A stretch of 60,335 bases of DNA, taken from positions 1 through 60,335 of the forward strand of contig JAFGNZ010000007.1 in assembly GCA_016926755.1 (NCBI GenBank), read 5' to 3'. Below the pieces are notes generated by a model. The model had not been told where the DNA came from. It searched no databases and was given only the letters and a program-made list of their open reading frames with translations. Source of the DNA: Myxococcaceae bacterium. GTDB lineage: Bacteria; Myxococcota; Myxococcia; Myxococcales; Myxococcaceae. The translations under genes were made by a program, and so were the position numbers. The first letter of the stretch is position 1. Each line of letters starts with the position of its first letter. This document shows, one piece after another, positions 1 through 60,335 of this stretch.

Positions 1-963
1 CCGGTCTTCTTCGAGATGTACCGGAACGCGATCAAGAACACGTGGACGGTGGAGGAGGTGGACTTCTCCACGGACCTGGTGGACCTGCGCAGCAAGATGA
101 CGGACGCGGAGCGGCACCTGATCCACCGGCTGGTGGCGTTCTTCGCGACGGGCGACTCGATCGTGGGCAACAACCTGGTGCTCAACCTCTACAAGCACAT
201 CAACGCGCCCGAGGCGCGGATGTACCTGTCGCGCCAGCTCTTCGAGGAGGCGCTGCACGTCCAGTTCTACCTGACGCTGCTGGACACGTACGTGCCGGAT
301 CCGGCGGACCGGGCCAAGGCGTTCGCGGCCATCGACAACATCCCCTCCATCCAGCGCAAGGCCCGGTTCTGCCTGAAGTGGATGGACTCGATCCACGATC
401 TGGCGGCGCTGAGGACGAAGGAGGACCGGCGGCGCTTCCTGCTGAACCTGATCTGCTTCGCGGGCTGCATCGAGGGGCTCTTCTTCTTCGCGGCGTTCGC
501 GTACGTGTACTTCCTGCGCAGCAAGGGGCTGCTGAACGGGCTGGCGGCGGGGACGAACTGGGTGTTCCGCGACGAGAGCGCGCACATGGCGTTCGCGTTC
601 GAGACGATCAAGGTGGCGCGGCAGGAGGAGCCGGAGCTCTTCGACGCGCGCATGCAGGCGGACGTGGTGGAGATGCTGCGCGAGGCGGTGGAGTGCGAGA
701 CGCTCTTCGCGCAGGACCTGCTGAGCGGGGGCGTGGCGGGGCTGTCGGTGCAGGAGATGCGGCAGTACCTGGAGTACGTGGCGGACCAGCGGCTGATGAT
801 GCTGGGGATGGCGCCGGTGTTCCGGGTGAAGAACCCGCTGTCCTTCATGGATCTGCAGGACGTGCAGGAGCTCACCAACTTCTTCGAGCGCCGTGTGAGC
901 GCCTACCAGGTGGCGGTGGGTGTGGGTGCGGCCAACGACGTGGTGCTCGACGCCGCATTCTAA
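1..963 (+). CDS. nrdB: Ribonucleoside-diphosphate reductase, beta (small) subunit, 5'-truncated by the window edge
   Basis: This is the radical-generating small subunit of class I ribonucleotide reductase, which with NrdA converts NDPs to dNDPs in the cytoplasm. The frame is open from base 1 (it reads PVFFEM...), so the true start lies upstream and the ATG at 16 is internal. The di-iron carboxylate motifs are visible: E-A-L-H (the E115/H118 pair in E. coli numbering) and D-E-S-A-H near the C-terminal half. The motif EALHVQFY keeps a tyrosine four residues after the His, where E. coli has radical Tyr122. It should therefore be a tyrosyl-radical enzyme rather than the Chlamydia-type Phe variant. 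The gene ends with TAA and is followed by 81 bp before a pirin gene. nrdA is presumably just outside the window. The family call is secure; the subclass is inferred. Confidence 0.93.
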   Translation, partial: PVFFEMYRNAIKNTWTVEEVDFSTDLVDLRSKMTDAERHLIHRLVAFFATGDSIVGNNLVLNLYKHINAPEARMYLSRQLFEEALHVQFYLTLLDTYVPDPADRAKAFAAIDNIPSIQRKARFCLKWMDSIHDLAALRTKEDRRRFLLNLICFAGCIEGLFFFAAFAYVYFLRSKGLLNGLAAGTNWVFRDESAHMAFAFETIKVARQEEPELFDARMQADVVEMLREAVECETLFAQDLLSGGVAGLSVQEMRQYLEYVADQRLMMLGMAPVFRVKNPLSFMDLQDVQELTNFFERRVSAYQVAVGVGAANDVVLDAAF

Positions 964-1019
964 CCCCCTTTTTTACAGCCTCACGGGGCCTGCGAAAGCT
1001 CAGGACGGCTGTTACCTGA

Positions 1020-1038
1020 CTCCCCTTAAGAGGGGGAG
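1020..1038 (+). promoter_or_regulatory. Hairpin that sequesters the pirin ribosome binding site
   Basis: CTCCCC at 1020-1025 can pair with GGGGAG at 1033-1038 across a 7-nt loop. The right arm is the Shine-Dalgarno sequence (GAGGGGGAG) of the gene starting at 1045. A folded leader would hide the ribosome binding site. The pairing is visible in the sequence; any regulatory role is inference. Confidence 0.4.
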
Positions 1039-1044
1039 CCCGGG

Positions 1045-1923
1045 ATGACTGTCCAGGATTCTTTGGCAGTGAGAGCCAAGACCATCACCCGGGTGATCAG
1101 GGTGAGCCGTCGCAGGTTCAGCGAGGGGCTGTCGACCGTCCAGCTTCAAGGCCAGCACCTGCCGGAGCACCTCGACCCGTTCCTCGCCTTCGATCACTTC
1201 CAGATGAGCGAGCCCTCGTTCCCGCCGCACCCGCACGCCGGGTTCTCCGCGGTGACGTACCTGTTCGAGGACTCGGAGGGCGGCCTCATCAACCGCGACA
1301 GCCTCGGAGATCGCAGCGAGATCGCCCCGGGCGAGCTGCACTGGACGACCGCGGGCCGCGGCCTCCTCCACGAGGAGGGCCCCAAGCTCCGCGGCACTCC
1401 CTGCAACGGCCTGCAGCTCTCCGTGAACCTCGCCTCCATCGACAAGTTCACCGAGCCTCGCTCGCAGCACCTCGCCACGAAGGACGTGCCGCTCTTCGAC
1501 CAGGAGGGCACTCGGGTGCGGGTGCTCGTCGGGAGCTGGAGCGGGCTCACCTCCCCGCTGCTCCCCCCCACGCCGGTGACGCTGCTGGACGTGCACCTCG
1601 AGCAGGGAGCGTTCTTCCAGGCCGAGGTCCCCGAAGGGGAGAGCCGCTTCGTCTATGTCGTCAGCGGCGCCGGGGAGTTCGGCCCCTTCGATGACGTGGT
1701 GCCGATCCACGCGCTGCAGGCCGGGGGGTTCTCTCCCAGGGGCCAGCTCCTCCAGGTGCGCGCGATGAACTCCCCCCTGCACGTCGTCATCGCCGGCGGC
1801 CGCCCGCTCCGAGAGCCCACCATGTTCCATGGGCCGTTCTGCATGAACACGCCCGAGCAGCTCCAGCGCGCCCTCCTGGACTACCAGGAGGGCCGCATGG
1901 GCCACCTCGAGCCCTCCTCCTGA
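1045..1923 (+). CDS. Pirin family protein (cupin-fold, metal-binding)
   Basis: A 292-residue bicupin protein of the pirin family, usual length for the family. The N-terminal cupin carries the signature HPHAGF around residues 58-63, and a further motif with His and Glu (LHWTTAGRGLLHEE) about residues 99-112. These supply the metal site seen in quercetinase-type pirins. Some bacterial pirins are quercetin 2,3-dioxygenases and others are redox or protein-interaction modulators; the sequence does not tell which. ATG at 1045 is preceded by a strong Shine-Dalgarno that can be occluded by a hairpin. It is convergent with hpt, with only 11 bp between the stops, so it is probably a single-gene transcript. 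Confidence 0.88.
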   Translation: MTVQDSLAVRAKTITRVIRVSRRRFSEGLSTVQLQGQHLPEHLDPFLAFDHFQMSEPSFPPHPHAGFSAVTYLFEDSEGGLINRDSLGDRSEIAPGELHWTTAGRGLLHEEGPKLRGTPCNGLQLSVNLASIDKFTEPRSQHLATKDVPLFDQEGTRVRVLVGSWSGLTSPLLPPTPVTLLDVHLEQGAFFQAEVPEGESRFVYVVSGAGEFGPFDDVVPIHALQAGGFSPRGQLLQVRAMNSPLHVVIAGGRPLREPTMFHGPFCMNTPEQLQRALLDYQEGRMGHLEPSS

Positions 1924-1934
1924 CGACGCGGGCG

Positions 1935-2468
1935 CTACTTCCCCTTCATTACGCCGATGAAGGGCAGGTTCCGGTATTTCTCCGCGTAGTCCAGCCCGTA
2001 GCCCACCACGAACACGTCGTCGATCACGAAGCCCTTGTAGTCGATGGCCACCTTCGCCCGGGCCCGCGACGGCTTCTCCAGCAGCGAGGCCACCTTCACG
2101 CTCGCCGGGTGCCGCGCCCGCAGGTTCTCCAGCAGGAAGCTCATCGTCAGCCCCGTGTCGATGATGTCCTCGATCACCAGCACGTGCTTGCCCGCCATCG
2201 GCGTGCTCACGTCCGTGGTGATGCGCACCTCGCCCGTCGTCTCCGTGCCGCCCTGGTACGAGGACACCCCCAGGAACTCCATCGTCAGCGGCAGATCGAT
2301 GGCGCGCGCCAGATCCATGGCGAACACCGTGGACCCCTTCAGCACGCACACCAGCGTCAGATCCTTACCCCGGTAGTCGCGGGTGATCTCCGCGCCCAGG
2401 TCGCGCACACGCGCCTGGACCTTCGCCTCGTCGATGAGCGTGCCGACTTCATTCTCGTAGAAAGCCAC
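1935..2468 (-). CDS. hpt: Hypoxanthine (guanine) phosphoribosyltransferase
   Basis: Purine salvage enzyme transferring phosphoribose from PRPP to hypoxanthine or guanine, cytoplasmic. The 177-residue length is normal. The PRPP-binding loop VLVIEDIIDTG lies near residues 96-106, preceded by the short LKGS loop that binds pyrophosphate. The start ATG lies 10 bp downstream of the upp stop on the same strand, so hpt, upp and tdk form one reverse-strand salvage operon, with tdk first. prs, which makes PRPP for both transferases, is 2.5 kb away on the other strand. Confidence 0.93.
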   Translation of the reverse strand: MAFYENEVGTLIDEAKVQARVRDLGAEITRDYRGKDLTLVCVLKGSTVFAMDLARAIDLPLTMEFLGVSSYQGGTETTGEVRITTDVSTPMAGKHVLVIEDIIDTGLTMSFLLENLRARHPASVKVASLLEKPSRARAKVAIDYKGFVIDDVFVVGYGLDYAEKYRNLPFIGVMKGK

Positions 2469-2478
2469 CGCGGATCCC

Positions 2479-3294
2479 CTACACGTACGCGTTGTTCATG
2501 ATCTCCCCGAACCCGCCACCCCCAGGGACGATGTACTGCCGGTCGTCCAGCCCCCGCTCCTTGTCCCAGTGCGTCCCCGGCTCCGTGCCGAACACCTCCG
2601 GCGGAGACAGCCCGCGATCCAGCCGGAGCGCGTAGATCGTCACGTCCGGGTGATCCGTCGTCATCCGCCGCAGGTACTCCGGCGTGACGATCAGGTTGAG
2701 CGTGATGATCCGCCGCGTCTTCCCCGGCACCTTCGTCTTGTAGAGCGAGATCGCCGTGGAGAGGCTGCCGCCCGTGGCCCCCATCGGATCCGGGAACAGC
2801 ACGAACGCGTCGTCCACGTCCCCGCCGATCTTCGCCCCGCCGATGTTGGAGCCCACCACCGTGTGCTCCGCGTCGATCATCCGGCTCATGATGATGTGGT
2901 CCTGCCGCACCAGCGAAGGATTCACCGTCACGTTGAGCAGATCGTACGTCACCTGGGACGGCAGCGTGCCCGCCCGGGCGATGTTCACCGTCACCACGCG
3001 CGTGTGCGGATCGATCACCTCGCCCTGGAAGATGCCCTGCGGCGTGGAGTCCACCATCCGCGTGGGGATGGCCACCATCTTCCGCGGGAACTCCGCGTTG
3101 ATGACCGCCTTCACCAGATCCGAGTACAGCAGCTCCACCAGCCGGTTGATCTGCGGCTGCACCGTGCCCTTGGCGCACAGCGTCGCCAGCTGGGACAGGA
3201 GAAAAGGATTTCCCACCAGGTGGACCTGCGGGCCATACCGGTGGGCTATCTCGTTCAGCCGGAACGGCACATTCGCGTAGAGCGTGTCGCGCAT
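2479..3294 (-). CDS. upp: Uracil phosphoribosyltransferase
   Basis: Converts uracil plus PRPP to UMP in pyrimidine salvage. The family PRPP motif DPMxATGGS is present as DPMGATGGS, and the C-terminal uracil-binding signature YIVPG is followed by a Gly-rich GGGFGE. At 271 residues it is about 60 longer than the E. coli enzyme (208), with extra N-terminal sequence containing a long helical segment before the catalytic core. It lies between tdk (18 bp upstream) and hpt (10 bp downstream) on the same strand. The ATG at 3294 directly follows a purine-rich stretch. Confidence 0.9.
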   Translation of the reverse strand: MRDTLYANVPFRLNEIAHRYGPQVHLVGNPFLLSQLATLCAKGTVQPQINRLVELLYSDLVKAVINAEFPRKMVAIPTRMVDSTPQGIFQGEVIDPHTRVVTVNIARAGTLPSQVTYDLLNVTVNPSLVRQDHIIMSRMIDAEHTVVGSNIGGAKIGGDVDDAFVLFPDPMGATGGSLSTAISLYKTKVPGKTRRIITLNLIVTPEYLRRMTTDHPDVTIYALRLDRGLSPPEVFGTEPGTHWDKERGLDDRQYIVPGGGGFGEIMNNAYV

Positions 3295-3312
3295 CGGGCG
3301 CTTCCTTCCTGA

Positions 3313-3912
3313 TCAGTCGAACAGCTTGAGCGTCTGGGGCGGAGTGGCCTCGGCGGGCTCCGCCACGTGGCACCTTCGGCAGCGCGCCTCGTAGGCCCCC
3401 GCCGCCCCCACCACCACCCGCTCCCCGCGGGACACCAGCCGCTGCGAGCGGTTGGCCGGGTTGCCGCACACCACACAGATGGCCAGCTCCTTCGTCACGT
3501 ACTCGGCCACCGCCAGCAGGTGCGGCATCGGCTCGAAGGGGCGCCCCTGGTAGTCCTGATCCAGTCCGGCGCAGATGACGCGCAGGCCCCGGGTGGCCAG
3601 CGCCTCGCACACCTGCACCACCTCCGGCCCGAAGAACTGGACCTCGTCGATACCGACCACCTGTGTCTCAGTGGACAGGTGGTAGAAAATTTCTTCAGCC
3701 CGCTCGATGGGGGTGGACTCCAGCTTGTGCTGGGAGTGGCTCACCACCTGCGCCTCGTCGTACCGGTCATCCAGCTTCGGCTTGAAGACCTGGACGCGCT
3801 GCTTGCCATACACGGCGCGCTTGACGCGGCGGATCAGCTCCTCCGTCTTGCCGGAGAACATCGAGCCGCAGATGACCTCTATCCACCCGATATCTTTGGG
3901 GAATTGGTGCAC
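3313..3912 (-). CDS. tdk: Thymidine kinase (type II, zinc-binding)
   Basis: Phosphorylates thymidine (and deoxyuridine) with ATP. The Walker A motif GSMFSGKTEEL is near residues 16-26, the Walker B-like DEVQFF near residues 94-99, and two zinc-binding Cys pairs follow (CVVC about residue 146 and CRRC about residue 183). The length of 199 residues matches bacterial type II enzymes. It is the first gene of the tdk-upp-hpt reverse-strand operon. A 214-bp gap divides it from the divergent DUF5658 gene and must contain its promoter. Confidence 0.93.
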   Translation of the reverse strand: MHQFPKDIGWIEVICGSMFSGKTEELIRRVKRAVYGKQRVQVFKPKLDDRYDEAQVVSHSQHKLESTPIERAEEIFYHLSTETQVVGIDEVQFFGPEVVQVCEALATRGLRVICAGLDQDYQGRPFEPMPHLLAVAEYVTKELAICVVCGNPANRSQRLVSRGERVVVGAAGAYEARCRRCHVAEPAEATPPQTLKLFD

Positions 3913-4126
3913 GAGCGAGGCGCCCTCCGAAGGGGGCGGAGGGCGCGCGGATACTCGGTCACCCCCCCCACGGAGTCAATGCCTCCGTGAAGGCGTGAAC
4001 ACCGCCCCCGGCTCCCCCCCCGGGCCCCCGGCCCTGCCCGCCCGCCAGCCCCCACCGAGGGCCGCCACCGCTGGCAAGACTCTTGAAGGAGCCTACCCGC
4101 GGGATTCTTGACGGGGGAGGCACGGG

Positions 4127-4498
4127 GTGGCGGCGACGGCACAACAGCAGGGGCAGGGGTTCTGGACGGGGCTGGGGGCTTTCTACCTCTCACCGGCATC
4201 GGTGGCGCTGCTGGTGCTGAACCTGCTGGACGGGCTGTTCACCCTGACCTTTCTCCAGTTGGAGGTGGCCGAGGAGCTCAACCCGCTGATGCGGCTCGCC
4301 TATGAGCGCTCCCCTCTGCTGTTCATGGTGGCCAAGCTGATCATCGTCAACGCGGGCCTGTCGCTGCTGTGCGTGCACCGCGCCATGCGCGCCAGCCGCC
4401 TGGCCATCCGCGCCGGGGCCGTCATCTACGCCGTCATCAACGTCTACCACCTCGCGTTCCTGGCCCACCTGCTACGCCACTGGAACCACCTGATCTGA
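4127..4498 (+). CDS. DUF5658-type small membrane protein
   Basis: A 123-residue protein with a hydrophobic helix near residues 22-42 (containing NLLDGLFTLTFLQL), another near 63-83 and a third near 93-115. The spaced pattern N-x2-D ... T ... E-x-NP at the end of the first helix is the DUF5658 signature. Function is unknown. The GTG start at 4127 is chosen because a GGGGGAGG Shine-Dalgarno lies 6 bases upstream. The 214 bp between the tdk start (3912) and this gene contain no other gene that I can support. It may be cotranscribed with spoVG, which starts 104 bp downstream. Confidence 0.75.
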   Translation: MAATAQQQGQGFWTGLGAFYLSPASVALLVLNLLDGLFTLTFLQLEVAEELNPLMRLAYERSPLLFMVAKLIIVNAGLSLLCVHRAMRASRLAIRAGAVIYAVINVYHLAFLAHLLRHWNHLI

Positions 4499-4602
4499 CA
4501 GCCGTACGACGTAGTGAGTAGCGAAGGGCTTGCATTTTTGGGTCGCTCTGACCCAGGCTTCCCGCCAACACCGCTCTTTCGGGATCTGGTGGGGGGCCAA
4601 CG

Positions 4603-4902
4603 ATGAACATCACCGATGTCAGGGTGTTTCCGGTCGACGAGGACAAGCTGAAGGCCTACGTGACCATCACCCTGGATCACTGTTTCGTCATCCGGGATCT
4701 CAAGGTCATCCATGGCGCATCCGGGCTCTTCATCGCGATGCCCGCCAAGAAGCGCAAGGACGGGACGTACAAGGACATTGCCCATCCCCTCAACGCGGAC
4801 ACCCGCAGCGAGATGGAGCGGGTGATCCTCTCCGAGTATGAGCGACAGACCCAGAATGGGCACGCCCTGCAGAACACCCTGATAGCAGCCGAGACCGACT
4901 AA
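4603..4902 (+). CDS. spoVG: SpoVG family protein
   Basis: Ninety-nine residues, matching SpoVG along its whole length: MNITDVRVFPV at the N-terminus, then DHCFVIRDLKVI and the conserved GLFIAMPAKK motif. In Bacillus the protein affects asymmetric septation and sporulation, and homologues bind DNA and RNA. In a myxobacterium a role in development is plausible but unproven. Its 104-bp leader holds a small hairpin (TGGGTC/GACCCA, 4539-4555). prs follows 41 bp downstream. Confidence 0.9.
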   Translation: MNITDVRVFPVDEDKLKAYVTITLDHCFVIRDLKVIHGASGLFIAMPAKKRKDGTYKDIAHPLNADTRSEMERVILSEYERQTQNGHALQNTLIAAETD

Positions 4903-4914
4903 GGCGCTTCCCTT

Positions 4915-4943
4915 GCGGGCGCTGGCGGGTTAGTAGCGCCCGC
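4915..4943 (+). promoter_or_regulatory. Hairpin abutting the prs start codon
   Basis: GCGGGCGCT at 4915-4923 is perfectly complementary to AGCGCCCGC at 4935-4943, giving a 9-bp GC-rich stem with an 11-nt loop. It ends on the base before the prs ATG at 4944. No Shine-Dalgarno is visible upstream of that ATG. The structure could end spoVG transcripts (there is no T tract) or gate prs translation. Confidence 0.4.
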
Positions 4944-5900
4944 ATGCAGCCCATGATGCGGGACTTCAAGGTGTTCACGGGCAGCTCCAACCCGGGGCTG
5001 GCCCATCGGATCTGCGACTACCTCAAGCGTCCGCTGGGCAAGGCGACAGTCGGGCGCTTCTCTGACGGGGAGATCCACGTCGAGATCGCGGAGAACGTGC
5101 GTGGGCAGGACGTCTTCATCATCCAGTCCACCTGCCCGCCGGCCAATGATCACCTGATGGAGCTGCTGATCATGTGCGACGCGCTCAAGCGGGCGAGCGC
5201 GGGCTCGATCAACGCCGTCATGCCCTACTACGGCTACGCGCGGCAGGACCGGAAGGTGGCGCCGCGCACGCCCATCACCGCCAAGCTGATCGCGGACATG
5301 CTGGAGGTGGCCGGGGCCAGCCGCGTGGTGTCCATGGACATGCACGCCGGGCAGATCCAGGGCTTCTTCAACATCCCCTCGGATCACCTGTACGGCTCGC
5401 CGGTGTTCCTGGAGGACCTGCGCAAGCGCTTCCCGGACACGCAGGATCTGGTGATCGTGTCGCCGGACGCGGGCGGCGTGGAGCGGGCGCGCGCCTACTC
5501 CAAGCGGCTGAACACGGGCCTGGCCATCATCGACAAGCGGCGCCCGCGCCCCAACGCCTCGGAGGTGATGAACCTCATCGGCGACGTGAAGGGCAAGGAC
5601 GCGGTGCTGGTGGACGACATGGTGGACACCGCCGGCACGCTGACCCAGGCGGCCATCGCCCTGCGGGAGAAGGGGGCGCGCCGGGTGGTGGCCTACGCCG
5701 TCCACCCCATCCTCTCCGGGCCGGCCATCCAGCGCATCACGGAGTCCGCGCTGGAGGAGGTGGTGTTCACGGACACGGTGCCCCTGGCGCCCGCCGCGCA
5801 GGCGTGCTCGAAGATCCGCGTGCTCACCACGGAGCGGCTCTTCGGCGAGGCCATCGCCCGCATCCACCGGGCGGACTCGCTCAGCTCCCTGTTCGTCTAG
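4944..5900 (+). CDS. prs: Ribose-phosphate pyrophosphokinase (PRPP synthetase)
   Basis: Makes PRPP from ribose-5-phosphate and ATP, the precursor for purines, pyrimidines, His, Trp and the salvage enzymes encoded just upstream. The 318-residue length is typical of class I enzymes. Visible motifs are FSDGEIHVEI near residue 40, the metal/ATP region SMDMHAGQIQGFF near residues 131-143, and the PRPP loop VLVDDMVDTAGTL near residues 220-232. The ATG at 4944 lies directly against a hairpin with no Shine-Dalgarno. An alternative start is one of the adjacent ATGs at 4953 or 4956 (MMRDFKVF), which would fit the common family N-terminus. Confidence 0.95.
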   Translation: MQPMMRDFKVFTGSSNPGLAHRICDYLKRPLGKATVGRFSDGEIHVEIAENVRGQDVFIIQSTCPPANDHLMELLIMCDALKRASAGSINAVMPYYGYARQDRKVAPRTPITAKLIADMLEVAGASRVVSMDMHAGQIQGFFNIPSDHLYGSPVFLEDLRKRFPDTQDLVIVSPDAGGVERARAYSKRLNTGLAIIDKRRPRPNASEVMNLIGDVKGKDAVLVDDMVDTAGTLTQAAIALREKGARRVVAYAVHPILSGPAIQRITESALEEVVFTDTVPLAPAAQACSKIRVLTTERLFGEAIARIHRADSLSSLFV

Positions 5901-6072
5901 GCGCGCGCCTGGTTGGCGGGCAGCTTGACTCCGCGCCCGCTGGCTGGCATGTGCCAGTCCACTCCACCGGCCCCTTCGAGAGGCGCCGTCTTCGGGGCCC
6001 GCCATCGGGGCGGGATGCCGAAAGCGCCAGGCGGCCTGGTGGACACCCGCAGTCCCCTGAAGAGGAATTCCC

Positions 6073-6789
6073 ATGTCTGTCGACAAGAGCACTCTCGAGG
6101 CGAAGAGCCGTGAAGGCGCTGGCAAGGGCGCGGCCCGCAAGCTGCGCGCGCAGGGCCTGGTGCCCGCGGTCGTCTACGGCAAGCACCTGAAGGCGCCGGT
6201 CCACGTCGCGGTGGAGCCGAAGGCCGTCCGCCAGTCCATCAACACCCCGCACAAGTTCAACACCCTGATCGCGCTGAAGCTCGATGGCGCGGCCCACCAG
6301 GTCCTGCTGAAGGACTTCCAGGTGGATCCCGTCACCCGCGAGATCCTCCACGCCGACTTCATCGCCGTGACGGACAACGAGAAGGTGAAGGTGAACGTGC
6401 CGCTGGTGCTCACGGGCAAGGCCGTGGGCGTGGCGGACGGCGGTCTGCTCACCCAGGCCCGCCGCGAGCTGGAGGTCTGGGCGCTGCCGCAGGCCATCCC
6501 GGAGAAGATCGAGGCGGACGTCACCCACCTCAAGATCGCCATGGTGCTCCACATCAACGACATCAAGCTGCCCGAGGGCGTGTCGGTGAAGACGAACGTC
6601 AACTACACCCTGGCCGTGTGCGCCGCGCCCGAGCGCGAGGAGATCCCGGCGGCCGCGGCGGCCGCGGCGGCTCCGGCGGCGGGTGCTGCGGCTCCGGCGG
6701 CGGCCAAGGCGGGCGAGGCCAAGGCGGGCGAGGCCAAGGCGGGTGAGGCCAAGGCGGGCGCCCCGGCCAAGGCCCCGGCGAAGAAGTAA
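6073..6789 (+). CDS. rplY: 50S ribosomal protein L25 / general stress protein Ctc
   Basis: Binds 5S rRNA in the large subunit. It has the two-domain (Ctc) architecture: an N-terminal 5S-binding barrel (residues about 5-95, with GAARKLRAQGLVPAVVYG) and the TL5/Ctc C-terminal domain to about residue 190. These are followed by a roughly 45-residue Ala/Lys/Glu/Gly tail made of AKAGE repeats. A Shine-Dalgarno (AGAGGAA) precedes the ATG. The 172-bp leader after prs contains no gene that I can support. A terminator-like hairpin follows the stop, and pth is next, the usual L25-Pth pairing. Confidence 0.94.
   Translation: MSVDKSTLEAKSREGAGKGAARKLRAQGLVPAVVYGKHLKAPVHVAVEPKAVRQSINTPHKFNTLIALKLDGAAHQVLLKDFQVDPVTREILHADFIAVTDNEKVKVNVPLVLTGKAVGVADGGLLTQARRELEVWALPQAIPEKIEADVTHLKIAMVLHINDIKLPEGVSVKTNVNYTLAVCAAPEREEIPAAAAAAAAPAAGAAAPAAAKAGEAKAGEAKAGEAKAGAPAKAPAKK
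6706..6761 (+). repeat. 15-bp tandem repeat encoding AKAGE units in the L25 tail
   Basis: The unit AAGGCGGGCGAGGCC occurs at 6706-6720, 6721-6735 and, with one change, 6736-6750, and then decays by 6761. It encodes KAGEA. Slippage here would change tail length without shifting frame. Confidence 0.85.
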
Positions 6790-6811
6790 CCACTCCCCGG
6801 TTCATCCGGAG

Positions 6812-6847
6812 CGGGGCTGGCCTCTCGGGGCCGGCCCCGTTTGCTTT
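6812..6847 (+). terminator. Rho-independent terminator after rplY
   Basis: CGGGGCTGGCC (6812-6822) pairs with GGCCGGCCCCG (6829-6839), with one G-T wobble and a 6-nt loop, and is followed by TTTGCTTT. It lies between the rplY stop and the pth start, so it would reduce readthrough into pth. Confidence 0.65.
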
Positions 6848-6858
6848 GGGAGCCTCCC

Positions 6859-7434
6859 ATGAAGCTCATCTGCGGGCTGGGCAACCCCGGGCGCGAGTAC
6901 GAGCGCCACCGGCACAACATCGGGTTCATGGTGCTGGAGGCGCTGCTGCCGCGGGCGCGGGCGGAGCTGAACCAGGAGAAGTTCCAGGCGCGCGTGGGCC
7001 AGGGCACCCTGGGCGGCGAGCGCATCCTCTTCCTGGAGCCGCAGACGTACATGAACCTGTCGGGCCGCTCGCTGGCCGAGGCCGCGCGCTTCTACAAGGT
7101 GGCGGTGGAGGACATCCTCGTCATCCACGACGAGCTGGACCTGCCCTTTGGGCGGCTGCAGCTCAAGGCCGGAGGCGGGACGGGTGGGCACAACGGGCTC
7201 AAGAGCTCCGTGCAGTGCCTGGGGGCGGACGGCTTCATCCGCCTGCGCTTCGGCATCGGCAAGCCGGAGGGCCCCAACGCCAGGGAGCGCGTCGCCGGCT
7301 ACGTGCTCTCCAACTTCGATGACGGGGAGCGGCGCCAGCTCGAGGAGCTCATCGGCCGGGCCTCGGAGATGGCGGAGACGTGGGCGCGCGAGGGGCTGGC
7401 CACGGCGATGAACCGCTTCAACCGCAAGGCCTGA
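6859..7434 (+). CDS. pth: Peptidyl-tRNA hydrolase
   Basis: Releases tRNA from peptidyl-tRNA that drops off ribosomes. The 191-residue protein has the family landmarks [19 protein letters not shown] (Asn and catalytic His near residues 8-20), the conserved [14 protein letters not shown] near residues 93-106 and [11 protein letters not shown] near residues 109-119. I choose the ATG at 6859 because [11 protein letters not shown] is the standard N-terminus. The in-frame TTG at 6841 lies inside the terminator stem tail. It converges with the helical-repeat gene across a strong hairpin. Confidence 0.94.
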
Positions 7435-7453
7435 GCCCCAGGCCTGGACGCGG

Positions 7454-7486
7454 GGGTGCCCCCGCCACGCTCGCGCGGGGGCACCC
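7454..7486. terminator. Bidirectional hairpin between convergent genes
   Basis: GGGTGCCCCCGC (7454-7465) and GCGGGGGCACCC (7475-7486) form a perfect 12-bp stem with a 9-nt loop, midway between the pth stop (7434) and the stop of the reverse-strand gene (7514). There is no T tract, so termination is inferred from position and stability. Confidence 0.55.
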
Positions 7487-7513
7487 GTGTCCTCTGGGGC
7501 GGCTGGACCGACG

Positions 7514-9568
7514 CTACCGGGCGCTCCGCCGCGCCGTGCGGCCATGGCTCTTGCGGCGAGCCGAGGGGCGCCGCACCGTCCGCGCCGCCTCGAGGGACGG
7601 GGCGCGGATGGGGGACAGGCGCGGCAGCTCCACCCTTGGGATGGTCGGGATGGGCTTCACGGGGAGGCTGATCACCGCCCCGGTCTTGAACTTCTGGGCG
7701 TAGGGCCGCAGCAGGTTCCCGTCCAGGCCGCGGCTGGACAGATCCTTGTACGCGGCCTCGTGCTGACCGAACTCCTCGAACCAGTACTCCTCGGCGATCA
7801 CCGCCTGCTGCTCGCGGTTGAACTTCTTCAGATCATTGCCACGATCCCGGAGCATGGCGTTGGTCACCGTGTAGCCCTCTTTGCCGAGCTGCGCCTCGAT
7901 GGCCTGGATCATGTAGACCGGGCCGTCCACCACGCCCTGCCAGACGTGGGCCAGCTCGTGGATGAGCGTCTTCATGTCGATCTTCGCCTTCGAGGAGAAG
8001 TTGATGACGTACATCGTCGTGAAGGGCCGCTGGCCGTTGACCAGGTTGATCAGGTCCGCGGGGATGGAGGCGACGGCGATCTTCACGCGGTCCAGATCGA
8101 TCGCGGTGCCGTAGACGCGGCGGGCCTGCCGCTTCTCCTCCGCCGTCATCTCCCGGTGTCCGCCCAGCACGTCCAGCAGGGTGGCGAGCGCCAGGCCCGC
8201 CACGCCGCCCGCGGTCTCCAGCGCCGCCTTCATGATGAGGAAGGGGCTCTTGCCCAGGGCGATGAGCCCCTGGAAGAAGCCCTTGCGGAACTGCTCGGCC
8301 ACGTGGGTGACGATGTCCGCCACCGCCCGGCCGAGCTGGAGCCCCGCGGCCAGCAGCCCCTCCAGCACCATGCGGAGGGTGCTGAGCTGATCCTTCATGA
8401 AGGCGATCAGGATGTCGGCGGCCTGGCGGAAGGCCTTGTAGGCGCCCACGACCAGCCGCTTGAGCGTCTGCCCCGTGAAGCGGGCGATCTCCTTGGCCAC
8501 CTCGGCCAGCTTCCTCCCGGCGAGCTGGAGCCCCTTGATGATCTGCTCCACGGCGCCCGCGGCCAGGTTGATCGCGCTGTCGATGATCTCCCGCACCTGT
8601 CGGCCGAGCTGGACGAGCGCGCGCACCGTGGCGTGGATGACGGAGGAGACCTGGCTGGCCACCGAGGAGAGGATCTGCGCCACCTTCCTGCCGGCCTTGA
8701 GCACCTCGTCGACGACCTCCTTGAGCGTGGTGGCCACCTGCTTCCCCGCCCAGGCCAGCACCTCGACCAGCGAGCGGCCCGCGTCCAGCACCCCGCGCAC
8801 GAACTTCCGCACCGCGGACACCCCCTTCTTGGCGGCCTCGGTGAGGATCTCGGCGACCTTGCGGCCGGCCGCGATCAGCCCCTCGACGAAGTCGGCGATC
8901 TTGGACGCGCTCCAGTTGATCACCTTGCCAATGGCGTCCACCAGGGACTTGCCCGCGGCCTTGAGCGCGTCGCCCACGGTCTTCACCGCCTTCTTGAACC
9001 AGTCGACGACCTTGCCGAAGAACTCGACCCCCGGTGCCTGCGCGCGCTCGGTCCGCAGCGCCTGGCCAGCCCGCTGGTACCACTCGGCCACGTCATCCAT
9101 GTCGCCGCCGGCCTCGAAGTAGTCCTTCATGAAGGCCTGGGCATCCTGCGGCGCCATGTCTCCAATGTTGTGGATGACGAGCGCGCCCTTGCCCTGCAGC
9201 CGGAACGCGCGGGTCATCATCTGCCGCTGCGACGTCCCGGACTGGCGGGCCCACTGCACCAGCGGCGCGGACTCCTGCTCGGCCTCCACGTCGTCGCGCC
9301 AGTTGGCGATCACCCCTCGGGTGAAGTTGAGGGCGCGTACCTGAGAGGACTGGAAGAGGTTCGCCACGCTCGGGGCGACCTGCGCCCGCTGGAGCCCCAG
9401 AGCGCGCACCTCGTCCCGGGCGGAGTCGGCCGTGTTCAGCCGCATCGTCGCCAGCTGTTGGGTGAGGGCGACGGGGACCTGCAGGCTGAGGGCCTCTGCG
9501 CCAGCGGGAGCCTTGCCGCGACGCTTGGACCTGGACTTGGCGACAGGGGTTTGTTTGGAAACGGGCAT
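7514..9568 (-). CDS. Large amphipathic 29-residue-repeat protein with C-terminal zincin-like HExxH motif
   Basis: A 684-residue protein with three parts. Residues 1-180 are a mixed N-terminal region beginning with a basic stretch and no signal peptide. Residues 205-436 are eight contiguous 29-residue repeats, each starting like AGRKVAEIL, with a ninth degenerate unit to 465. The unit is amphipathic and predicted fully helical. Residues about 480-630 hold HELAHVWQ (H537, E538, H541) and, about 45 residues later, REQQAVIAEEYWFEE, which could give a third zinc ligand. A Pro-rich, then Arg/Ser-rich tail ends the protein. The HEL(A/T)HVWQ plus EQQ...EE pattern recalls putative peptidase domains near Rhs/VgrG-type and toxin genes, but I cannot name a family securely. 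The ATG at 9568 is chosen for GGAGG nine bases upstream. It lies between pth and rpsF on the opposite strand, where these housekeeping genes are usually close, which suggests insertion. Confidence 0.8.
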   Translation of the reverse strand: MPVSKQTPVAKSRSKRRGKAPAGAEALSLQVPVALTQQLATMRLNTADSARDEVRALGLQRAQVAPSVANLFQSSQVRALNFTRGVIANWRDDVEAEQESAPLVQWARQSGTSQRQMMTRAFRLQGKGALVIHNIGDMAPQDAQAFMKDYFEAGGDMDDVAEWYQRAGQALRTERAQAPGVEFFGKVVDWFKKAVKTVGDALKAAGKSLVDAIGKVINWSASKIADFVEGLIAAGRKVAEILTEAAKKGVSAVRKFVRGVLDAGRSLVEVLAWAGKQVATTLKEVVDEVLKAGRKVAQILSSVASQVSSVIHATVRALVQLGRQVREIIDSAINLAAGAVEQIIKGLQLAGRKLAEVAKEIARFTGQTLKRLVVGAYKAFRQAADILIAFMKDQLSTLRMVLEGLLAAGLQLGRAVADIVTHVAEQFRKGFFQGLIALGKSPFLIMKAALETAGGVAGLALATLLDVLGGHREMTAEEKRQARRVYGTAIDLDRVKIAVASIPADLINLVNGQRPFTTMYVINFSSKAKIDMKTLIHELAHVWQGVVDGPVYMIQAIEAQLGKEGYTVTNAMLRDRGNDLKKFNREQQAVIAEEYWFEEFGQHEAAYKDLSSRGLDGNLLRPYAQKFKTGAVISLPVKPIPTIPRVELPRLSPIRAPSLEAARTVRRPSARRKSHGRTARRSAR
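8261..8956 (-). repeat. Eight 87-bp coding repeats (29 residues each)
   Basis: Protein residues 205-233, 234-262, 263-291, 292-320, 321-349, 350-378, 379-407 and 408-436 align without gaps at a period of exactly 29. Each unit has small-Gly-basic at positions 1-4, hydrophobics at 5, 8 and 9, and a hydrophobic cluster at the end. Nucleotide identity between units is low, so the duplications are old. Confidence 0.85.
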
Positions 9569-10000
9569 GACATGAACCTCCGGGATGTAGCCGTGGATGG
9601 AGCAGGCGCCGAGGCCTGGTCCCCTCCCAGCACCTCGCCGGCGGGAGACCTCGGACCCTTCAGCCAGGGCTGGAGTCCAGAGTCCTTGGATGTGACGGGC
9701 CTGAGCGAGCCAGCAGCCCCCCACCGGTGGCCTGCCCCCCCCCTCCCCGGCCAGGCCTGGAGCCCCCCAGCCTCCTCTCGCCTTGACTTGGGGGGAGGCC
9801 CCTCGTAGAAGGCCCCTTCCCTCCTGCCCCCGGTAGGCGGGGATGTTCTTTTCCATCTTCCCGTGTTCCGCACGGGACGAAGCGCGATGGTGACGGGCGC
9901 GCTGTTTTCCCGTCCCCGGCGACGGCCTTCTCAGGCTGGACGACCGTTTCCCCGCTCCCCGGATTGGCCGGGGGGCACTCGACCCCAAGGGGAGAGAAAC
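9569..10000. promoter_or_regulatory. 432-bp divergent promoter region of the repeat gene and rpsF; candidate rpsF promoter at 9783-9811
   Basis: No gene is supported here. On the + strand TTGACT (9783-9788), a 17-bp spacer and TAGAAG (9806-9811) form a plausible housekeeping promoter for rpsF-rpsR-rplI, leaving a leader of about 180 nt. The Shine-Dalgarno AAGGGGAGA (9988-9996) directly precedes rpsF. On the - strand GGAGG serves the repeat gene. Confidence 0.45.
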
Positions 10001-10474
10001 ATGGCTGAGACACAGGCCGCGACGCGGCTTCGTGAGTACGAGACCATCTTCCTGGTCAAGCCCGAGCTGACCGACGACAACGTGGACCGCCTCAAGGAGC
10101 GCGTCCGCGGCATCGTCACCCGCGAGGGTGGCAAGGTCATCCGCTTCACGGTGTGGGGCAAGAAGAAGACGCTGTACCCCATCGCCAAGCAGCCCCGCGC
10201 CATCTACGTGCACACCCATTACCTGGGCAGCGCGAAGATGGTGGCCGAGGTGGAGCGCAACCTGCGCAACCTCGACGAGGTGACGCGCTACCTGTCCGTG
10301 AAGCTGGCGGACGAGGTGGACCCCGAGAGCCGGCCGGTGCTCGAGGACGTGAAGATGGCGGGCGATGTCGACGAGACCCGCCCTGGCGCCCCCGCCGAGC
10401 GCGACACGCCCTTCCGTGGCGAGTCGGCCGACGAGGCCTCCGAGACCGAGGAGGAGGGCACCGAGGAGGCCTAA
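10001..10474 (+). CDS. rpsF: 30S ribosomal protein S6
   Basis: Partner of S18 in the small-subunit platform. Of 157 residues, the first roughly 105 are the S6 fold (REYETIFLVKPELTDD at residues 9-24, then KKKTLYPIAK and IYVHTHYLGS). The remaining roughly 50 form an acidic, Glu-rich tail ending ETEEEGTEEA. The ATG at 10001 has an AAGGGGAGA Shine-Dalgarno. An upstream in-frame extension to 9863 is rejected because it runs through the leader and is not S6-like. It is the first gene of rpsF-rpsR-rplI. Confidence 0.95.
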   Translation: MAETQAATRLREYETIFLVKPELTDDNVDRLKERVRGIVTREGGKVIRFTVWGKKKTLYPIAKQPRAIYVHTHYLGSAKMVAEVERNLRNLDEVTRYLSVKLADEVDPESRPVLEDVKMAGDVDETRPGAPAERDTPFRGESADEASETEEEGTEEA

Positions 10475-10519
10475 TCGCCCCCCGGTCTTCCACGGACCCT
10501 TTCGAGAACGAGAACGCTC

Positions 10520-10918
10520 ATGAACGGTACGGATAACAAGACGACTTCCGCAGGCCCCGCTCGCACCGGCGGCTTTGGTGGTGGTGGCCGCGGCGGTTTT
10601 GGCGGTGGCGACCGCGGTGACCGCGGCGGTGATCGCGACCGCGGTGGCGATCGCGGTGATCGCGGCGGCGGTATGGACGATGACAAGCGCGGTGGGCGCG
10701 GCTTCGGACGCAAGAAGGTCTGCCGCTTCTGCGCCGAGCGCAACACCAAGGTGGACTTCAAGGATCAGGCGACCCTGAAGTACTTCGTCACGGAGCGCGG
10801 CAAGATCATCCCCCGCCGCATCTCCGGCAACTGCGCCAAGCACCAGCGCGAGGTGGCGGTGGCCATCAAGCGCGCTCGCGGCCTGGCGCTCCTCCCCTAC
10901 AACGCGATGGTGGGCTAG
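10520..10918 (+). CDS. rpsR: 30S ribosomal protein S18 with an RGG-like N-terminal extension
   Basis: The S18 core occupies residues about 65-132 ([18 protein letters not shown] ... [22 protein letters not shown]). C68/C71 and C105/H108 could bind zinc, so it is a C+ (zinc-type) S18. The N-terminal 64 residues are exceptional: residues 17-63 are almost entirely Gly, Arg, Asp and Phe in GGFGGG, RGGDRGD-like units, resembling RGG boxes of RNA-binding proteins. Total length is 132, against roughly 75-90 for ordinary S18. The start ATG follows rpsF by 45 bp and the core continues normally, so this is not a frame error. Confidence 0.94.
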
Positions 10919-10948
10919 CCGCCCCGTCCGAGACTTCGGAGAAAACAG

Positions 10949-11392
10949 ATGAAGGTCATTCTTCGTGAGGACATCGACGGCCTCGGCAAGTCCGGGGAGC
11001 TCGTCACCGTGAAGGACGGCTTCGGCCGCAACTACCTGCTTCCGCGCCAGAAGGCGGTGCTCGCCAACGAGCAGAACATCCGCCAGCTCGAGCACGAGAA
11101 GTCCGTCATCTCCGCGCGCAGCGCCAAGCTGAAGGGCGCCGCCGAGGAGCTGGCGAAGAAGGTGGGCGCCATCCAGGTCACCATCAAGCGCAAGGTGGGC
11201 GAGCAGGACAAGCTGTTCGGCTCCGTCACCGCGCTGGATATCGCCGAGGCGCTCGCGGCCCAGGGCCAGCAGGTGGACCGCCGCGGCATCCACCTGCCCG
11301 AGCCCATCAAGACGGTGGGCAAGCACGAGGTGGAGCTGCGCCTGCACCGCGACGTGGTGGCGAAGATCAAGGTGGACGTCGTCGCCGAGTAG
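10949..11392 (+). CDS. rplI: 50S ribosomal protein L9
   Basis: A 147-residue two-domain L9. The N-terminal 23S-binding domain reads [19 protein letters not shown] and continues with the conserved [15 protein letters not shown] long connecting helix (residues about 40-75) and a C-terminal domain ending in [10 protein letters not shown] follow. Thirty bp after rpsR, with a GGAGAA Shine-Dalgarno. A good intrinsic terminator follows, so it ends the rpsF operon. Confidence 0.95.
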
Positions 11393-11416
11393 CGGATCGT
11401 CCTACCTGTGGCATTC

Positions 11417-11457
11417 AGAGGGCCGTCCAGGGCTTCCTGGGCGGCCCTCTTCTTTTG
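11417..11457 (+). terminator. Rho-independent terminator after rplI
   Basis: AGAGGGCCGTCCAG (11417-11430) pairs with CTGGGCGGCCCTCT (11437-11450) with a single G-T wobble and a 6-nt loop, followed by TCTTTTG. This is the clearest intrinsic terminator in the window and separates the ribosomal operon from dnaB. Confidence 0.85.
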
Positions 11458-11488
11458 TCAGAGTGGCCTGTAGACTGGGGATGTAGCC

Positions 11489-12862
11489 ATGTCCAACGTG
11501 CTCGACGGTCGTGAAGGGCGGAAGATCCTGGAGGATCTTGCCGCGGAGCGTGCGGTGCTCGGCGCCGTGCTGGCGGACAACACCCTCATCGCCAACGTGG
11601 CGGAGGTGGTCCACTCGGAGGATTTCTCCAGCCCGCAGCACGCGGCGATCTTCGCCGCGATGCTCAAGCTGGACGGCTCGGCGCGGCAGGTGGATCACCT
11701 GACGCTGGCCGAGGAGCTGAAGGTGCTGGGGCAGCTGGCCGCGGTGGGCGGCCCCGCGTACCTGATGAGCCTGGACCAGGGGGTGCCCCTCACCCACAAC
11801 GCGGTCCAGTACGCGACGATCGTCCGGGATCAGGCGCTGCGGCGGCGGCTGGCCAACGTGGGCCGAGAGATCCTGGAGATGGCCAGCCAGGAGACGGGGG
11901 ACGTCGAGGTCATCCTCGACGAGTCCGAGCGCAAGCTCTTCAACCTCGCGGAGAAGCGGCGCGAGGGGGATCTCCGGGCCGTCAGCGAGCTGATGGAGCA
12001 GACGCTGGATCTGCTCGACAAGATGAAGGCCTCGTCCTCGGGCGTGACGGGCCTGTCCACCGGCTACGTGGATCTGGACATGCAGCTGACCGGCCTGCAC
12101 GCCGGCGAGCTCATCATCCTGGCGGCGCGGCCCGGCATCGGGAAGACGTCGCTGGCGATGAACATCGCCATGCACGCGGCGCTCAAGGAAGACAAGGCGG
12201 TGGCGATCTTCAGCCTGGAAATGCCCGCCGACCAGCTGCTGATGCGCCTGCTTGCCTCCAGCGCGCGCGTGGACATGAAGAAGCTGCGCGGCGGCCGGCT
12301 CACCGCGAACGACGAGGAGAAGTTCCAGGAGATGGCCGGCGCGCTCTACAACGCGCCCATCTACATCGACGACTCGGGCGGCCTGTCGCCGTTTGATCTG
12401 CGCGCCAAGGCGCGGCGGCTCAAGCAGAGGGATCCGCGGCTGTCGCTGATCGTGATCGACTACCTCCAGCTCATGCACCAGAAGGGCAAGGTGGAGAGCC
12501 GCCAGCTGGAGGTGAGCGAGATCTCCCGCAGCCTCAAGCAGCTGGCCAAGGAGCTGGAGGTGCCCGTGATCGCGCTCAGCCAGCTCAACCGTAAGGTGGA
12601 GGAGCGCAAGGGCGGCAAGCCCATGCTGAGCGACCTGCGCGAGTCCGGCTCCATCGAGCAGGACGCGGACGTGGTGATGTTCATCCACCGCGAGGACCAG
12701 GAGGAAGGCGCGGAGGGCGCGGAGGGCGAGCGCTCGCGCACCGTCATCCCCGTGGAGCTGATCGTCGCCAAGCAGCGTAACGGCCCGGTGGGCTCGATCG
12801 ATCTCGTCTTCCTCTCGGAGTTCACGCGCTTCGAGAGCCGCGCCCGGGGTGATTTCCAGTAG
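11489..12862 (+). CDS. dnaB: Replicative DNA helicase DnaB
   Basis: Hexameric 5'-3' helicase of the replication fork. It is 457 residues, full length. The N-terminal DnaG-interacting helical domain (residues about 15-115) contains ERAVLGAVLADN. The RecA-like domain carries Walker A ARPGIGKT (213-220), the FSLEMP motif near residue 242, Walker B LIVIDYLQLM near residue 327, and an arginine-finger region in the C-terminus. No intein is present. It has its own start 96 bp after rplI, beyond a terminator, and converges with thiD, leaving 21 bp between stops. Confidence 0.95.
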   Translation: MSNVLDGREGRKILEDLAAERAVLGAVLADNTLIANVAEVVHSEDFSSPQHAAIFAAMLKLDGSARQVDHLTLAEELKVLGQLAAVGGPAYLMSLDQGVPLTHNAVQYATIVRDQALRRRLANVGREILEMASQETGDVEVILDESERKLFNLAEKRREGDLRAVSELMEQTLDLLDKMKASSSGVTGLSTGYVDLDMQLTGLHAGELIILAARPGIGKTSLAMNIAMHAALKEDKAVAIFSLEMPADQLLMRLLASSARVDMKKLRGGRLTANDEEKFQEMAGALYNAPIYIDDSGGLSPFDLRAKARRLKQRDPRLSLIVIDYLQLMHQKGKVESRQLEVSEISRSLKQLAKELEVPVIALSQLNRKVEERKGGKPMLSDLRESGSIEQDADVVMFIHREDQEEGAEGAEGERSRTVIPVELIVAKQRNGPVGSIDLVFLSEFTRFESRARGDFQ

Positions 12863-12883
12863 GCGTCCAGCGGCGACCGGAGC

Positions 12884-13624
12884 TCAGCCCTCGCCTGTAC
12901 GCAGGTAGCGGGCGACGTAAGCCTTGGCTCGCCGCGCGGCGGCCTCCACCGAGCGCCCTCGGCCCAGCTCCACCGCGAGCGCCGAGGCCAGCCGACAGCC
13001 CGTGCCGCGCCGATCCGGAGGCCGAGGGACACGCCTGCCCGTGAGGAGCCGCGTCCGGCCTGGCAGGCACAGCACGTCCACGGCCCCGCGCGCGCGGTGG
13101 CCGCCCTTCACCAGCGCCGCCCCGAAGCCGCGCTCCACCAGCGCCCTCCCCGCTTCCGCCGCCTCCTCCACCGTCCGCACGGCCGGCAGCCCCAGCAGCC
13201 ACGCCGCCTCATCCAGGTTGGGCGTGAGGACCACGCGAGGGCCCGCCAGCGCGAGGTAGTGCCGCACGGAGAGCCGGGACAGGGGCTGCCCCCTCGAGGT
13301 CCGGACGACGGGATCCACCACCCACCAGGCATCCTCACCTTCCAGGGCCGCGCGAAGCGCCGCCAGGCGCACCGGGTCGGGCACCATGCCCAGCTTCACC
13401 GCGTGCAGAGGCCCCAGCTCTCGCGCCGCGGCCAGCTGGGCGCGCAGCACCCGCACCGGCGTGGCCTCCCAGTGGAAGGTGCTGCTGCCCTGCGCCGTCT
13501 GCGCGGTGGGGATGGCCACGGAAGCCCCTCCCAGGGCCCGCACCGCGGCCACGTCCGCCAGCAGGCCCGCACGGCCCGTGGGCTCATGGCCCGCGAGCAA
13601 CAGGACGCGAGGAGAAGCGCTCAC
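12884..13624 (-). CDS. thiD: Hydroxymethylpyrimidine/phosphomethylpyrimidine kinase (ThiD-like, ribokinase fold)
   Basis: Phosphorylates HMP and HMP-P for thiamine synthesis. The 246-residue protein shows AGHEPTGRAGLLADV at residues 8-22 (usual ThiD S-D-P-S-G-G-A-G-I-Q-A-D), VKLGMV near residue 77, ALVKGGH near residue 179 and the GTGC anion-hole motif near residue 211. The N-terminal motif differs from the consensus at several positions, so substrate preference could differ. The GTG start at 13624 overlaps the upstream TGA (GTGA). It is the third gene of thiE-amidotransferase-thiD. Confidence 0.82.
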   Translation of the reverse strand: MSASPRVLLLAGHEPTGRAGLLADVAAVRALGGASVAIPTAQTAQGSSTFHWEATPVRVLRAQLAAARELGPLHAVKLGMVPDPVRLAALRAALEGEDAWWVVDPVVRTSRGQPLSRLSVRHYLALAGPRVVLTPNLDEAAWLLGLPAVRTVEEAAEAGRALVERGFGAALVKGGHRARGAVDVLCLPGRTRLLTGRRVPRPPDRRGTGCRLASALAVELGRGRSVEAAARRAKAYVARYLRTGEG

Positions 13625-14388
13625 CGGCGGTGGTCGCGCGCCTTGTGGATGAACACTTTGTAGATGCCGCCGTGCACCGGGAGGTTCTGCAGCATGTACT
13701 CCGGGTGCCACTGCACGCCCACCGCGAAGACATGGGCGCTGGACTCGATGGCCTCGACGATGCCGTCCGGGGCCGTGGCGCTCGACACCACCTGGTTGCC
13801 CAGCTTCTTCACCGCCTGGTGATGCGTGGAGTTCACCATGAGCTGGCCCTTCCCCACCGCCTCCGCCAGCAGCGAGCCCTCGCGCACGTCCACCGGGTGC
13901 TGGGGCTGGGTGCGATCGTGCCTCTGCTGGTGCTCGCGCGCGTCCTGCACCTCGCGGCTGATGTCCTGGTACAGCGTGCCGCCCAGCACCACGTTGAGCA
14001 GCTGCATGCCCCCGCAGATGCCCAGCACCGGCATGTTGCGCTTGAGCGCCGCGCGCATCAGCGCCGTCTCGAACGCCGTCCGCCCCTCCTTCAGCGGCCC
14101 CATCCCCTCGCGCGCCGTCTCGCCGTAGGCCTCGGGGGGAATGTCGAAGGCGCCCCCTGTGACGAGCACCCCGGAGACGCGATCCAGGTAGGCCTCCAGG
14201 CACGTCGGATCGTCCGAGTACGGCAGCATGAACGGCAGCCCGCCCGCGCGCAGCACCGCCTCCGCGTACGTGGCCTTCAGCTCGTAGCGGGCAAAGGGAC
14301 TGTCAGGGCCAGCGTCGATCCAGTCCGGGGAGATGCCAATATTGGGGCGACGCGGCGGCTGGCCGTGATGTCTCAGGGAATGTGTCAT
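13621..14388 (-). CDS. Class I glutamine amidotransferase / gamma-glutamyl hydrolase (peptidase C26, PuuD-like)
   Basis: A 255-residue stand-alone amidotransferase-fold hydrolase. The nucleophile Cys125 is in GICGGMQLLNV, and the His/Glu pair is in GVQWHPEYM (H228, E230). The THHQAV motif near residue 188 is typical of the C26 gamma-glutamyl-GABA hydrolase group (PuuD). It hydrolyses gamma-glutamyl bonds in known relatives; the substrate here is unknown. Start and stop overlap both neighbours (ATGA with thiE, GTGA with thiD), so it is translated as part of a thiamine operon. That is not its usual setting and hints at a role tied to thiamine or its salvage. Confidence 0.87.
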   Translation of the reverse strand: MTHSLRHHGQPPRRPNIGISPDWIDAGPDSPFARYELKATYAEAVLRAGGLPFMLPYSDDPTCLEAYLDRVSGVLVTGGAFDIPPEAYGETAREGMGPLKEGRTAFETALMRAALKRNMPVLGICGGMQLLNVVLGGTLYQDISREVQDAREHQQRHDRTQPQHPVDVREGSLLAEAVGKGQLMVNSTHHQAVKKLGNQVVSSATAPDGIVEAIESSAHVFAVGVQWHPEYMLQNLPVHGGIYKVFIHKARDHRR

Positions 14389-15059
14389 GGGGCACCCGCG
14401 AGGCTAGCCCCCTGCCCGCCCGTGTCAAACGCGGCAAGCAGGCGACGGACCTGTCCAGCAATGTCCTCGGCGAGCAGGGCATCCGACACCACCGCGGCCC
14501 CATGTGCCCCCGCGGCCGCCACCTGCGCGATGTTGGCCAGCCCCACCCCGCCAATCCCCACCACTGGCAGCGGGCTGTCGCGCACCACCGCCGCGAAGCC
14601 CTCCAGCCCCAGCACCGGCGCGGAGACCTGCTTCGTCGTGGTGCCGAAGACAGGCCCCACGCCCACATAGTCCGCCCCAGCCTCCTTCGCCGCCCAAGCC
14701 CCCGCCGCGTTGCGCACCGTCACCCCCACGATGCGCCCGGGGCCGAGCAGCTCGCGCGCCGCCTCTGGCGGAAGATCCTCGTCTCCCACATGCACCCCGT
14801 CCGCGCCCGCCAGCAGCGCCAGGTCCACCCTGTCGTTGAGCAGGCACACCGCGCCTACCCGGCGGCAGGCGGCCACCACCTCGCGCGCCGCGGCCAGCGC
14901 CTCCCGAGGCGGCGTGCGCTTCATCCGAAGCTGGAGGATGCGCGCCCCGCCGGCCAGCAGGCGGGCCGCCTTCTCTCCAAGCGACAGCTCGGGCCGGACG
15001 GTATCGTCACAGAGCAGATAGGGGCCTCGGGGAAGCATGGGACGGTCGGGGGCGTTCAT
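14385..15059 (-). CDS. thiE: Thiamine-phosphate synthase
   Basis: Joins HMP-PP and thiazole phosphate to give thiamine monophosphate. The 224 residues form a TIM barrel: ILQLRMKR (substrate site), LLNDRVDLALLAGADGVHVGDEDLP near residues 77-101, the VGVGPVFGTTTK phosphate loop near residue 145 and a C-terminal VVGIGGV phosphate-binding motif. First gene of the three-gene reverse operon. No TPP-riboswitch consensus is visible in the 92 bp upstream. Confidence 0.93.
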   Translation of the reverse strand: MNAPDRPMLPRGPYLLCDDTVRPELSLGEKAARLLAGGARILQLRMKRTPPREALAAAREVVAACRRVGAVCLLNDRVDLALLAGADGVHVGDEDLPPEAARELLGPGRIVGVTVRNAAGAWAAKEAGADYVGVGPVFGTTTKQVSAPVLGLEGFAAVVRDSPLPVVGIGGVGLANIAQVAAAGAHGAAVVSDALLAEDIAGQVRRLLAAFDTGGQGASLAGAP

Positions 15060-15085
15060 CGGCTCCAGGAGCGGCTCGGGCGGCG

Positions 15086-15131
15086 TTGACAGGCAGCGCC
15101 TCTGCTATAAGGTGGCGCGCCCTTTTCACAA
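15086..15131. promoter_or_regulatory. Candidate divergent promoters between thiE and the small acidic gene
   Basis: On + strand, TTGACA (15086-15091) and TATAAG (15106-15111) are good boxes but the spacer is only 14 bp. On - strand, TTGTGA (15131-15126), a 16-bp spacer and TATAGC (15109-15104) would drive thiE. The elements overlap, so the two directions may compete. Confidence 0.35.
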
Positions 15132-15151
15132 GAGATTCCGAGGATTTGACC

Positions 15152-15400
15152 ATGGCCGACACGTTGGACCCGAAGCACCTGGATAAGCGCACCGCGGAGC
15201 GTTACCTGCGCAGTGGCCAGCTCGACGAGAAGGCGTACGAGCGTCACCTCAAGAGCCTGCCGGACGTGGCCGACAAGGCCGCCCCGGTGGCCACGGCGAT
15301 GGAGGACGAGGACTTCGACGACGAGGACGAGGACTTCGAGGACGAGGACTTCGAGGAGGAGGGGGCGGACGAGGGCACCGAGGACAGCGAGGCTCCGTAA
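15152..15400 (+). CDS. Small acidic hypothetical protein
   Basis: Eighty-two residues. The first half (MADTLDPKHLDKRTAERY) is a mixed helical segment. The C-terminal 35 residues are almost all Asp, Glu and Phe (repeated DEDF units), giving a very negative tail. I do not recognise the family. ATG at 15152 with GAGG eight bases upstream is preferred over an upstream in-frame start at 15086 that falls on a putative -35 box. Its stop TAA overlaps the start of the DUF1844 gene by one base (TAATG), so the two are coupled. Confidence 0.7.
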   Translation: MADTLDPKHLDKRTAERYLRSGQLDEKAYERHLKSLPDVADKAAPVATAMEDEDFDDEDEDFEDEDFEEEGADEGTEDSEAP

Positions 15401-15708
15401 TGGACGAGAAGCGGGGAGAGACCTTCGTGATGCGGGGTGAGGCACGCCCCGCCGCCAGCGAGAGCCCGATCGCCTTCAGCACCTTCATCATCGGGCTGGC
15501 CTCCACCGCGCTCATCCACCTGGGAGACACGGCCAACCCGGAGACGGGCCGCACCGAGCGAAACCTGGAGCTGGCCCGCCAGAGCCTCGATCTGCTGTCG
15601 ATGCTGCGCGAGAAGACGCGCGGCAACCTCACCGAGGACGAGGAGAAGCTCTTCAGCACCCTCCTCACGGATCTGCGCCTGCGCTTCGTGGAGGCGAACA
15701 AGCGGTGA
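15400..15708 (+). CDS. DUF1844 domain protein
   Basis: A 102-residue protein. Residues about 23-102 match the DUF1844 pattern: a hydrophobic helix (FSTFIIGLASTALIHLGD), then a central NLELARQSLDLLSMLREKT and a final LTEDEEKLFSTLLTDLRLRFVE helix. Function unknown; the family is widespread in deltaproteobacteria and related phyla. Coupled at both ends, by TAATG upstream and a 4-bp overlap with the next gene. Confidence 0.82.
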   Translation: MDEKRGETFVMRGEARPAASESPIAFSTFIIGLASTALIHLGDTANPETGRTERNLELARQSLDLLSMLREKTRGNLTEDEEKLFSTLLTDLRLRFVEANKR

Positions 15709-16343
15709 GCGCCCCCGCAGGCCGGCCCTCGGGTTCAGGACTGCCCCGTGGCGTCAACATCGCCGCGGTGCTGTGCCTCATCCTCTCCGGGCTGACCGGC
15801 ATGTCCTCCTGCACGGAGGCCGCCAACCTGTCTCACCTCTCCGAGCTCCGGGAGCAGTCCCCCACGGTGACGGTGTTCGGAGATCCCGCCGTCCTCAAGC
15901 GCGTCTTCGAGGCGCAGCTGTCCGCCCTGGAGCCCATGCGCGAGCCGCGCGCCCTCATCCTGGGGAGCCTGGCGGTGGCATGCGCGCTCATCTTCGTGGC
16001 CGCCGGCCGGATGCTGAGGCCCGCGGGGCTGCCGCGAGAGGGCATGCGGCGGCTGCTGGGCGGTGCCGCCATCGCCGCCGCCATCCTGCGCACGCTCGAT
16101 GGCGCGCAGTGGATGGTCGTCGTCAAGCGCGCGAGCACCACCATGGCCGATGCCATGAGCACGCTGCCCGAGTTCCGCGACATCCCCATCGATCAGCTGA
16201 AGACCACCCTGCACTTCGTGCTGGGCGCGGCCACCGTGGCGCAGACGGCCTTCATCGCCGGGGCCTTCGTGCTGCTGGGCCAGTACTTCCACAGCGAGCG
16301 CGTCCGCCAGGCCGTCACCGCCCAGGACGGCCCCACCGAGTAG
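15705..16343 (+). CDS. Hypothetical multi-pass membrane protein
   Basis: A 212-residue protein with hydrophobic segments near residues 19-35, 84-103, 117-133 and 165-190, so probably four membrane passes. A 50-residue loop after the first contains a Cys (SSCTEAANLS). The GTG start at 15705 overlaps the DUF1844 stop, making it the third gene of a coupled unit. I do not recognise the family. Converges with the reverse-strand gene at 16354, with only 10 bp between stops. Confidence 0.72.
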   Translation: MSAPAGRPSGSGLPRGVNIAAVLCLILSGLTGMSSCTEAANLSHLSELREQSPTVTVFGDPAVLKRVFEAQLSALEPMREPRALILGSLAVACALIFVAAGRMLRPAGLPREGMRRLLGGAAIAAAILRTLDGAQWMVVVKRASTTMADAMSTLPEFRDIPIDQLKTTLHFVLGAATVAQTAFIAGAFVLLGQYFHSERVRQAVTAQDGPTE

Positions 16344-16353
16344 CCTCGCGGCC

Positions 16354-17535
16354 TCAGCGCCGGCGGTGCTGCCGGTTCACGGCCTCGTCCAGGACGTGCT
16401 CCTTGAGCAGGTAGCCGAAGCCGGCGTTCTTCATCCGCACGATCAGCTCATCCCGGGAGGTCCGCAGGTTCTTCGCCGCGGAGTCCAGGTCCCACCCCGC
16501 CGCCGCGAGCTGCTTGAGCAGGTAGGCCCGCCGCGTCTGCGCCGCCGACAGCCGGTACGTCCGCAGGTACTCCAGCTCGCCGTCCTCCCGGGTGATCAGC
16601 TCGCCGAGGTGGTTCTCCTCCGAGGGGACCAGGCGGGTGACGAAGCGCTCGAGCTGGAACTCGCCCGCCTCGTACACGGGGGCCGCCGTCACCTCCGTGC
16701 CCAGCAGCCCGCCCACCATGGCGTCCTGGAGGAAGTCCGCCCACTCCCGGCGCAGGCGCTCCACTTCGCCCCGCAGATCCGCCAGCGAGGCCACCCTGTG
16801 CGGCTCCATGGAGCTGCCCAGCGGAGCCACCTCCTCCAGGAAGCCGTACTGGAGCAGCAGCTCGCCGTAGAAGTCCTCCAGCAGCGCCCGGTGCATCGCG
16901 CGGTAGTCCTCCGGGTGCGAAAGGATGCAGGCCGACAGCAGCAGCTCCGCTCGGAAGATGAGCACCCCCACCTGCTGCTCGTGGAGCTCGAACATGCGCA
17001 GCGCCTCGGAGAAGGCCGCGCTCGCCCAGCCCGGCACGGACTGCTCCATGCGCGGGCTCAGCCCGGAGGAGAGCGCCTCCCGCGAGTACTCGCTCCACGC
17101 GATCTCCGGCGCGTTGAAGTGCAGGGCCAGGAAGCCCTCCATGGCCAGGTGCAGCGGCAGCATCCGCAGCCGGTTGCGCTCCTCCCGGCGCACCATCCGG
17201 TGCATCACCCGGAGGCCCACCGGGCCGAGCTGCATCGCCTTGCCCTCGGACTTGAAGAGCTTCGTCTCGGGGATCGCCTCCGCCTGCTGGTTGCCCCACG
17301 ACATCACCAGCCCGTGAGGGATGTACGAGATGTACTTGAGCCCGGAGTCCATCAGCCCGCCCCCCAGCGAGACGATGGAGAGATCGTCCTGGTACACCCG
17401 CCGGGTGAAGCGCAGATCTCCCCGCACGGTGTCCCGCAGGATCGGCACCAGGCGGAAGTTGCCGAACACCTGGGACGGCGCCAGCCGCAGGCCCTTGGGG
17501 ATGATGCGCTTGTTCACGGAGCTGCCTCGGCCCAT
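16354..17535 (-). CDS. Uncharacterised protein with C-terminal Fis-like helix-turn-helix (ARPP-like)
   Basis: A 393-residue soluble protein. The N-terminal region (VFGNFRLVPILRD and following) and the long helical middle resemble, from memory, the ARPP domains that accompany VWA or RNA-repair-type genes; this is tentative. The last roughly 54 residues (340-393) look like the Fis/NtrC-type DNA-binding domain: LLKQLAAAGWDLDSAAKNL followed by a TSRDELIVRMKNAG recognition helix. Unlike NtrC relatives it has no AAA+ domain. The ATG overlaps the TGA of the VWA gene by one base (TGATG), so both proteins are made from one transcript and probably act together. Confidence 0.75.
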   Translation of the reverse strand: MGRGSSVNKRIIPKGLRLAPSQVFGNFRLVPILRDTVRGDLRFTRRVYQDDLSIVSLGGGLMDSGLKYISYIPHGLVMSWGNQQAEAIPETKLFKSEGKAMQLGPVGLRVMHRMVRREERNRLRMLPLHLAMEGFLALHFNAPEIAWSEYSREALSSGLSPRMEQSVPGWASAAFSEALRMFELHEQQVGVLIFRAELLLSACILSHPEDYRAMHRALLEDFYGELLLQYGFLEEVAPLGSSMEPHRVASLADLRGEVERLRREWADFLQDAMVGGLLGTEVTAAPVYEAGEFQLERFVTRLVPSEENHLGELITREDGELEYLRTYRLSAAQTRRAYLLKQLAAAGWDLDSAAKNLRTSRDELIVRMKNAGFGYLLKEHVLDEAVNRQHRRR

Positions 17536-18971
17536 CACGCCTCCTCCTCGAGCATCCGCCGCACCCGCGCCGCCAGGTAGTCCTCCAGCTCCGACAGCGG
17601 GGCCGCGCCCTCGGCGAACCGCGCGAACCCGAGCACCGTCGGCAGATCCTCCGCGTCTCGCACGCCCACCGTGGGCACGGCGGCGCCGAGCCCCCGCGGC
17701 GCGAACAGCTCCGAGTCGAACACGGGGTTGGCGTGGATGATGGACGTGCGGCGCTCGGGATCCAGCTTCGTCCGGAAGACGCGCGTCAGCTCCACCAGCG
17801 CGTTGGGCGGCCCGTTGTCGTAGCCATCCGACACGACGATCACCAGCTCCGCGCCCCACTCCAGCGCGTCCAGCAGCCGCGTGGCCAGATCCGTCTGCCC
17901 CCGCGCCACGCCGAGGAGCGGATCCTCGATGGGCGTGGTCCAGAAGGCGCGGTACTCGCGCGCCGCGGCGGACAGCAGGTAGTGCGCCGCGAGCGCCACC
18001 CCGAGCGGGCGGCGGCGCTTCTCGGAGGAGCCCGAGCTGGAGAAGCTGTTGTCCAGCACCGCGGCCACCCGCCCCAGCGCCACCGGGGCCCGGCGGAGCG
18101 TGCGCGCCACGGCCTGCTCGAGCGCGGCGTGCAGCTCCGCGCGGCGCTCCTGCCGCGCCTGGGGTGCCAGCGAGAGCGCGTAGAGCGCCAGCTTCGTGAG
18201 CGGCGCCCGCCCGAGCTCCAGGGAGATCTCCACCCCGTCCGCGCGCTCCGCGGCCCCCTGCAGGCGCAGCCGCTCCGCCTGGGTGAGGCGCGGCTCGATG
18301 CGCGCGAGGAACACGGAGCGCGGGATGCCGTGCTTGCGGGCCAGCCCCTCGGCGATGGTGAAGGGCAGCTCGAAGAGGGCCTCCTGGGCATAGTGGGCCT
18401 GGCGGAACTTCTCCAGCAGCGGGCGGGTGTACACGCGCTTGCGCCAGCCGTGGAACAGGAAGGGGCCCCGCTCGCCCTCCAGCTTCAGGTGCGCGTGCAC
18501 CACCGCCGAGCGCAACTTGGAGCGGTACTTGACCGCGTCGAAGTCCGGATCCGGCCGCCCTGCCACGTACTCGCGGGCGATCGCGCGCGCCCGGCGGTTG
18601 TTGATGCGCCGCGAGCGCAAGAGCTCCAGCACCCGGAAGGCGCGCTGCGGCGGCAAGGCCCGGAGCGCCGCCGCGATCAGCGCCCCCTCCTCCCGCCGAT
18701 CCCCGGGCGGCGTCTGCCGGCCGGTGGCCAGGAGGTTCAGGAGGATCAGCGCCTGGTTGAAGTGGTTGATGCCGGCCGCCAGCGTGCGGGTGTAGAGCCG
18801 GCGGTAGTTGCCCAGGATGTACTCGTGCAGGAACTCGATGGAGACGGCCTGACCGCGTGCGTCATTGTAGAACTCGCGCTGCCCCGTGCAGGAGAAGCAC
18901 GCGTTGACGAACATCACGAGATCCTCGCGCGCGACCTGCTCGGCCCGCGCGATCGCCGCCGCGTCCTTCAC
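17535..18971 (-). CDS. VWA-domain protein with helical N-terminal region (Ro60/TROVE-like layout)
   Basis: A 478-residue protein. The N-terminal roughly 290 residues are alpha-helical, begin with NACFSCTGQREFYND and contain a basic patch (RSRRINNRRARAIARE). The C-terminal third is a von Willebrand A domain with an intact metal site: D-x-S-x-S in LDNSFSS (307-311), Thr in GQTDL (about 360) and Asp in VSDGYDNG (about 382). This layout recalls Ro60/TROVE proteins, which bind misfolded or Y RNAs, but I cannot confirm homology of the N-terminus. I choose GTG at 18971 because AGGGAGG lies five bases upstream; the longer GTG start at 18995 lacks a Shine-Dalgarno. First gene of a two-gene operon. The 260 bp upstream hold no gene. 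Confidence 0.75.
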   Translation of the reverse strand: MKDAAAIARAEQVAREDLVMFVNACFSCTGQREFYNDARGQAVSIEFLHEYILGNYRRLYTRTLAAGINHFNQALILLNLLATGRQTPPGDRREEGALIAAALRALPPQRAFRVLELLRSRRINNRRARAIAREYVAGRPDPDFDAVKYRSKLRSAVVHAHLKLEGERGPFLFHGWRKRVYTRPLLEKFRQAHYAQEALFELPFTIAEGLARKHGIPRSVFLARIEPRLTQAERLRLQGAAERADGVEISLELGRAPLTKLALYALSLAPQARQERRAELHAALEQAVARTLRRAPVALGRVAAVLDNSFSSSGSSEKRRRPLGVALAAHYLLSAAAREYRAFWTTPIEDPLLGVARGQTDLATRLLDALEWGAELVIVVSDGYDNGPPNALVELTRVFRTKLDPERRTSIIHANPVFDSELFAPRGLGAAVPTVGVRDAEDLPTVLGFARFAEGAAPLSELEDYLAARVRRMLEEEA

Positions 18972-19231
18972 GGCTACCTCCCTCTGGACAGGCACCCCGA
19001 ATGAAACAAGCGCCGCTCGGGGAGTGAGGACACGACTCGCTATTCAAGCACTAGAAGCTCGGTTCGGAAGTCGCATCGCAGTCCCGCGAGCGGCGCCAGG
19101 AATCTAGCACGCCCTCTCCATCAGAGCGGCCGTGGCGTGGAAAGCTGACATTCCTCGGCTGCTCGATCAGCTGGAGCGGCAGGTCCAGGAGCGAGGCCAC
19201 CGCGAGCAGGCCTGCGCGCTCGCTCCAGGGC

Positions 19232-19879
19232 TCAGGCAGCGTCCGGCGTCACGCGAAACAGCTGAGGGCTCGGCAGCAGCCGCTCCAGCCGCTCCTCCGC
19301 GTCCGCCGCGTCCAGCGCCAGCACGACGCTCGAGGCCGTGCGCGACATCCCCAGCAGCTCGTCGCGGGTGAGGCCGAACACGTAGGCCAGGTGCCCCATC
19401 GGCCAGCTCGCGCGCATCCGCGTGAAGGCCGCGTCGTCCTCCTCCTCGTCGCCGGACAGCTCCACGCTGTCGTACTCCAGCCGATCACCGCCTACGCGCC
19501 GAGCGTTGCCGTACGCGATGACCTGCTCGCACTCCCGAGGATCATAGACGTAGGCGTGCACGGTGGCGTTGGCCGCCCGCGAGAGCAGGCGGGGCAGCCC
19601 GTGATGATCGGCGTACCAGTGAGCGTCCATCAGCCCGGCGGCCGTCGGGCCCACGAAGGCCAGCCGAATCACCTTCCGCCGCCGGATCACCGAGACATGC
19701 AGGCTCGGCAGGACGCCGGACACTCCGTCGAGCGCCAGCGCCTCACGCGCCAACTGGACGAGCTCCAGCCCGCAAAAGGATTCGAGCCGCGTCAGGTAAC
19801 CGCCATGTGCTTCCAGTGGACTCCCCCCGAGAAGGCGCGCGGCGTATAGCCGGGCTCTCCGCTCCTGGCAACTCCCCAT
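19232..19879 (-). CDS. Hypothetical protein
   Basis: A 215-residue soluble protein of mixed composition that I do not recognise. Visible features are a central VIRRRKVIRLAFVGPTAAG stretch, a His-rich DAHWYADHHGL segment and an acidic patch (SGDEEEDDAAF), with no signal peptide or obvious catalytic motif. ATG at 19879 has no clear Shine-Dalgarno, so the start is uncertain. It is on the same strand as the VWA operon, 261 bp upstream of it, and divergent from clpB across 97 bp. Confidence 0.6.
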   Translation of the reverse strand: MGSCQERRARLYAARLLGGSPLEAHGGYLTRLESFCGLELVQLAREALALDGVSGVLPSLHVSVIRRRKVIRLAFVGPTAAGLMDAHWYADHHGLPRLLSRAANATVHAYVYDPRECEQVIAYGNARRVGGDRLEYDSVELSGDEEEDDAAFTRMRASWPMGHLAYVFGLTRDELLGMSRTASSVVLALDAADAEERLERLLPSPQLFRVTPDAA

Positions 19880-19976
19880 CCCGGAAAACCCAGAGATTAC
19901 TGGCGGCTCGAAGAATTCCGCCGATTTTGTATAGCCCGTTCCTTGCCAAGGGGGGTTCGAGCCTTAGTTTGGCTTC

Positions 19977-22613
19977 ATGAGACTCGACAAGTTCACGGTG
20001 AAGGCGCAGGAGGCGATCCAGGAGGGTCAATCCCTCGCTCGCCGGGCAGACAACCCCAACTACGAGCCGGAGCACCTGGCGGCGGCGCTCCTGGGTCAGA
20101 AGGACGGCATCGTCGAGCCGATCCTGCGCAAGATTGGCGCGGATCCGAAGCTCTTCGCGTCCCGCCTGGGCGAGGCGCTGCAGAAGCTGCCGCGCATGCA
20201 GGGCGGCGAGAGCGCCATGCTCAGCCAGCGGCTGATGAAGACGTTCGACAAGGCGGAGGATGAGGCCAAGGGGCTCAAGGACGAGTTCGTCTCCTCCGAG
20301 CACCTGCTGCTGGCGCTCACCCATGACAAGGCCGCCGTCGGCGAGGTCCTCAAGACCTCCGGGGTGACGAGAGATCGGGTGCTGTCCGGCATCAAGGACG
20401 TGCGCGGCTCGGCGCGAGTCACGAGCCAGGACGCGGAGGCCACCTACCGGGCGCTGGAGAAGTACGGGCGCGATCTGACGGAGGCGGCCCGCACCGGCAA
20501 GCTGGATCCGGTGATCGGCCGCGACGAGGAGATCCGCCGCTGCGTCCAGGTGCTCAGCCGGCGCACGAAGAACAACCCGGTGCTGATCGGCGAGCCGGGC
20601 GTGGGCAAGACGGCCATCGCCGAGGGCCTGGCGCGGCGCATCGTCGATGGCGACGTGCCCGAGGGACTGAAGAACAAGCGGCTGATCACCCTGGATCTCG
20701 GCTCCATGGTGGCCGGCGCCAAGTACCGCGGCGAGTTCGAGGAGCGCCTCAAGGCCGTCCTCAAGGAGGTGGCGGACTCGGCCGGTGAGGTGATCCTGTT
20801 CATCGACGAGCTGCACACCATCGTCGGGGCGGGCAAGGCCGAGGGCTCCATGGATGCGGGCAACATGCTCAAGCCGGCGCTGGCGCGCGGCGAGCTGCAC
20901 TGCATCGGCGCCACCACGCTGGACGAGTACCGCAAGCACATCGAGAAGGACGCGGCCCTGGAGCGGCGCTTCCAGCCGGTGATGGTGGGCGAGCCCAGCG
21001 TGCACGACACCATCAGCATCCTGCGTGGCCTGAAGGAGCGCTACGAGGTGCATCACGGCGTGCGCATCCAGGACAACGCCCTGGTGGCCGCCGCCACCCT
21101 CTCCCACCGCTACATCGCCGACCGGTTCCTGCCGGACAAGGCGATCGATCTGGTGGACGAGGCCTCCAGCCGCCTGCGCATCGAGATCGACTCGATGCCC
21201 ACGGAGATCGACGACGTGCGGCGGAAGATGACCCAGCTGGAGATCGAGCGCGAGGGCCTGAAGAAGGAGACGGATCCGCACTCGCAGGAGCGCCTGGGCC
21301 AGATCGAGAAGGAGCTGGCCGAGCTCAAGGAGCGCTTCACCTCGCTCAAGGCGCACTGGGACGCGGAGAAGGAGGCCATCACCCACATCCGCGGGCTGAA
21401 GGAGAAGCTGGAGAAGGCGAAGAACGACCAGGCGGCGGCCGAGCGCCAGGGCGATCTGAACAAGGCGGCGGAGCTGAAGTTCGGCGTGCTGCCCTCGCTG
21501 GAGAAGGAGCTGAAGGCGCAGAACGAGAAGCTGGGCGAGCTGCAGAAGAGCCAGAAGTTCCTCAAGGAGGAGGTGGACGCCGAGGACATCGCCGAGGTGG
21601 TGGCCAAGTGGACGGGCATCCCCGTCTCCAGGCTGATGGAGGCCGAGGTCCAGAAGCTGGTGAAGATGGAGGATCGGCTGGGCCTGCGCGTCATCGGCCA
21701 GCACAGCGCCATCCAGGCCGTGTCCAACGCCGTGCGCCGCGCGCGCAGCGGGCTGCAGGATCCCAACCGGCCCATCGGCTCGTTCATCTTCCTGGGCCCC
21801 ACCGGCGTGGGGAAGACGGAGGCGGCCAAGGCGCTGGCCGAGTTCCTCTTCGATGACGACAGCGCGATGATCCGCATCGACATGTCCGAGTACATGGAGA
21901 AGCACGCCGTGGCCCGGCTCGTGGGCGCGCCGCCGGGCTACGTCGGCTACGAGGAGGGCGGGCAGCTCACCGAGGCCGTGCGGCGCCGGCCCTACTCCGT
22001 CGTCCTGTTCGACGAGATCGAGAAGGCCCACCTGGACGTGTTCAACATCCTCCTGCAGATCCTGGACGAGGGCCGGCTGACGGACAGCCAGGGGCGCACG
22101 GTGGACTTCAAGAACACGGTGCTCATCATGACGTCCAACATCGGCTCGCCGGCCATCCAGGAGGGCATGGCCGGCAAGGAGACGCTGAGCGAGGCCACGC
22201 GCACGGAGGTGATGGACGCGCTGCGCGGCCACTTCCGGCCGGAGTTCCTCAACCGCGTGGACGAGATCGTCATCTTCGAGCCGCTCAAGCGCAGCGAGAT
22301 CCACCGGATCGTCGACCTGCAGCTGGCGCGGCTCCAGAAGCTGCTCACCGAGAAGCGGCTCACGCTGGCGCTGACGGACAAGGCGCGCAACCTCCTGGCG
22401 GAGCGCGGGTACGATCCCACCTACGGCGCGCGGCCGCTCAAGCGGGCCATCCAGAAGTACCTGATGGATCCGCTGGCTCTCAAGGTGCTGGCGGGCGACT
22501 TCCTCCCGGGGGACCACATCCAGGCGGACGCCACCGAGGACGGGCTGACCTTCGCCAAGGGGGTGGGGGACAACACCCAGCCGCCGCAGGAGGCGGCCCG
22601 CAAGTCCGCGTAG
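19977..22613 (+). CDS. clpB: ATP-dependent disaggregase ClpB
   Basis: Hsp100 chaperone that extracts proteins from aggregates with DnaK. The 878-residue protein has the Clp N domain ([18 protein letters not shown], residues 1-145), the first AAA+ module with Walker A GEPGVGKT (205-212), and a coiled-coil M domain (about 400-530, rich in Lys/Glu, with [12 protein letters not shown]). The second AAA+ module has Walker A GPTGVGKT (607-614) and the [11 protein letters not shown] pore loop. No Shine-Dalgarno lies close to the ATG. A heat-shock promoter could not be recognised in the 97-bp upstream region. A GC-rich hairpin follows. Confidence 0.96.
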
Positions 22614-22635
22614 GCCGCCGCGCCTCGCGGCCACC

Positions 22636-22681
22636 GCGCCCAGGTCGTGGGAGCCCTCGTGGCTGCCGCGCGCCTGGGCGC
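22636..22681 (+). terminator. Possible terminator hairpin after clpB
   Basis: GCGCCCAGG (22636-22644) pairs with CCTGGGCGC (22673-22681); the 28-nt interval can itself fold (GGGAGCC...GGCTGCC). No T tract. Position 23 bp after the clpB stop is the main support. Confidence 0.35.
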
Positions 22682-22701
22682 TCGTGTCTCATGCGGGGGC
22701 C

Positions 22702-22755
22702 GCTCAGGGCGTCAGCCGCAACAGCTCCTCCACCTGCTCCCGCACCCGCCCATCT
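22702..22755 (-). pseudogene. Remnant of the argR 3' end
   Basis: On the reverse strand this reads D-P-D-G-R-V-R-E-Q-V-E-E-L-L-R-L-T-P-stop. The intact ArgR at 27027-27443 ends D-P-S-L-L-G-Q-V-R-E-Q-V-E-E-L-L-R-L-T-stop. At DNA level roughly 45 of 50 bases agree over GTCAGCCGCA...CCTGCTC. The rest of argR is absent. The 395 bp from clpB to the kinase gene otherwise show no gene that I can support. Confidence 0.75.
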
Positions 22756-23008
22756 GGATCCTCTCCCAGCTGCTGTCGCGAGGGCTGGGGCGGGTGGCTC
22801 GAAGTGCAGCAGGTGCGCCTCCCATGGAGCCAGCCCCGCCTCCTGTGGCGGCCACGCCAGGCCTCCAATGAGGTGTCACGCTTCAGCGGCCGCACGCACT
22901 TCCCAGGCTGAGGTTGACGCAGGTATACCCTACCTGCGAGGGAGGGGTGCGCATGGCCGCGAGGAAGAAGAGAGGCGAGCCCGAGAGGCTCCCGAAGGGT
23001 GCTGAGTC

Positions 23009-24379
23009 ATGAGCGGCACGGAGAGCGAACTCACCACCGCCGACCCGCATGCCCCCATGCACGGCTCGCTTGTGGGCCCGTGGCGCGTGCTGGAGCGGAT
23101 GGACTCGGGCACCTTCGGCATCATCTACCGCGTGGCCCTGGCGAGCGAGCCTGCGCGCACTGCCGCGATGAAGCTGGCACGCAATCCTGGAGACCCGCGC
23201 TTCGAGAGGGAGGCAGTCCTGCACTCGCTGGTCGACGGCCCCTACCTCACGCGCTTCCTGGACACCGGAGAGTGGGTGTCCCCCCACGGCTGGCGTTTCC
23301 CCTACATCGTCATGGAGTTGGTGGAGGGCGTGCCGCTGTACCAGTGGGCCCGCACCACCGGGCGAGTGCTCACCTCCCGCCGCGTGCTCCAGCTCCTGGC
23401 CGGCCTGGCTCGCGGGCTCGAAGCCGTCCACGAGCACGGCCTGCACCGGGATGTGAAGGGGGACAACATCCTCGTGCGCGCTGACGGCACCCCGGTCCTC
23501 CTGGATCTCGGAGCATGCTGGATTTCAAACGCTCCGACGATCACCGTGGGTTCTCTTCCTCCTGGGACGCCCATCTACCGCAGCCCCGAGGCCGTGGCCT
23601 TCCGAGAGAGATTCTGGCGGGACGAGGAGGCCCGGTACGAGAGCCGCCCCCAGGATGACCTCTACTCGCTGGGGGTGACGGCCTACCGGCTCACGACCGG
23701 CGAATACCCACCGGAGGCGGGCAGCTCCGGGCGCTTCCTCCCTCCCAGCGCCCTCTGCCGCCTGGACGCCACGCTGGAGGCCCTCATCCTCCGGATGCTC
23801 TCCCCCAAGCGCGAGGCGCGCGGCACCGCCAGCCAGCTCGCTCAGGCCCTGGAGGCAGCGGCAGCCTCCACCAGGAAGAGCCTGGACGAGCCCCTGCGGC
23901 CGAGCCGCTCCGTGCTCCCCACGGAGCCCGCCAGGTTCCCCGGCAAGGTGGGCTGGCTCCTGCGTGTGGCGGTCCCGCCCGCTGCCGCTGTGGGGCTCAC
24001 CGCGCTCGTGGCGCTGATGGTGCTCCTCCTCCCTCCGCCGGAGCGCGGGGAGCCCCTGCCCCCGTACCTCGCCACGCCCGAGGAGGTGGCCCAGCTCACC
24101 GCTGACGCTGGCGTGGCTGAGCAGGCCATGGCGAGCGTGCACAAGGTGCCGGGGGTTGTCCTTCCCCCCTACGTACTGGGGGCGGACCTGCCCACCACGC
24201 CCTTCCCCTGGCAGCGCAAGCCGCCGTGTGAGCGTGGGGAAAGGGCGATCAGGGGAGGTTGCTGGGTAGAGGTCGGGCGAGAGAAGCCGCCGTGTGGGGA
24301 CAAGATGTTTGAATTCGAGGGCTACTGCTACAAGCCGTCCGTGGACGCTCCCAAGCAGCCCACCTCGGAGCAGCCTTGA
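23009..24379 (+). CDS. Transmembrane Ser/Thr protein kinase with Cys-rich extracytoplasmic tail
   Basis: A Hanks-type kinase, 456 residues. Gly loop MDSGTFGIIY (31-40), catalytic Lys55, HRDVKGDN (146-153), and metal motif DLG (166-168) in place of the usual DFG. A short juxtamembrane linker, one hydrophobic helix (about 317-342) and about 110 extracytoplasmic residues follow. The outer part carries two related Cys units, KPPCERGERAIRGGCW and KPPCGDKMFEFEGYCY, suggesting disulphides and ligand sensing. The lipoprotein gene downstream overlaps its stop by four bases (TTGA) and also contains Trp/Cys motifs (EWCWIQL, GRCWFL), so it may be a partner. Start ATG 23009. Confidence 0.88.
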   Translation: MSGTESELTTADPHAPMHGSLVGPWRVLERMDSGTFGIIYRVALASEPARTAAMKLARNPGDPRFEREAVLHSLVDGPYLTRFLDTGEWVSPHGWRFPYIVMELVEGVPLYQWARTTGRVLTSRRVLQLLAGLARGLEAVHEHGLHRDVKGDNILVRADGTPVLLDLGACWISNAPTITVGSLPPGTPIYRSPEAVAFRERFWRDEEARYESRPQDDLYSLGVTAYRLTTGEYPPEAGSSGRFLPPSALCRLDATLEALILRMLSPKREARGTASQLAQALEAAAASTRKSLDEPLRPSRSVLPTEPARFPGKVGWLLRVAVPPAAAVGLTALVALMVLLLPPPERGEPLPPYLATPEEVAQLTADAGVAEQAMASVHKVPGVVLPPYVLGADLPTTPFPWQRKPPCERGERAIRGGCWVEVGREKPPCGDKMFEFEGYCYKPSVDAPKQPTSEQP

Positions 24380-24714
24380 GCAAGCTGATCATCTCCGCCG
24401 CGCTCCTCCTGGGGTGCGGCTCCGCGCAGCACGCCGTGGGCCCGGACGCAGAGGTCCTCACGGGCGAGGCCCCTGCCCGACAGCCCACTGAGAGGGATAC
24501 CTGGTGTCGCCCCCCAGAAGGATTTCCCCAAGAGATCATGCTCATCACGGGCGAGTGGTGCTGGATTCAGCTCGACACCACCCAGGCCGAGTGCGCCCGG
24601 CTCAAGCGCGAGGAGCGCCACCCCCACATGCTCTACGACGGCCGGTGCTGGTTCCTCCGCGCCAGGAGGCCCCAGCGTCAGCCCACCTCAAGCTTGACGA
24701 TACTCCCGCCATGA
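24376..24714 (+). CDS. Small Cys/Trp-rich lipoprotein
   Basis: A 112-residue protein starting at a TTG that overlaps the kinase stop (TTGA). Lipobox-like LLLGC around residue 14 suggests export and lipidation. The mature part contains DTWCRPPEG, GEWCWIQ and GRCWFL, similar in style to the Cys units of the preceding kinase's outer domain. It ends with a 4-bp ATGA overlap with the next lipoprotein gene. Family not recognised; a sensor partner of the kinase is inference. Confidence 0.68.
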   Translation: MSKLIISAALLLGCGSAQHAVGPDAEVLTGEAPARQPTERDTWCRPPEGFPQEIMLITGEWCWIQLDTTQAECARLKREERHPHMLYDGRCWFLRARRPQRQPTSSLTILPP

Positions 24715-25337
24715 GCCGCCTCCTGCCCCTCCTTCTTGTCGTCGCCTGCGTCGGCCCAAGCGCGCCTGGGCAGCTCCACAAGGGCACGGTGACTGCTCCA
24801 CCTCCACCCCAACTCCGCCCCGGCCATGGCGCCCCGGCGGTGGGCCAGCCTGGCCACCAGCAGCCCCAGGTGCCACGCTCGCCACACAAGCGGGTGCTTC
24901 CGCCCTCGCGGGAGCCGGGCCTGTGGAGCGGGGACGCGCCAAGGGCGGCGCGTGCTCCGGCCCCCAGGATCGCTGGCGTCCCCATACCCATGCCGGAAGG
25001 CGCGCCACTCGAGGACACCGAGCCAGCGCGCCGCTGCGCCGACTCGATGCATGAGGCTCTGGCCAGCTCCGGCGTGGCAGGGCAGTTCATCCGTCTGCCT
25101 GTGGATTCGCAGCGCTGCCTCGCCGCGCGGCTCCACCTGTACTGCGCCGAGGCACTGGCGGCTCGCGCCACGCCGGAGGAAGTGCAGCGGGTGGAACTCA
25201 CGCGGGCAGAGACAGCCCGCTTCAAGAAGCAGAGCTGCGCCAGAGCGGAGCAGTCAGGTGTGTTTCAGAGCGTGTATGAATCTGTCGTCTCCGAGTGGAA
25301 CCGAAGACAGGGGGAGCAAAGTGGGCACAGCCGATGA
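24711..25337 (+). CDS. Proline-rich lipoprotein
   Basis: A 208-residue protein. The N-terminus MSRLLPLLLVVAC is a lipoprotein signal with Cys near residue 13. A Pro/Gln/His-rich low-complexity segment (about 20-80) follows, then a helical domain with three or four Cys (RRCADSMHEAL, SQRCLAARLHLYCAEAL) and the closing EEVQRVELTRAETARFKKQSC motif. ATG at 24711 overlaps the upstream stop. A degraded copy of its C-terminal motif lies at 26830. Function unknown. Confidence 0.7.
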   Translation: MSRLLPLLLVVACVGPSAPGQLHKGTVTAPPPPQLRPGHGAPAVGQPGHQQPQVPRSPHKRVLPPSREPGLWSGDAPRAARAPAPRIAGVPIPMPEGAPLEDTEPARRCADSMHEALASSGVAGQFIRLPVDSQRCLAARLHLYCAEALAARATPEEVQRVELTRAETARFKKQSCARAEQSGVFQSVYESVVSEWNRRQGEQSGHSR

Positions 25338-26022
25338 GGAGTCCGCCGATCTGTCGATCACGGACGACGAGACGCTGGAGAGGTTCGACGCATTCTGCAA
25401 GGAGGTCGCGCGGGAGGTTCGCCACAAGGCCGCCGCCCTCGGGCACCCTGCGGAGTACGAATACCTCCGCCAGTACCCGTTCATCCTCGATCGCTACAGG
25501 AAGGTCGTCCCGGCGTGGACCGACACCAACATGGACTCGGTGGAACGCGCGTGCTGTGACGACTCGGTTGAACTCGAGCTCTCAGAGATCAACCGCATCC
25601 GGAAGCATTTCGACGAGCCGCCTCTCGACTTCATTCCCGAGGTGCAGGGACGGATGCGGTTCGCTCCCCCCAAGCCGAAGACGCGGCCTCCCCATGACGA
25701 GCAGGCAGCCGCATTCCTGGCCTGGGCCAAGGAAGAGATTTCCAACGTCCACCACCAAGCCCGCGCTCGGGGACTCGCTCCACAAGTCGTGCTTAACCAA
25801 TGCCCGTGGATGCGAGTGAGCCGCATCCAGCGCCACTTCCCCGACCTCAACCCAGCCTGGTGCCTGCGGCAGTTGGAGCTCTGCCTCTACACCTATGCAC
25901 CGAAGACGTATGACGAGGAGCGGATCAAGGCCCTCAGGGCATGCTCGGACGTCGTGCAAGAGGTTGGAGCGGAGATCGAGGCAGCCGTCGCCTCCAGCAA
26001 GAAGCCCGACTTCAAGCAGTGA
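25321..26022 (+). CDS. Hypothetical protein of the accessory island
   Basis: A 233-residue soluble protein beginning GTG (25321) with GGGGAGC just upstream. It starts 17 bases inside the 3' end of the lipoprotein gene in another frame. Acidic N-terminus (TADEESADLSITDDETLERF), then helical segments with a Tyr-rich EYEYLRQYPFILDRYR and several Trp/Cys (NQCPWMRVSRIQRHF). Two stretches, residues about 20-70 and about 130-190, look like diverged copies of one helical unit ((E/A)EVR-type helix followed by YPF/CPW). No family recognised. Confidence 0.65.
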   Translation: MGTADEESADLSITDDETLERFDAFCKEVAREVRHKAAALGHPAEYEYLRQYPFILDRYRKVVPAWTDTNMDSVERACCDDSVELELSEINRIRKHFDEPPLDFIPEVQGRMRFAPPKPKTRPPHDEQAAAFLAWAKEEISNVHHQARARGLAPQVVLNQCPWMRVSRIQRHFPDLNPAWCLRQLELCLYTYAPKTYDEERIKALRACSDVVQEVGAEIEAAVASSKKPDFKQ

Positions 26023-26120
26023 GCCAGGCCCGCTCCGTCAGAGCGCCGGAGACTCACCCGGGAGTGCCCCCGATGTCATTCGGGGTAACTCCATGGGGCT
26101 CCGGGCTCGAAACTCCGGCT

Positions 26121-26501
26121 TTAATCGAACGTACGGCTTGTCAACTCGACGAACCGAGGATGCTCGCGCAAGGAGTGGAACTGCGGGAGCAGTCTCGCCT
26201 CCACAGCGACGGCAGGAGCATCTCTGACGCACTGCACCAACAAATCGAGTGCAACATCGTGTTTCCCCTCAACCGCGTGCAGTGCAGCCTTTGAGAACAA
26301 CCGCGGCGAGCTAGCAACAAAGAACTGCGTTTCTTTGCGGAATTCTTCAGGTATTTGGGCCTCATCTCCAAGCATCGCATGGATCGCCCAGAGAGCTGAG
26401 CGCTCCAGTAATGCATGGGTCGGCTCGGCTTCGGCTGCGGACTTGAAGTCCTCACAGGCAGCCATGAAATTGCTGCTCGCATAGTTGTTCTGATCGAGCA
26501 T
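26121..26501 (-). CDS. Hypothetical helical (TPR-like) protein of low GC
   Basis: A 126-residue protein from ATG 26501 (AGGA about eleven bases upstream); a TTG at 26540 would lengthen it by 13. Alternating helices with Ala-rich faces (ERSALWAIHAMLGDEAQIPEEF, FSKAALHAVEGKHDVALDLL) look like TPR-type repeats, and the end, QFHSLREHPRFVEL, is typical of the last helix in such proteins. Codon use and base composition are visibly less GC-rich than the core genes, fitting recent transfer. It lies beside a transposase remnant. Confidence 0.55.
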   Translation of the reverse strand: MLDQNNYASSNFMAACEDFKSAAEAEPTHALLERSALWAIHAMLGDEAQIPEEFRKETQFFVASSPRLFSKAALHAVEGKHDVALDLLVQCVRDAPAVAVEARLLPQFHSLREHPRFVELTSRTFD

Positions 26502-26596
26502 ATGGCGCGATCCTATGGGGACCTGTGTTCCCCCGGTCAATCGATATCGAAGATGTTGTTCACCTGTTCTGCCCCGGGCCGTTCAACAGGGCTCTC

Positions 26597-26778
26597 TTCT
26601 GGAGACATTCGCGAAGGGGCTCAAGCAAGACGGCGCTGCGGTCCGGACCTCTCTGACCGCCTCCTGGAGTAACGCTCAGGTCGAGGGCCAGCTTGCCAAG
26701 GTCAAGCTCCTCAAGCGCCAGATGTACGGCCGCGCCAGCTCCGACCTGTTCCGCCGCCGCGTGCTGCTCCTCGCCTGA
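26597..26778 (+). pseudogene. C-terminal fragment of an ISL3-type transposase
   Basis: The frame reads LETFAKGLKQDG and later SWSNAQVEGQ, then KLLKRQMYGRASSDLFRRRVLL and stop. W-S-N-x-Q-x-E-G ... L-K-x-L-K-R-x-M-Y-G-R-A is the typical C-terminal end of ISL3-family DDE transposases. Only about 60 codons remain; the catalytic part and both inverted repeats are missing. Confidence 0.75.
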
Positions 26779-26829
26779 GCCCACGTGTCACGCAAAGTGC
26801 GGGAGAGCCACGAAACCGGGGCAAGCCCA

Positions 26830-26968
26830 GAAGTGCAGCAGATGGAGTTCACGCTGGCCGAGGCGCGGCGCTTTGCGAAGCAGGCCTGCACACTGCTACC
26901 CCGACTACCCCGAGGCCATGGACGAGCTCCGCAAGGCCCTCCACCGGGCTGGGCATGACGTGATGTAA
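26830..26968 (+). pseudogene. Fragments of island genes
   Basis: Bases 26830-26890 encode EVQQMEFTLAEARRFAKQAC, a diverged copy of the C-terminal motif of the lipoprotein at 24711-25337 (EVQRVELTRAETARFKKQSC). After a shift of frame, 26891-26968 encode YPDYPEAMDELRKALHRAGH and a stop, apparently the tail of another gene. The region to 27026 holds nothing else. Confidence 0.6.
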
Positions 26969-27026
26969 GCGCTCTCCTCCAGGGCCTCTCAGGCACGGAG
27001 GACTCGCGGGCCTCTCATCAGGCGGC

Positions 27027-27443
27027 TCAGGTCAGCCGCAGCAGCTCCTCCACCTGCTCGCGCACCTGGCCAAGCAGCGACGGATCCGTCACCGCGATGA
27101 ACACCGTGTCGTCCCCCGCCACCGTGCCCGCCACGCCCGCGATGTCCGGCGAGCGATCCAGGATCACCGCCACCACCTGCGCGTAGCCCGGCGCCGTCTT
27201 GAGCACCAACAGGTTCGGCGGCGCCTCCAGCACGTTCACCCGCGAGGGCTCGGTCGCCCCCGGCTCCACGCGCTGGTAGCGCCCACCCACCTTCTGGATC
27301 GACAGGCGCTTGAGGTGCCGCGAGAGCGTGGACTGGCTCGGGACGAGCCCCTCGGCCTCCAGCAGCTTCTGGAGGACCGCCTGATCGGTGATCTCGTGGG
27401 TTTCCAATATCCGGAGGATGGCTTCGTCCAGCTCCACGCCCAT
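27027..27443 (-). CDS. argR: Arginine repressor ArgR
   Basis: Arginine-responsive hexameric regulator, 138 residues. The N-terminal winged helix contains ILETHEITDQAVLQKLLEAEG and the recognition segment SQSTLSRHLKRL. The C-terminal oligomerisation/arginine-binding domain has VLKTAPGYAQVVA and the binding motif GTVAGDDTVFIAV. ATG at 27443 gives the standard MGVELDEAILRIL start. It is divergent from the arginine operon across 194 bp containing several TGCAT-type operator candidates, so it probably represses that operon and itself. Confidence 0.93.
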   Translation of the reverse strand: MGVELDEAILRILETHEITDQAVLQKLLEAEGLVPSQSTLSRHLKRLSIQKVGGRYQRVEPGATEPSRVNVLEAPPNLLVLKTAPGYAQVVAVILDRSPDIAGVAGTVAGDDTVFIAVTDPSLLGQVREQVEELLRLT

Positions 27444-27454
27444 GCGCCACCACA

Positions 27455-27476
27455 GTGCATGTGCATGCATATGCAC
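27455..27476. promoter_or_regulatory. Candidate ArgR operator near argR (22-bp imperfect palindrome)
   Basis: The 22 bp from GTGCAT to ATGCAC read the same on both strands except at one mirrored pair of positions. Located 12 bp upstream of the argR start, suited to autoregulation. The TGCAT half-sites recur at 27541-27546 and 27581-27594. ArgR boxes in other bacteria are AT-richer 18-bp palindromes, so this is an inference from symmetry and place. Confidence 0.5.
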
Positions 27477-27523
27477 GCAAGCACCTTTTCGAGTATGCGC
27501 GAAAAATCCCCAAAATTTCGGTA

Positions 27524-27551
27524 TTGCGCTGCGCGTCGAAATGCATATTAT
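27524..27551 (+). promoter_or_regulatory. Candidate arginine operon promoter
   Basis: TTGCGC (27524-27529), 16-bp spacer, TATTAT (27546-27551). The -10 overlaps an ATGCAT operator half-site, as expected for repression by ArgR. It leaves a leader of about 80 nt before the 27638 start. Confidence 0.5.
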
Positions 27552-27576
27552 CCGACCCCCCAGGCGGAGATGCGGA

Positions 27577-27596
27577 TTTATGCATGAATATGCAAG
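27577..27596. promoter_or_regulatory. Candidate ArgR operator downstream of the arg promoter
   Basis: TGCAT-GAAT-ATGCA forms a 14-bp interrupted palindrome (27581-27594) in an AT-rich context. It is similar to ARG boxes, where CATGAATA and TGCAAG arms are common. It lies just after the promoter and may pair with the half-site over the -10. Confidence 0.5.
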
Positions 27597-27637
27597 CGCC
27601 GCCAGGGCCCCCTGTCCCATCACGAGGAGCCCCCAGA

Positions 27638-28642
27638 ATGAGGCATCTCACCCGCATCCAGGACCTTGGCCCCGAGGGCGTGGAGACGATCCTCGCGCAG
27701 GCGCTGGCCTGGAAGCGCCAGGCCCCCGGCCCCATCCTCCAGAACCGCCTGCTGGGAATGGTCTTCTTCAACCCGTCGCTGCGCACGAGGACTTCGTTCG
27801 AGGCGGTGATGCTGCGCGGGGGCGGGCACGCCATCGTCCTGGACGTGGGCAACGGCGTCTGGAAGCTCGAGGATCGCCCCGGCGCCGTGATGAACGAGGA
27901 TCGGGCCGAGCACATCAAGGAGGCGGCGCCGGTGCTGTCGCGCTTCGTGGACATGCTCGGGGTGCGCAGCTTCTCCGCGAACATGAATGACGAGCAGGAC
28001 GAGGTGGATCCGGTCATCAACGCCTTCCGCCGCCACGCCACCGTGCCGCTGGTGAGCATGGAGTCGTCTCGCGAGCACCCCTGCCAGGGGCTGGCGGACG
28101 CGCTCACGCTCCGGGAGAACTTCGGCGCGACGAAGAAGCTGCCGGTGACGCTCACGTGGGCGCCCCACATCAAGCCGCTGCCCAAGGCGGTGCCCAACTC
28201 GTTCCTGCTCACCGCCGCGGCCGCGGGCTGCGAGGTGCGGGTGGCGCACCCGCCCGGCTTCGAGCTGCCTCCCCAGGTGCGCGCCGAGGCGGAGGCCTAC
28301 GCGAAGGCCTCCGGCGGCAGCGTCACCTACACGCACAAGCAGGACGAGGCGCTGGCCGGCAGCCGCGCCGTCTACGCCAAGGCCTGGGGCCCGGCCACCC
28401 GCGCTGGACATGCCCCCGGGGATGTGGCCGCGCTCATGGCCGCGTACTCGGGCTGGATGCCCACCCGGCGCGCCATGTCCCGCGCGGCCAAGGACGCCAT
28501 CTTCCTGCACTGCCTGCCGGTGCGCCGAAACGTCGAGGTCGCTGACGAGGTGCTGGATCACTCCTCCAGCCGCGTGATTGATGAGGCGGAGAACCGCTTC
28601 CACGTCCAGCGCTCCATCCTCCACTGGCTCCTGTCCGCCTGA
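27638..28642 (+). CDS. argF': N-acyl-ornithine carbamoyltransferase (AOTCase/SOTCase family)
   Basis: Carbamoylates N-acetyl- or N-succinyl-ornithine rather than free ornithine. The 334-residue protein has FFNPSLRTRTSF (43-54) in place of the S-T-R-T-R of ornithine transcarbamylases, HPCQGLAD, TWAPHIKPLPKAVPNSF, and HCLPVRRNVEVADEVLD followed by IDEAENRFHVQ. All are marks of the Xanthomonas AOTCase / Bacteroides SOTCase clade. The residue that distinguishes the two (Glu92 in Xanthomonas, Pro90 in Bacteroides, from memory) aligns with Ala90 here, so the acyl group is uncertain; HPCQ favours acetyl. ATG 27638 has GAGGAG eight bases upstream; an in-frame start at 27455 would lie in the operators. 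First gene of the arginine operon. Confidence 0.88.
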   Translation: MRHLTRIQDLGPEGVETILAQALAWKRQAPGPILQNRLLGMVFFNPSLRTRTSFEAVMLRGGGHAIVLDVGNGVWKLEDRPGAVMNEDRAEHIKEAAPVLSRFVDMLGVRSFSANMNDEQDEVDPVINAFRRHATVPLVSMESSREHPCQGLADALTLRENFGATKKLPVTLTWAPHIKPLPKAVPNSFLLTAAAAGCEVRVAHPPGFELPPQVRAEAEAYAKASGGSVTYTHKQDEALAGSRAVYAKAWGPATRAGHAPGDVAALMAAYSGWMPTRRAMSRAAKDAIFLHCLPVRRNVEVADEVLDHSSSRVIDEAENRFHVQRSILHWLLSA

Positions 28643-28660
28643 CTCCTTCCGAGGTCTACC

Positions 28661-29503
28661 TTGCCCCTCTCTCCCGATCCCTACGCCGCGCTGAGGAACG
28701 CCGCGCGCTACGTCCGGCAGTTCCGCCGGAAGACCTTCGTGGTGCTGCTCGATGGCCCCGTGATCGGGGATGCCAGGCTGCGCCGCGCGGCCTGCGAGCA
28801 GATCGCCCTGCTGTGGACCTTCTCCATCCAGCCCGTGGTGGTGCACGGCGCCGGCCCGGAGCTGGACACCCCCTTCGACGCGATGTCCGCCAAGGTCCGC
28901 ATGGATCTGCTGGCCGATCTGCAGGCCGCGGGCGTGCCGTGCGTGGGCCTGAGCGGCGTGGACGCGGGGCTGCTCAAGGCCCGCCGGCGCTCCGGTGAGG
29001 CGAGCGCCGAGTCGGAGGCGGGACGGGCGGGGAACTACAACCTCGTGGGCGACATCGAGTCCGTGGACACGCGCCTGCTGCAGCACCTGCGCTCCGGGGA
29101 CTACGTGCCGGTGCTGGCCCCGCTCGCGGGTGATCCCTCGGGCGCCGTGTACAACGCCAGCGCGGACACGGTGGCCGCCACCGTCGCGGTGGCGCTCGCC
29201 GCGGAGAAGCTCTTCTTCCTGCTGCCCACCCCGGGGCTCCTGCGCCGGCAGGAGGATCCCGCCTCGCTCATCCCCCAGGCCACCCTCACGGAGCTGGCGG
29301 CCCTGGAGCAGGAAGGGCAGCTGGGCGGGGCCCTGCGCTCCAAGGCCTACGCCATCCGCTCCGCCCTGGTGGGCGGCGTGGGCAGCGTGCACCTGGTGAG
29401 CGGCATGCAGCCGAACGCGCTCCTGGAGGAGGTCTTCACCAACGAGGGCAGCGGCACCATGGTGCTGCGGGAGGCTCCCCGGGGCCCTGGGGGCTCGGCA
29501 TGA
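28661..29503 (+). CDS. argB: Acetylglutamate kinase-like protein (ArgB), atypical N-terminal motif
   Basis: A 280-residue amino-acid kinase. Family landmarks are VVVHGAGPELD near residue 62, GVPCVGLSGVDAG near residue 90, GNYNLVGDIESVDT near residue 126, YNASADTVAA near residue 164, and a C-terminal EEVFTNEGSGTM as in the kinase domain of bifunctional NAGS/NAGK proteins. The N-terminal strand, which normally reads K-x-G-G with a catalytic Lys, reads VVLLDGPVIGD here, so that Lys is missing. A later Lys (LGGALRSKAYA) is kept. TTG start (28661) with GAGG upstream. It is cotranslated with the deacylase gene (ATGA overlap) and 18 bp after argF'. Confidence 0.82.
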   Translation: MPLSPDPYAALRNAARYVRQFRRKTFVVLLDGPVIGDARLRRAACEQIALLWTFSIQPVVVHGAGPELDTPFDAMSAKVRMDLLADLQAAGVPCVGLSGVDAGLLKARRRSGEASAESEAGRAGNYNLVGDIESVDTRLLQHLRSGDYVPVLAPLAGDPSGAVYNASADTVAATVAVALAAEKLFFLLPTPGLLRRQEDPASLIPQATLTELAALEQEGQLGGALRSKAYAIRSALVGGVGSVHLVSGMQPNALLEEVFTNEGSGTMVLREAPRGPGGSA

Positions 29504-30570
29504 CGCCGGCCGCCCTGCTCGAGGCCCTGGTGGCCACGCCGAGCGTCTCCGGTCAGGAGGGACGCCTCGCCGATCAGGTGGCTACCTGGGTCGAGGGCTG
29601 GGGCGCGCGCGTCCAGCGCCAGGGCCACAACCTGTGGTTCTCCGTGGGCGGCGGGCCGCGGCGCCTGCTGGTGAACTCGCACCTGGACACCGTTCCCCCG
29701 TGCGCCGGGTGGACGTTGGAGCCCCACGCGCCCGCGTGGCGCGAGGGGAAGCTCTACGGGCTGGGCAGCAATGACGCGAAGGGCTGCGTGGCGGCCATGC
29801 TCCTGGCGGCCCGAGGCCTGCTGGAGAACCCCCGGGCCCTGGAGGGACGGGGCGAGCTCGTCTTCGCCTTCACCGCGGAGGAGGAGACGGGTGGCGCGGG
29901 GCTGGGCACGGTGCTGCCCGCGCTCGGGCCCCTGGACGCGGCCGTGGTGGGTGAGCCGACCGGGCTCAAGCCGTGCACCGCCCAGCGGGGGATGCTCCTG
30001 CTGCGCTGCGTGGCCCATGGCCGCTCGGCGCACGTGGCGCACGCGCACGCCGCGGGGGCGGAGAACGCCATCCACCTGGCGGCGCAGGACATCTCCACCC
30101 TGGCCGAGCTGCGCTTCCCCTCTCACGCGCTGCTGGGCGAGGCGCGGGCCCAGGTGACGCAGATCCAGGGCGGGCTGGCGCGCAACCAGGTGCCGGATCG
30201 CTGCGAGTTCTTCGTCGACCTGCGCACCACGCCGGGCATGGACCACTCCGCGGTGGCCACCCACCTCTCCAAGGTGCTGCACAGCGAGGTGACGGTGCAC
30301 TCGGCGCGCTACCTGCCGAAGTCCACCTCCTCCAGCGAGCCCATCGTCCGGGCGGCGGTTGCGGCCTCGGGCGGGGTGGCGCCGGTGGGCTCCAGCACCG
30401 CGTCCGACTGGGCCTTCCTGGGCAACGTGCCCGCGGTGAAGGTGGGCCCCGGCGACACCCTGCGCTCGCACAAGCCGGACGAGTACCTGGCCCTCGTGGA
30501 GCTGGAGGCAGGGGTGAGCTTCTACCAGCAGCTCATCCTCGGCTACTTCCAGGAGGTGGCCCGTGGCTGA
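29500..30570 (+). CDS. argE: M20 family deacylase (acetylornithine/acetylcitrulline deacetylase, ArgE-like)
   Basis: A 356-residue zinc amidohydrolase. Metal and catalytic motifs: HLDTVPP (H61, D63), GSNDAKGC (D92), TAEEETGG (about 125-132, catalytic and metal Glu) and VGEPTGL. The C-terminal part supplies the dimerisation domain and a GASTASDW-like His-poor end. In pathways using N-acyl-ornithine carbamoyltransferase the substrate is N-acetylcitrulline, so acylcitrulline deacylation is the likely role here. ATG overlaps the argB stop by 4 bp, and the argH GTG starts 8 bases before its stop. Confidence 0.88.
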   Translation: MTPAALLEALVATPSVSGQEGRLADQVATWVEGWGARVQRQGHNLWFSVGGGPRRLLVNSHLDTVPPCAGWTLEPHAPAWREGKLYGLGSNDAKGCVAAMLLAARGLLENPRALEGRGELVFAFTAEEETGGAGLGTVLPALGPLDAAVVGEPTGLKPCTAQRGMLLLRCVAHGRSAHVAHAHAAGAENAIHLAAQDISTLAELRFPSHALLGEARAQVTQIQGGLARNQVPDRCEFFVDLRTTPGMDHSAVATHLSKVLHSEVTVHSARYLPKSTSSSEPIVRAAVAASGGVAPVGSSTASDWAFLGNVPAVKVGPGDTLRSHKPDEYLALVELEAGVSFYQQLILGYFQEVARG

Positions 30571-31915
30571 CAGCATGCTCTGGTCGAAGGGGCTGCCGCT
30601 GGACGCGGCCATCCACCGCTTCACCGTGGGGGATGATCCCACGGTGGATCTCGCGCTGGTGCCGCATGACGCGCTCGGCAGCGCCGCCCACGCGCGGATG
30701 CTGGCCCACGTGGGGCTGCTGCCCGCGGCGGACATGCGCGCGCTGGTGGCCGCCCTGCGCGCGCTCCATGACGAGGCGCGGGCGGGCAGCTTCACCATCC
30801 GCCCGGAGCAGGAGGACGGGCACACCGCGCTGGAGGCGGCGCTGGTGGAGCGGGTGGGCGAGCCGGGCCGACGCATCCACCTGGGGCGCTCGCGCAACGA
30901 TCAGGTGCAGCTGGCCCTGCGGCTGATGCTGCGCGAGCAGGTGCTGGTGCTCGGCGCGCGCGCGGCGGAGCTGGCCGGGGCCTTCCTGGACTTCGCGCAG
31001 GCCCACGCGGCCGTGCCGATGCCCGGCTACACCCACCTGCGGCGCGCCATGCCCAGCACCTTCGGGCTGTGGGGCGCCGCCTTCGCCGAGGGGCTGCTGG
31101 AGGAGCTGGAGGCGCTGCGCGGCCTGTGGGCCCGGCTGGATCGCTGCCCCCTGGGCGCGGCGGCGGGCTTCGGCGTGCCGCTGCCCATCGATCGCGAGTA
31201 CGTGGCCACCCTGCTCGGCTTCTCCCGCGTGCAGCGCAGCCCCATTGACGTGCAGAACAGCCGGGGCCGGAATGAGACGGCGGCGCTCGCCTGGGCGTGC
31301 TCCGTGGCCGGCGGCCTGGAGAAGTGGCTGTGGGACGTGGCCCTCTTCAGCACCGACGAGTTCGGCTTCCTCTCGCTGCCGGATGCGTACACCACCGGCT
31401 CGTCCATCATGCCGCAGAAGAAGAACCCGGACGTGGTGGAGCTGGCGCGCGCCCGCTGCCGGGAGCTGCGGGGCCTGGCCCGGCAGGTGGAGGAGGTGGC
31501 CGGCGGACTGCCCTCCAGCTACCACCGGGACTTCCAGCTGCTCAAGCGCCCCACCCTCGCCGGCCTGGGCTCGCTGCGCGAGCTGCTGGAGGTGCTCACG
31601 CGCCTCGTCCCCGCGCTCCAGCTGCGCGCCGAGGCCGCCGCCCGGGCCTGTGATGACACCCTGTACGCGGCCCACCACGCCTATGTGCTCGCCGGGCGCG
31701 GCCTGCCCTTCCGCGACGCCTACCGCGAGGTGGCCCGCCAGCTCGGCGACGGCACCTTCCGGCCTGATCGGGCCGCGCTGACGGCCACCCACCTGGGCGG
31801 CGCCGGCAACCTGGGCCTGGAGCAGGCCCGCGCCGAGCTGAGCGCCGCGCGCGCCTGGCTCACCGACACCCACCGCGCGCTCGGCGCCTGTGCCGAGCGC
31901 GTGTGGCAGCCGTAA
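30563..31915 (+). CDS. argH: Argininosuccinate lyase
   Basis: Last step of arginine synthesis, splitting argininosuccinate into arginine and fumarate. The 450-residue protein carries the fumarase-superfamily signature SSIMPQKKNPD near residue 280, the substrate motif HLGRSRNDQVQ near residue 109 and TPGYTHL-like PGYTHLRRA near residue 154. The GTG start at 30563 has AGGAGG six bases upstream and overlaps the argE stop. The gene order argH before argG is unusual, but both are coupled within one operon. Confidence 0.94.
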   Translation: MADSMLWSKGLPLDAAIHRFTVGDDPTVDLALVPHDALGSAAHARMLAHVGLLPAADMRALVAALRALHDEARAGSFTIRPEQEDGHTALEAALVERVGEPGRRIHLGRSRNDQVQLALRLMLREQVLVLGARAAELAGAFLDFAQAHAAVPMPGYTHLRRAMPSTFGLWGAAFAEGLLEELEALRGLWARLDRCPLGAAAGFGVPLPIDREYVATLLGFSRVQRSPIDVQNSRGRNETAALAWACSVAGGLEKWLWDVALFSTDEFGFLSLPDAYTTGSSIMPQKKNPDVVELARARCRELRGLARQVEEVAGGLPSSYHRDFQLLKRPTLAGLGSLRELLEVLTRLVPALQLRAEAAARACDDTLYAAHHAYVLAGRGLPFRDAYREVARQLGDGTFRPDRAALTATHLGGAGNLGLEQARAELSAARAWLTDTHRALGACAERVWQP

Positions 31916-31979
31916 CCCGCAGCACGCAGCAGCGGTAACCCGCAGCACGCAGCAGCAGTCACACGCAGCACGCAGCAGT
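31912..31979 (+). repeat. Three 23-bp tandem repeats between argH and argG
   Basis: Copies at 31912-31934, 31935-31957 and 31958-31979 share the unit GTAACCCGCAGCACGCAGCA plus GC(G/A). The third differs at three positions and lacks a base. The first copy contains the argH stop codon. They do not form a strong hairpin. They fill most of the 79-bp gap. Confidence 0.85.
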
Positions 31980-31994
31980 GAGGACCCCGAAGAA

Positions 31995-33185
31995 ATGAAC
32001 AAGAAACCCGTGGTGCTGGCCTTCTCCGGCGGCTTGGACACCTCCTATTGCGTGGTCTACCTGCGCGAGCAGGGCCATGCGGTCACCACCGTCACCGTGG
32101 ACACCGGCGGCTTCAGCCCCGAGGCGCTGGCGCGCATGCCGGAGCACGCGGCCCGCCTGGGCGCGGTGGCCCACCACACGGTGGACGCGCGCGGGCTGCT
32201 CTTCGAGGACTACCTGCGCCACCTGCTCGCCGGCAACGTGCTGCGCGGCCAGGCCTACCCGCTGAGCGTCTCCGCCGAGCGCGTCTGCCAGGCCACCGAG
32301 GTGGTGCGCATGGCGCGCCAGGTGGGCGCCAAGGCCCTGGCCCACGGCTCCACCGGCGCGGGCAACGATCAGGTGCGCTTCGACGTGGCCTTCCGCGCGC
32401 TGGCGCCGGACCTGGAGCTCATCACCCCGATCCGTGATCTGAGCCTCAGCCGCGCCCAGGAGATGTCCTTCCTGGCCGAGCGGGGCATCCACCTGCCGGC
32501 GAAGACGGGCGCCTACTCCATCAACGAGGGCATGTGGGGCACCTCCGTCGGCGGGAAGGAGACGCACGACTCGTGGAGCACGCTGCCGGAGGCGGCCTAC
32601 CCGGCCGGCGTGGTGCCCTCGGATCTCCAGCCGCGCGCGCTGGTGCTGAGCTTCGAGAAGGGGCGGCCGGTGGCGCTGGAGGGCAAGGCGCTTTCGCCCG
32701 TGGCGCTGATCTCCGAGCTGAACGCGCTGGGCCAGCCCTACGGCGTGGGGCGCGGCGTGCACCTGGGGGACACCATCCTCGGCATCAAGGGGCGCGTGGG
32801 CTTCGACGCTCCGGCGGCCGTGATGCTCATCACCGCGCACCGCGAGCTGGAGAAGCTGGTGCTCTCCGGCAAGCAGCTCTTCTGGAAGGAGACGCTGGGC
32901 AACCTCTACGGGACGCTGCTGCACGAGGGGAACTTCTTCGATCCGCTGGCGCGGGATCTCGAGGCGTTCCTCCAGTCCTCCCAGGCGCACGTCACCGGTG
33001 AGGTGCGCCTGACGCTGCACCCCCGGGCGATCATGGTGGAGGGGGTGCGCTCGCCGCACTCGCTGATGGACGCGAAGGTGGCCAGCTACGGCGAGGCCAA
33101 CCATCTCTGGACCGGGGCCGAGGCGGCGGGGTTCGCCAAGGTGTACGGCGTGGCGCAGACGCTGGCGCTCAAGGTGAAGTCATGA
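31995..33185 (+). CDS. argG: Argininosuccinate synthase
   Basis: Condenses citrulline and aspartate with ATP. The 396-residue protein has the N-type ATP pyrophosphatase loop AFSGGLDTSY (residues 9-18), the motif HGSTGAGNDQVRF near residue 117, and INEGMWG plus DSWSTLPEAAYP near residues 176-200. ATG at 31995 is preferred over a longer in-frame start at 31890 that would run through the argH end and the tandem repeats. It overlaps the following DUF1611 gene by four bases. Confidence 0.94.
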   Translation: MNKKPVVLAFSGGLDTSYCVVYLREQGHAVTTVTVDTGGFSPEALARMPEHAARLGAVAHHTVDARGLLFEDYLRHLLAGNVLRGQAYPLSVSAERVCQATEVVRMARQVGAKALAHGSTGAGNDQVRFDVAFRALAPDLELITPIRDLSLSRAQEMSFLAERGIHLPAKTGAYSINEGMWGTSVGGKETHDSWSTLPEAAYPAGVVPSDLQPRALVLSFEKGRPVALEGKALSPVALISELNALGQPYGVGRGVHLGDTILGIKGRVGFDAPAAVMLITAHRELEKLVLSGKQLFWKETLGNLYGTLLHEGNFFDPLARDLEAFLQSSQAHVTGEVRLTLHPRAIMVEGVRSPHSLMDAKVASYGEANHLWTGAEAAGFAKVYGVAQTLALKVKS

Positions 33186-34243
33186 AAGTGCACGTGGACA
33201 AGGTAGGCAGTGTCACCCGCAACCTGAAGCTGGGCCGCACGGTCCACCTCGCCGACGAGATCCAGGCGGTGGAGGGCGCGGTGATCGCCGCGCGGATCCA
33301 CGGGGAGAAGTCCGTCTACAACCAGCTCGAGGACGTGCACGGCCGGCTGGTGACGCTGCACGGCGGCGACATCATCGTGGGGGCGCTCGGGCACCGCAAC
33401 GCCCTGCACGGCTACGAGGGCGTGGTGCCGGACACGGTGGTGCCCGGCCAGCGGCTGCACGTGCTCAACATGGGCGGGGTGATCGGCCAGTGCACCTCGC
33501 ACAACCCGGGGGTGGGCACGCCCTTCGAGGCGGAGGTGCTCGGCCAGGTGCTCGTGTTCCCCGAGTTCCAGTCGCGCGCCGGCCAGCCGGCCCACGTCCG
33601 CGCCGGAGCGCTGAAGGGCACGGAGCCGGCGCCGAGCGTCCCCGTGGTGTACGTGGTGGGCACCTGCATGAACGCGGGGAAGACGTACGCCGCGTGCGCC
33701 ATGGTGCGCCGGCTGTCCCAGGCGGGCTACCGCGTGGGCGGCGCCAAGCTCACCGGGGTGTCGCTCATGCGAGACACCCTGAGCATGCGCGATGCGGGCG
33801 CGGACATGGTGATGGACTTCACCGACGCGGGCACCGTGTGCACCAGCCCGAAGACGGCGGCGCAGGTGTCCCGGATCATCCTCTCCGAGCTGGCCGCCCG
33901 CGAGGTGGACGTCATCGTCGCGGAGACGGGGGACGGCATCATGGGCGAGTACGGCGTGCAGGCCATCCTGGAGGACTCGGCGCTGCGGGAGCTGGGCGGC
34001 GCGTGGGTGCTGTGCGCCAATGATCCCGTGGGCGCCTCCGGCGGCGTGCGCCACCTGAAGGAGACGTACGGCATCCAGGTGGACGTGGTGGCCGGGCCCG
34101 CCACGGACAACCGGGTGGGCATCCGCTTCGTGGAGCGCGAGGTGGGGCTGCCCGCCCACAACGCGCGCGCGGACGCGGCCGGCCTGGGGGGCTTCATCCT
34201 GGAGAAGATCGCGCCGCGGATCGCGGGGAGGAAGAGCGCATGA
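33182..34243 (+). CDS. DUF1611 family P-loop protein (DgcN-like) in the arginine operon
   Basis: A 353-residue protein with an N-terminal domain (residues 1-145, Rossmann-like, with VTLHGGDIIVGALGHRNAL). A C-terminal P-loop domain follows, with Walker A GTCMNAGKT (160-168), conserved KLTGVSLMRDTL, and ETGDGIMGEYGV. This is the DUF1611 family. One described member, DgcN, is reported to N-acetylate D-glutamate. Overlaps both argG (4 bp) and argC (4 bp), so it is made stoichiometrically with arginine enzymes. No N-acetylglutamate synthase (argA or argJ) is in this operon, so a role in forming the N-acyl-glutamate precursor is an attractive inference. Family call is good, function unproven. Confidence 0.82.
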   Translation: MKVHVDKVGSVTRNLKLGRTVHLADEIQAVEGAVIAARIHGEKSVYNQLEDVHGRLVTLHGGDIIVGALGHRNALHGYEGVVPDTVVPGQRLHVLNMGGVIGQCTSHNPGVGTPFEAEVLGQVLVFPEFQSRAGQPAHVRAGALKGTEPAPSVPVVYVVGTCMNAGKTYAACAMVRRLSQAGYRVGGAKLTGVSLMRDTLSMRDAGADMVMDFTDAGTVCTSPKTAAQVSRIILSELAAREVDVIVAETGDGIMGEYGVQAILEDSALRELGGAWVLCANDPVGASGGVRHLKETYGIQVDVVAGPATDNRVGIRFVEREVGLPAHNARADAAGLGGFILEKIAPRIAGRKSA

Positions 34244-35310
34244 CGAGGATCCACGCCTACATCCTGGGGAACGGGGGCTTCGGCGAGGGCGAGCTGCTGC
34301 GGCTGCTGGCCGGACACCCGGCGGTGGCCGCCGTGCGCGCGGTGTCTCGGGAGCATGCGGATCTGCCCCTCTGGAAGGTGCACCCGCACCTGCGCGGGCT
34401 GGTGGAGGGCCGCTTCGACTCGGAGCCGGACTGGCGCTGGCTCACGGACTCGCCGCAGCCGGTGGTCTTCTCCGTGCTGGATGACCAGGAGCTGGCGGCG
34501 CAGCTCCCCGCGCTGGAGAAGCAGTGGGCGGAGCTGGGGCTCTCCGAGCGGCTGGTGCTGATGGATCTCTCGCCGGACTTCCGGCTGGACCATCCGGGGC
34601 GCTACGCCGCGACGCACGGCCGTCCCCACCCGGCGCCCGAGCTGCTGGAGCGCTTCGTCTACGGGCTGCCCGAGTGGCGCCGGGACAAGCTGAAGGGGGC
34701 GAAGCGCATCGCCAACCCGGGCTGCTTCGCCACGGCGGTGCAGCTCGCGCTGCTGCCCGTGGCCTCGATGCCTGGCCTGGGGATGATCGCGGCGTCGGCG
34801 GTGACGGGCTCCTCGGGCTCCGGCGCGCTGCCGGGCGAGGTGACCCACCACCCCACGCGGGCCCATGACTTCCGCGCCTACAAGCCGCTGCAGCACCCGC
34901 AGGAGGCGGAGATCGACGTGATGCTGGTGGCGCACAAGGCCTCGCGCCACCGGCTCACCTTCGTGCCGCACTCGGCGCCGCTGGTGCGCGGCATCTTCGC
35001 CACGGTGCAGTTCGAGTGGCCGGAGAACGCGGGCGGGGTGAGCACCGCGTCGCTGACGGAGCTCTACCGCCGCTACTACGAGGGCTCGCCCATGGTGCGC
35101 ATCGTCGAGGGGACGCCCCGGCTGGCCTCGGTGGCCGGGAGCAACTTCTGCGACATCGCCGTGGCCACGCGGGGACGCACGGTGGCGGTGATGGTGGCGC
35201 TGGACAACCTGGTGAAGGGCATGGCCGGCCAGGCCGTGCAGAACCTCAACCTGGCGCTCGGGCTGCCCGAGGACACCGCGCTCCGACAGGCGGCCTGCTA
35301 CCCCTGCTGA
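34240..35310 (+). CDS. argC: N-acetyl-gamma-glutamyl-phosphate reductase
   Basis: Reduces N-acylglutamyl phosphate to the semialdehyde with NADPH. The 356-residue protein has the catalytic Cys in KRIANPGCFATAVQL near residue 165, and GSSGSGALPGEVTHH near residue 192, equivalent to the usual S-G-A-G-R region. The N-terminal dinucleotide loop is GNGGFGEGELLRLL, a variant of the common G-A-x-G-Y-x-G-x-E-L. Last gene of the operon, coupled to DUF1611 by ATGA and followed by a hairpin. No argD is seen in the window. Confidence 0.9.
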   Translation: MTRIHAYILGNGGFGEGELLRLLAGHPAVAAVRAVSREHADLPLWKVHPHLRGLVEGRFDSEPDWRWLTDSPQPVVFSVLDDQELAAQLPALEKQWAELGLSERLVLMDLSPDFRLDHPGRYAATHGRPHPAPELLERFVYGLPEWRRDKLKGAKRIANPGCFATAVQLALLPVASMPGLGMIAASAVTGSSGSGALPGEVTHHPTRAHDFRAYKPLQHPQEAEIDVMLVAHKASRHRLTFVPHSAPLVRGIFATVQFEWPENAGGVSTASLTELYRRYYEGSPMVRIVEGTPRLASVAGSNFCDIAVATRGRTVAVMVALDNLVKGMAGQAVQNLNLALGLPEDTALRQAACYPC

Positions 35311-35331
35311 GCCTGGCGGGCGGAAGCTCCA

Positions 35332-35362
35332 CGGCCCCTAGCTGGTAACCGGCCAGGGGCCG
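35332..35362. terminator. Hairpin between argC and the molybdoenzyme gene
   Basis: CGGCCCCT (35332-35339) pairs with AGGGGCCG (35355-35362), and the stem continues inward as GCTGG/CCGGC after one mismatch around a TAA loop. It lies between convergent stops at 35310 and 35369 and could end both transcripts. Confidence 0.6.
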
Positions 35363-35368
35363 CGGCCG

Positions 35369-37585
35369 TTACAGGAGCTTGTCCAGGGTGATGGGCAGCT
35401 CCCTCACGCGCTTGCCGGTGGCGTGGAAGACGGCGTTGGCCACCGCGGCGGCGATCCCCGTGGTGCCAATCTCGCCAATGCCCTTGATGCCCAGCGGGTT
35501 GACGTGCGGATCGTGCTCCTCGACGAAGTGCACGTCGATGTCAGGCACGTCCGCGTGCACGGGCACGTGGTACTCGGCGAAGTCCGCCGTCATCACCCGC
35601 CCCAACCTGGGATCGCGCAGCGTCTCCTCCGTGAGCGCCATGCCGAGGCCAAAGATGACGCCGCCCTGGATCTGGCTGCGCGCCGTCTTGGGATTGAGGA
35701 TGCGGCCCGCGCCCATGGCCGTGACGATCCGGCTCACGCGCACCGTGCCCAGGGCCTCGTCCACGCGCACCTCGACGAAGTGGGAGCCGAAGGCGTGGGA
35801 GGAGAACTTCTGCTCCGCCGGATCCGGCGCCGCGTCCCCCTTGCCCTCCACGTGAGTCAGCTTCTGCCGCGTGAGGAGCTGGGCGAACGTCTCTCCCCGG
35901 GCCGTGTCCTGGCTCGAGGACAGCCGCCCGTCCTCGACGACAATGTCCTTCTCGGCCAGCCCGTGCAGCGGGGACTCCTTGTCCGCCACGGCGAGCTGCA
36001 CCAGCTTGCGGCGCACCTCGTTGGAGGCGCTCCGGATCGCCGGGGAGGCGGTGGCGGTGGTGGAGGAGCCGCCCGCGAGCCCGCCGGGCGGCAGCACCGT
36101 ATCCCCCATCTCCATGCGCACCTTCTCCGGGGACATCCCCAGCGTCTCGGCGGCCAGCTGGGTGAAGACGGTGTAGGCGCCGGTGCCCAGGTCCGCGGCG
36201 CCACACTGCACCACCGCGGTGCCGTCCGCCATCACCCGCGCCAGCGCGGAGGCCTGCATGCGGAAGGCCGGGAAGGTGGCGGTGGCCATGCCCCAGCCGA
36301 TGAGCGCGTCCCCGTCCCGCATCGAGCGGGGCTGCAGGGAGCGGCGCTGCCAGCCGAAGCGCTCGGCGCACCACCGGTAGCACTCGAGCAGCGACTTGCT
36401 GGACCAGGGCTTGCCATGCTCCGGATCCTTGTCCGCGTGGTTGAGGCGCCGCAGCTCCAGCGGATCCCTCTTCAGCGCGTGCGCCAGCTCGTCCATGGCG
36501 CTCTCGAAGGCAAAGGTGCCAGGGGCCTCGCCCGGGGCGCGCATGAAGGTGGGGGTGCTCGCGCTCAGCCGCACCACCCGCTGCGACGTGGCCACATTCG
36601 GGCAGGCGTACAGCATGTTGCTGACGTTGACGAAGGGCTCGGTGAAGGCGTCCAGCTCGGAGGTCTCCGAGTAGCCCGTGTGCCGGATGGCGGTGAGCTT
36701 GCCCTGGGCGCTCGCGCCCAGCTCCACCTTCTGGAGCGTCTGGGGGCGGTAGCCCACCAGCGAGAACATCTGCTGGCGGGTCAGCACCAGCTTCACCGGG
36801 CGGCCCACCACCTTCGCGGCCATGATGCTCATGATCTGGTGCGGCCAGGGCAGCGCCTTGCAACCGAACCCGCCGCCCACGTAGCGCGAGATGACGCGGA
36901 CGTTGTCCGGCGGCAGCCCGAAGAGCAGCGAGAGGAACTGCCGCATGAAGAAGACGCCCTGGTTCGAATCGTACAGGGTGAGGTGCTCGGGATCGTCCCA
37001 CACCGCGATGGAGGCGTGAGGCTCCATGGGGTTGTGGTGCTCGGTGGGCGTGCGGTAGGAGGCCTCCACGCGCACGGGGGCCGCCGCCAGCGCGGCCGCC
37101 GCATCCCCGCGGGTGTGCCCGGGAGGCGGCATCCCGAAGTTCCCCAAGGCCGGCTCCGAGCGCTCCAGGCCCGCCTCCAGCTTCAAGCTCGCGGCCTTCT
37201 CCACGTACGTGGTGCGCACCCGCGAGGCGGCGTAGGTGGCGCGCTCGAAGGTGTCCGCCACCACCAGGGCGATGGGCTGGCCGTTGTAGAGCACCTCGCT
37301 GTCCTGCATGGCGGTGAGCCTGGGCAGCACCGGGACGGCGGAGAACTTGTCCGCCCCGGGCAGCTTGGGCGTGTTGCGCGGCGTGAGCACCGCGAGCACG
37401 CCGGGGGCCCGCTCGGCCTCGGAGGTCTGCATGCGCAGCACGGTGCCGCGGGGCACCGTGCTCTGGACGATGACGGCGTAGGCCATGCCGGGCGGGTTGT
37501 ACTCGGCGGCGTACTGCGCCTTCCCGGTGACCTTCAGCTTGCCGTCCACCCGGTCCATGGGGCGGCCGATGATCTTGCTGCTCAT
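35369..37585 (-). CDS. Xanthine dehydrogenase family protein, molybdopterin-binding subunit
   Basis: Large catalytic subunit of a molybdenum hydroxylase, 738 residues. Motifs: GGGFGCKALPWPHQ near residue 250 (cofactor loop), GAADLGTGAYTVFTQ near residue 470 and GIGEIGTTGIAAAVANA near residue 700, whose Glu is the expected base of the family. The three-gene arrangement (large, FAD, 2Fe-2S) matches the periplasmic aldehyde oxidoreductase PaoABC of E. coli. The substrate (aldehyde, purine or N-heterocycle) is unknown. ATG at 37585 with GGGAGGT upstream, overlapping the FAD-subunit stop by 4 bp. Confidence 0.92.
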   Translation of the reverse strand: MSSKIIGRPMDRVDGKLKVTGKAQYAAEYNPPGMAYAVIVQSTVPRGTVLRMQTSEAERAPGVLAVLTPRNTPKLPGADKFSAVPVLPRLTAMQDSEVLYNGQPIALVVADTFERATYAASRVRTTYVEKAASLKLEAGLERSEPALGNFGMPPPGHTRGDAAAALAAAPVRVEASYRTPTEHHNPMEPHASIAVWDDPEHLTLYDSNQGVFFMRQFLSLLFGLPPDNVRVISRYVGGGFGCKALPWPHQIMSIMAAKVVGRPVKLVLTRQQMFSLVGYRPQTLQKVELGASAQGKLTAIRHTGYSETSELDAFTEPFVNVSNMLYACPNVATSQRVVRLSASTPTFMRAPGEAPGTFAFESAMDELAHALKRDPLELRRLNHADKDPEHGKPWSSKSLLECYRWCAERFGWQRRSLQPRSMRDGDALIGWGMATATFPAFRMQASALARVMADGTAVVQCGAADLGTGAYTVFTQLAAETLGMSPEKVRMEMGDTVLPPGGLAGGSSTTATASPAIRSASNEVRRKLVQLAVADKESPLHGLAEKDIVVEDGRLSSSQDTARGETFAQLLTRQKLTHVEGKGDAAPDPAEQKFSSHAFGSHFVEVRVDEALGTVRVSRIVTAMGAGRILNPKTARSQIQGGVIFGLGMALTEETLRDPRLGRVMTADFAEYHVPVHADVPDIDVHFVEEHDPHVNPLGIKGIGEIGTTGIAAAVANAVFHATGKRVRELPITLDKLL

Positions 37586-38568
37586 GAACGACCTCCCAGC
37601 CTCGTCAAGGCGCGGACGATCAGCCGCTGCGCCAGCTCCACCTTGAAGCCATTGTGGGCGCGCGGACTGGCGCCCTCGAGCGCCGCCTTCGCGGCGGCCT
37701 GGAACACCTCGGGCGAGGGGGCCTGCCCCGCCAGCTTCTGCTCGGCCCCCGAGGCGCGCCAGGGCCGGGTGCCCACCCCGCCCAGCGCCAGCCGCGCCTG
37801 GCGGATGCGGCCGCCCTCCAGCTCCAGCACCGCGGCCACCGAGGCCAGCGCGAAGGCGTAGGAGGCGCGGTCCCGCGCCTTCAGGTAGAGCGAGTGGCGC
37901 GCGGCCGGCAGGGCCGGCACATCCACCGAGAGCACCAGCGCCCCGTGCTCCAGCGCCGTCTCCCGGTGGGGCGTGTTGCCCGGCAGCAGGTGGAAGTCGG
38001 CGAAGGGGATGGCGCGCTCGCCCTGGGGGCCCTTGACGCGCACGGTGGCGCCCAGCGCCGCCAGGGGCACGCACATGTCCGAGGGGTGCGTGGCGATGCA
38101 GGCCTCACTCACGCCCAGCACCGCGTGCCCGCGGTTGATGCCCTCGAGCGCGGAGCAGCCCGAGCCGGGCTCGCGCTTGTTGCAGGGGGTGGCCGTGTCG
38201 CGGAAGTACGCGCAGCGGGTGCGCTGCATGAGGTTGCCGCCCACGGTGGCCATGTTGCGGATCTGCCCGGAGGCGCCCGCGAGCAGGGCCTGGGAGAGCA
38301 TGGGGTAGCGCTCGCGGACGAGCGGGTGCTGGGCCACATCACTGTTGCGCGCGAGGGCCCCCAGGCGCACGCCGCCGTCCGGGAGCTCCTGGATCTGCGC
38401 CAGGGGTAGCCTGCGCACGTCCACCAGCACGGCGGGGGTCTCCACCCCCAGCTTCATCAGATCCAGCAGGCCGGTGCCGCCCGCCAGGAAGGTGGCTTCT
38501 GGCGCGCGGCTGACGCGATCGACGCTGGAGTCCACCTCCAGCGACTGTTCGTATTGGAAGGGATTCAT
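37582..38568 (-). CDS. Xanthine dehydrogenase family protein, FAD-binding subunit
   Basis: A 328-residue subunit passing electrons between the Fe-S clusters and acceptor. The FAD motif AGGTGLLDLMKLGVE near residues 30-44 and GASGQIRNMATVGGNLMQRTRC near residues 97-118 are typical. The four Cys around TRCAYFRDTATPCNKREPGSGCSALEG suggest an additional 4Fe-4S cluster, as in PaoB. It sits between the Fe-S gene (16 bp upstream) and the large subunit (overlapping). Confidence 0.91.
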   Translation of the reverse strand: MNPFQYEQSLEVDSSVDRVSRAPEATFLAGGTGLLDLMKLGVETPAVLVDVRRLPLAQIQELPDGGVRLGALARNSDVAQHPLVRERYPMLSQALLAGASGQIRNMATVGGNLMQRTRCAYFRDTATPCNKREPGSGCSALEGINRGHAVLGVSEACIATHPSDMCVPLAALGATVRVKGPQGERAIPFADFHLLPGNTPHRETALEHGALVLSVDVPALPAARHSLYLKARDRASYAFALASVAAVLELEGGRIRQARLALGGVGTRPWRASGAEQKLAGQAPSPEVFQAAAKAALEGASPRAHNGFKVELAQRLIVRALTRLGGRS

Positions 38569-38584
38569 GCTCGGGACCTGGGGC

Positions 38585-39238
38585 TTACAGCTTCGGGAGC
38601 CGCCGCACCTGCTGGATGGCGGCGATGATGTTGGGGTAGGCGCTGCAGCGGCAGAGGTTGCCGCTCATCGCCTCGCGCACGTCGTCGTCCGAGGCACCGC
38701 AGGGCTCGGACATGAGGCCCACGGCGCTCATGAGCTGGCCCGAGGTGCAGTAGCCGCACTGGAGGGCGTCCTGCTCGATGAAGGCCTGCTGCAGCGGGTG
38801 CAGCGTGTCTCCCTGGGCCAGGCCCTCCACCGTGCTCACCTCCGCGCCCTGGTGCATCACGGCGAGCGACAGGCAGCTCAGCTCGCGGCGGCCATCCACC
38901 AGCACCGTGCAGGCGCCGCACTGGCCATGATCACAGCCCTTCTTGGTCCCGGTGAGCCCCAGGCGCTCACGCAGCGCATCCAGCAGGCTGGTGCGCGGAT
39001 CCACCTTCAGCGTCTGGAGCTGGCCGTTGACCTTGAAGGTCACCTCGAGCTCCGCGGGCGCGGTGCCCGGAGGGGGGCCCTCCACGGGGGGCGCATGGCG
39101 GCAGGCCTCCAGCAGCAGGGCGCTGCCCACCGTGGCGGTGGCGATGAACTCCCGGCGCGTGGTCCCCTCAGGGGCCTCGGGCGAGGAGGCTTCGGCGGGC
39201 GCCGAACCGTCCGACAGGGGTTGCTTCGAGTCCGTCAT
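38585..39238 (-). CDS. 2Fe-2S subunit of the molybdenum hydroxylase, Tat-exported
   Basis: 217 residues. The N-terminus carries a twin-arginine signal (TTRREFIATATVGSALLLEA, about residues 26-45), so the assembled enzyme should be exported folded to the periplasm. Two cluster motifs follow: C-x4-C-x2-C in GCDHGQCGACTVL (about 109) with a later Cys, and the alpha-helical CGYCTSGQ ... CRC motif (about 145-185). First gene of the operon, 59 bp before the next upstream stop on this strand. No PaoD-type chaperone gene is adjacent. Confidence 0.92.
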   Translation of the reverse strand: MTDSKQPLSDGSAPAEASSPEAPEGTTRREFIATATVGSALLLEACRHAPPVEGPPPGTAPAELEVTFKVNGQLQTLKVDPRTSLLDALRERLGLTGTKKGCDHGQCGACTVLVDGRRELSCLSLAVMHQGAEVSTVEGLAQGDTLHPLQQAFIEQDALQCGYCTSGQLMSAVGLMSEPCGASDDDVREAMSGNLCRCSAYPNIIAAIQQVRRLPKL

Positions 39239-39297
39239 GGCAGCTCCGTCCAGGAAGACGACCCCGGCACGTTAGCGCGAACCGGCTCACATGACAG

Positions 39298-39951
39298 CTA
39301 CAACGGCGATGCCCCTCCGGCCGTGCGCAGGAAGAGGAAGACGTGGAGCCCTCCCTCACGCGGCGTGACGTCCACCCGCACCTCCTGCTCCTTCCGGCGG
39401 AAGAGCTGCGGCTCCTCCTCCCGGTAGCCGGCGCGGGTGAGCTGCTCCCGGTACCAGCCCTTCACCTCCTCCTGCCTGGCCTCCACCCGGTAGCCCAGCG
39501 TCCGCGCGCCCTCGAAGTCCGAGTGCAGCACGTCCTTCGCCCCGGGGAACACCGGCAGCCCGGAGGGGGCCGCAGGCCTGGCCTCCTTCAGCCGCGCCTC
39601 GCCGATGACGACCTCCGTCGTCCCCCCCGGCTTCGGCTCGAGGATGACGGTGTAGGAGGTGAGCGTCCGCGTATCCAGCGCCGTGAGGTGAGGCTGGGCG
39701 GCCAGCCGCTTCTGGTGCCGCTGGATGTAGAAGCCCGCCTCGTCGAAGGCCGTGGCGAAGTGCTGCAGCAGCCGCTCCACCTTCTCCCGCGAGGTGATCA
39801 CCCGGAAGCGCACCGGGATCCCCCCCACGTCCATCCGCGCCGGCACCTCCACCACGGACACCTGGCCCGGCACCTCCCAGGTCAGCGGATCCCCACGGCT
39901 CGCGGGCGCCGAGGCCAGCAGCACCTCCAGCACCAGCAGCGCGCTCAGCAT
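39298..39951 (-). CDS. Secreted hypothetical protein linked to the TadE-like genes
   Basis: A 217-residue protein with a signal peptide (MLSALLVLEVLLASAPASRG). A mostly beta/alpha mature part includes a repeated-looking theme of about 70 residues: one unit around REKVERLLQHFATAFDEAGFYI, the other around EVKGWYREQLTRAGYREEEPQLF. Both resemble small domains reporting on squared amplitudes in secreted myxobacterial proteins. I do not recognise the family. ATG at 39951 overlaps the TadE-like gene stop by seven bases, so it is the last gene of that operon. Confidence 0.65.
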   Translation of the reverse strand: MLSALLVLEVLLASAPASRGDPLTWEVPGQVSVVEVPARMDVGGIPVRFRVITSREKVERLLQHFATAFDEAGFYIQRHQKRLAAQPHLTALDTRTLTSYTVILEPKPGGTTEVVIGEARLKEARPAAPSGLPVFPGAKDVLHSDFEGARTLGYRVEARQEEVKGWYREQLTRAGYREEEPQLFRRKEQEVRVDVTPREGGLHVFLFLRTAGGASPL

Positions 39952-40985
39952 CCGTCCAGCCCCAGGTAGCACGTGTTGGAGGGGCGGCGCTGGTCCACCC
40001 CGCCGGTGTTGCGCGGCCGATCCGCCTCGTCCAGCGGCTCGCCCGGGGGCGTCAGGTCCTCGAGGTAGTTGTCCTCCACGCCGCGATAGCTCATGAAGAA
40101 GCCCCGCTCGTCGATGGGGCTGTAGCCCGCGAAGAAGTCGGCGAACGCCGTGGCGTCCTGGCCCGCGGAGCGCTCGTTGTTGTCGAACACCTTCATCGCC
40201 GCATAGTAGAAGGCCCGGTTCTCCGGGCAGGGGATGTCCAGATCCTCCGGCCGCAGGGGGCAGTGGTCGCTCACCTCCGTGTCCGCGAAGGCGAAGTCCC
40301 CCAGCAGCACGGCGTAGCGGCCCTTGCACTGGGGCCCTGCCGGGCGCCCCACCGCGCACACCTTCATCGACCAGGCCTGGGAGTGCTGCTCCTGGAAGAA
40401 GCCATTCGCACCCTCCAGGAAGGCCGCGGGCAGCGAGGGCAGCGACTCGATGCGGGCCTCCGCGGCGCACGCCACCCCGCCCAGGTTCTCGTAGATGCCA
40501 TCCAGCACGCTGTCCGTGGGGTTCCCCCGATTCTGATTGGGGATGCTCGTGCCCCAATCGCCGCCGCCGGGCGTCGGCTGGAGCAGCCCCGGGCGCTGGG
40601 AGCGCGGCACGTCGAACTCCACCCGGTCCTCCACCTCGCACTGCACCTGCATGCCCTCCAGCTGGGTGAAGACGTGGCGGATGACCGTGCCGCCCGAGGT
40701 GGAGCGGCGGCCATCGAAGTCCTTGAAGCGGCCGTTGGCGTGGACCTTCACCTGCGGGGCGATGGACGGGAAGGAGGAGAAGTTGCCGATGTTGTTGCGC
40801 CGGTGCTCCATCTGGTGGACCCGCAGGGCGGTGGCGTCCCAGAGCGGAGAGACCGCCGCCTCATGCACCCGGAGCGACATGTAGCCCACCTCGGCGAAGT
40901 GGATGCCGAACATCAGCACGGTGATGAAGACGAGCACGCCCAGCGCCAGCTCCACCAGGGCCTGTCCGCGCGCGGAGGCCCGCAT
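39945..40985 (-). CDS. TadE-like pseudopilin protein
   Basis: A 346-residue protein whose N-terminus is basic then hydrophobic (MRASARGQALVELALGVLVF), the TadE pattern with the Glu (VE) found at position 5 of pseudopilins. The remaining about 310 residues form an extracytoplasmic domain with about ten Cys (for example HCPLRPEDLDIPCPEN), likely disulphide-bonded. The end NTCYLGLDGC is also Cys-rich. It overlaps the next upstream gene by TGATG. A large exported domain on a TadE stem suggests a minor pilin or surface adhesin. Confidence 0.78.
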   Translation of the reverse strand: MRASARGQALVELALGVLVFITVLMFGIHFAEVGYMSLRVHEAAVSPLWDATALRVHQMEHRRNNIGNFSSFPSIAPQVKVHANGRFKDFDGRRSTSGGTVIRHVFTQLEGMQVQCEVEDRVEFDVPRSQRPGLLQPTPGGGDWGTSIPNQNRGNPTDSVLDGIYENLGGVACAAEARIESLPSLPAAFLEGANGFFQEQHSQAWSMKVCAVGRPAGPQCKGRYAVLLGDFAFADTEVSDHCPLRPEDLDIPCPENRAFYYAAMKVFDNNERSAGQDATAFADFFAGYSPIDERGFFMSYRGVEDNYLEDLTPPGEPLDEADRPRNTGGVDQRRPSNTCYLGLDGC

Positions 40986-42454
40986 CAGTGCACCCCCTTG
41001 TAGCCGGCCGAGATGAGCGCCTGGAAGGCCGCGGCCGCCGGTGCACGGACCGTGGCCTGCACGTCAGCGCCACCGCTCGCGTCCACGTCCGCGGAGGCCA
41101 GGGTGGCGCGCCAGAAGGGATTCCACAGGTTGGGCGGCTCCTCCCAGTGGCCGCGCCGGTGGTAGTAGGCCAGCCCCGTCCCCAGCGCCTCCTGCACGCT
41201 GATGTCCGTGCCGTCCGCCAGGTACCAGCCATTGCTGTCGAACGGGCGGCTCTGGTCCGGCGTGAAGCTGAAGCGGAAGAGCAGGTTCCAGGGGTCCGCG
41301 TTCGGGCCCCGCTTCTTGTAGTCCCGCTGCACGAGCGCGAAGAGCTTGGGCTGCGCCCAGAGGTTGTCACGCGAGTGATCGCTGGTGTTGTACGTCATGC
41401 CGCCAATGAAGGTGGACGGCACGAACTCGGGATCCACCCACCCCAGCGTGTGCCGGTACTGCTTCTCCATCCCGGGATCCGAGTCCCCGAGGACCGTCCC
41501 CGCGGGGGTCCACCAGTGGTCGTCGGTATCGTCAATCCTGTCGGTGGACTTCACGCCGGCGGTGGCGTTCACCTGGAAGAGCGCGCAGCCAGGGAACTGG
41601 ACCTCCACCTCGGCATGGTCCTCGGCCCACGTAAAGTCGGCCTCGTCCGCCCGCCCGCCGTGCCCGAGCGAGCTCCCCCAGTAGGCGCTGCCACCTCCTT
41701 CGATGACGGTGACGCTGCCGCCCGCGCCCTTCAGCACTCCCAGCACGCCGTGGGAGCCATCGAAGGTCGGCATTCCCTGGCGGCGGGTGATGAACTCGTA
41801 GCCCCGGGTGGCCATGGCCATGTCCATGGCGTAGCTTCTGCCATCGGAGGTGGCGTACTCCAGCTCCGCCAGGGAGACGTTCGTCAGGCCCGCCTTCAGC
41901 TCTCCCGGGTAGCGGCTGCCCTCGGAGGCCAGCACCGACAGCTGCGCGGCGAAGGAGTCCTGCTCACCGGAGACCGCCGCCTGGAGCTGCGCGTACATCG
42001 CGCCCTGCATGCCCCTGAGGTGCCCGCCCAGGATCTGGATGTTGAGGGCCTGCACGCCGGCATTCCCGTCCAGCTCGTGCCACTTCTCCTGGATCGCCAC
42101 GTGCTCCTCGTTCAGCGCGTCCAGGACGACGGCCGCGGCCGGGCAGCCCGCGGCGGCCACGCGGGCGGCGTTGAGGTTGGCGCGCATCATGCTGGTCCAG
42201 CTGATGAGGCTCTCCACCCCGCTCATGGCCACCAGGTGGGCGGTCTGGGCCCGCCGCATGAGGGCGATGCTGTTGAAGGTGCGCGCGGTGGCCACCGCGC
42301 TGCTATAGGCGGCCAGGTCCGCCACGCTCTGGGCCTCCATCTTCTCGCGAATCCGCATGGAGAAGGAGAGCGTCAGGCACACCATCAGGGTGATCAGCAG
42401 CATCGTCAGGCTGAAGATCACCAGCGTCTGGCCACGGGCACTCAAGCGGCTCAC
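40985..42454 (-). CDS. TadG-like protein (putative Flp pilus assembly)
   Basis: A 489-residue protein with the N-terminal motif SARGQTLVIFSLTMLLITLM, followed by SVADLAAYSSAVATAR, the TadG/TadE-G-like pattern in which the Asp-Ala-Ala helix follows the membrane stem. The rest is a long extracytoplasmic domain rich in Trp and Tyr (WWTPAGT, FSFTPDQSRPF). No VWA motif is visible. Start overlaps the TadE-like gene stop by ATGA. Confidence 0.78.
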   Translation of the reverse strand: MSRLSARGQTLVIFSLTMLLITLMVCLTLSFSMRIREKMEAQSVADLAAYSSAVATARTFNSIALMRRAQTAHLVAMSGVESLISWTSMMRANLNAARVAAAGCPAAAVVLDALNEEHVAIQEKWHELDGNAGVQALNIQILGGHLRGMQGAMYAQLQAAVSGEQDSFAAQLSVLASEGSRYPGELKAGLTNVSLAELEYATSDGRSYAMDMAMATRGYEFITRRQGMPTFDGSHGVLGVLKGAGGSVTVIEGGGSAYWGSSLGHGGRADEADFTWAEDHAEVEVQFPGCALFQVNATAGVKSTDRIDDTDDHWWTPAGTVLGDSDPGMEKQYRHTLGWVDPEFVPSTFIGGMTYNTSDHSRDNLWAQPKLFALVQRDYKKRGPNADPWNLLFRFSFTPDQSRPFDSNGWYLADGTDISVQEALGTGLAYYHRRGHWEEPPNLWNPFWRATLASADVDASGGADVQATVRAPAAAAFQALISAGYKGVH

Positions 42455-43209
42455 AGTCCCTCCGGGGTGGGGGGGCAGTTCTGGGTGGTGAAGTTTCTGC
42501 TCCAGGCGGGCGTCATCATCCGCATGGTGTAGCTGGCCTGGAGCGGGAAGACGTACTCCGCGCGGCCGGTGCGCGTGAGCAGCTCCTGCTGGATGGAGTT
42601 GACCAGGGGGACGTAGTTCGCGCCCCGGGTCCAGTTGGCGGTGTGGACGGGCTGCAGCGGGTCCGCGGCGCTGTAGCTTTGCAGATCCAGGTGCGCCAGG
42701 AACATCCGGCTCATCACCCAGTTGGCGAAGGGGATGCGCATCGGGTACCAGAACACGACCCGCGCCTCCAGCCGCATGACGTCGTCAGGGGACGAGTAGC
42801 GGGCCGGATCGTCGAAGTCCTCATCCTCGGAGGCGGAGATCTCGCCCAGCTGCGGGCTCTCGCGCGCGATCCACACGATGGTCCCGCTGTAGCCCGAGTC
42901 CTGCGCGGGCTGGTACTTGTTGTCCCGGTGCTGGCGGAAGGCCGTCCCCAGCGCGGCCGGCGAGTCGGTGCGGGCGAAAGAAGGCAGCAGCGCCGCGATG
43001 GCGGCGTGAGTCATGGCCTCACAGTCGCCGTGCTTGACGCTGCCGGTGCGCACCGCGCGAAAGGCGGCGTACTCGGTGAGCGCCCGGGCCTGCAGCATGA
43101 GGAAGAGCTGGAGCGTCCCCAGAACGAGGAAGACCGTCAGCGGAAGCGTGAGGGCTGCTTCCACCGCCGCCTGACCAGACTGGCTGTTGGTAGGACTGCC
43201 CCAGAGCAT
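42451..43209 (-). CDS. TadE-like pseudopilin protein
   Basis: A 252-residue protein, first of the three-gene pseudopilin unit. N-terminus SGQAAVEAALTLPLTVFLVLGTLQLFLMLQARALTEYAAFRAVR is a textbook TadE segment, including the VEAA pseudopilin Glu. Roughly 190 exported residues follow. The 122 bp upstream, before the membrane protein stop at 43332, holds no gene and probably the promoter. The secretion ATPase and the prepilin peptidase (tadA, tadV) are not in the window. Confidence 0.82.
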   Translation of the reverse strand: MLWGSPTNSQSGQAAVEAALTLPLTVFLVLGTLQLFLMLQARALTEYAAFRAVRTGSVKHGDCEAMTHAAIAALLPSFARTDSPAALGTAFRQHRDNKYQPAQDSGYSGTIVWIARESPQLGEISASEDEDFDDPARYSSPDDVMRLEARVVFWYPMRIPFANWVMSRMFLAHLDLQSYSAADPLQPVHTANWTRGANYVPLVNSIQQELLTRTGRAEYVFPLQASYTMRMMTPAWSRNFTTQNCPPTPEGL

Positions 43210-43331
43210 GCGGGTGTACTCTCGTGTGTCCTACCCCTTGAGTCCATCGGACAGGTGGCCACTCGTACTGTGGGTGAACCACGTACACCTGGGCGCGCCT
43301 CAAGTGTCGTCCCGTGGACAGAAGCCGGCCC

Positions 43332-44150
43332 TCAGCCCCCGGTCGCGGAGTGCTTCGTCTCTCCCGAGGCAGCCTCGCCCGCCTCACCGGGGCTGGAGGG
43401 CGTCGCCTCCGAGGGAGCACTCGGGGGGGAAGCCACCTCCGCCGGCGCTGGAGGCTCCGCCGTCCCGGCGCTCACGCTGAGCTCGGCCGTCGGCACCAGC
43501 GCCCCGCCTTGCGCAGCCGCGGCCTCCGTGGCGCCACCCGCCGAGGCCGCCACCGCGGCACGCTCCGCCTCACGCTGGGCGCTCTTCTCCGCGCCGCGCT
43601 CGGCCTCTCGCAGGAACTCCAGGTACTCGCCCTTCCGGGCCTCGGCCTTGGCGCGGGCCCGGGCCGCCCCCTCCTCCGCCGCGGCACGCCCGCGCGCCAC
43701 CGCGCGGTAGGAGAGGAACACCCCCGTGGCGAACGCGGCGAGGCGCAGGGAGGAGGCCACCGCCCCCTGCCACAGCCCGTCCAGGCCCTCGCGCACGAAG
43801 TCGAGCGCGAGGACGAAGAACTCCCCGGAGAGCGCGGCGCCCAGGGAGGTGCTCAGCGGCCTCAGCTCGAGGATGCGCGCGGCGCCGTAGCACACCAGGG
43901 GCAGCACGCCGAGCACCCACAGGTTCTCCAGCACGAGCACGATCAGCAGGCGCAGCGCCTCCGCCTCCAGGGCCTGGACGCGCACGAGCAGCCGCACCGA
44001 GAGGGAGACGGAGAGCACGGAGCCGACCACCAGCGCCAGGAAGCCGAGCCCCAGGATGAACTGGAAGCGGCGGATGCGGACGCGCAGCGGCTCGAGGATT
44101 CCGGGAGACTTGGAGCTCACGCGGCCAGAGCCTAGCGCAAGCGCGGCCAC
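43332..44150 (-). CDS. Hypothetical membrane protein with Ala/Glu-rich tail
   Basis: A 272-residue protein (GTG start at 44150; an in-frame GTG at 44120 is an equally good candidate, neither with a strong Shine-Dalgarno). Hydrophobic segments near residues 33-55, 68-95, 100-118 and 128-145. A charged Arg/Ala/Glu coiled-coil segment (RARAKAEARKGEYLEFLREAERG) and a low-complexity Ala/Pro/Ser/Glu tail follow. Not recognised. It lies 122 bp upstream of the TadE operon on the same strand. Confidence 0.62.
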   Translation of the reverse strand: MAALALGSGRVSSKSPGILEPLRVRIRRFQFILGLGFLALVVGSVLSVSLSVRLLVRVQALEAEALRLLIVLVLENLWVLGVLPLVCYGAARILELRPLSTSLGAALSGEFFVLALDFVREGLDGLWQGAVASSLRLAAFATGVFLSYRAVARGRAAAEEGAARARAKAEARKGEYLEFLREAERGAEKSAQREAERAAVAASAGGATEAAAAQGGALVPTAELSVSAGTAEPPAPAEVASPPSAPSEATPSSPGEAGEAASGETKHSATGG

Positions 44151-44367
44151 CGGGCCTCAGGGCCACCACTTTAAGGGGCAGGCGAGGCCGGCCCTCCGTA
44201 CGCCAAGAGGGAGAATGAGCGGCTGCCAAGGCCGAAACCCGCCTCCGAGCAAGAGCGCACTTCCCCCCAGCGAGGGTCCGCCGGTTCCGGCGTGGCCACC
44301 TTTAACGCCCCAGTAGGTGACGCTTGCCCTATTGCCCCCTTGGATTTGCCATGCAAGGCTCCTGCGC

Positions 44368-45357
44368 ATGAGTCTGCGGCCTTCTCTTCGAAGGATTCTT
44401 ACTCTCTTCGCGATACTGCTCTTCGCGAATGGGTGTAGGGAGTGCAAGACAGACGCACCCCGAACTCCACACTCGGCAGATGCAGGGCCTCATTTGGAGC
44501 ATGATGGTGGCGGCTCACAGTCAACGAGCACGGCTTTCGAGGCCTGGGAGTCACCGTTCTTCGATACTCGGCTGATTGAACTGTCTGGCGAGCTTGACAT
44601 CCACAATCACCACCTCTCGACAGTCATGGTCTCCGTGAAGTTTGATGAGCAGAAGAGAGGCAGATGCAGTGGCGTCATTGTCGGACGGCATCTTGTCTTG
44701 ACAGCAGGACATTGCGTTTGCCAGCAAAGAGCAGCGCCCAGCGGAGCGAACGACGCCGTGATTGATGCGACGGCCTGTGCTCGGACTGCCACCATCGAAA
44801 CGCTTCTTTACAAACCCATCAAAGGCATTACGGATGCTGCAGCATCGCGCCGGGACGTCTACAAGGGGGTAGTGCAAGCACACCCCGAACTCAAGATTCT
44901 CCTGAATGCGCAGGGCCGTGTCGTCTCAAGCCATGCGGATCTCGCCATCATCCGGTTGGACAATCCCATGAAGATGGGAGTTCAAGCGGTTCCTCTAGCA
45001 GAGGCGGCCGTCCAACCAGGCGAGATTGTCACGATCGTTGGATATGGTTACGACGAAATCGCTGGCGCCTACGGCAGAGACCGGCGCTTCAGCAAGAACA
45101 AAGTCATCCGAGCCCTGGATGCTGATGGAGAGAGAGTCCTCATTGAGCAGCCAGGTCACCACATGTACAGGAGTGACAGTGGAGGACCGTGTCTTCGAGA
45201 AGGAGCAACGTCCTCAAGCATCGTCGGCATTTCCAGCAGAAACCTGGGCGAGGGCTCTACGTTTACGAGTCTTTATCGGTACCGGGATTGGTTGAGCGCC
45301 CACCTTCACGCAGATGCCATGGACAGCAAGCGCCGCCAAGTCTCCTCGCCTCGGTGA
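44368..45357 (+). CDS. Trypsin-like serine protease, lipoprotein
   Basis: A 329-residue protein. Signal peptide with lipobox FANGC (Cys23), so anchored in the envelope. The trypsin-fold triad is visible: His in VLTAGHCVC, Asp in SHADLAIIRL and Ser in SDSGGPCL. Cys pairs on both sides suggest disulphides. ATG 44368 gives the proper signal; a longer in-frame start at 44317 does not. GC content is clearly lower than in neighbouring genes and codon use is less biased, which fits transfer. A paralogue follows 33 bp downstream. The 217 bp before the start contain no supported gene. Confidence 0.88.
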   Translation: MSLRPSLRRILTLFAILLFANGCRECKTDAPRTPHSADAGPHLEHDGGGSQSTSTAFEAWESPFFDTRLIELSGELDIHNHHLSTVMVSVKFDEQKRGRCSGVIVGRHLVLTAGHCVCQQRAAPSGANDAVIDATACARTATIETLLYKPIKGITDAAASRRDVYKGVVQAHPELKILLNAQGRVVSSHADLAIIRLDNPMKMGVQAVPLAEAAVQPGEIVTIVGYGYDEIAGAYGRDRRFSKNKVIRALDADGERVLIEQPGHHMYRSDSGGPCLREGATSSSIVGISSRNLGEGSTFTSLYRYRDWLSAHLHADAMDSKRRQVSSPR

Positions 45358-45390
45358 CATGATCACGCAGGAGCCCCGCAGAGAAAACCC

Positions 45391-46383
45391 ATGACCAGTC
45401 CAAAGAAACCGCTGGTGCTTGCGCTCTTGTCTGTCGCAGCGCTGTCTCTCTCGATGGCCTGTGGAGGTCGTGCCGCAGGCAGGGGCCCACAGCATCCTCT
45501 GCTCGGGCATGAAGTCTCCGTGGTGTCGGAGAGTTTCATAGACAGCGAGAACCACTATCTCTCTGTAGTCAAGGTCGCGGCAAGCATCTACAAGCCAGGG
45601 ACAGGGCACATCAGCAAGGAGTGCAGTGGGGTGCTCGTTGAGGAGCGCCTGGTCGTGACAGCCGCACACTGTGTCTGTGACGAACGACCACCGGTTACTC
45701 CAGAGTCCCCTGGCACCACCATCGTTGACAAGAAGGCCCGGTGTGCCACCACCGTATATGTCCGGTTTCTTACCTACGACTCCCAGGCGGCGCTTTCCAG
45801 CAATGACGCCGAGCATATACCAGCTGATGAAAGTGACCCCTACCGCGGCACGGTGCACATCCCCGAAGAATTCAAGATTGTCTACAAAGAGGTCGAGGGC
45901 CTGTCCGGTGAGGTCGTCAAATCAACAATCTTCAGCAATGCCGACATCGCAGCCATCTCCCTGACGGACTCGGTCAAGGAGAAGGTAAAGTACACTCCCC
46001 TCGCGACAAATCAACTTGCCCGCGGCGAGAAAGTCGTCTTGGTTGGCTACGGCCTTCCCTATCTAGGTGATTCGATTGGGAGAGATCGTCGCTTTGGCGA
46101 GAACCATGTTGTCGCTATCAAGCTGGATGGCACGACGTTTCAGGTGGGGAAGCAGAATGTCGAAGTGGCTGGGACGTACACAGGTGAGGCGCCAGATGCA
46201 CGAGTCAGTTCAGGCTCCTACATCACTACGGGAGATAGCGGGGGGCCATGCTTCCGCGTGACGAGGAAGCGACTCGAGGTCGTAGGCATCGCGAAATCAG
46301 TTCGCGTCGGCACTCTGAAGCTGTCGGCGTACACGAGCATTTCCAGATACATGGACTGGTTGCAGAACATCCCGAAATCATGA
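45391..46383 (+). CDS. Trypsin-like serine protease, lipoprotein (paralogue of the preceding gene)
   Basis: A 330-residue protein with lipobox SLSMAC (Cys24). Triad: His in VVTAAHCVC, Asp in FSNADIAAISL, Ser in TTGDSGGPCF. The pair share the CVC after the catalytic His, YLS/HLS-V-VKV, the VGYG motif and a GRDRRF segment, so they arose by duplication. They have diverged strongly elsewhere. Low GC relative to flanks. Possible roles are prey lysis or envelope processing; nothing in the sequence decides. Confidence 0.88.
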   Translation: MTSPKKPLVLALLSVAALSLSMACGGRAAGRGPQHPLLGHEVSVVSESFIDSENHYLSVVKVAASIYKPGTGHISKECSGVLVEERLVVTAAHCVCDERPPVTPESPGTTIVDKKARCATTVYVRFLTYDSQAALSSNDAEHIPADESDPYRGTVHIPEEFKIVYKEVEGLSGEVVKSTIFSNADIAAISLTDSVKEKVKYTPLATNQLARGEKVVLVGYGLPYLGDSIGRDRRFGENHVVAIKLDGTTFQVGKQNVEVAGTYTGEAPDARVSSGSYITTGDSGGPCFRVTRKRLEVVGIAKSVRVGTLKLSAYTSISRYMDWLQNIPKS

Positions 46384-46424
46384 TGGGCGTTCCACCTCAG
46401 GTCTAACGCTTCAGGCTCGTCGTC

Positions 46425-47222
46425 TCAGGGCTCCTCGTCGAATACGTCCGCCGAGTCCCCGGCCGTGCGAGGGGGCGGCCCCTCTCCATAGAAGACCTCC
46501 TCCAGCACCAGGCCCTGGGGAGGCGCGGTAGGCCCGGCCCGGGTCCGATCCCTCGAGGCGAGCACCTCGGCCACCCACGCCTCGGGCCTGCGGCCCTTGC
46601 CCACCTCCACCAGCGTGCCCACCAGGTTGCGCACCATGTGCTTGAGGAACGCGGTGCCCTCCACCACGAAGGACACCGCGTCGCCCGTGGCCCCCTCCAC
46701 CTCCAGCCGGCGCACCTCGCGCACGGCGTGCGCGGCCTGGCAGTCCGAGGCGCGGAAGGAGGAGAAGTCATGCCGGCCCAGCAGGTGCGTGGCGGCGCGG
46801 GCCATGGCCTCCACCTGGAGCGGGGCGTAGATCTCCCAGTGCGTGAGGCGGCGCAGCGGCGAGCGCGAGGGCCGGTTGCTCACCCGGTACCGGTAGCGCT
46901 TGCCGCGAGACCAGCGGCGCGGATCGAACTCCGGGGGCACCTGCTCGGCGCGCACCACGGCGATGTCCTCGGGCAGCAGGCTGTTGAGCCCCATCCAGTA
47001 CGCCTTGAGCGGCAGCTCGCGCTGCGTGTCGAAGCACGCCACCTGCCCCGTCGCGTGGACGCCCGAGTCGGTCCGCCCCGCCGCCATCACCTCCACCGGC
47101 CCGCCCAGCAGCCGGCCCAGCGCCTCCTGGAGCTCGGCCTGGATCGATCGCCCGTTGGGCTGCACCTGCCAGCCCACGTAGCGCGTGCCGTCATACTCGA
47201 GGATCAACTTCACGCGAGGCAT
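46425..47222 (-). CDS. truA: tRNA pseudouridine synthase A
   Basis: Modifies U38-40 of tRNA anticodon arms. The 265-residue protein has the catalytic Asp52 in AGRTDSGVHA, YDGTRYVGWQ near residue 10 and RYRYRVSNRPS near residue 107. The C-terminus ends in an Asp/Glu tail. Starts 20 bp after the stop of the kinase gene on the same strand (47242). The convergent neighbour is the second protease, 41 bp away. Confidence 0.95.
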   Translation of the reverse strand: MPRVKLILEYDGTRYVGWQVQPNGRSIQAELQEALGRLLGGPVEVMAAGRTDSGVHATGQVACFDTQRELPLKAYWMGLNSLLPEDIAVVRAEQVPPEFDPRRWSRGKRYRYRVSNRPSRSPLRRLTHWEIYAPLQVEAMARAATHLLGRHDFSSFRASDCQAAHAVREVRRLEVEGATGDAVSFVVEGTAFLKHMVRNLVGTLVEVGKGRRPEAWVAEVLASRDRTRAGPTAPPQGLVLEEVFYGEGPPPRTAGDSADVFDEEP

Positions 47223-47241
47223 GGCGTCCGGCCCCAGCGCC

Positions 47242-48432
47242 CTAGCGGTACTTGAGCCAGACGGAGAGCAGCTCCGACACCATCTTGCTCAGGCTCACGC
47301 CCGTCTTCTGCGAGAGGGCCTCCAGCGCTTCGATCTGATCGCCGGGGAGGGTGAGGCTGAGGAGGCGCTCGGAGGGGACGCGCCCCTCCTTCACGGGGCT
47401 GGCCGCCAGCGGCGTTGACTCGTGATCCAGCGGCACCGCGTTCTCCGAGCTGGAGGTCTGCTTCACCAGCCGGCCCTGCTCCTCCTTCAGCTCGTCATGG
47501 AAGAGCTGCCGCAGGAAGTTGGAGAGGTGCAGCGGCGTGGGGGTGAACTCGTAGGTGCTCAGGAAGGCGTCGATCGCCGTGCGCATCTCCCCGGCCGTCT
47601 GGTAGCGCTTCTCGCGATCCTTCTCGAGCGCCTTCATCAGGATGGCCTCGACGGGCTCGGGGATGTCCGCCTTGAAGTAGGACGGGGCGTAGATCTTCCC
47701 CTCGGTGATGCTGCGCATCACCGCCACCTCGGACTCGCCGGTGAAGAGCTTGAAGCCGGTGAGCCACTCGTAGAGCACCACGCCCACGGAGAAGATGTCG
47801 CTGCGGCAGTCCAGGGGCTTGCCATAGCACTGCTCGGGGCTCATGTAGCTGAGCTTGCCCTTGAGCTCGCCCGAGCGCGTCTGCTCCACCTGGTTGGCCG
47901 CCTTGGCGATGCCGAAGTCCAGCAGCTTCACCGTCCCGTCGAAGGAGACGAAGATGTTCTCCGGCGTCACGTCCCGGTGGACGATGTTCAGCGGGTTGCC
48001 GTACAGGTCCACCTTCTTGTGCGCGTAGTGCAGCCCCGCGCACACGTCCGAGGCGATCCGCAGCGCGTACACGATGGGGAAGGTGATCCCCAGCTCCTCG
48101 GCCTTGGGGATGACCTTCCGCATGTCCCGGCCGAAGATGTACTCCATGGCGATGAAGTAGCTCTCGCCGATCTTCCCCAGATCGTGGATCTGCACGATGT
48201 TGGGGTGGTTGAGCTGCGCGGCCAGCCGGGCCTCGTTGAGGAACATCTTCACGAAGCTGGAGTGCTTGGACAGGTGCGGGCGGATGCGCTTGATGACGAC
48301 GGGCGCCTCCAGCCCCTCCCCGTCCACCTGGTGCGCGAGGAAGATCTCCGCCATCCCCCCCACCGCGATGCGGTCGACGAGCCGGTACTTGCCGAAGCGA
48401 CTGGTATCTCGGGAGGCAGCGGGAGAGGACAT
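47242..48432 (-). CDS. Ser/Thr protein kinase with ribbon-helix-helix-like C-terminus
   Basis: A soluble Hanks-type kinase of 396 residues from ATG 48432 (a GTG at 48444 would add four). Motifs: Gly loop AVGGMAEIF, catalytic Lys in VVIKRI, HRDVTPENIF, DFGIAKA and SPEQC. No transmembrane segment. The last roughly 40 residues read LSLTLPGDQIEALEALSQK then GVSLSKMVSELLSVWL: a beta strand, two helices and spacing that match ribbon-helix-helix DNA-binding domains. A linker rich in Ser, Glu and Pro precedes it. Location upstream of truA is not informative. Confidence 0.88.
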   Translation of the reverse strand: MSSPAASRDTSRFGKYRLVDRIAVGGMAEIFLAHQVDGEGLEAPVVIKRIRPHLSKHSSFVKMFLNEARLAAQLNHPNIVQIHDLGKIGESYFIAMEYIFGRDMRKVIPKAEELGITFPIVYALRIASDVCAGLHYAHKKVDLYGNPLNIVHRDVTPENIFVSFDGTVKLLDFGIAKAANQVEQTRSGELKGKLSYMSPEQCYGKPLDCRSDIFSVGVVLYEWLTGFKLFTGESEVAVMRSITEGKIYAPSYFKADIPEPVEAILMKALEKDREKRYQTAGEMRTAIDAFLSTYEFTPTPLHLSNFLRQLFHDELKEEQGRLVKQTSSSENAVPLDHESTPLAASPVKEGRVPSERLLSLTLPGDQIEALEALSQKTGVSLSKMVSELLSVWLKYR

Positions 48433-48475
48433 CTCGACAGGCACGATAGCCGATAACCGTGACAGCGCCGCGACT

Positions 48476-49462
48476 CTAACGCAGCTGGAGGATGTGGACC
48501 TTGAGCCCGGGAGGGGCCTCGGGGGAGGAGGGGAAGTCGATCGGAGAGGGGCCGAGCGAGAGGAGGGGGCGCCCCTGCCGGCCCGCGCGCGCCACGCCCT
48601 CGGCCACCATGGCCTCGAAGCGGCGGGGCGCCAGGGTGGCGAGGTTGCAGCACGCCACCAGCCGGCCTCCGGGGGCCACCAGGCGCGCGGCGGCCTCGGC
48701 CAGCAGCGGGTAATCCCGGGCCGCGGAGAAGCGGGTGGTGCGGGTGGTGGAGAAGGACGGCGGATCCGAGATCACCATGTCGAACCCCTGCCCCTTCTTC
48801 GAAAGGCGCCCCAGCCAGTCGAAGACGTCCCCCGCGACATAGTCGTAGCGGTCCACCGGCTGGCCGTTGAGGCGCGCGTTCTCCTCGCCCCAGTCCAGCA
48901 CCCGCCGGCTGGTGTCGATGTTGAGCACCCGCTTCGCGCCCCCGGCGGCGGCCACCACCCCGAAGGCACAGGTGTAGGAGAAGAGGTTGAGCACGGTGAG
49001 GCCCCGGGCCTGCCCCAGCAGCCACGCCCGCGTCTCGCGCATGTCCAGGTAGAGCCCCACCGAGAGCCCCTGCGCCGGGCGGATGAGGAAGCGCAGGCCG
49101 TTCTCCAGCGCCTCCAGGGACTCCACGGGCTCGCCGCGAGCGGGCAGCTCGGGCGCCAGCGCCTCGCGAGCGGTGCTGGCCAGCACGCGGGCCTCGCGCG
49201 GGCGGCGCTTGAGGTAGAGGCCGCGCGGCGCCCAGGCCTCCTGCGCCGCGTCCAGCAGGGCCTGCTCCTCGGCGGAGGGGAGCTCGCGGTAGAGGCTCAT
49301 CACGTGGACGTCGGCGAAGGCGTCCACGGTGACGTCCGGCACGCCGTCCGGGGCGCCGTTCACCAGGCGCAAGGCGGTGGTGCGCGCATCCGTGAGCAGG
49401 GGGCCGCGCCTGTCGCGGGCCGCACGGAACCGTTCCACGAGCGAGGGGCGGGCGGTGCTCAT
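48476..49462 (-). CDS. Class I SAM-dependent rRNA methyltransferase, RlmI/RlmK-like
   Basis: A 328-residue methyltransferase. The SAM-binding region has VLNLFSYTCAFGVVAAAGGA (about residues 157-176) and NIDTSRRVLDWGEENARLN. The catalytic/target motif DPPSFSTTRTTRFS near residue 232 is the N/DPP(Y/F) motif. RlmI methylates C1962 of 23S rRNA, but this protein lacks a clear PUA domain and is shorter. ATG at 49462 overlaps the amidohydrolase stop (ATGA). Confidence 0.85.
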   Translation of the reverse strand: MSTARPSLVERFRAARDRRGPLLTDARTTALRLVNGAPDGVPDVTVDAFADVHVMSLYRELPSAEEQALLDAAQEAWAPRGLYLKRRPREARVLASTAREALAPELPARGEPVESLEALENGLRFLIRPAQGLSVGLYLDMRETRAWLLGQARGLTVLNLFSYTCAFGVVAAAGGAKRVLNIDTSRRVLDWGEENARLNGQPVDRYDYVAGDVFDWLGRLSKKGQGFDMVISDPPSFSTTRTTRFSAARDYPLLAEAAARLVAPGGRLVACCNLATLAPRRFEAMVAEGVARAGRQGRPLLSLGPSPIDFPSSPEAPPGLKVHILQLR

Positions 49463-50787
49463 CCGGTGATGCGGGCGCGGGTCCACACGCTGGCGAGCGC
49501 GGCGGCGGCGGCGCTGGCCAGCTCCACGAAGTCCGCGCCGAGGAGCTGTCCCTCGCGCACGGCGACGCGGCCGTTGACGATGGTCCAGGCCGCCCGCGAG
49601 CGCGCGAGCTGGCCGAGCAGGTGCGGCGAGTAGCCCGTCTCCGGCTCCGCCGGGGGCACGCAGTCATACACCACCAGATCGGCGATGCAGCCCTCCACGA
49701 CGCCGCCCGAGGGCGCGCCAAACAGCCGGGTGCACAGCTCCGCGGGGCCGCTCACCAGGAGCTGGGCCAGGGCGCCGTCCGGATCCGGCAGGCGGCCGGA
49801 GCGGGAGATCCGCATCAGCCCCACGAAGGCGCCCAGCACCTCGTCCCAGAGGCCACCGTGGCCGCCGGTGCCCAGCCCCACCAGGTGGTGCCGGGTGAGG
49901 AGCGCCTCCAGCGACTCGGCGGTGCGCTCGGCGGTGAGGTGGGAGCGGGGGCTGAGCGCCACGAAGGTGCCGGTGGCCACGAGCCGCTCGGCTTCTCTCG
50001 TGTCGATGGTCCGCGCGCGCGCGGCGATGGAGCGGGCGCCCAGCACGCCGAGCTCGTCCAGCCGGGGGACCACGCGCTTGCCGTAGCGCGTGTAGGTGGC
50101 GGCGAGATCCTCATCGCTCTCGGCGAGGTGGAAGATGATGGGGGCCTCGAGCTCCGCGGACAGGGAGCCCACCCGGCGCAGGAGGGCATCCTCGCAGGTG
50201 TGGGAGGACTGGAAGCCCAGGGCGCCGCGCACCAGCGGGTGGGCGCGGTAGCGGCGGGCGAAGTCCGCGTTGGCCTCGAGGCACGCGTGGGCGGGCTGCT
50301 CCCCGGAGAGGCTGTGGGTGATGTGGCCGGTGACGAGCCGGATGCCGAGCTGCTCGGCCGCGAGCGCCTGGGCCGCGAGCGCCCCGGCCACGTCTCCCGG
50401 GGCCTCCAGGTGCTCCACCACCAGGGTGGTGCCGTCGCGCAGGGCCTGGGCGAGGGCGAAGCGGGTGAGGGCCTCCACCTCGCCCGCCGTCAGCAGCGAG
50501 GCCACGTGCCTGCGCCGCTCCATGCGGGCGTGGGGCGCGCCCAGCAGGAAGTTGCCCGTGGGCGGCAGGGTCTGCCCCCCGACGAGGTGGGTGTGGCAGT
50601 CCACCAGCCCCGGGGCCACCACCCGCCCGCGGCAGGCCACCTCCCAGTCTCCCGGGAGGACGGGGAGCTCGGCGTCCGGCGCCACGTGGCGGATGAGGCC
50701 GTCCTCTACCACCAGGGCCATGCCGGTGCGGACCCGTCCGTCCGCCCGGAAGATGGCGCAGTTCTTGAGCAGCAGGCGGCCTTCCAT
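49459..50787 (-). CDS. SsnA-like amidohydrolase with missing metal ligands
   Basis: A 442-residue amidohydrolase-superfamily protein, closest in memory to SsnA and chlorohydrolase/guanine deaminase relatives. The N-terminal HxH (H65, H67) in LVDCHTHL and the His220 in FHLAESDED are kept. The next His (VAHG in SsnA) aligns with Ala256, and the metal Asp of the G-T-D-G motif is Gly308 (GLGTGGHGG). It probably cannot bind metal in the usual way. The C-terminus (TIVNGRVAVREGQ and the AALASVW end) is SsnA-like. It is cotranslated with the methyltransferase. Confidence 0.8.
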   Translation of the reverse strand: MEGRLLLKNCAIFRADGRVRTGMALVVEDGLIRHVAPDAELPVLPGDWEVACRGRVVAPGLVDCHTHLVGGQTLPPTGNFLLGAPHARMERRRHVASLLTAGEVEALTRFALAQALRDGTTLVVEHLEAPGDVAGALAAQALAAEQLGIRLVTGHITHSLSGEQPAHACLEANADFARRYRAHPLVRGALGFQSSHTCEDALLRRVGSLSAELEAPIIFHLAESDEDLAATYTRYGKRVVPRLDELGVLGARSIAARARTIDTREAERLVATGTFVALSPRSHLTAERTAESLEALLTRHHLVGLGTGGHGGLWDEVLGAFVGLMRISRSGRLPDPDGALAQLLVSGPAELCTRLFGAPSGGVVEGCIADLVVYDCVPPAEPETGYSPHLLGQLARSRAAWTIVNGRVAVREGQLLGADFVELASAAAAALASVWTRARITG

Positions 50788-50876
50788 GCGCGCCCCCTCT
50801 TAGCACGGGCCGAGGGTAGCGTCCCCCGCGCCGCGCGGGCGATGATGCCACAAGCTCCGGGTGGCGCCCCGATCGC

Positions 50877-52274
50877 ATGCTCTTCAACACCGCCCTGTTC
50901 TGGCTCTTCTTCGCCGCCTTCTTCGTGGCGTTCCACTTCGCCGCGAGGACGCGCGTGGCGAAGCTGTGGCTCGTGGTGGCGGGCAGCCTGATCTTCTACG
51001 GGGCGTGGGACGTGCGCTGCGTGCCGCTGCTGCTCGGCACGGCGCTGCTGGACTTCTGGATCGCCCTGCGCCTCTCCCGCTCCGAGGACGAGCGCCGGCG
51101 CCGCCTGCTGCTGGGGCTGAGCATCGCGGCCAACCTGGGGGTGCTGGGCTTCTTCAAGTACGCGCGCTTCTTCGCGGACTCGGCCCACGGGCTGCTGGGC
51201 GCGCTGGGCGTGTCGCTGCCGGAGCCCGCCTTCTCGCTCCTGCTCCCGGCGGGCATCTCCTTCTACACGTTCCAGAGCATGAGCTACACGATCGACGTGT
51301 ACCGGCGGGAGCTGCCCGCGCGCGCGCGGCCCGAGGAGTTCCTGGCGGCGGTGTCCTTCTTCCCCCACCTGGTCGCGGGCCCCATCATCCGCGCCTCCGT
51401 GCTGCTGCCGCAGTTCGAGCAGCTGGAGGCGCCCCGGTGGGAGCAGGTGCGGCGCGGCTACCTGCTCATCGCGGTGGGCCTCTTCAAGAAGACGGTGGCG
51501 GATCTGCTCGCGGCGCCCTCGGACGCGCTGTTTCGCGCCACGGGGCCCGCCAGCGCCCTGGAGGCCTGGACGGGAGCGCTCGCCTTCACCGGGCAGATCT
51601 ACGCGGACTTCTCCGGCTACACGGACATCGCCCTCGGCGTGGCGCTGCTGCTGGGCTTCGTGCTGCCGCCGAACTTCGACCTGCCCTACCTGGCCACCTC
51701 GCCCATCGACTTCTGGCGCCGCTGGCACCTGTCGCTGTCCACCTGGCTGCGGGACTACCTCTACATTCCGCTCGGCGGGAACCGGGGCCACCGCTACCGC
51801 AACCTGATCATCACCATGCTGCTGGGCGGGCTGTGGCACGGGGCCAGCTGGACGTTCGTCCTCTGGGGCCTGTACCACGGGCTGCTGCTGGTGGCGGCGC
51901 ACGTGCTGGTGGGGCGCTTCCCCGCGCTGAAGGAGACGCCCTCGGCGGCGGTGCGCTGGCTCAAGCGGCTGGGCACCCTCTATCTCGTGGTGCTCGGGTG
52001 GGTGCTGTTCCGCGCGGAGAGCCTGCCCGCGGCGCTCGAGGTGCTGCGCGGCATGCACGCGCCCGCCGTGGCCTCCACCTTCACCTGGCCGGCCGTCCTC
52101 ACCCTGCTGTTCGTGGTGGCGGGGCTCGTGCTCTGCCACGCGGCCTCGGCGCTGGCGGAGAGGACCGAGCTGCGCCAGCGCCCCTGGGCCCTATGGCCCG
52201 TGGTGGCCACCTGCCTGGCCGTGGCCCTGGCCGTCGGGACACCGGGCCACAGCTTCATCTACTTCCAGTTCTGA
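50877..52274 (+). CDS. MBOAT family O-acyltransferase (AlgI-like)
   Basis: A 465-residue multipass membrane enzyme that moves acyl groups to envelope polysaccharides or other acceptors. N-terminus MLFNTALFWLFFAAFFVAF, the PHLVAGPIIR motif near residue 160, DFWRRWHLSLSTWLRDYLYIPLGGNR near residues 276-301, and the catalytic His in GLWHGASWTFVLWG near residue 321. These are AlgI/DltB-type landmarks. It pairs with the SGNH gene that begins nine bases after its stop, as in alginate acetylation systems. The 89 bp before it face the divergent amidohydrolase gene. Confidence 0.92.
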   Translation: MLFNTALFWLFFAAFFVAFHFAARTRVAKLWLVVAGSLIFYGAWDVRCVPLLLGTALLDFWIALRLSRSEDERRRRLLLGLSIAANLGVLGFFKYARFFADSAHGLLGALGVSLPEPAFSLLLPAGISFYTFQSMSYTIDVYRRELPARARPEEFLAAVSFFPHLVAGPIIRASVLLPQFEQLEAPRWEQVRRGYLLIAVGLFKKTVADLLAAPSDALFRATGPASALEAWTGALAFTGQIYADFSGYTDIALGVALLLGFVLPPNFDLPYLATSPIDFWRRWHLSLSTWLRDYLYIPLGGNRGHRYRNLIITMLLGGLWHGASWTFVLWGLYHGLLLVAAHVLVGRFPALKETPSAAVRWLKRLGTLYLVVLGWVLFRAESLPAALEVLRGMHAPAVASTFTWPAVLTLLFVVAGLVLCHAASALAERTELRQRPWALWPVVATCLAVALAVGTPGHSFIYFQF

Positions 52275-52282
52275 GCCGGCCC

Positions 52283-53512
52283 GTGACTGCCCCCTCCCCT
52301 TCCAGTGCTCGGATCGCCGCCCGCACCCTCGGGGTGGGGCTCGCGCTGCTGGTGGCGGCGCTCGGGCTGTCGCGCGGGTTCATCGCCCTGATCGAGCGCA
52401 CCACGCCTCCGGAGACGCGCGCCCACCTCACGGAGGGCTCCGGCCGGCTGGTGGACTTCCTGGAGGCGCTGCCGGAGCTCGCCGGGCGCGAGGAGGCGGT
52501 CCTCGTCTTCGGCTCGTCGCTCATCCAGCACGGCTTCTCCCCGGAGACGTTCGAGCAGCACCTGGGAGCGCCCGCCACCGCCTACAACCTCGGCTTCCCG
52601 GGCGTGGATCCCGAGCTGCAGGCGCTGCTCGCGCGCAGGGTGGCGGGCGCCTTCGAGCGGACCGGCCGCCGGGCCCGCCTCTCCCTGGTGGAGTTCACCC
52701 CCTTCCAGGCCACGCTGGCGCGCGGGCGGGCCCAGGCGTTCCGCGAGCACGCGGCCGTGAAGAAGGCCCTGCTGGCGGACCCCGTGCTGCTGGTCCAGGT
52801 GGCACAGCGCTCTCCCGAGGAGGCCTCGCACCTGGGCGCGCTGTGGCTGATGGGCGGCACCTCGCCGCTGGCGGTGACGTCGCTCCTGGAGCACCGCCTG
52901 CTCGAAGGGCCAGCGCCCTCCTGGTGGCCGGTGCCCCCCGCCCAGGAGCCGGACCTGGAGCGCAAGGCCTGGGTCGCGCGCATTCATGAGGGCCGGGCCA
53001 CCGTCGAGCGCCGACAGGTGCCCGAGTGGGATCCGCTGCGCCGGGGGGAGGTGCGCTGGCTCTTCGACGAGACGCGCGAGGCCTACACGGCCTGGGCCCG
53101 GCTGCGCAGCGCCCCGGAGGTGCTGGAGGCGGAGCGCCAGTGGCGGGTGGAGACGAGCGATCTGCTGGAGCTGCGCTTCGACGAGCAGCAGGTGCGCGCC
53201 TTCATCGAGGCCGTGCGCGCCCTGGCCTCCGTGTCCCGCGAGACGCGGGTGGTGGTGGCACCCCGCAACCCGGCCTGGAACCCGCCCACGCCCGAGGGCC
53301 GCGCTCGCCTGGCCGCCGTCCTGGCGCTCATCGAGCGGGAGACCGGGGCGCCGGTGATGGATCTGGCCGAGAGCCCTGAGTTTGGCGCGGAGGACTTCAT
53401 CGACGTGACGCACCTCAACGAGTCGAGCGGCCGGCCCAAGCTGTCGCGGCGGCTCGCGGAGGAGGTGTCCAGGCGGCGGGGCCAAAACACGGCACGGGAC
53501 GGTGCTCCCTGA
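52283..53512 (+). CDS. SGNH/GDSL-like protein, partner of the MBOAT enzyme
   Basis: A 409-residue protein with an N-terminal membrane anchor (residues about 10-38). SGNH landmarks: VFGSSLIQHGF (Ser78 or 79 as nucleophile region) and a C-terminal D374-x-x-H377 in DVTHLNESSGRPKLS, where D-x-x-H is the catalytic pair. Such proteins (AlgX/AlgJ, DltD-like) complete acyl transfer in the periplasm. The GTG start at 52283 lies nine bases after the MBOAT stop, so the two are coupled. Confidence 0.82.
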   Translation: MTAPSPSSARIAARTLGVGLALLVAALGLSRGFIALIERTTPPETRAHLTEGSGRLVDFLEALPELAGREEAVLVFGSSLIQHGFSPETFEQHLGAPATAYNLGFPGVDPELQALLARRVAGAFERTGRRARLSLVEFTPFQATLARGRAQAFREHAAVKKALLADPVLLVQVAQRSPEEASHLGALWLMGGTSPLAVTSLLEHRLLEGPAPSWWPVPPAQEPDLERKAWVARIHEGRATVERRQVPEWDPLRRGEVRWLFDETREAYTAWARLRSAPEVLEAERQWRVETSDLLELRFDEQQVRAFIEAVRALASVSRETRVVVAPRNPAWNPPTPEGRARLAAVLALIERETGAPVMDLAESPEFGAEDFIDVTHLNESSGRPKLSRRLAEEVSRRRGQNTARDGAP

Positions 53513-53546
53513 TCGCCTGCCCGGGAGGGCGGGTATACTGGGAGTG

Positions 53547-54791
53547 ATGACCGTGTCGACCCCCGCCCTGGCCACCGGGCCAGCCTCGTCCACCACCGCC
53601 CCGAGCGGGAGCCTGCCGTTCCGGGGGCTGTGGCTCTTCTCGCCCCGGGCGGACGCGGCGTTCCTCGTGCTGCCGCTCCTGCTCACGGTGGGCTCGGCGG
53701 GGGTGAGCGCGCTGCTGGGGCTCCAGGCCGCGAGCGAGATCAACCGGCTCGCCGTCTGGACGGCCCAGAACATCCTCGGCAACGGCACCCACGTGGTGCT
53801 CACCTTCCTGCTCTTCGCGGTGCACCGGGACGTGCTCACCGCGGAGCCGAAGCAGCCGCGCATCATCCTCGCGGGCACGCTGGCGATGCTCGCGGTGGGC
53901 GTGCTGTTCATCTTCACGTACTACGCGAACAAGGACGCCCACATCTACGTGGTGGGCGTGCTCTTCAACGTGTTCGGGCTGCACCACACGCTGTCGCAGC
54001 ACAAGGGCTTCTGGGCGCTGCACAGCCTGCGCGGGCACCAGGCGGGGCTCGGCCCGGGCAACCCCCGGGAGCGCACGCTCCAGCAGGTGTACGTGCCGCT
54101 GTCCCTCTCCCTCATCCTGATCCGGCTCTTCTTCGTCCCGGACTCGGCGGCCCCGGGCGCGACGCCCTACCTGGACGTGGGCCAGGGCGCCCTGCTGCCC
54201 CATGGCGCGCTCGCGGTGCTCCTGCTGGTGTGGCTCGGCTTCTTCCTGCTGCTGTTCCGCACGGTGCTGCGCGCCGGGAACGCCACCGGGCCCAAGGTGC
54301 TCTACCTGCTGGCGGTGGCCGCGGCGACGGGGCTCACGCTGGTGGCGCCCCTGTGGGGCAACGTGATGCTCCCGGCCATGCACGGCCTGGAGTACTACAT
54401 GATCACCGCGCGGATGATGGAGCCGCGCGAGGGGGATCCGCCCTCCCGCCTGGGGCGCGCCTGGATCTGGCCGCTGATGATCCTCTCCATGCTGCCGCTG
54501 CTGACGCTCGGGGTGATCCACGGGCTCATCCTGGATGGCGCGGGCCGAGGCACCCTGGGCACGGGCGATCCCTCCGGGAGCAGCGCCCACCTCGTCCTCC
54601 GGGTGCTGACGTCGCTGAGCCTCGGGGTGGTGCTGGCCCACTACTTCGCGGATGCGCTCATCTACCGGTTCCGCCTCCCGAGCATCCGCAAGGTGATGCT
54701 GCGGCGGCTCGGCTTCGCGCCTCCGGCCGTGGCGGCGAGCGTCCCCGCCGCCCCCAGCGCCGCGGCACCGCCCGTGGCGAGCGCGGGTTAG
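53547..54791 (+). CDS. Hypothetical polytopic membrane protein with His-rich motifs
   Basis: A 414-residue protein with roughly 9-10 hydrophobic segments. Noteworthy is a conserved-looking set of His motifs in membrane-adjacent positions: NGTHVVL, GLHHTLSQHKGFW and MHGLEYYMI. These are suggestive of a metal or haem/desaturase-type site, but no standard His-box pattern is complete. The tail is Ala/Pro-rich. The start is uncertain: ATG at 53547 lies 8 bases after a TATACT box (53534-53539) with no proper Shine-Dalgarno, so the transcript may be leaderless. A GTG at 53544 is possible too. Confidence 0.7.
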   Translation: MTVSTPALATGPASSTTAPSGSLPFRGLWLFSPRADAAFLVLPLLLTVGSAGVSALLGLQAASEINRLAVWTAQNILGNGTHVVLTFLLFAVHRDVLTAEPKQPRIILAGTLAMLAVGVLFIFTYYANKDAHIYVVGVLFNVFGLHHTLSQHKGFWALHSLRGHQAGLGPGNPRERTLQQVYVPLSLSLILIRLFFVPDSAAPGATPYLDVGQGALLPHGALAVLLLVWLGFFLLLFRTVLRAGNATGPKVLYLLAVAAATGLTLVAPLWGNVMLPAMHGLEYYMITARMMEPREGDPPSRLGRAWIWPLMILSMLPLLTLGVIHGLILDGAGRGTLGTGDPSGSSAHLVLRVLTSLSLGVVLAHYFADALIYRFRLPSIRKVMLRRLGFAPPAVAASVPAAPSAAAPPVASAG

Positions 54792-54797
54792 TCCGCC

Positions 54798-56273
54798 GTG
54801 AACCCGCGGGCCCTGCTGCTCCCTGGACCGGCCGCGCTGCTCGCCCTCTTCTTCGGCGTGCGGCTCGGCCTGTCGCCGCTCAAGCACTACGATCTCTTCT
54901 TCCACCTCGCGGGCGGTCGCTACGTGCTGGAGCACGGCTTCAGCCGCGTGGATCCCTTCAGCGTGACGGGCACCGCCGGCTGGGTGCCGCACGAGTGGGG
55001 CTTCGGCGTGCTCTCCGCGCTGCTGCTGAAGGGGCTCGGCGCCGCGGGCCCCGCGCTGCTCACCGGGGCCCTGGTGGCCGCCAACGTGCTCCTGCTGTGG
55101 GCCGCGCTCGGCAGGGCGGTGCCGCGTCGGGGGCTGGTAGCGCTCGGGGTGCTCGGGCTCATCCTCGTCGTCCAGTCCCCCACCTGGAGCCAGGAGCGCC
55201 CCTTCCACCTGGGCCACCTCCTCTTCACCCTCGCGGTGCTCGGCACCCAGGCCTGGCGCGCCGGGAATGAGCGCGTCCTCTGGTTCGCGCCCCTGCTGGG
55301 CGTTGCCTGGGCCAACCTGCACGGGAGCTGGCTGCTCGGCCCGGCCCTGCTCGGCGCCACGGCGGTGGCCCACGCGCTGGAGGCTCCGGAGCAGCGCCCG
55401 CGGGCCGTCCGCGCGCTCATCGCCAGCCTCGCCATGGTGCTCGTCGCCGCGCTGTCCCCCAGCGGCCCGGGCATCTGGCTCTATCCCCTGCGGCACTCGG
55501 TGCTGCCCTCCACGCAGAACATCAACGAGTGGGTGCCGCTGGATCTCGCGGTCGGCTGGAGCTGGGCGTACCTGGCGCTGGTCGGCGCTGCGCTCTTCTG
55601 TGTGGGCCAGGCTCCGGTGCGGCGCCTCGCCGTCCTCCTGCCCGCCCTGGGGCTCGGCCTCGCCGCGTTCAAGGTGCAGCGCCACGCGCCCTTCGCCGCG
55701 GTGCTCGTCGCGCTGGCGCTGCTGGAGCACGCGGCGCCGGGGCGCGGGCTCGCGTGGCCGGAGCTCCTCCGCCGCCCGGCCCGGGCGCTCGATGAGGCCT
55801 TCGCACGCTGGAGCGCGAGTGCCCACGGAGCGCTCTGGCCAGCGCTGGCGCTCGTCCTGCTCGCGGGGGTGAGCTGGCAGCGGCCGGTGCCCGTGGAGCA
55901 GGGCCTGCTGCGCTCGCGCTTCCCGCTGGCCTGCTTCGAGGCGCTGCGCAAGCTGCCCCCGGGCAAGGTGCTGAACCGCTTCACCCTGGGCGGCGCCATC
56001 TCCTACTTCGCGGGGACGGACTACAAGGTCTTCATCGACAGCCGCAACGATCCCTTCCCCCAGCCCATCCACGACGACTACACGCGCATCCTCTGGTCGG
56101 AGCCCGGCTGGGAGGAGTCGCTCGCCCGCTACGATCCGGACTACCTCCTGTGGGATCAGGAGAACCCGGGCAACCTCCTCCTCGACCAGCTGCGGCTGCG
56201 CGGCGGCTGGCGCGAGGAGGCTCGGGACGGCCCGTACGTCCTCTGGGTCCGCCACGCTCCTGCCTCGCGATGA
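54798..56273 (+). CDS. GT-C type membrane glycosyltransferase-like protein
   Basis: A 491-residue membrane protein with about 10 hydrophobic segments (residues about 1-360) and a soluble C-terminal region (about 375-491). N-terminal YDLFFHLAGGRYVLEHGFSRVDPFS recalls the acidic first-loop Asp of GT-C enzymes, and EWGFGVLSALL follows. The tail contains LNRFTLGGAISYFAG and FIDSRNDPFPQPIHDDY. Donor and acceptor are unknown, likely lipid-linked sugar and envelope glycan. GTG start (54798) six bases after the previous stop. Its stop TGA lies inside the first copy of the 13-bp duplication. Confidence 0.75.
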   Translation: MNPRALLLPGPAALLALFFGVRLGLSPLKHYDLFFHLAGGRYVLEHGFSRVDPFSVTGTAGWVPHEWGFGVLSALLLKGLGAAGPALLTGALVAANVLLLWAALGRAVPRRGLVALGVLGLILVVQSPTWSQERPFHLGHLLFTLAVLGTQAWRAGNERVLWFAPLLGVAWANLHGSWLLGPALLGATAVAHALEAPEQRPRAVRALIASLAMVLVAALSPSGPGIWLYPLRHSVLPSTQNINEWVPLDLAVGWSWAYLALVGAALFCVGQAPVRRLAVLLPALGLGLAAFKVQRHAPFAAVLVALALLEHAAPGRGLAWPELLRRPARALDEAFARWSASAHGALWPALALVLLAGVSWQRPVPVEQGLLRSRFPLACFEALRKLPPGKVLNRFTLGGAISYFAGTDYKVFIDSRNDPFPQPIHDDYTRILWSEPGWEESLARYDPDYLLWDQENPGNLLLDQLRLRGGWREEARDGPYVLWVRHAPASR

Positions 56274-56280
56274 GACGCTC
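56268..56280 (+). repeat. Left copy of 13-bp direct repeat CGATGAGACGCTC
   Basis: Contains the TGA stop of the GT-C gene and an ATG (56270) in the same arrangement as the start of YfhO (ATG-AGA-CGC-TC). The right copy is at 57777-57789. Consistent with a target-site duplication around an insertion. Confidence 0.8.
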
Positions 56281-56296
56281 AATCTAAAGTGGAGCC

Positions 56297-57460
56297 ATGG
56301 CGAACACCGGACGCAAGCAACTGGACCTGCGGGCCCTGCGCGACAGGCGGGCCGCGGCCATCCTGGTGGTGGTGGCGCTGGGGGTGGCGACACCGCTGGT
56401 GGCACGGCTCACGTTCCCGTACTGGGTGGGAGCCTCCGCGTTGGCGCAGGTGCGGCTGCTGATCAGGCTGGGTGGGCTGTTCGTGCTCGCGGGCGCCTAC
56501 CCCGCCGTGCTGGTGCTGGTGCGCTTGAGCCTCACGGACGTTTCCGTGTACCAGCACCGTGCGCTCCTTCGGCTCTACCCCGTCTTCTGCAACGTCTTCC
56601 AAGTGCTGGTGGCGCTCGACGGTTTCCTGCTCGTCGTCTGGCCCGAGCGCTTCGCACTGCCTGTCTTCTGGGCCGACCTGCTGCTCGCGTTCGTGGGGGT
56701 GGGCCTGCCGCCGGTGGTCCTGCATCATCAGACCTGGCTGGCGGGCTTCGATCCGCACGAGGTGCTCTCGGCGCGGCGCGCGCTCGAGGAAGCGGGGCCC
56801 CTTCCCTCCACACGCACGCCGCTCGACACGCTCGACTACCGGGTGCTGCAACTGGTGGCCCAGAGCGGCAGTGATGTCTCCGCGGTGATGATCAACGACA
56901 TGGCCATTGGCGCGAGGGATCTCAATCTGCGCCTGCACAAGTTGGTGGCGCTCGGATACCTGGACGTGGTGGACGAGCAGCACGGCCCACAGCTCACCCT
57001 CACCGCCTCTGGCACGGACACCCTCACCCTGCCCGTCTCGCTGTTCACCTGGCAGACGAACGATCTCGAGCTGCTGCAAGAGCTGGCTTCCGCCCGGCTG
57101 GGGCTCGAGGAGCGACAGCCACACAAGGTCGTGGTGGCATGCGCGCGCTGCTGCGAACGGCTGCTGCGCGGGCTTCTCTCCGCCCATGAGCCCCCCGTCA
57201 CGAGCGTGGGTGGCAAGGAGGTGGGCCGCGCGACGCTGGGCGAGTTGGTGGGAGCATGCCGACAACACCGGCTCATCGGCCGCTTCGAGGACAACATCCT
57301 TTCGGCCCTCAATGAACGGCGCAAGAAGATTCATGCCCTCCAAGACGAGCGCCCCATCGACGACCAGGATGCCTTCATCCTCTACACGCTGACGGAGATC
57401 ACCGCCCGCGCACTCATGGCGCAGCCCGCCACGGCCAGCATGCAGCCCCGTGATGACTGA
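56297..57460 (+). CDS. Membrane-anchored winged-helix/HEPN-like protein
   Basis: A 387-residue protein in three parts. Four hydrophobic segments (about residues 20-40, 55-78, 95-116, 122-146) with a basic N-terminus. A winged-helix-like domain (178-240) then has the MarR-type order DYRVLQLVAQSGSD, LNLRLHKLVALGYLDVVD and LTASG. A helical C-terminal domain (270-376) carries R341-x4-H346 in NERRKKIHAL, flanked by long helices and an acidic DDQDAFILY, the HEPN (R-x4-6-H) RNase signature. HEPN domains act in toxin-antitoxin and defence systems. The gene sits alone inside a 1.5-kb insertion. Start ATG 56297 with GGAG nearby. Confidence 0.72.
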   Translation: MANTGRKQLDLRALRDRRAAAILVVVALGVATPLVARLTFPYWVGASALAQVRLLIRLGGLFVLAGAYPAVLVLVRLSLTDVSVYQHRALLRLYPVFCNVFQVLVALDGFLLVVWPERFALPVFWADLLLAFVGVGLPPVVLHHQTWLAGFDPHEVLSARRALEEAGPLPSTRTPLDTLDYRVLQLVAQSGSDVSAVMINDMAIGARDLNLRLHKLVALGYLDVVDEQHGPQLTLTASGTDTLTLPVSLFTWQTNDLELLQELASARLGLEERQPHKVVVACARCCERLLRGLLSAHEPPVTSVGGKEVGRATLGELVGACRQHRLIGRFEDNILSALNERRKKIHALQDERPIDDQDAFILYTLTEITARALMAQPATASMQPRDD

Positions 57461-57776
57461 GGGCCGCAATGCTCAGGCGACCTCCAGCCCTCCCCTTCGC
57501 AGCGGGCCTGCGCGTGCCGCCCCGCTACGAGGAGGTGGCGCGCTACCAGCCCCGAGAAGCTCGAGGTCCTGGACAAGGACACCGTGCGCGTCTCCTTGTT
57601 CACGGTGTCATCCGTGCGAGTCACGGGGGTTTCCCTTGTCGGCCGAGGCCGCCAGGGGCAGCCAATTCCCGGACAAATCCGAGGTGGCGATGCGCCCAGA
57701 TGGTGAGATCATCCGCATCCCCTTACTACTGACACCTTCGAGCTGCCGAGCAAGTTTGCGCATGCTGACCTCACCT
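57461..57776 (+). other. Non-coding tail of the insertion, no intact gene
   Basis: About 316 bp following the HEPN-like gene. One frame (57556-57705) reads PEKLEVLDKDTVRVSLFTVSS and runs on to a stop. It looks protein-like at first but has no start or continuation, so it may be a decayed fragment. No terminal inverted repeats of the insertion are seen. Confidence 0.5.
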
Positions 57777-57789
57777 CGATGAGACGCTC
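57777..57789 (+). repeat. Right copy of 13-bp direct repeat CGATGAGACGCTC
   Basis: Overlaps the YfhO start codon (ATG at 57779). Identical to 56268-56280. Confidence 0.8.
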
Positions 57790-60037
57790 CACGCGAACCG
57801 CCCTCACCGTCTTCGGGCTGCTGGCCCTGCTGGCGCTGATCTACCGCTCGGTCTTCAGCGGCCACCTGCTTGCGGGGCGGGACGTGTTCCGCATCTTCTT
57901 CCCGGACTCCGCCTTCCTCCTCGAGTCCCTCCGCGCCGGCGAGCTGCCCCTGTGGAACCCCTACGTGCGCCTGGGGCAGCCGTTCGCGGCCACGCTCTAC
58001 TCCCAGGTCTTCTACCCGCCGCGCTGGGTGGCGGTGGTGCTCGCCGGGCCCATCGCCGCGATGACGGTGATGCAGGTGTTCCACGTCGCGGTGGCCGCCG
58101 TGGGCGCGTTCCTCCTGGCCCGCCAGCTCCGGCTCTCCTGGACGGCCTCCATCGTCGCGGCGGCCGTGTTCGGCGTGTCGCCGATGATGACGGACCTGGG
58201 CATCCAGCAGAACGTCGTCGACGCGGCCGCCTGGAGCGGCTTCATCGTCGCCTGCGCCCGCACCGCCGCGCTCCAGCCCGGCCTTGCCCCCGTCGCCAGG
58301 CTCGCCGCGTTCGCCGCCCTTTCCCTGCTGGCCGGCTCGCCGGAGACGACGCTCTGGCAGGGCATCGTGTCGCTCCTGGCCGTGTGGAGCACGCGCCGCC
58401 CCGGAGTGGGCGCGAGGCACGCGCCCCAGGCGCCTCGGTGGACCGGAGCCGCGCGCGTGGTGGGTGGGCTGGCGCTGGCGGGAGGCCTGGCCGCCCTGGT
58501 GCTGCTCCCCGCCGCCGAGTTCGCGATGAACTCCCTGCGCACGCGGGCGGACGGCTTCGCGGACCAGCGCCTGGCCTGGTCCGTGTCCTGGCCGCAGCTG
58601 CTCTCCACCGTGTGGCCCCTGGCGGACTGGCCGCGCGGGCCGTACTGGGGCGAGGACCAGTGGTTCATCCTCAACCAGTTCCTCGGCTCGGTGGCGTGCG
58701 CGCTGGCCGTGGCGGGCGCCCTCGCAGGTCCCCGCCGGGCCCGGCCCTTCGCGGTGGGCGCGCTGCTGTTCGCGCTGCTGAGCCTCGGCCGCCACTTCCC
58801 TCCCGCCGCCGCGCTGCTGCACGTGCCGCCCTTCTCGCTGTTCCGCTACCCGGCGAAGTACTTCGTGGGAGCCGCCTTCTGCCTCTCGCTCCTGGCCGGC
58901 TTCGGCCTGGAGGCTCTGGGCAGGCTCTCCCGGCGGGTGCGGCCCTCGCTCCTCCGAGCAGCAGTGGCGTTCGTGGGCATGGTGGCCGCCATCGGCGTGG
59001 CCGGCCCGATCGTCCGACGGCTGCCGATGCGCGAGTCCGCCGAGGCCGGCATCACCTGGCCGCTGCTCTTCCTGGGGCTGGGCCTCGTCTTCCTCTTCGT
59101 CCTGCGCGATCCGTTCGCGCGCCCGCGCCGGGTGCGCCACGCGCTCGGGGCGCTCGGGGTGCTGGAGCTGGTGGCGGCCCATCACCTCCTCACCGTGCCG
59201 AAGTACTCGCCCCGTGAGCCGCTGGCGCGCACCTCGGCGATCCGGCAGGGCCTGCCCGAGCCCTTCGAGGGGCGCATCAGCGCGGACATCCAGGGGCCCG
59301 CGGACCCGACCCAGGTCCCCGCCGCCGCATCACGCACCATCGAGCTGAGCCGGGATCGGCTCATCCCCAACCGCTTCGTCGAGGAGCGGCTGCCCGCGCT
59401 GGAGGGCTACGGCGCGCCCGAGCCCATCCGCAGCGACGTGTTCCACCTGGCCGGGGAGCGCAGCGTCTACGATCTCACCGGCGTCACCTGGTACGTGCGC
59501 CAGGGGCCGCCCCCCTACCCGGATCTCGAGCTGCTCCAGACGCTCGAGGACGGCACCACCCTCTCCCGCTCCCGCACCGCCCTGCCCCGCGCCTTCCTCG
59601 TCCAGCAGGCCCGGGTGGTGCCAGACGCGGAGGCCCTGAGCGCGGTGCTGGACCCGGCCCAGCCCTTCCGGCGCACCGGCTTCCTCGCCACGGGCGAGCC
59701 CCTGGATCTCCCGCCGTGTGGAGGCCGCGCGCGAATCCTCCGCGCGGGTGCGCGTCTCCTGGAGGTGGAGGTGGACGCCTGCGACGAGAGCTACCTGGTG
59801 GTCAGCGACAGCCACTATCCAGGCTGGCGCGCGACGCTCGACGGCGCTCCCGTGCCCCTCCACCGCGCCAACTTCGCGCTGCGCGCCGTGCGCGTCCCCG
59901 CCGGCCCCCACACCGTCCGCTTCGAGTACGCGCCGCTGAGCTTCCGCGCGGGGCTCGCGGTGTCCCTGCTCACGCTGGGAGGGCTCGCCGCGGCGCTCTC
60001 CGCGACCCGCCGCCGCTCTCGACGCGCGAGCCCGTGA
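57779..60037 (+). CDS. YfhO family membrane protein
   Basis: A 752-residue protein with about 12 hydrophobic segments followed by a soluble C-terminal part. N-terminal motifs GHLLAGRDVFRIFFPDSAFLLES and ELPLWNPYVRLGQPFAA are typical of the YfhO group. GSPETTLWQG and the C-terminal lectin-like VVSDSHYPGWRATLDGAPVPLHRANF also fit. The Bacillus relative is involved in glycosylation of lipoteichoic acid. Here a GT-C-type role in envelope glycans is inferred. ATG overlaps the right repeat. Before the insertion it would have overlapped the GT-C gene by ATGA, so the two formed one operon. No gene is supported in the 162 bp after its stop. Confidence 0.85.
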   Translation: MRRSTRTALTVFGLLALLALIYRSVFSGHLLAGRDVFRIFFPDSAFLLESLRAGELPLWNPYVRLGQPFAATLYSQVFYPPRWVAVVLAGPIAAMTVMQVFHVAVAAVGAFLLARQLRLSWTASIVAAAVFGVSPMMTDLGIQQNVVDAAAWSGFIVACARTAALQPGLAPVARLAAFAALSLLAGSPETTLWQGIVSLLAVWSTRRPGVGARHAPQAPRWTGAARVVGGLALAGGLAALVLLPAAEFAMNSLRTRADGFADQRLAWSVSWPQLLSTVWPLADWPRGPYWGEDQWFILNQFLGSVACALAVAGALAGPRRARPFAVGALLFALLSLGRHFPPAAALLHVPPFSLFRYPAKYFVGAAFCLSLLAGFGLEALGRLSRRVRPSLLRAAVAFVGMVAAIGVAGPIVRRLPMRESAEAGITWPLLFLGLGLVFLFVLRDPFARPRRVRHALGALGVLELVAAHHLLTVPKYSPREPLARTSAIRQGLPEPFEGRISADIQGPADPTQVPAAASRTIELSRDRLIPNRFVEERLPALEGYGAPEPIRSDVFHLAGERSVYDLTGVTWYVRQGPPPYPDLELLQTLEDGTTLSRSRTALPRAFLVQQARVVPDAEALSAVLDPAQPFRRTGFLATGEPLDLPPCGGRARILRAGARLLEVEVDACDESYLVVSDSHYPGWRATLDGAPVPLHRANFALRAVRVPAGPHTVRFEYAPLSFRAGLAVSLLTLGGLAAALSATRRRSRRASP

Positions 60038-60199
60038 TCTCGGAGGGTGTTGAGCCGAGGCAGGCAGGCCCAAGAGGGGAGCTTCCCCGGCGCAGCGCCA
60101 GGCCCCACCGCGCCCCTGGGTGCAGAGCGGACTGCCTACCTGCCATGTCGGACCCGGCTGATGTGATGGCAGCCACCTGAAACGAGGAGGGTGGCGGAC

Positions 60200-60335
60200 A
60201 TGGAACGGCTGGGACTCGTCTTTCAAGTCGAGCAGGAGCTGGAGCGCATTATCTCGTTGGGCCGGCTGCCGGAGGGTGGAGTGCTTCCCTCGGAGCACAC
60301 GCTGGCGCGCCGCTATGGCGTCTCCCGAAGCACGG
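60200..60335 (+). CDS. GntR family transcriptional regulator, 3'-truncated by the window edge
   Basis: The first 45 codons only. A winged-helix start with LGRLPEGGVLPSEHTLARRYGVSRST, matching the GntR motif G-x-L-P-x-G-x-x-L-P-S-E-x-x-L-A-x-x-Y-G-V-S-R-x-T. ATG at 60200 has GAGGAGG nine bases upstream; the GTG at 60191 abuts the Shine-Dalgarno and is rejected. Subfamily cannot be assigned. Confidence 0.88.
   Translation, partial: MERLGLVFQVEQELERIISLGRLPEGGVLPSEHTLARRYGVSRST

What the first reader, a model, noticed from the sequence alone, without database searches (positions are those of the whole stretch)
7514..9568. 684-residue protein of eight 29-residue helical repeats with a C-terminal HELAHVWQ motif, inserted between pth and rpsF
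Residues 205-436 are eight gapless 29-residue units (AGRKVAEIL-type start), 8 helical turns each, predicting a long amphipathic helix or solenoid able to bind membranes or make a rod. The C-terminal zincin-like motif (H537-E-L-A-H541) with an EQQ...EEYWFEE follow-up resembles putative peptidase domains known near Rhs/VgrG-type proteins. The combination reads like a delivery rod plus effector. Its reverse orientation inside a ribosomal protein neighbourhood and the lack of a signal peptide are notable.
Basis: partly seen in the sequence, partly recalled or inferred. Interest (0 to 1): 0.65.

Follow-up and report, generated by a model that had tools for sequence, protein, structure and literature searches.

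The report
Rod-like repeat metallopeptidase, partner gene missing
A bacterial gene sitting between two housekeeping genes encodes a zinc-peptidase-like domain behind an unusually regular helical repeat array; some relatives, including ones in another phylum, come paired with a second protease-like gene that was not found in this genome, which suggests an undescribed two-protein system.

Summary
ORF 7514-9568(-) encodes 684 aa with eight gapless 29-residue units (205-436) and HELAH at 537-541, between pth and rpsF. Lag 29 dominates the repeats here and in relatives from two other phyla, with a hydrophobic stripe in phase over 232, 550 and 905 residues. One ortholog lacks exactly two units (58 residues). 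AlphaFold draws helices at low confidence, so the rod is inferred. No homolog with another C-terminus was found, which speaks against a polymorphic toxin; no injection-system gene was seen beside it. In five of nine loci the next gene encodes a homologous C25/gingipain-like protein with invariant His and Cys. It was not found in the window lineage; five congeners have an empty pth-rpsF site. Best explanation: a probably cytoplasmic rod-mounted metallopeptidase, in relatives one half of an undescribed two-protease cassette, here partnerless. Delivery, substrate and partner role are inferred.

The parts
7514..9568 (-). CDS, 684 aa: basic N-tail, helical N-domain, eight 29-residue repeats, linker, zinc-peptidase domain, basic C-tail
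   Evidence: full-length orthologs at 60-78% identity in 5 of 96 family genomes; dN/dS 0.38-0.50 among the three pth-rpsF copies
9577..9581 (-). Shine-Dalgarno GGAGG, 8 nt before the ATG at 9568
   Evidence: sequence read directly
8984..9481 (-). N-domain, residues 30-195, all-helical; FMKDYF...GG motif shared with the Acidobacteria and Bacteroidales relatives; no accepted Pfam match
   Evidence: AF2 pLDDT 69-90 in blocks from residue 31 on; 21 invariant columns in 8 sequences; no Pfam match over cut-off for the window member
8261..8956 (-). eight 29-residue units, residues 205-436; hydrophobic stripe at about 3.625 residues per turn, no proline
7679..8158 (-). VgrG2bC-ter-type metallopeptidase domain, residues 471-630
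   Evidence: profile match to 6h56 E 7.7e-21; 6h56_A Z 10.0 over 145 residues
7946..7960 (-). HExxH, H537-E538-L-A-H541 (two zinc ligands and catalytic Glu)
   Evidence: H537, E538, H541 invariant in 29 of 29
7811..7813 (-). E586 of FNREQQ, predicted third zinc ligand (equivalent of VgrG2b E983)
   Evidence: alignment to 6h56, ligand named in PMC6899460, invariant 29 of 29
6859..7434 (+). pth, flanking gene (convergent); only 79 bp between its end and the end of the CDS, no room for a partner or immunity gene
10001..10474 (+). rpsF, flanking gene (divergent)

Best explanation
The gene encodes a zinc metallopeptidase of the VgrG2bC-ter (gluzincin) family mounted at the C-terminal end of a long, straight amphipathic-helix rod, with a helical N-domain at the other end. 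Shown: the domain order, the complete zinc-ligand set, the 29-residue periodicity with one in-phase hydrophobic stripe, a change of length by exactly two units, and, in relatives from two phyla, a directly adjacent co-oriented gene for a C25/gingipain-like protein. Inferred: (1) hydrophobic faces about 186 degrees wide drive side-by-side assembly into a straight multi-helix rod, so unit number acts as a ruler (about 35 nm here, 82 and 136 nm in relatives if fully extended); (2) neither protein has an evident signal peptide, so both act in the cytoplasm; (3) the partner activates or limits the metallopeptidase by cleavage, in the manner of caspase-gated effectors; (4) in the window lineage the rod-peptidase stands next to pth without its partner and is kept under selection, either with another regulator or in a changed role.
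For: Family. Periodicity and phase. Exact 58-residue (2x29) difference in an intact ortholog, G005. Same architecture in an Acidobacteria contig (930 aa) and two Bacteroidales MAGs (1314 aa each). Partner: adjacent in 5 of 9 loci (gaps of 12, 12 and 15 bp; twice an 8-bp overlap; the two Bacteroidales loci are close relatives of each other); Bacteroidales and family partners are homologous (27% over 188 aa, E 2e-21 for that single comparison), His167 and Cys201 invariant in 5 of 5, Pfam Peptidase_C25 as best match in 5 of 5 but below its cut-off. In 195 genomes of the phylum the partner is strong in 3, all three directly beside this gene. The gene is kept without partner in 3 genomes at dN/dS 0.38-0.50.
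Against: AlphaFold did not give a confident repeat arrangement (mostly pLDDT 32-62) and the partner model is unusable (mean pLDDT 46). The 99-degree peak alone is not specific: two weakly matching stretches without lag 29 also peak at 99.2 degrees. Partner matches to PorU/gingipains in the PDB are not significant (E 0.33-1.4). In 4 of 9 loci there is no adjacent partner and none was found in those genomes (Acidobacteria completeness unknown). Characterised VgrG2bC-ter acts in the periplasm after T6SS delivery (abstract), and 11 of 11 checked genomes have a T6SS gene, so secretion is not excluded. Signal peptides were judged by eye only.
Confidence: 0.42

Rival explanations
1. It is a T6SS cargo effector: the N-domain and rod load the protein on a spike or tube and the peptidase is toxic in the periplasm of target cells, as for VgrG2b.
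For: Domain family of a proven T6SS toxin; TssC present in 11 of 11 genomes checked including this one; in 4 of 15 cousin loci read, the peptidase gene lies 2 bp before a small putative lipoprotein gene, reminiscent of the PA0261 immunity family.
Against: No T6SS gene seen nearby and no immunity-like gene next to it (pth and rpsF flank it); T6SS presence does not separate holders from 5 congeners without the gene; the linked partner in relatives is a cytoplasmic-looking protease-like protein, not an envelope protein (by eye).
Confidence: 0.22
2. The repeat is a lipid- or granule-binding amphipathic helix (phasin/perilipin-like) that places the peptidase on a membrane, lipid droplet or PHB granule.
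For: Hydrophobic face about 186 degrees wide; Phasin_2 matches above Pfam's cut-off in the Bacteroidales and Acidobacteria proteins (39.4 and 26.8 against 24.9 bits). The reversed Bacteroidales repeat loses its Phasin_2 match, so that one is not wholly explained by pattern.
Against: Window protein is below the Phasin_2 cut-off (21.9 against 24.9 bits); reversed repeats still match lipid-binding-type models, more weakly on Phasin_2 (window 0.0037 against 0.0002; Bacteroidales reversed: Senescence 1.4e-6, Phasin 1.1e-4, ApoLp-III 2.4e-4, Perilipin 0.0057); a strict register over up to 905 residues is more than lipid binding needs (inference).
Confidence: 0.2
3. Polymorphic toxin or Rhs-like system: the rod is a shared delivery part with exchangeable C-terminal toxins.
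For: Long repeats followed by an enzyme domain; the peptidase domain occurs behind many different N-termini in the window's family.
Against: All 6 of 6 confident N-domain holders in 195 genomes of the phylum, and the 3 found outside, end in the same peptidase. A repeat-only search of 96 genomes found the array in the same 6 plus two weak matches (E 1e-4 and 7.6e-4), whose stretches lack lag 29 and, in the part held, an HExxH.
Confidence: 0.05
4. Degenerate orphan: a selfish or decaying insertion between pth and rpsF with no present function.
For: Empty site in 5 of 7 genomes of the genus; partner not found; rather high dN/dS of 0.68 in one repeat comparison.
Against: Open frame and complete active site kept in three genomes; whole-gene dN/dS 0.38-0.50.
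Confidence: 0.11

Closest known systems
VgrG2b C-terminal effector domain, PDB 6H56 (PMC6899460)
   Same: HExxH plus third glutamate ligand, HVWQ context and EQQ motif; fold Z 10.0; profile E 7.7e-21
   Different: There fused to a VgrG spike with a periplasmic immunity protein PA0261; here behind a 29-residue repeat array and a new N-domain, without VgrG or PAAR part or an adjacent immunity gene
Pfam eCIS_core / DUF4157 (PF13699)
   Same: 21 of 29 family members match it, best E 8.4e-7
   Different: The window protein itself is not matched; no eCIS gene seen alongside; in eCIS toxins DUF4157 lies at the N-terminus of the toxin (PMC8213781 passages), here the peptidase is C-terminal
ZorA cytoplasmic rod of Zorya defence (PMC11890865, passages)
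   Same: Long amphipathic helical segment; the window and Bacteroidales proteins hit ZorA models in tail positions (8.4e-6, 1.8e-12)
   Different: Reversed repeats hit ZorA models too, more weakly (3.7e-5, 1e-9, and 4.4e-4 for the Acidobacteria one, which has no forward hit), so mostly pattern, not shown ancestry; no MotA/TolQ match in the window protein
Bacterial gasdermin with caspase-like protease (recalled; reviews only in the listing)
   Same: An adjacent caspase-clan-like protease beside a putative effector
   Different: Effector here is a metallopeptidase with a helical array; activation by cleavage is only inferred
Phage tail tape-measure proteins
   Same: Helical arrays of variable length; weak tblastn hits of the Bacteroidales protein (19 of 20 listed phage rows named tape measure)
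   Different: About 20-22% identity, window protein has no phage hit, no tail genes seen nearby, carries a peptidase and a conserved N-domain

Membership tests
VgrG2bC-ter gluzincin family | HExxH zinc motif | tested here: met
   H537, E538, H541 invariant in 29 of 29
VgrG2bC-ter gluzincin family | third zinc ligand Glu (E983 in VgrG2b) | tested here: met
   E586 aligned to chain residue 218 = E983 by my count, invariant 29 of 29
VgrG2bC-ter gluzincin family | fold of 6H56 | tested here: met
   top row, Z 10.0, rmsd 4.0, 145 residues, 21% identity; profile E 7.7e-21
VgrG2bC-ter gluzincin family | zinc binding and activity | not testable with these tools
   needs protein
eCIS_core (PF13699) | match over the Pfam cut-off | tested here: not met
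   not listed for the window protein at E up to 10; 21 of 29 relatives match at E up to 1
T6SS effector-immunity pair | adjacent envelope immunity gene | tested here: not met
   neighbours are pth and rpsF
T6SS effector-immunity pair | T6SS-dependent secretion | not testable with these tools
   a T6SS gene is present in the genome
Polymorphic toxin | shared N-terminus with exchanged C-terminal toxins | tested here: not met
   no other C-terminus in the 9 loci found
ZorA | MotA/ExbB/TolQ membrane part | tested here: not met
   matches only in tail positions of the models, no such Pfam match in the window protein; reversed repeats also match
Phasin / apolipoprotein | homology beyond amphipathic pattern | tested here: inconclusive
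   window protein below cut-off, two relatives above it; reversed repeats match similar models, weaker on Phasin_2
Peptidase_C25 (partner gene in relatives) | catalytic His and Cys, profile match | tested here: inconclusive
   His167/Cys201 invariant 5 of 5; best Pfam match in all 5 but under cut-off; PDB E 0.33-1.4

The most novel reading that the evidence does not exclude
A previously undescribed two-gene system found in at least two phyla, with the rod gene in a third: a C25/caspase-clan-like protease controls a metallopeptidase mounted on a molecular ruler whose length is set by the number of 29-residue units (6, 8, roughly 20, roughly 32), acting inside the cell as a regulated proteolytic or cell-death device; the window carries a partner-less derivative.
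Probability: 0.3. Interest if true: 0.82.

Novelty: new variant of a known kind. Interest (0 to 1): 0.6.

Why it matters
It takes a peptidase domain known from T6SS spikes and related to the eCIS-associated DUF4157, whose role in eCIS is called elusive (PMC11297309 passages), and places it in a different setting: a regular 29-residue helical array and, in several relatives, a second protease-like gene directly downstream. The variable unit number gives a direct experiment on whether rod length sets function, and the partner gives a simple cleavage test. It also fits the suspicion in PMC6899460, drawn from Sphingomonadaceae, that this peptidase family has roles beyond T6SS (section 10).

Tried and rejected
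Polymorphic toxin: no support; the two weak repeat matches (L094, L095) were read afterwards: no lag 29 among the top four lags, no HExxH in the part held; in L094 the largest frame I list lies on the other strand. The same check showed that a 99.2-degree hydrophobic peak also occurs there, so the angle alone is ordinary for amphipathic helices and the 29-residue lag is the family's mark. ZorA homology: reversed repeats reach 3.7e-5, 1e-9 and 4.4e-4 against 8.4e-6, 1.8e-12 and no hit forward (forward were whole proteins, reversed only the repeat stretches), so I treat it as mostly pattern. Phasin: Pfam reversed control run for two of the three proteins only; it weakens but does not abolish the lipid-binding reading. 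Tape measure: hits at about 20% identity. Fold of the partner: AlphaFold with 5 sequences gave mean pLDDT 46, no fold search made. Fold of the N-domain: generic helical rows at Z about 6-9, not interpretable. Single-sequence scan of genome contigs found no relative; the alignment scan found three. Viral-contig scans with N-domain and partner: no relative. Plasmid and phage searches with the window protein: one weak plasmid hit (residues 472-601), no phage hit. In 393 genomes drawn from the order of a Bacteroidales holder only that holder matched. My notes call the G005 ortholog frameshifted; that was wrong, it is an intact frame lacking 58 residues.

Literature: '29-residue repeat' with 'amphipathic helix' gave 0 papers; metallopeptidase, gingipain, myxobacteria, helical repeats (3 of 4) gave 2, seen in listing only. 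These few searches do not show that it is unpublished. Papers: PMC6899460 abstract and sections 9, 10 and 12; PMC11297309, PMC8213781, PMC11890865 and PMC7159879 passages only; all others search listing only.

Full report
What is there. The reverse-strand ORF 7514-9568 encodes 684 residues without stops, starts at an ATG with GGAGG 8 nt upstream, and lies between pth (ends 7434) and rpsF (starts 10001), both on the other strand. Residues 205-436 are exactly eight units of 29 residues. In residues 186-455 lag 29 is the best of lags 3-79, mean BLOSUM62 score +0.75, while 500 shuffles never exceed -0.06 at any lag. No DNA-level tandem repeat was reported inside the gene. HELAH lies at 537-541.

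The genome. The window is contig C146 of a 9.59-Mb assembly. 'Phylum', 'family' and 'genus' below are the tool's groups around this genome.

The C-terminal domain. phmmer against the PDB gives the VgrG2b effector domain 6h56 at E 0.015-0.021; a profile of 29 members gives 7.7e-21; VIA-align of the AlphaFold model gives 6h56_A as the top row, Z 10.0, rmsd 4.0, 145 residues, 21% identity. PMC6899460 (section 9) names H935, E936, H939 and the third ligand E983. Counting along the alignment, chain residue 170 is H935, so E983 is chain residue 218, the Glu of NIEQQ, which aligns with E586 in FNREQQ. H537, E538, H541 and E586 are invariant in 29 of 29 aligned members. Pfam's eCIS_core matches 21 of the 29 but not the window protein. 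In 96 family genomes, this one included, 73 have a match to the window protein, most of them to the C-terminal part only; full-length orthologs are in 5 others.

The repeats. A Fourier analysis of hydrophobicity peaks at 99.3, 99.3 and 99.2 degrees in the window protein (232 residues), an Acidobacteria protein (550) and a Bacteroidales protein (905), that is 3.625-3.629 residues per turn; powers 57.5, 87.4 and 126.2 against maxima of 14.6, 9.1 and 10.4 in 200 shuffles each, the shuffles being scanned on a coarser 1-degree grid. In the two long arrays power drops to 1.0 and 6.5 at 100 degrees, so the phase is kept along the array; in the short window array resolution is lower (32.0 at 100 degrees). 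Prolines number 0, 2 and 3. Lag 29 is the best of lags 5-99 in all three. A caution: two unrelated weak matches without lag 29 also peak at 99.2 degrees over 220 residues, so the angle alone is common to amphipathic helices; the 29-residue lag and the long coherence are what mark this family. The hydrophobic face spans about 186 degrees. The ortholog in G005 is an intact 589-aa frame that lacks exactly 58 residues (two units) against both the window protein and G007. Unit numbers of roughly 20 and 32 in the long proteins are length divided by 29, not a count of recognised units; the 29-mer HMM recognises only some of them, several at chance level.

Rod or not. AlphaFold with 29 sequences, of which only 5 have the array, gives mean pLDDT 63.6: 69-90 in ten-residue blocks over residues 31-210, 32-62 over most of the repeats, and 78-95 over most of the peptidase domain with a weak stretch (38-52) at 501-530. 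The repeats are drawn as helices of 19-42 residues, but their arrangement is not predicted with confidence. A straight rod is my inference from the unbroken register. The lengths of 35, 82 and 136 nm assume 1.5 A per residue.

Pattern matches. NCBIfam and PADLOC ZorA models and Pfam Phasin_2 match the repeats. Reversed repeat sequences match ZorA models at 3.7e-5, 1e-9 and 4.4e-4, against 8.4e-6, 1.8e-12 and no hit for the forward proteins. In Pfam the reversed window repeat matches Phasin_2 at 0.0037 (forward 0.0002); the reversed Bacteroidales repeat has no Phasin_2 match (forward 7.5e-10) but matches Senescence at 1.4e-6, Phasin at 1.1e-4 and ApoLp-III at 2.4e-4. So amphipathic pattern explains most, not provably all, of these hits. 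The ZorA rod, modelled as a pentameric helix bundle (PMC11890865 passages), remains a fair physical analogy.

Relatives in other phyla. An alignment scan of genome contigs gave three loci: L097 (record titled uncultured Acidobacteria) and L098, L099 (Bacteroidales MAGs, close relatives of each other). Each has one long ORF (930, 1314 and 1314 aa) with the N-domain, a longer array and the peptidase with HELTHVWQ and FNxEQQ. The N-domain has 21 invariant columns in 8 sequences and no Pfam match over cut-off in the window member. In 195 phylum genomes the N-domain is in 6, all in the window's family (a seventh, weak single-sequence hit, G146 at 6e-4, is not recovered by the profile). In 393 genomes drawn from the Bacteroidales holder's order only that holder matches.

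The partner. In G007, G032 and G005 the next gene, same strand, 12, 12 and 15 bp downstream, encodes 291 aa. In both Bacteroidales loci the next gene overlaps by 8 bp and encodes 285 aa. The two groups are homologous (27% over 188 residues). His167 in GHG and Cys201 are invariant in 5 of 5, the His/Cys layout of gingipain-type proteases (recalled); Pfam Peptidase_C25 is the best match in all five, always below its cut-off; PDB matches to PorU and gingipains are not significant. In 195 phylum genomes only those three have a strong match, plus one weak match in a 710-aa frame. Counting all nine loci: adjacent partner in 5, no partner found in the genome in 4 (G000, G040, G042 and the Acidobacteria genome). 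In one search all first-look candidates were scored for G000 and G042 but 25 of 36 for G040, so that absence is a little weaker.

The insertion. G000, G040 and G042 carry the gene between pth and rpsF; five congeners (G036-G039, G041) have the two genes 271-282 bp apart with nothing between. dN/dS for the whole gene is 0.39, 0.50 and 0.38 among the three copies and 0.35 between the two partnered orthologs G007 and G032: the gene is maintained without its partner, if perhaps more loosely.

Delivery. TssC is found in 11 of 11 genomes checked, holders and non-holders alike, so a T6SS exists but does not track the gene. No contractile-system gene stands out among the predicted neighbours, which I judged by reading their starts; Pfam was run on selected neighbours only. 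By eye, neither the rod proteins nor the partners begin with a signal peptide. By contrast, in 4 of the 15 cousin loci read (L039-L053) the peptidase gene is followed after 2 bp by a gene for a 134-136-aa protein with a lipobox-like start (L041-L044), which recalls the envelope immunity proteins of the VgrG2b family (PMC6899460 section 12); homology to those was not tested. The rod proteins therefore look like a separate branch with a different partner.

Mechanism. I put most weight on an intracellular rod-mounted metallopeptidase, controlled in relatives by the adjacent protease-like protein and partnerless in this lineage. Anatomy, family and linkage are shown; rod assembly, compartment, control by the partner and substrate are inferred. 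Secretion by T6SS and lipid binding are live rivals.

Noticed in passing
L041:9082-10457, L042:8606-9981, L043:8989-10517, L044:8600-10035: VgrG2bC-ter-like proteins (320-371 aa) followed after 2 bp by genes for 134-136-aa putative lipoproteins that look alike and have no Pfam match; candidate effector-immunity pairs in the window's family.
   Followed up: partly
L039:16900-17547(-) and L040:9021-9977(+), window's own genome: Two further, shorter VgrG2bC-ter-type paralogs (HELVHVWQ, HEMGHVWQ) without the repeat array.
   Followed up: partly
L023:556-2112 and L050:8356-9663: Family members with an extra N-terminal segment bearing EEAGHHLD, possibly a second zincin-like motif, ahead of the C-terminal HExxH domain.
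   Followed up: no
L049:8468-9604 and L049:10584-11867: Two successive genes for proteins with the same peptidase domain behind basic helical segments in a small genome (G084).
   Followed up: no
G000 contigs C241, C139, C189, C38, C263, C369, C330: Ten eCIS_core (PF13699) matches in the window's genome, eight strong and two weak (the two weak are the paralogs named above); the surroundings of the strong ones were not read.
   Followed up: no
L098:3683-5200, L099:4163-5635: An AAA ATPase-like gene (ATPase_2/DUF234 in L099) precedes the rod gene in both Bacteroidales loci; linkage to the system unknown.
   Followed up: no
L094 and L095, around 1501-2160: Amphipathic-looking open frames with a 99.2-degree hydrophobic peak and lags 91/18 instead of 29; in L094 a long helical-looking frame lies on the opposite strand, so the matching frame may be its antisense shadow.
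   Followed up: partly
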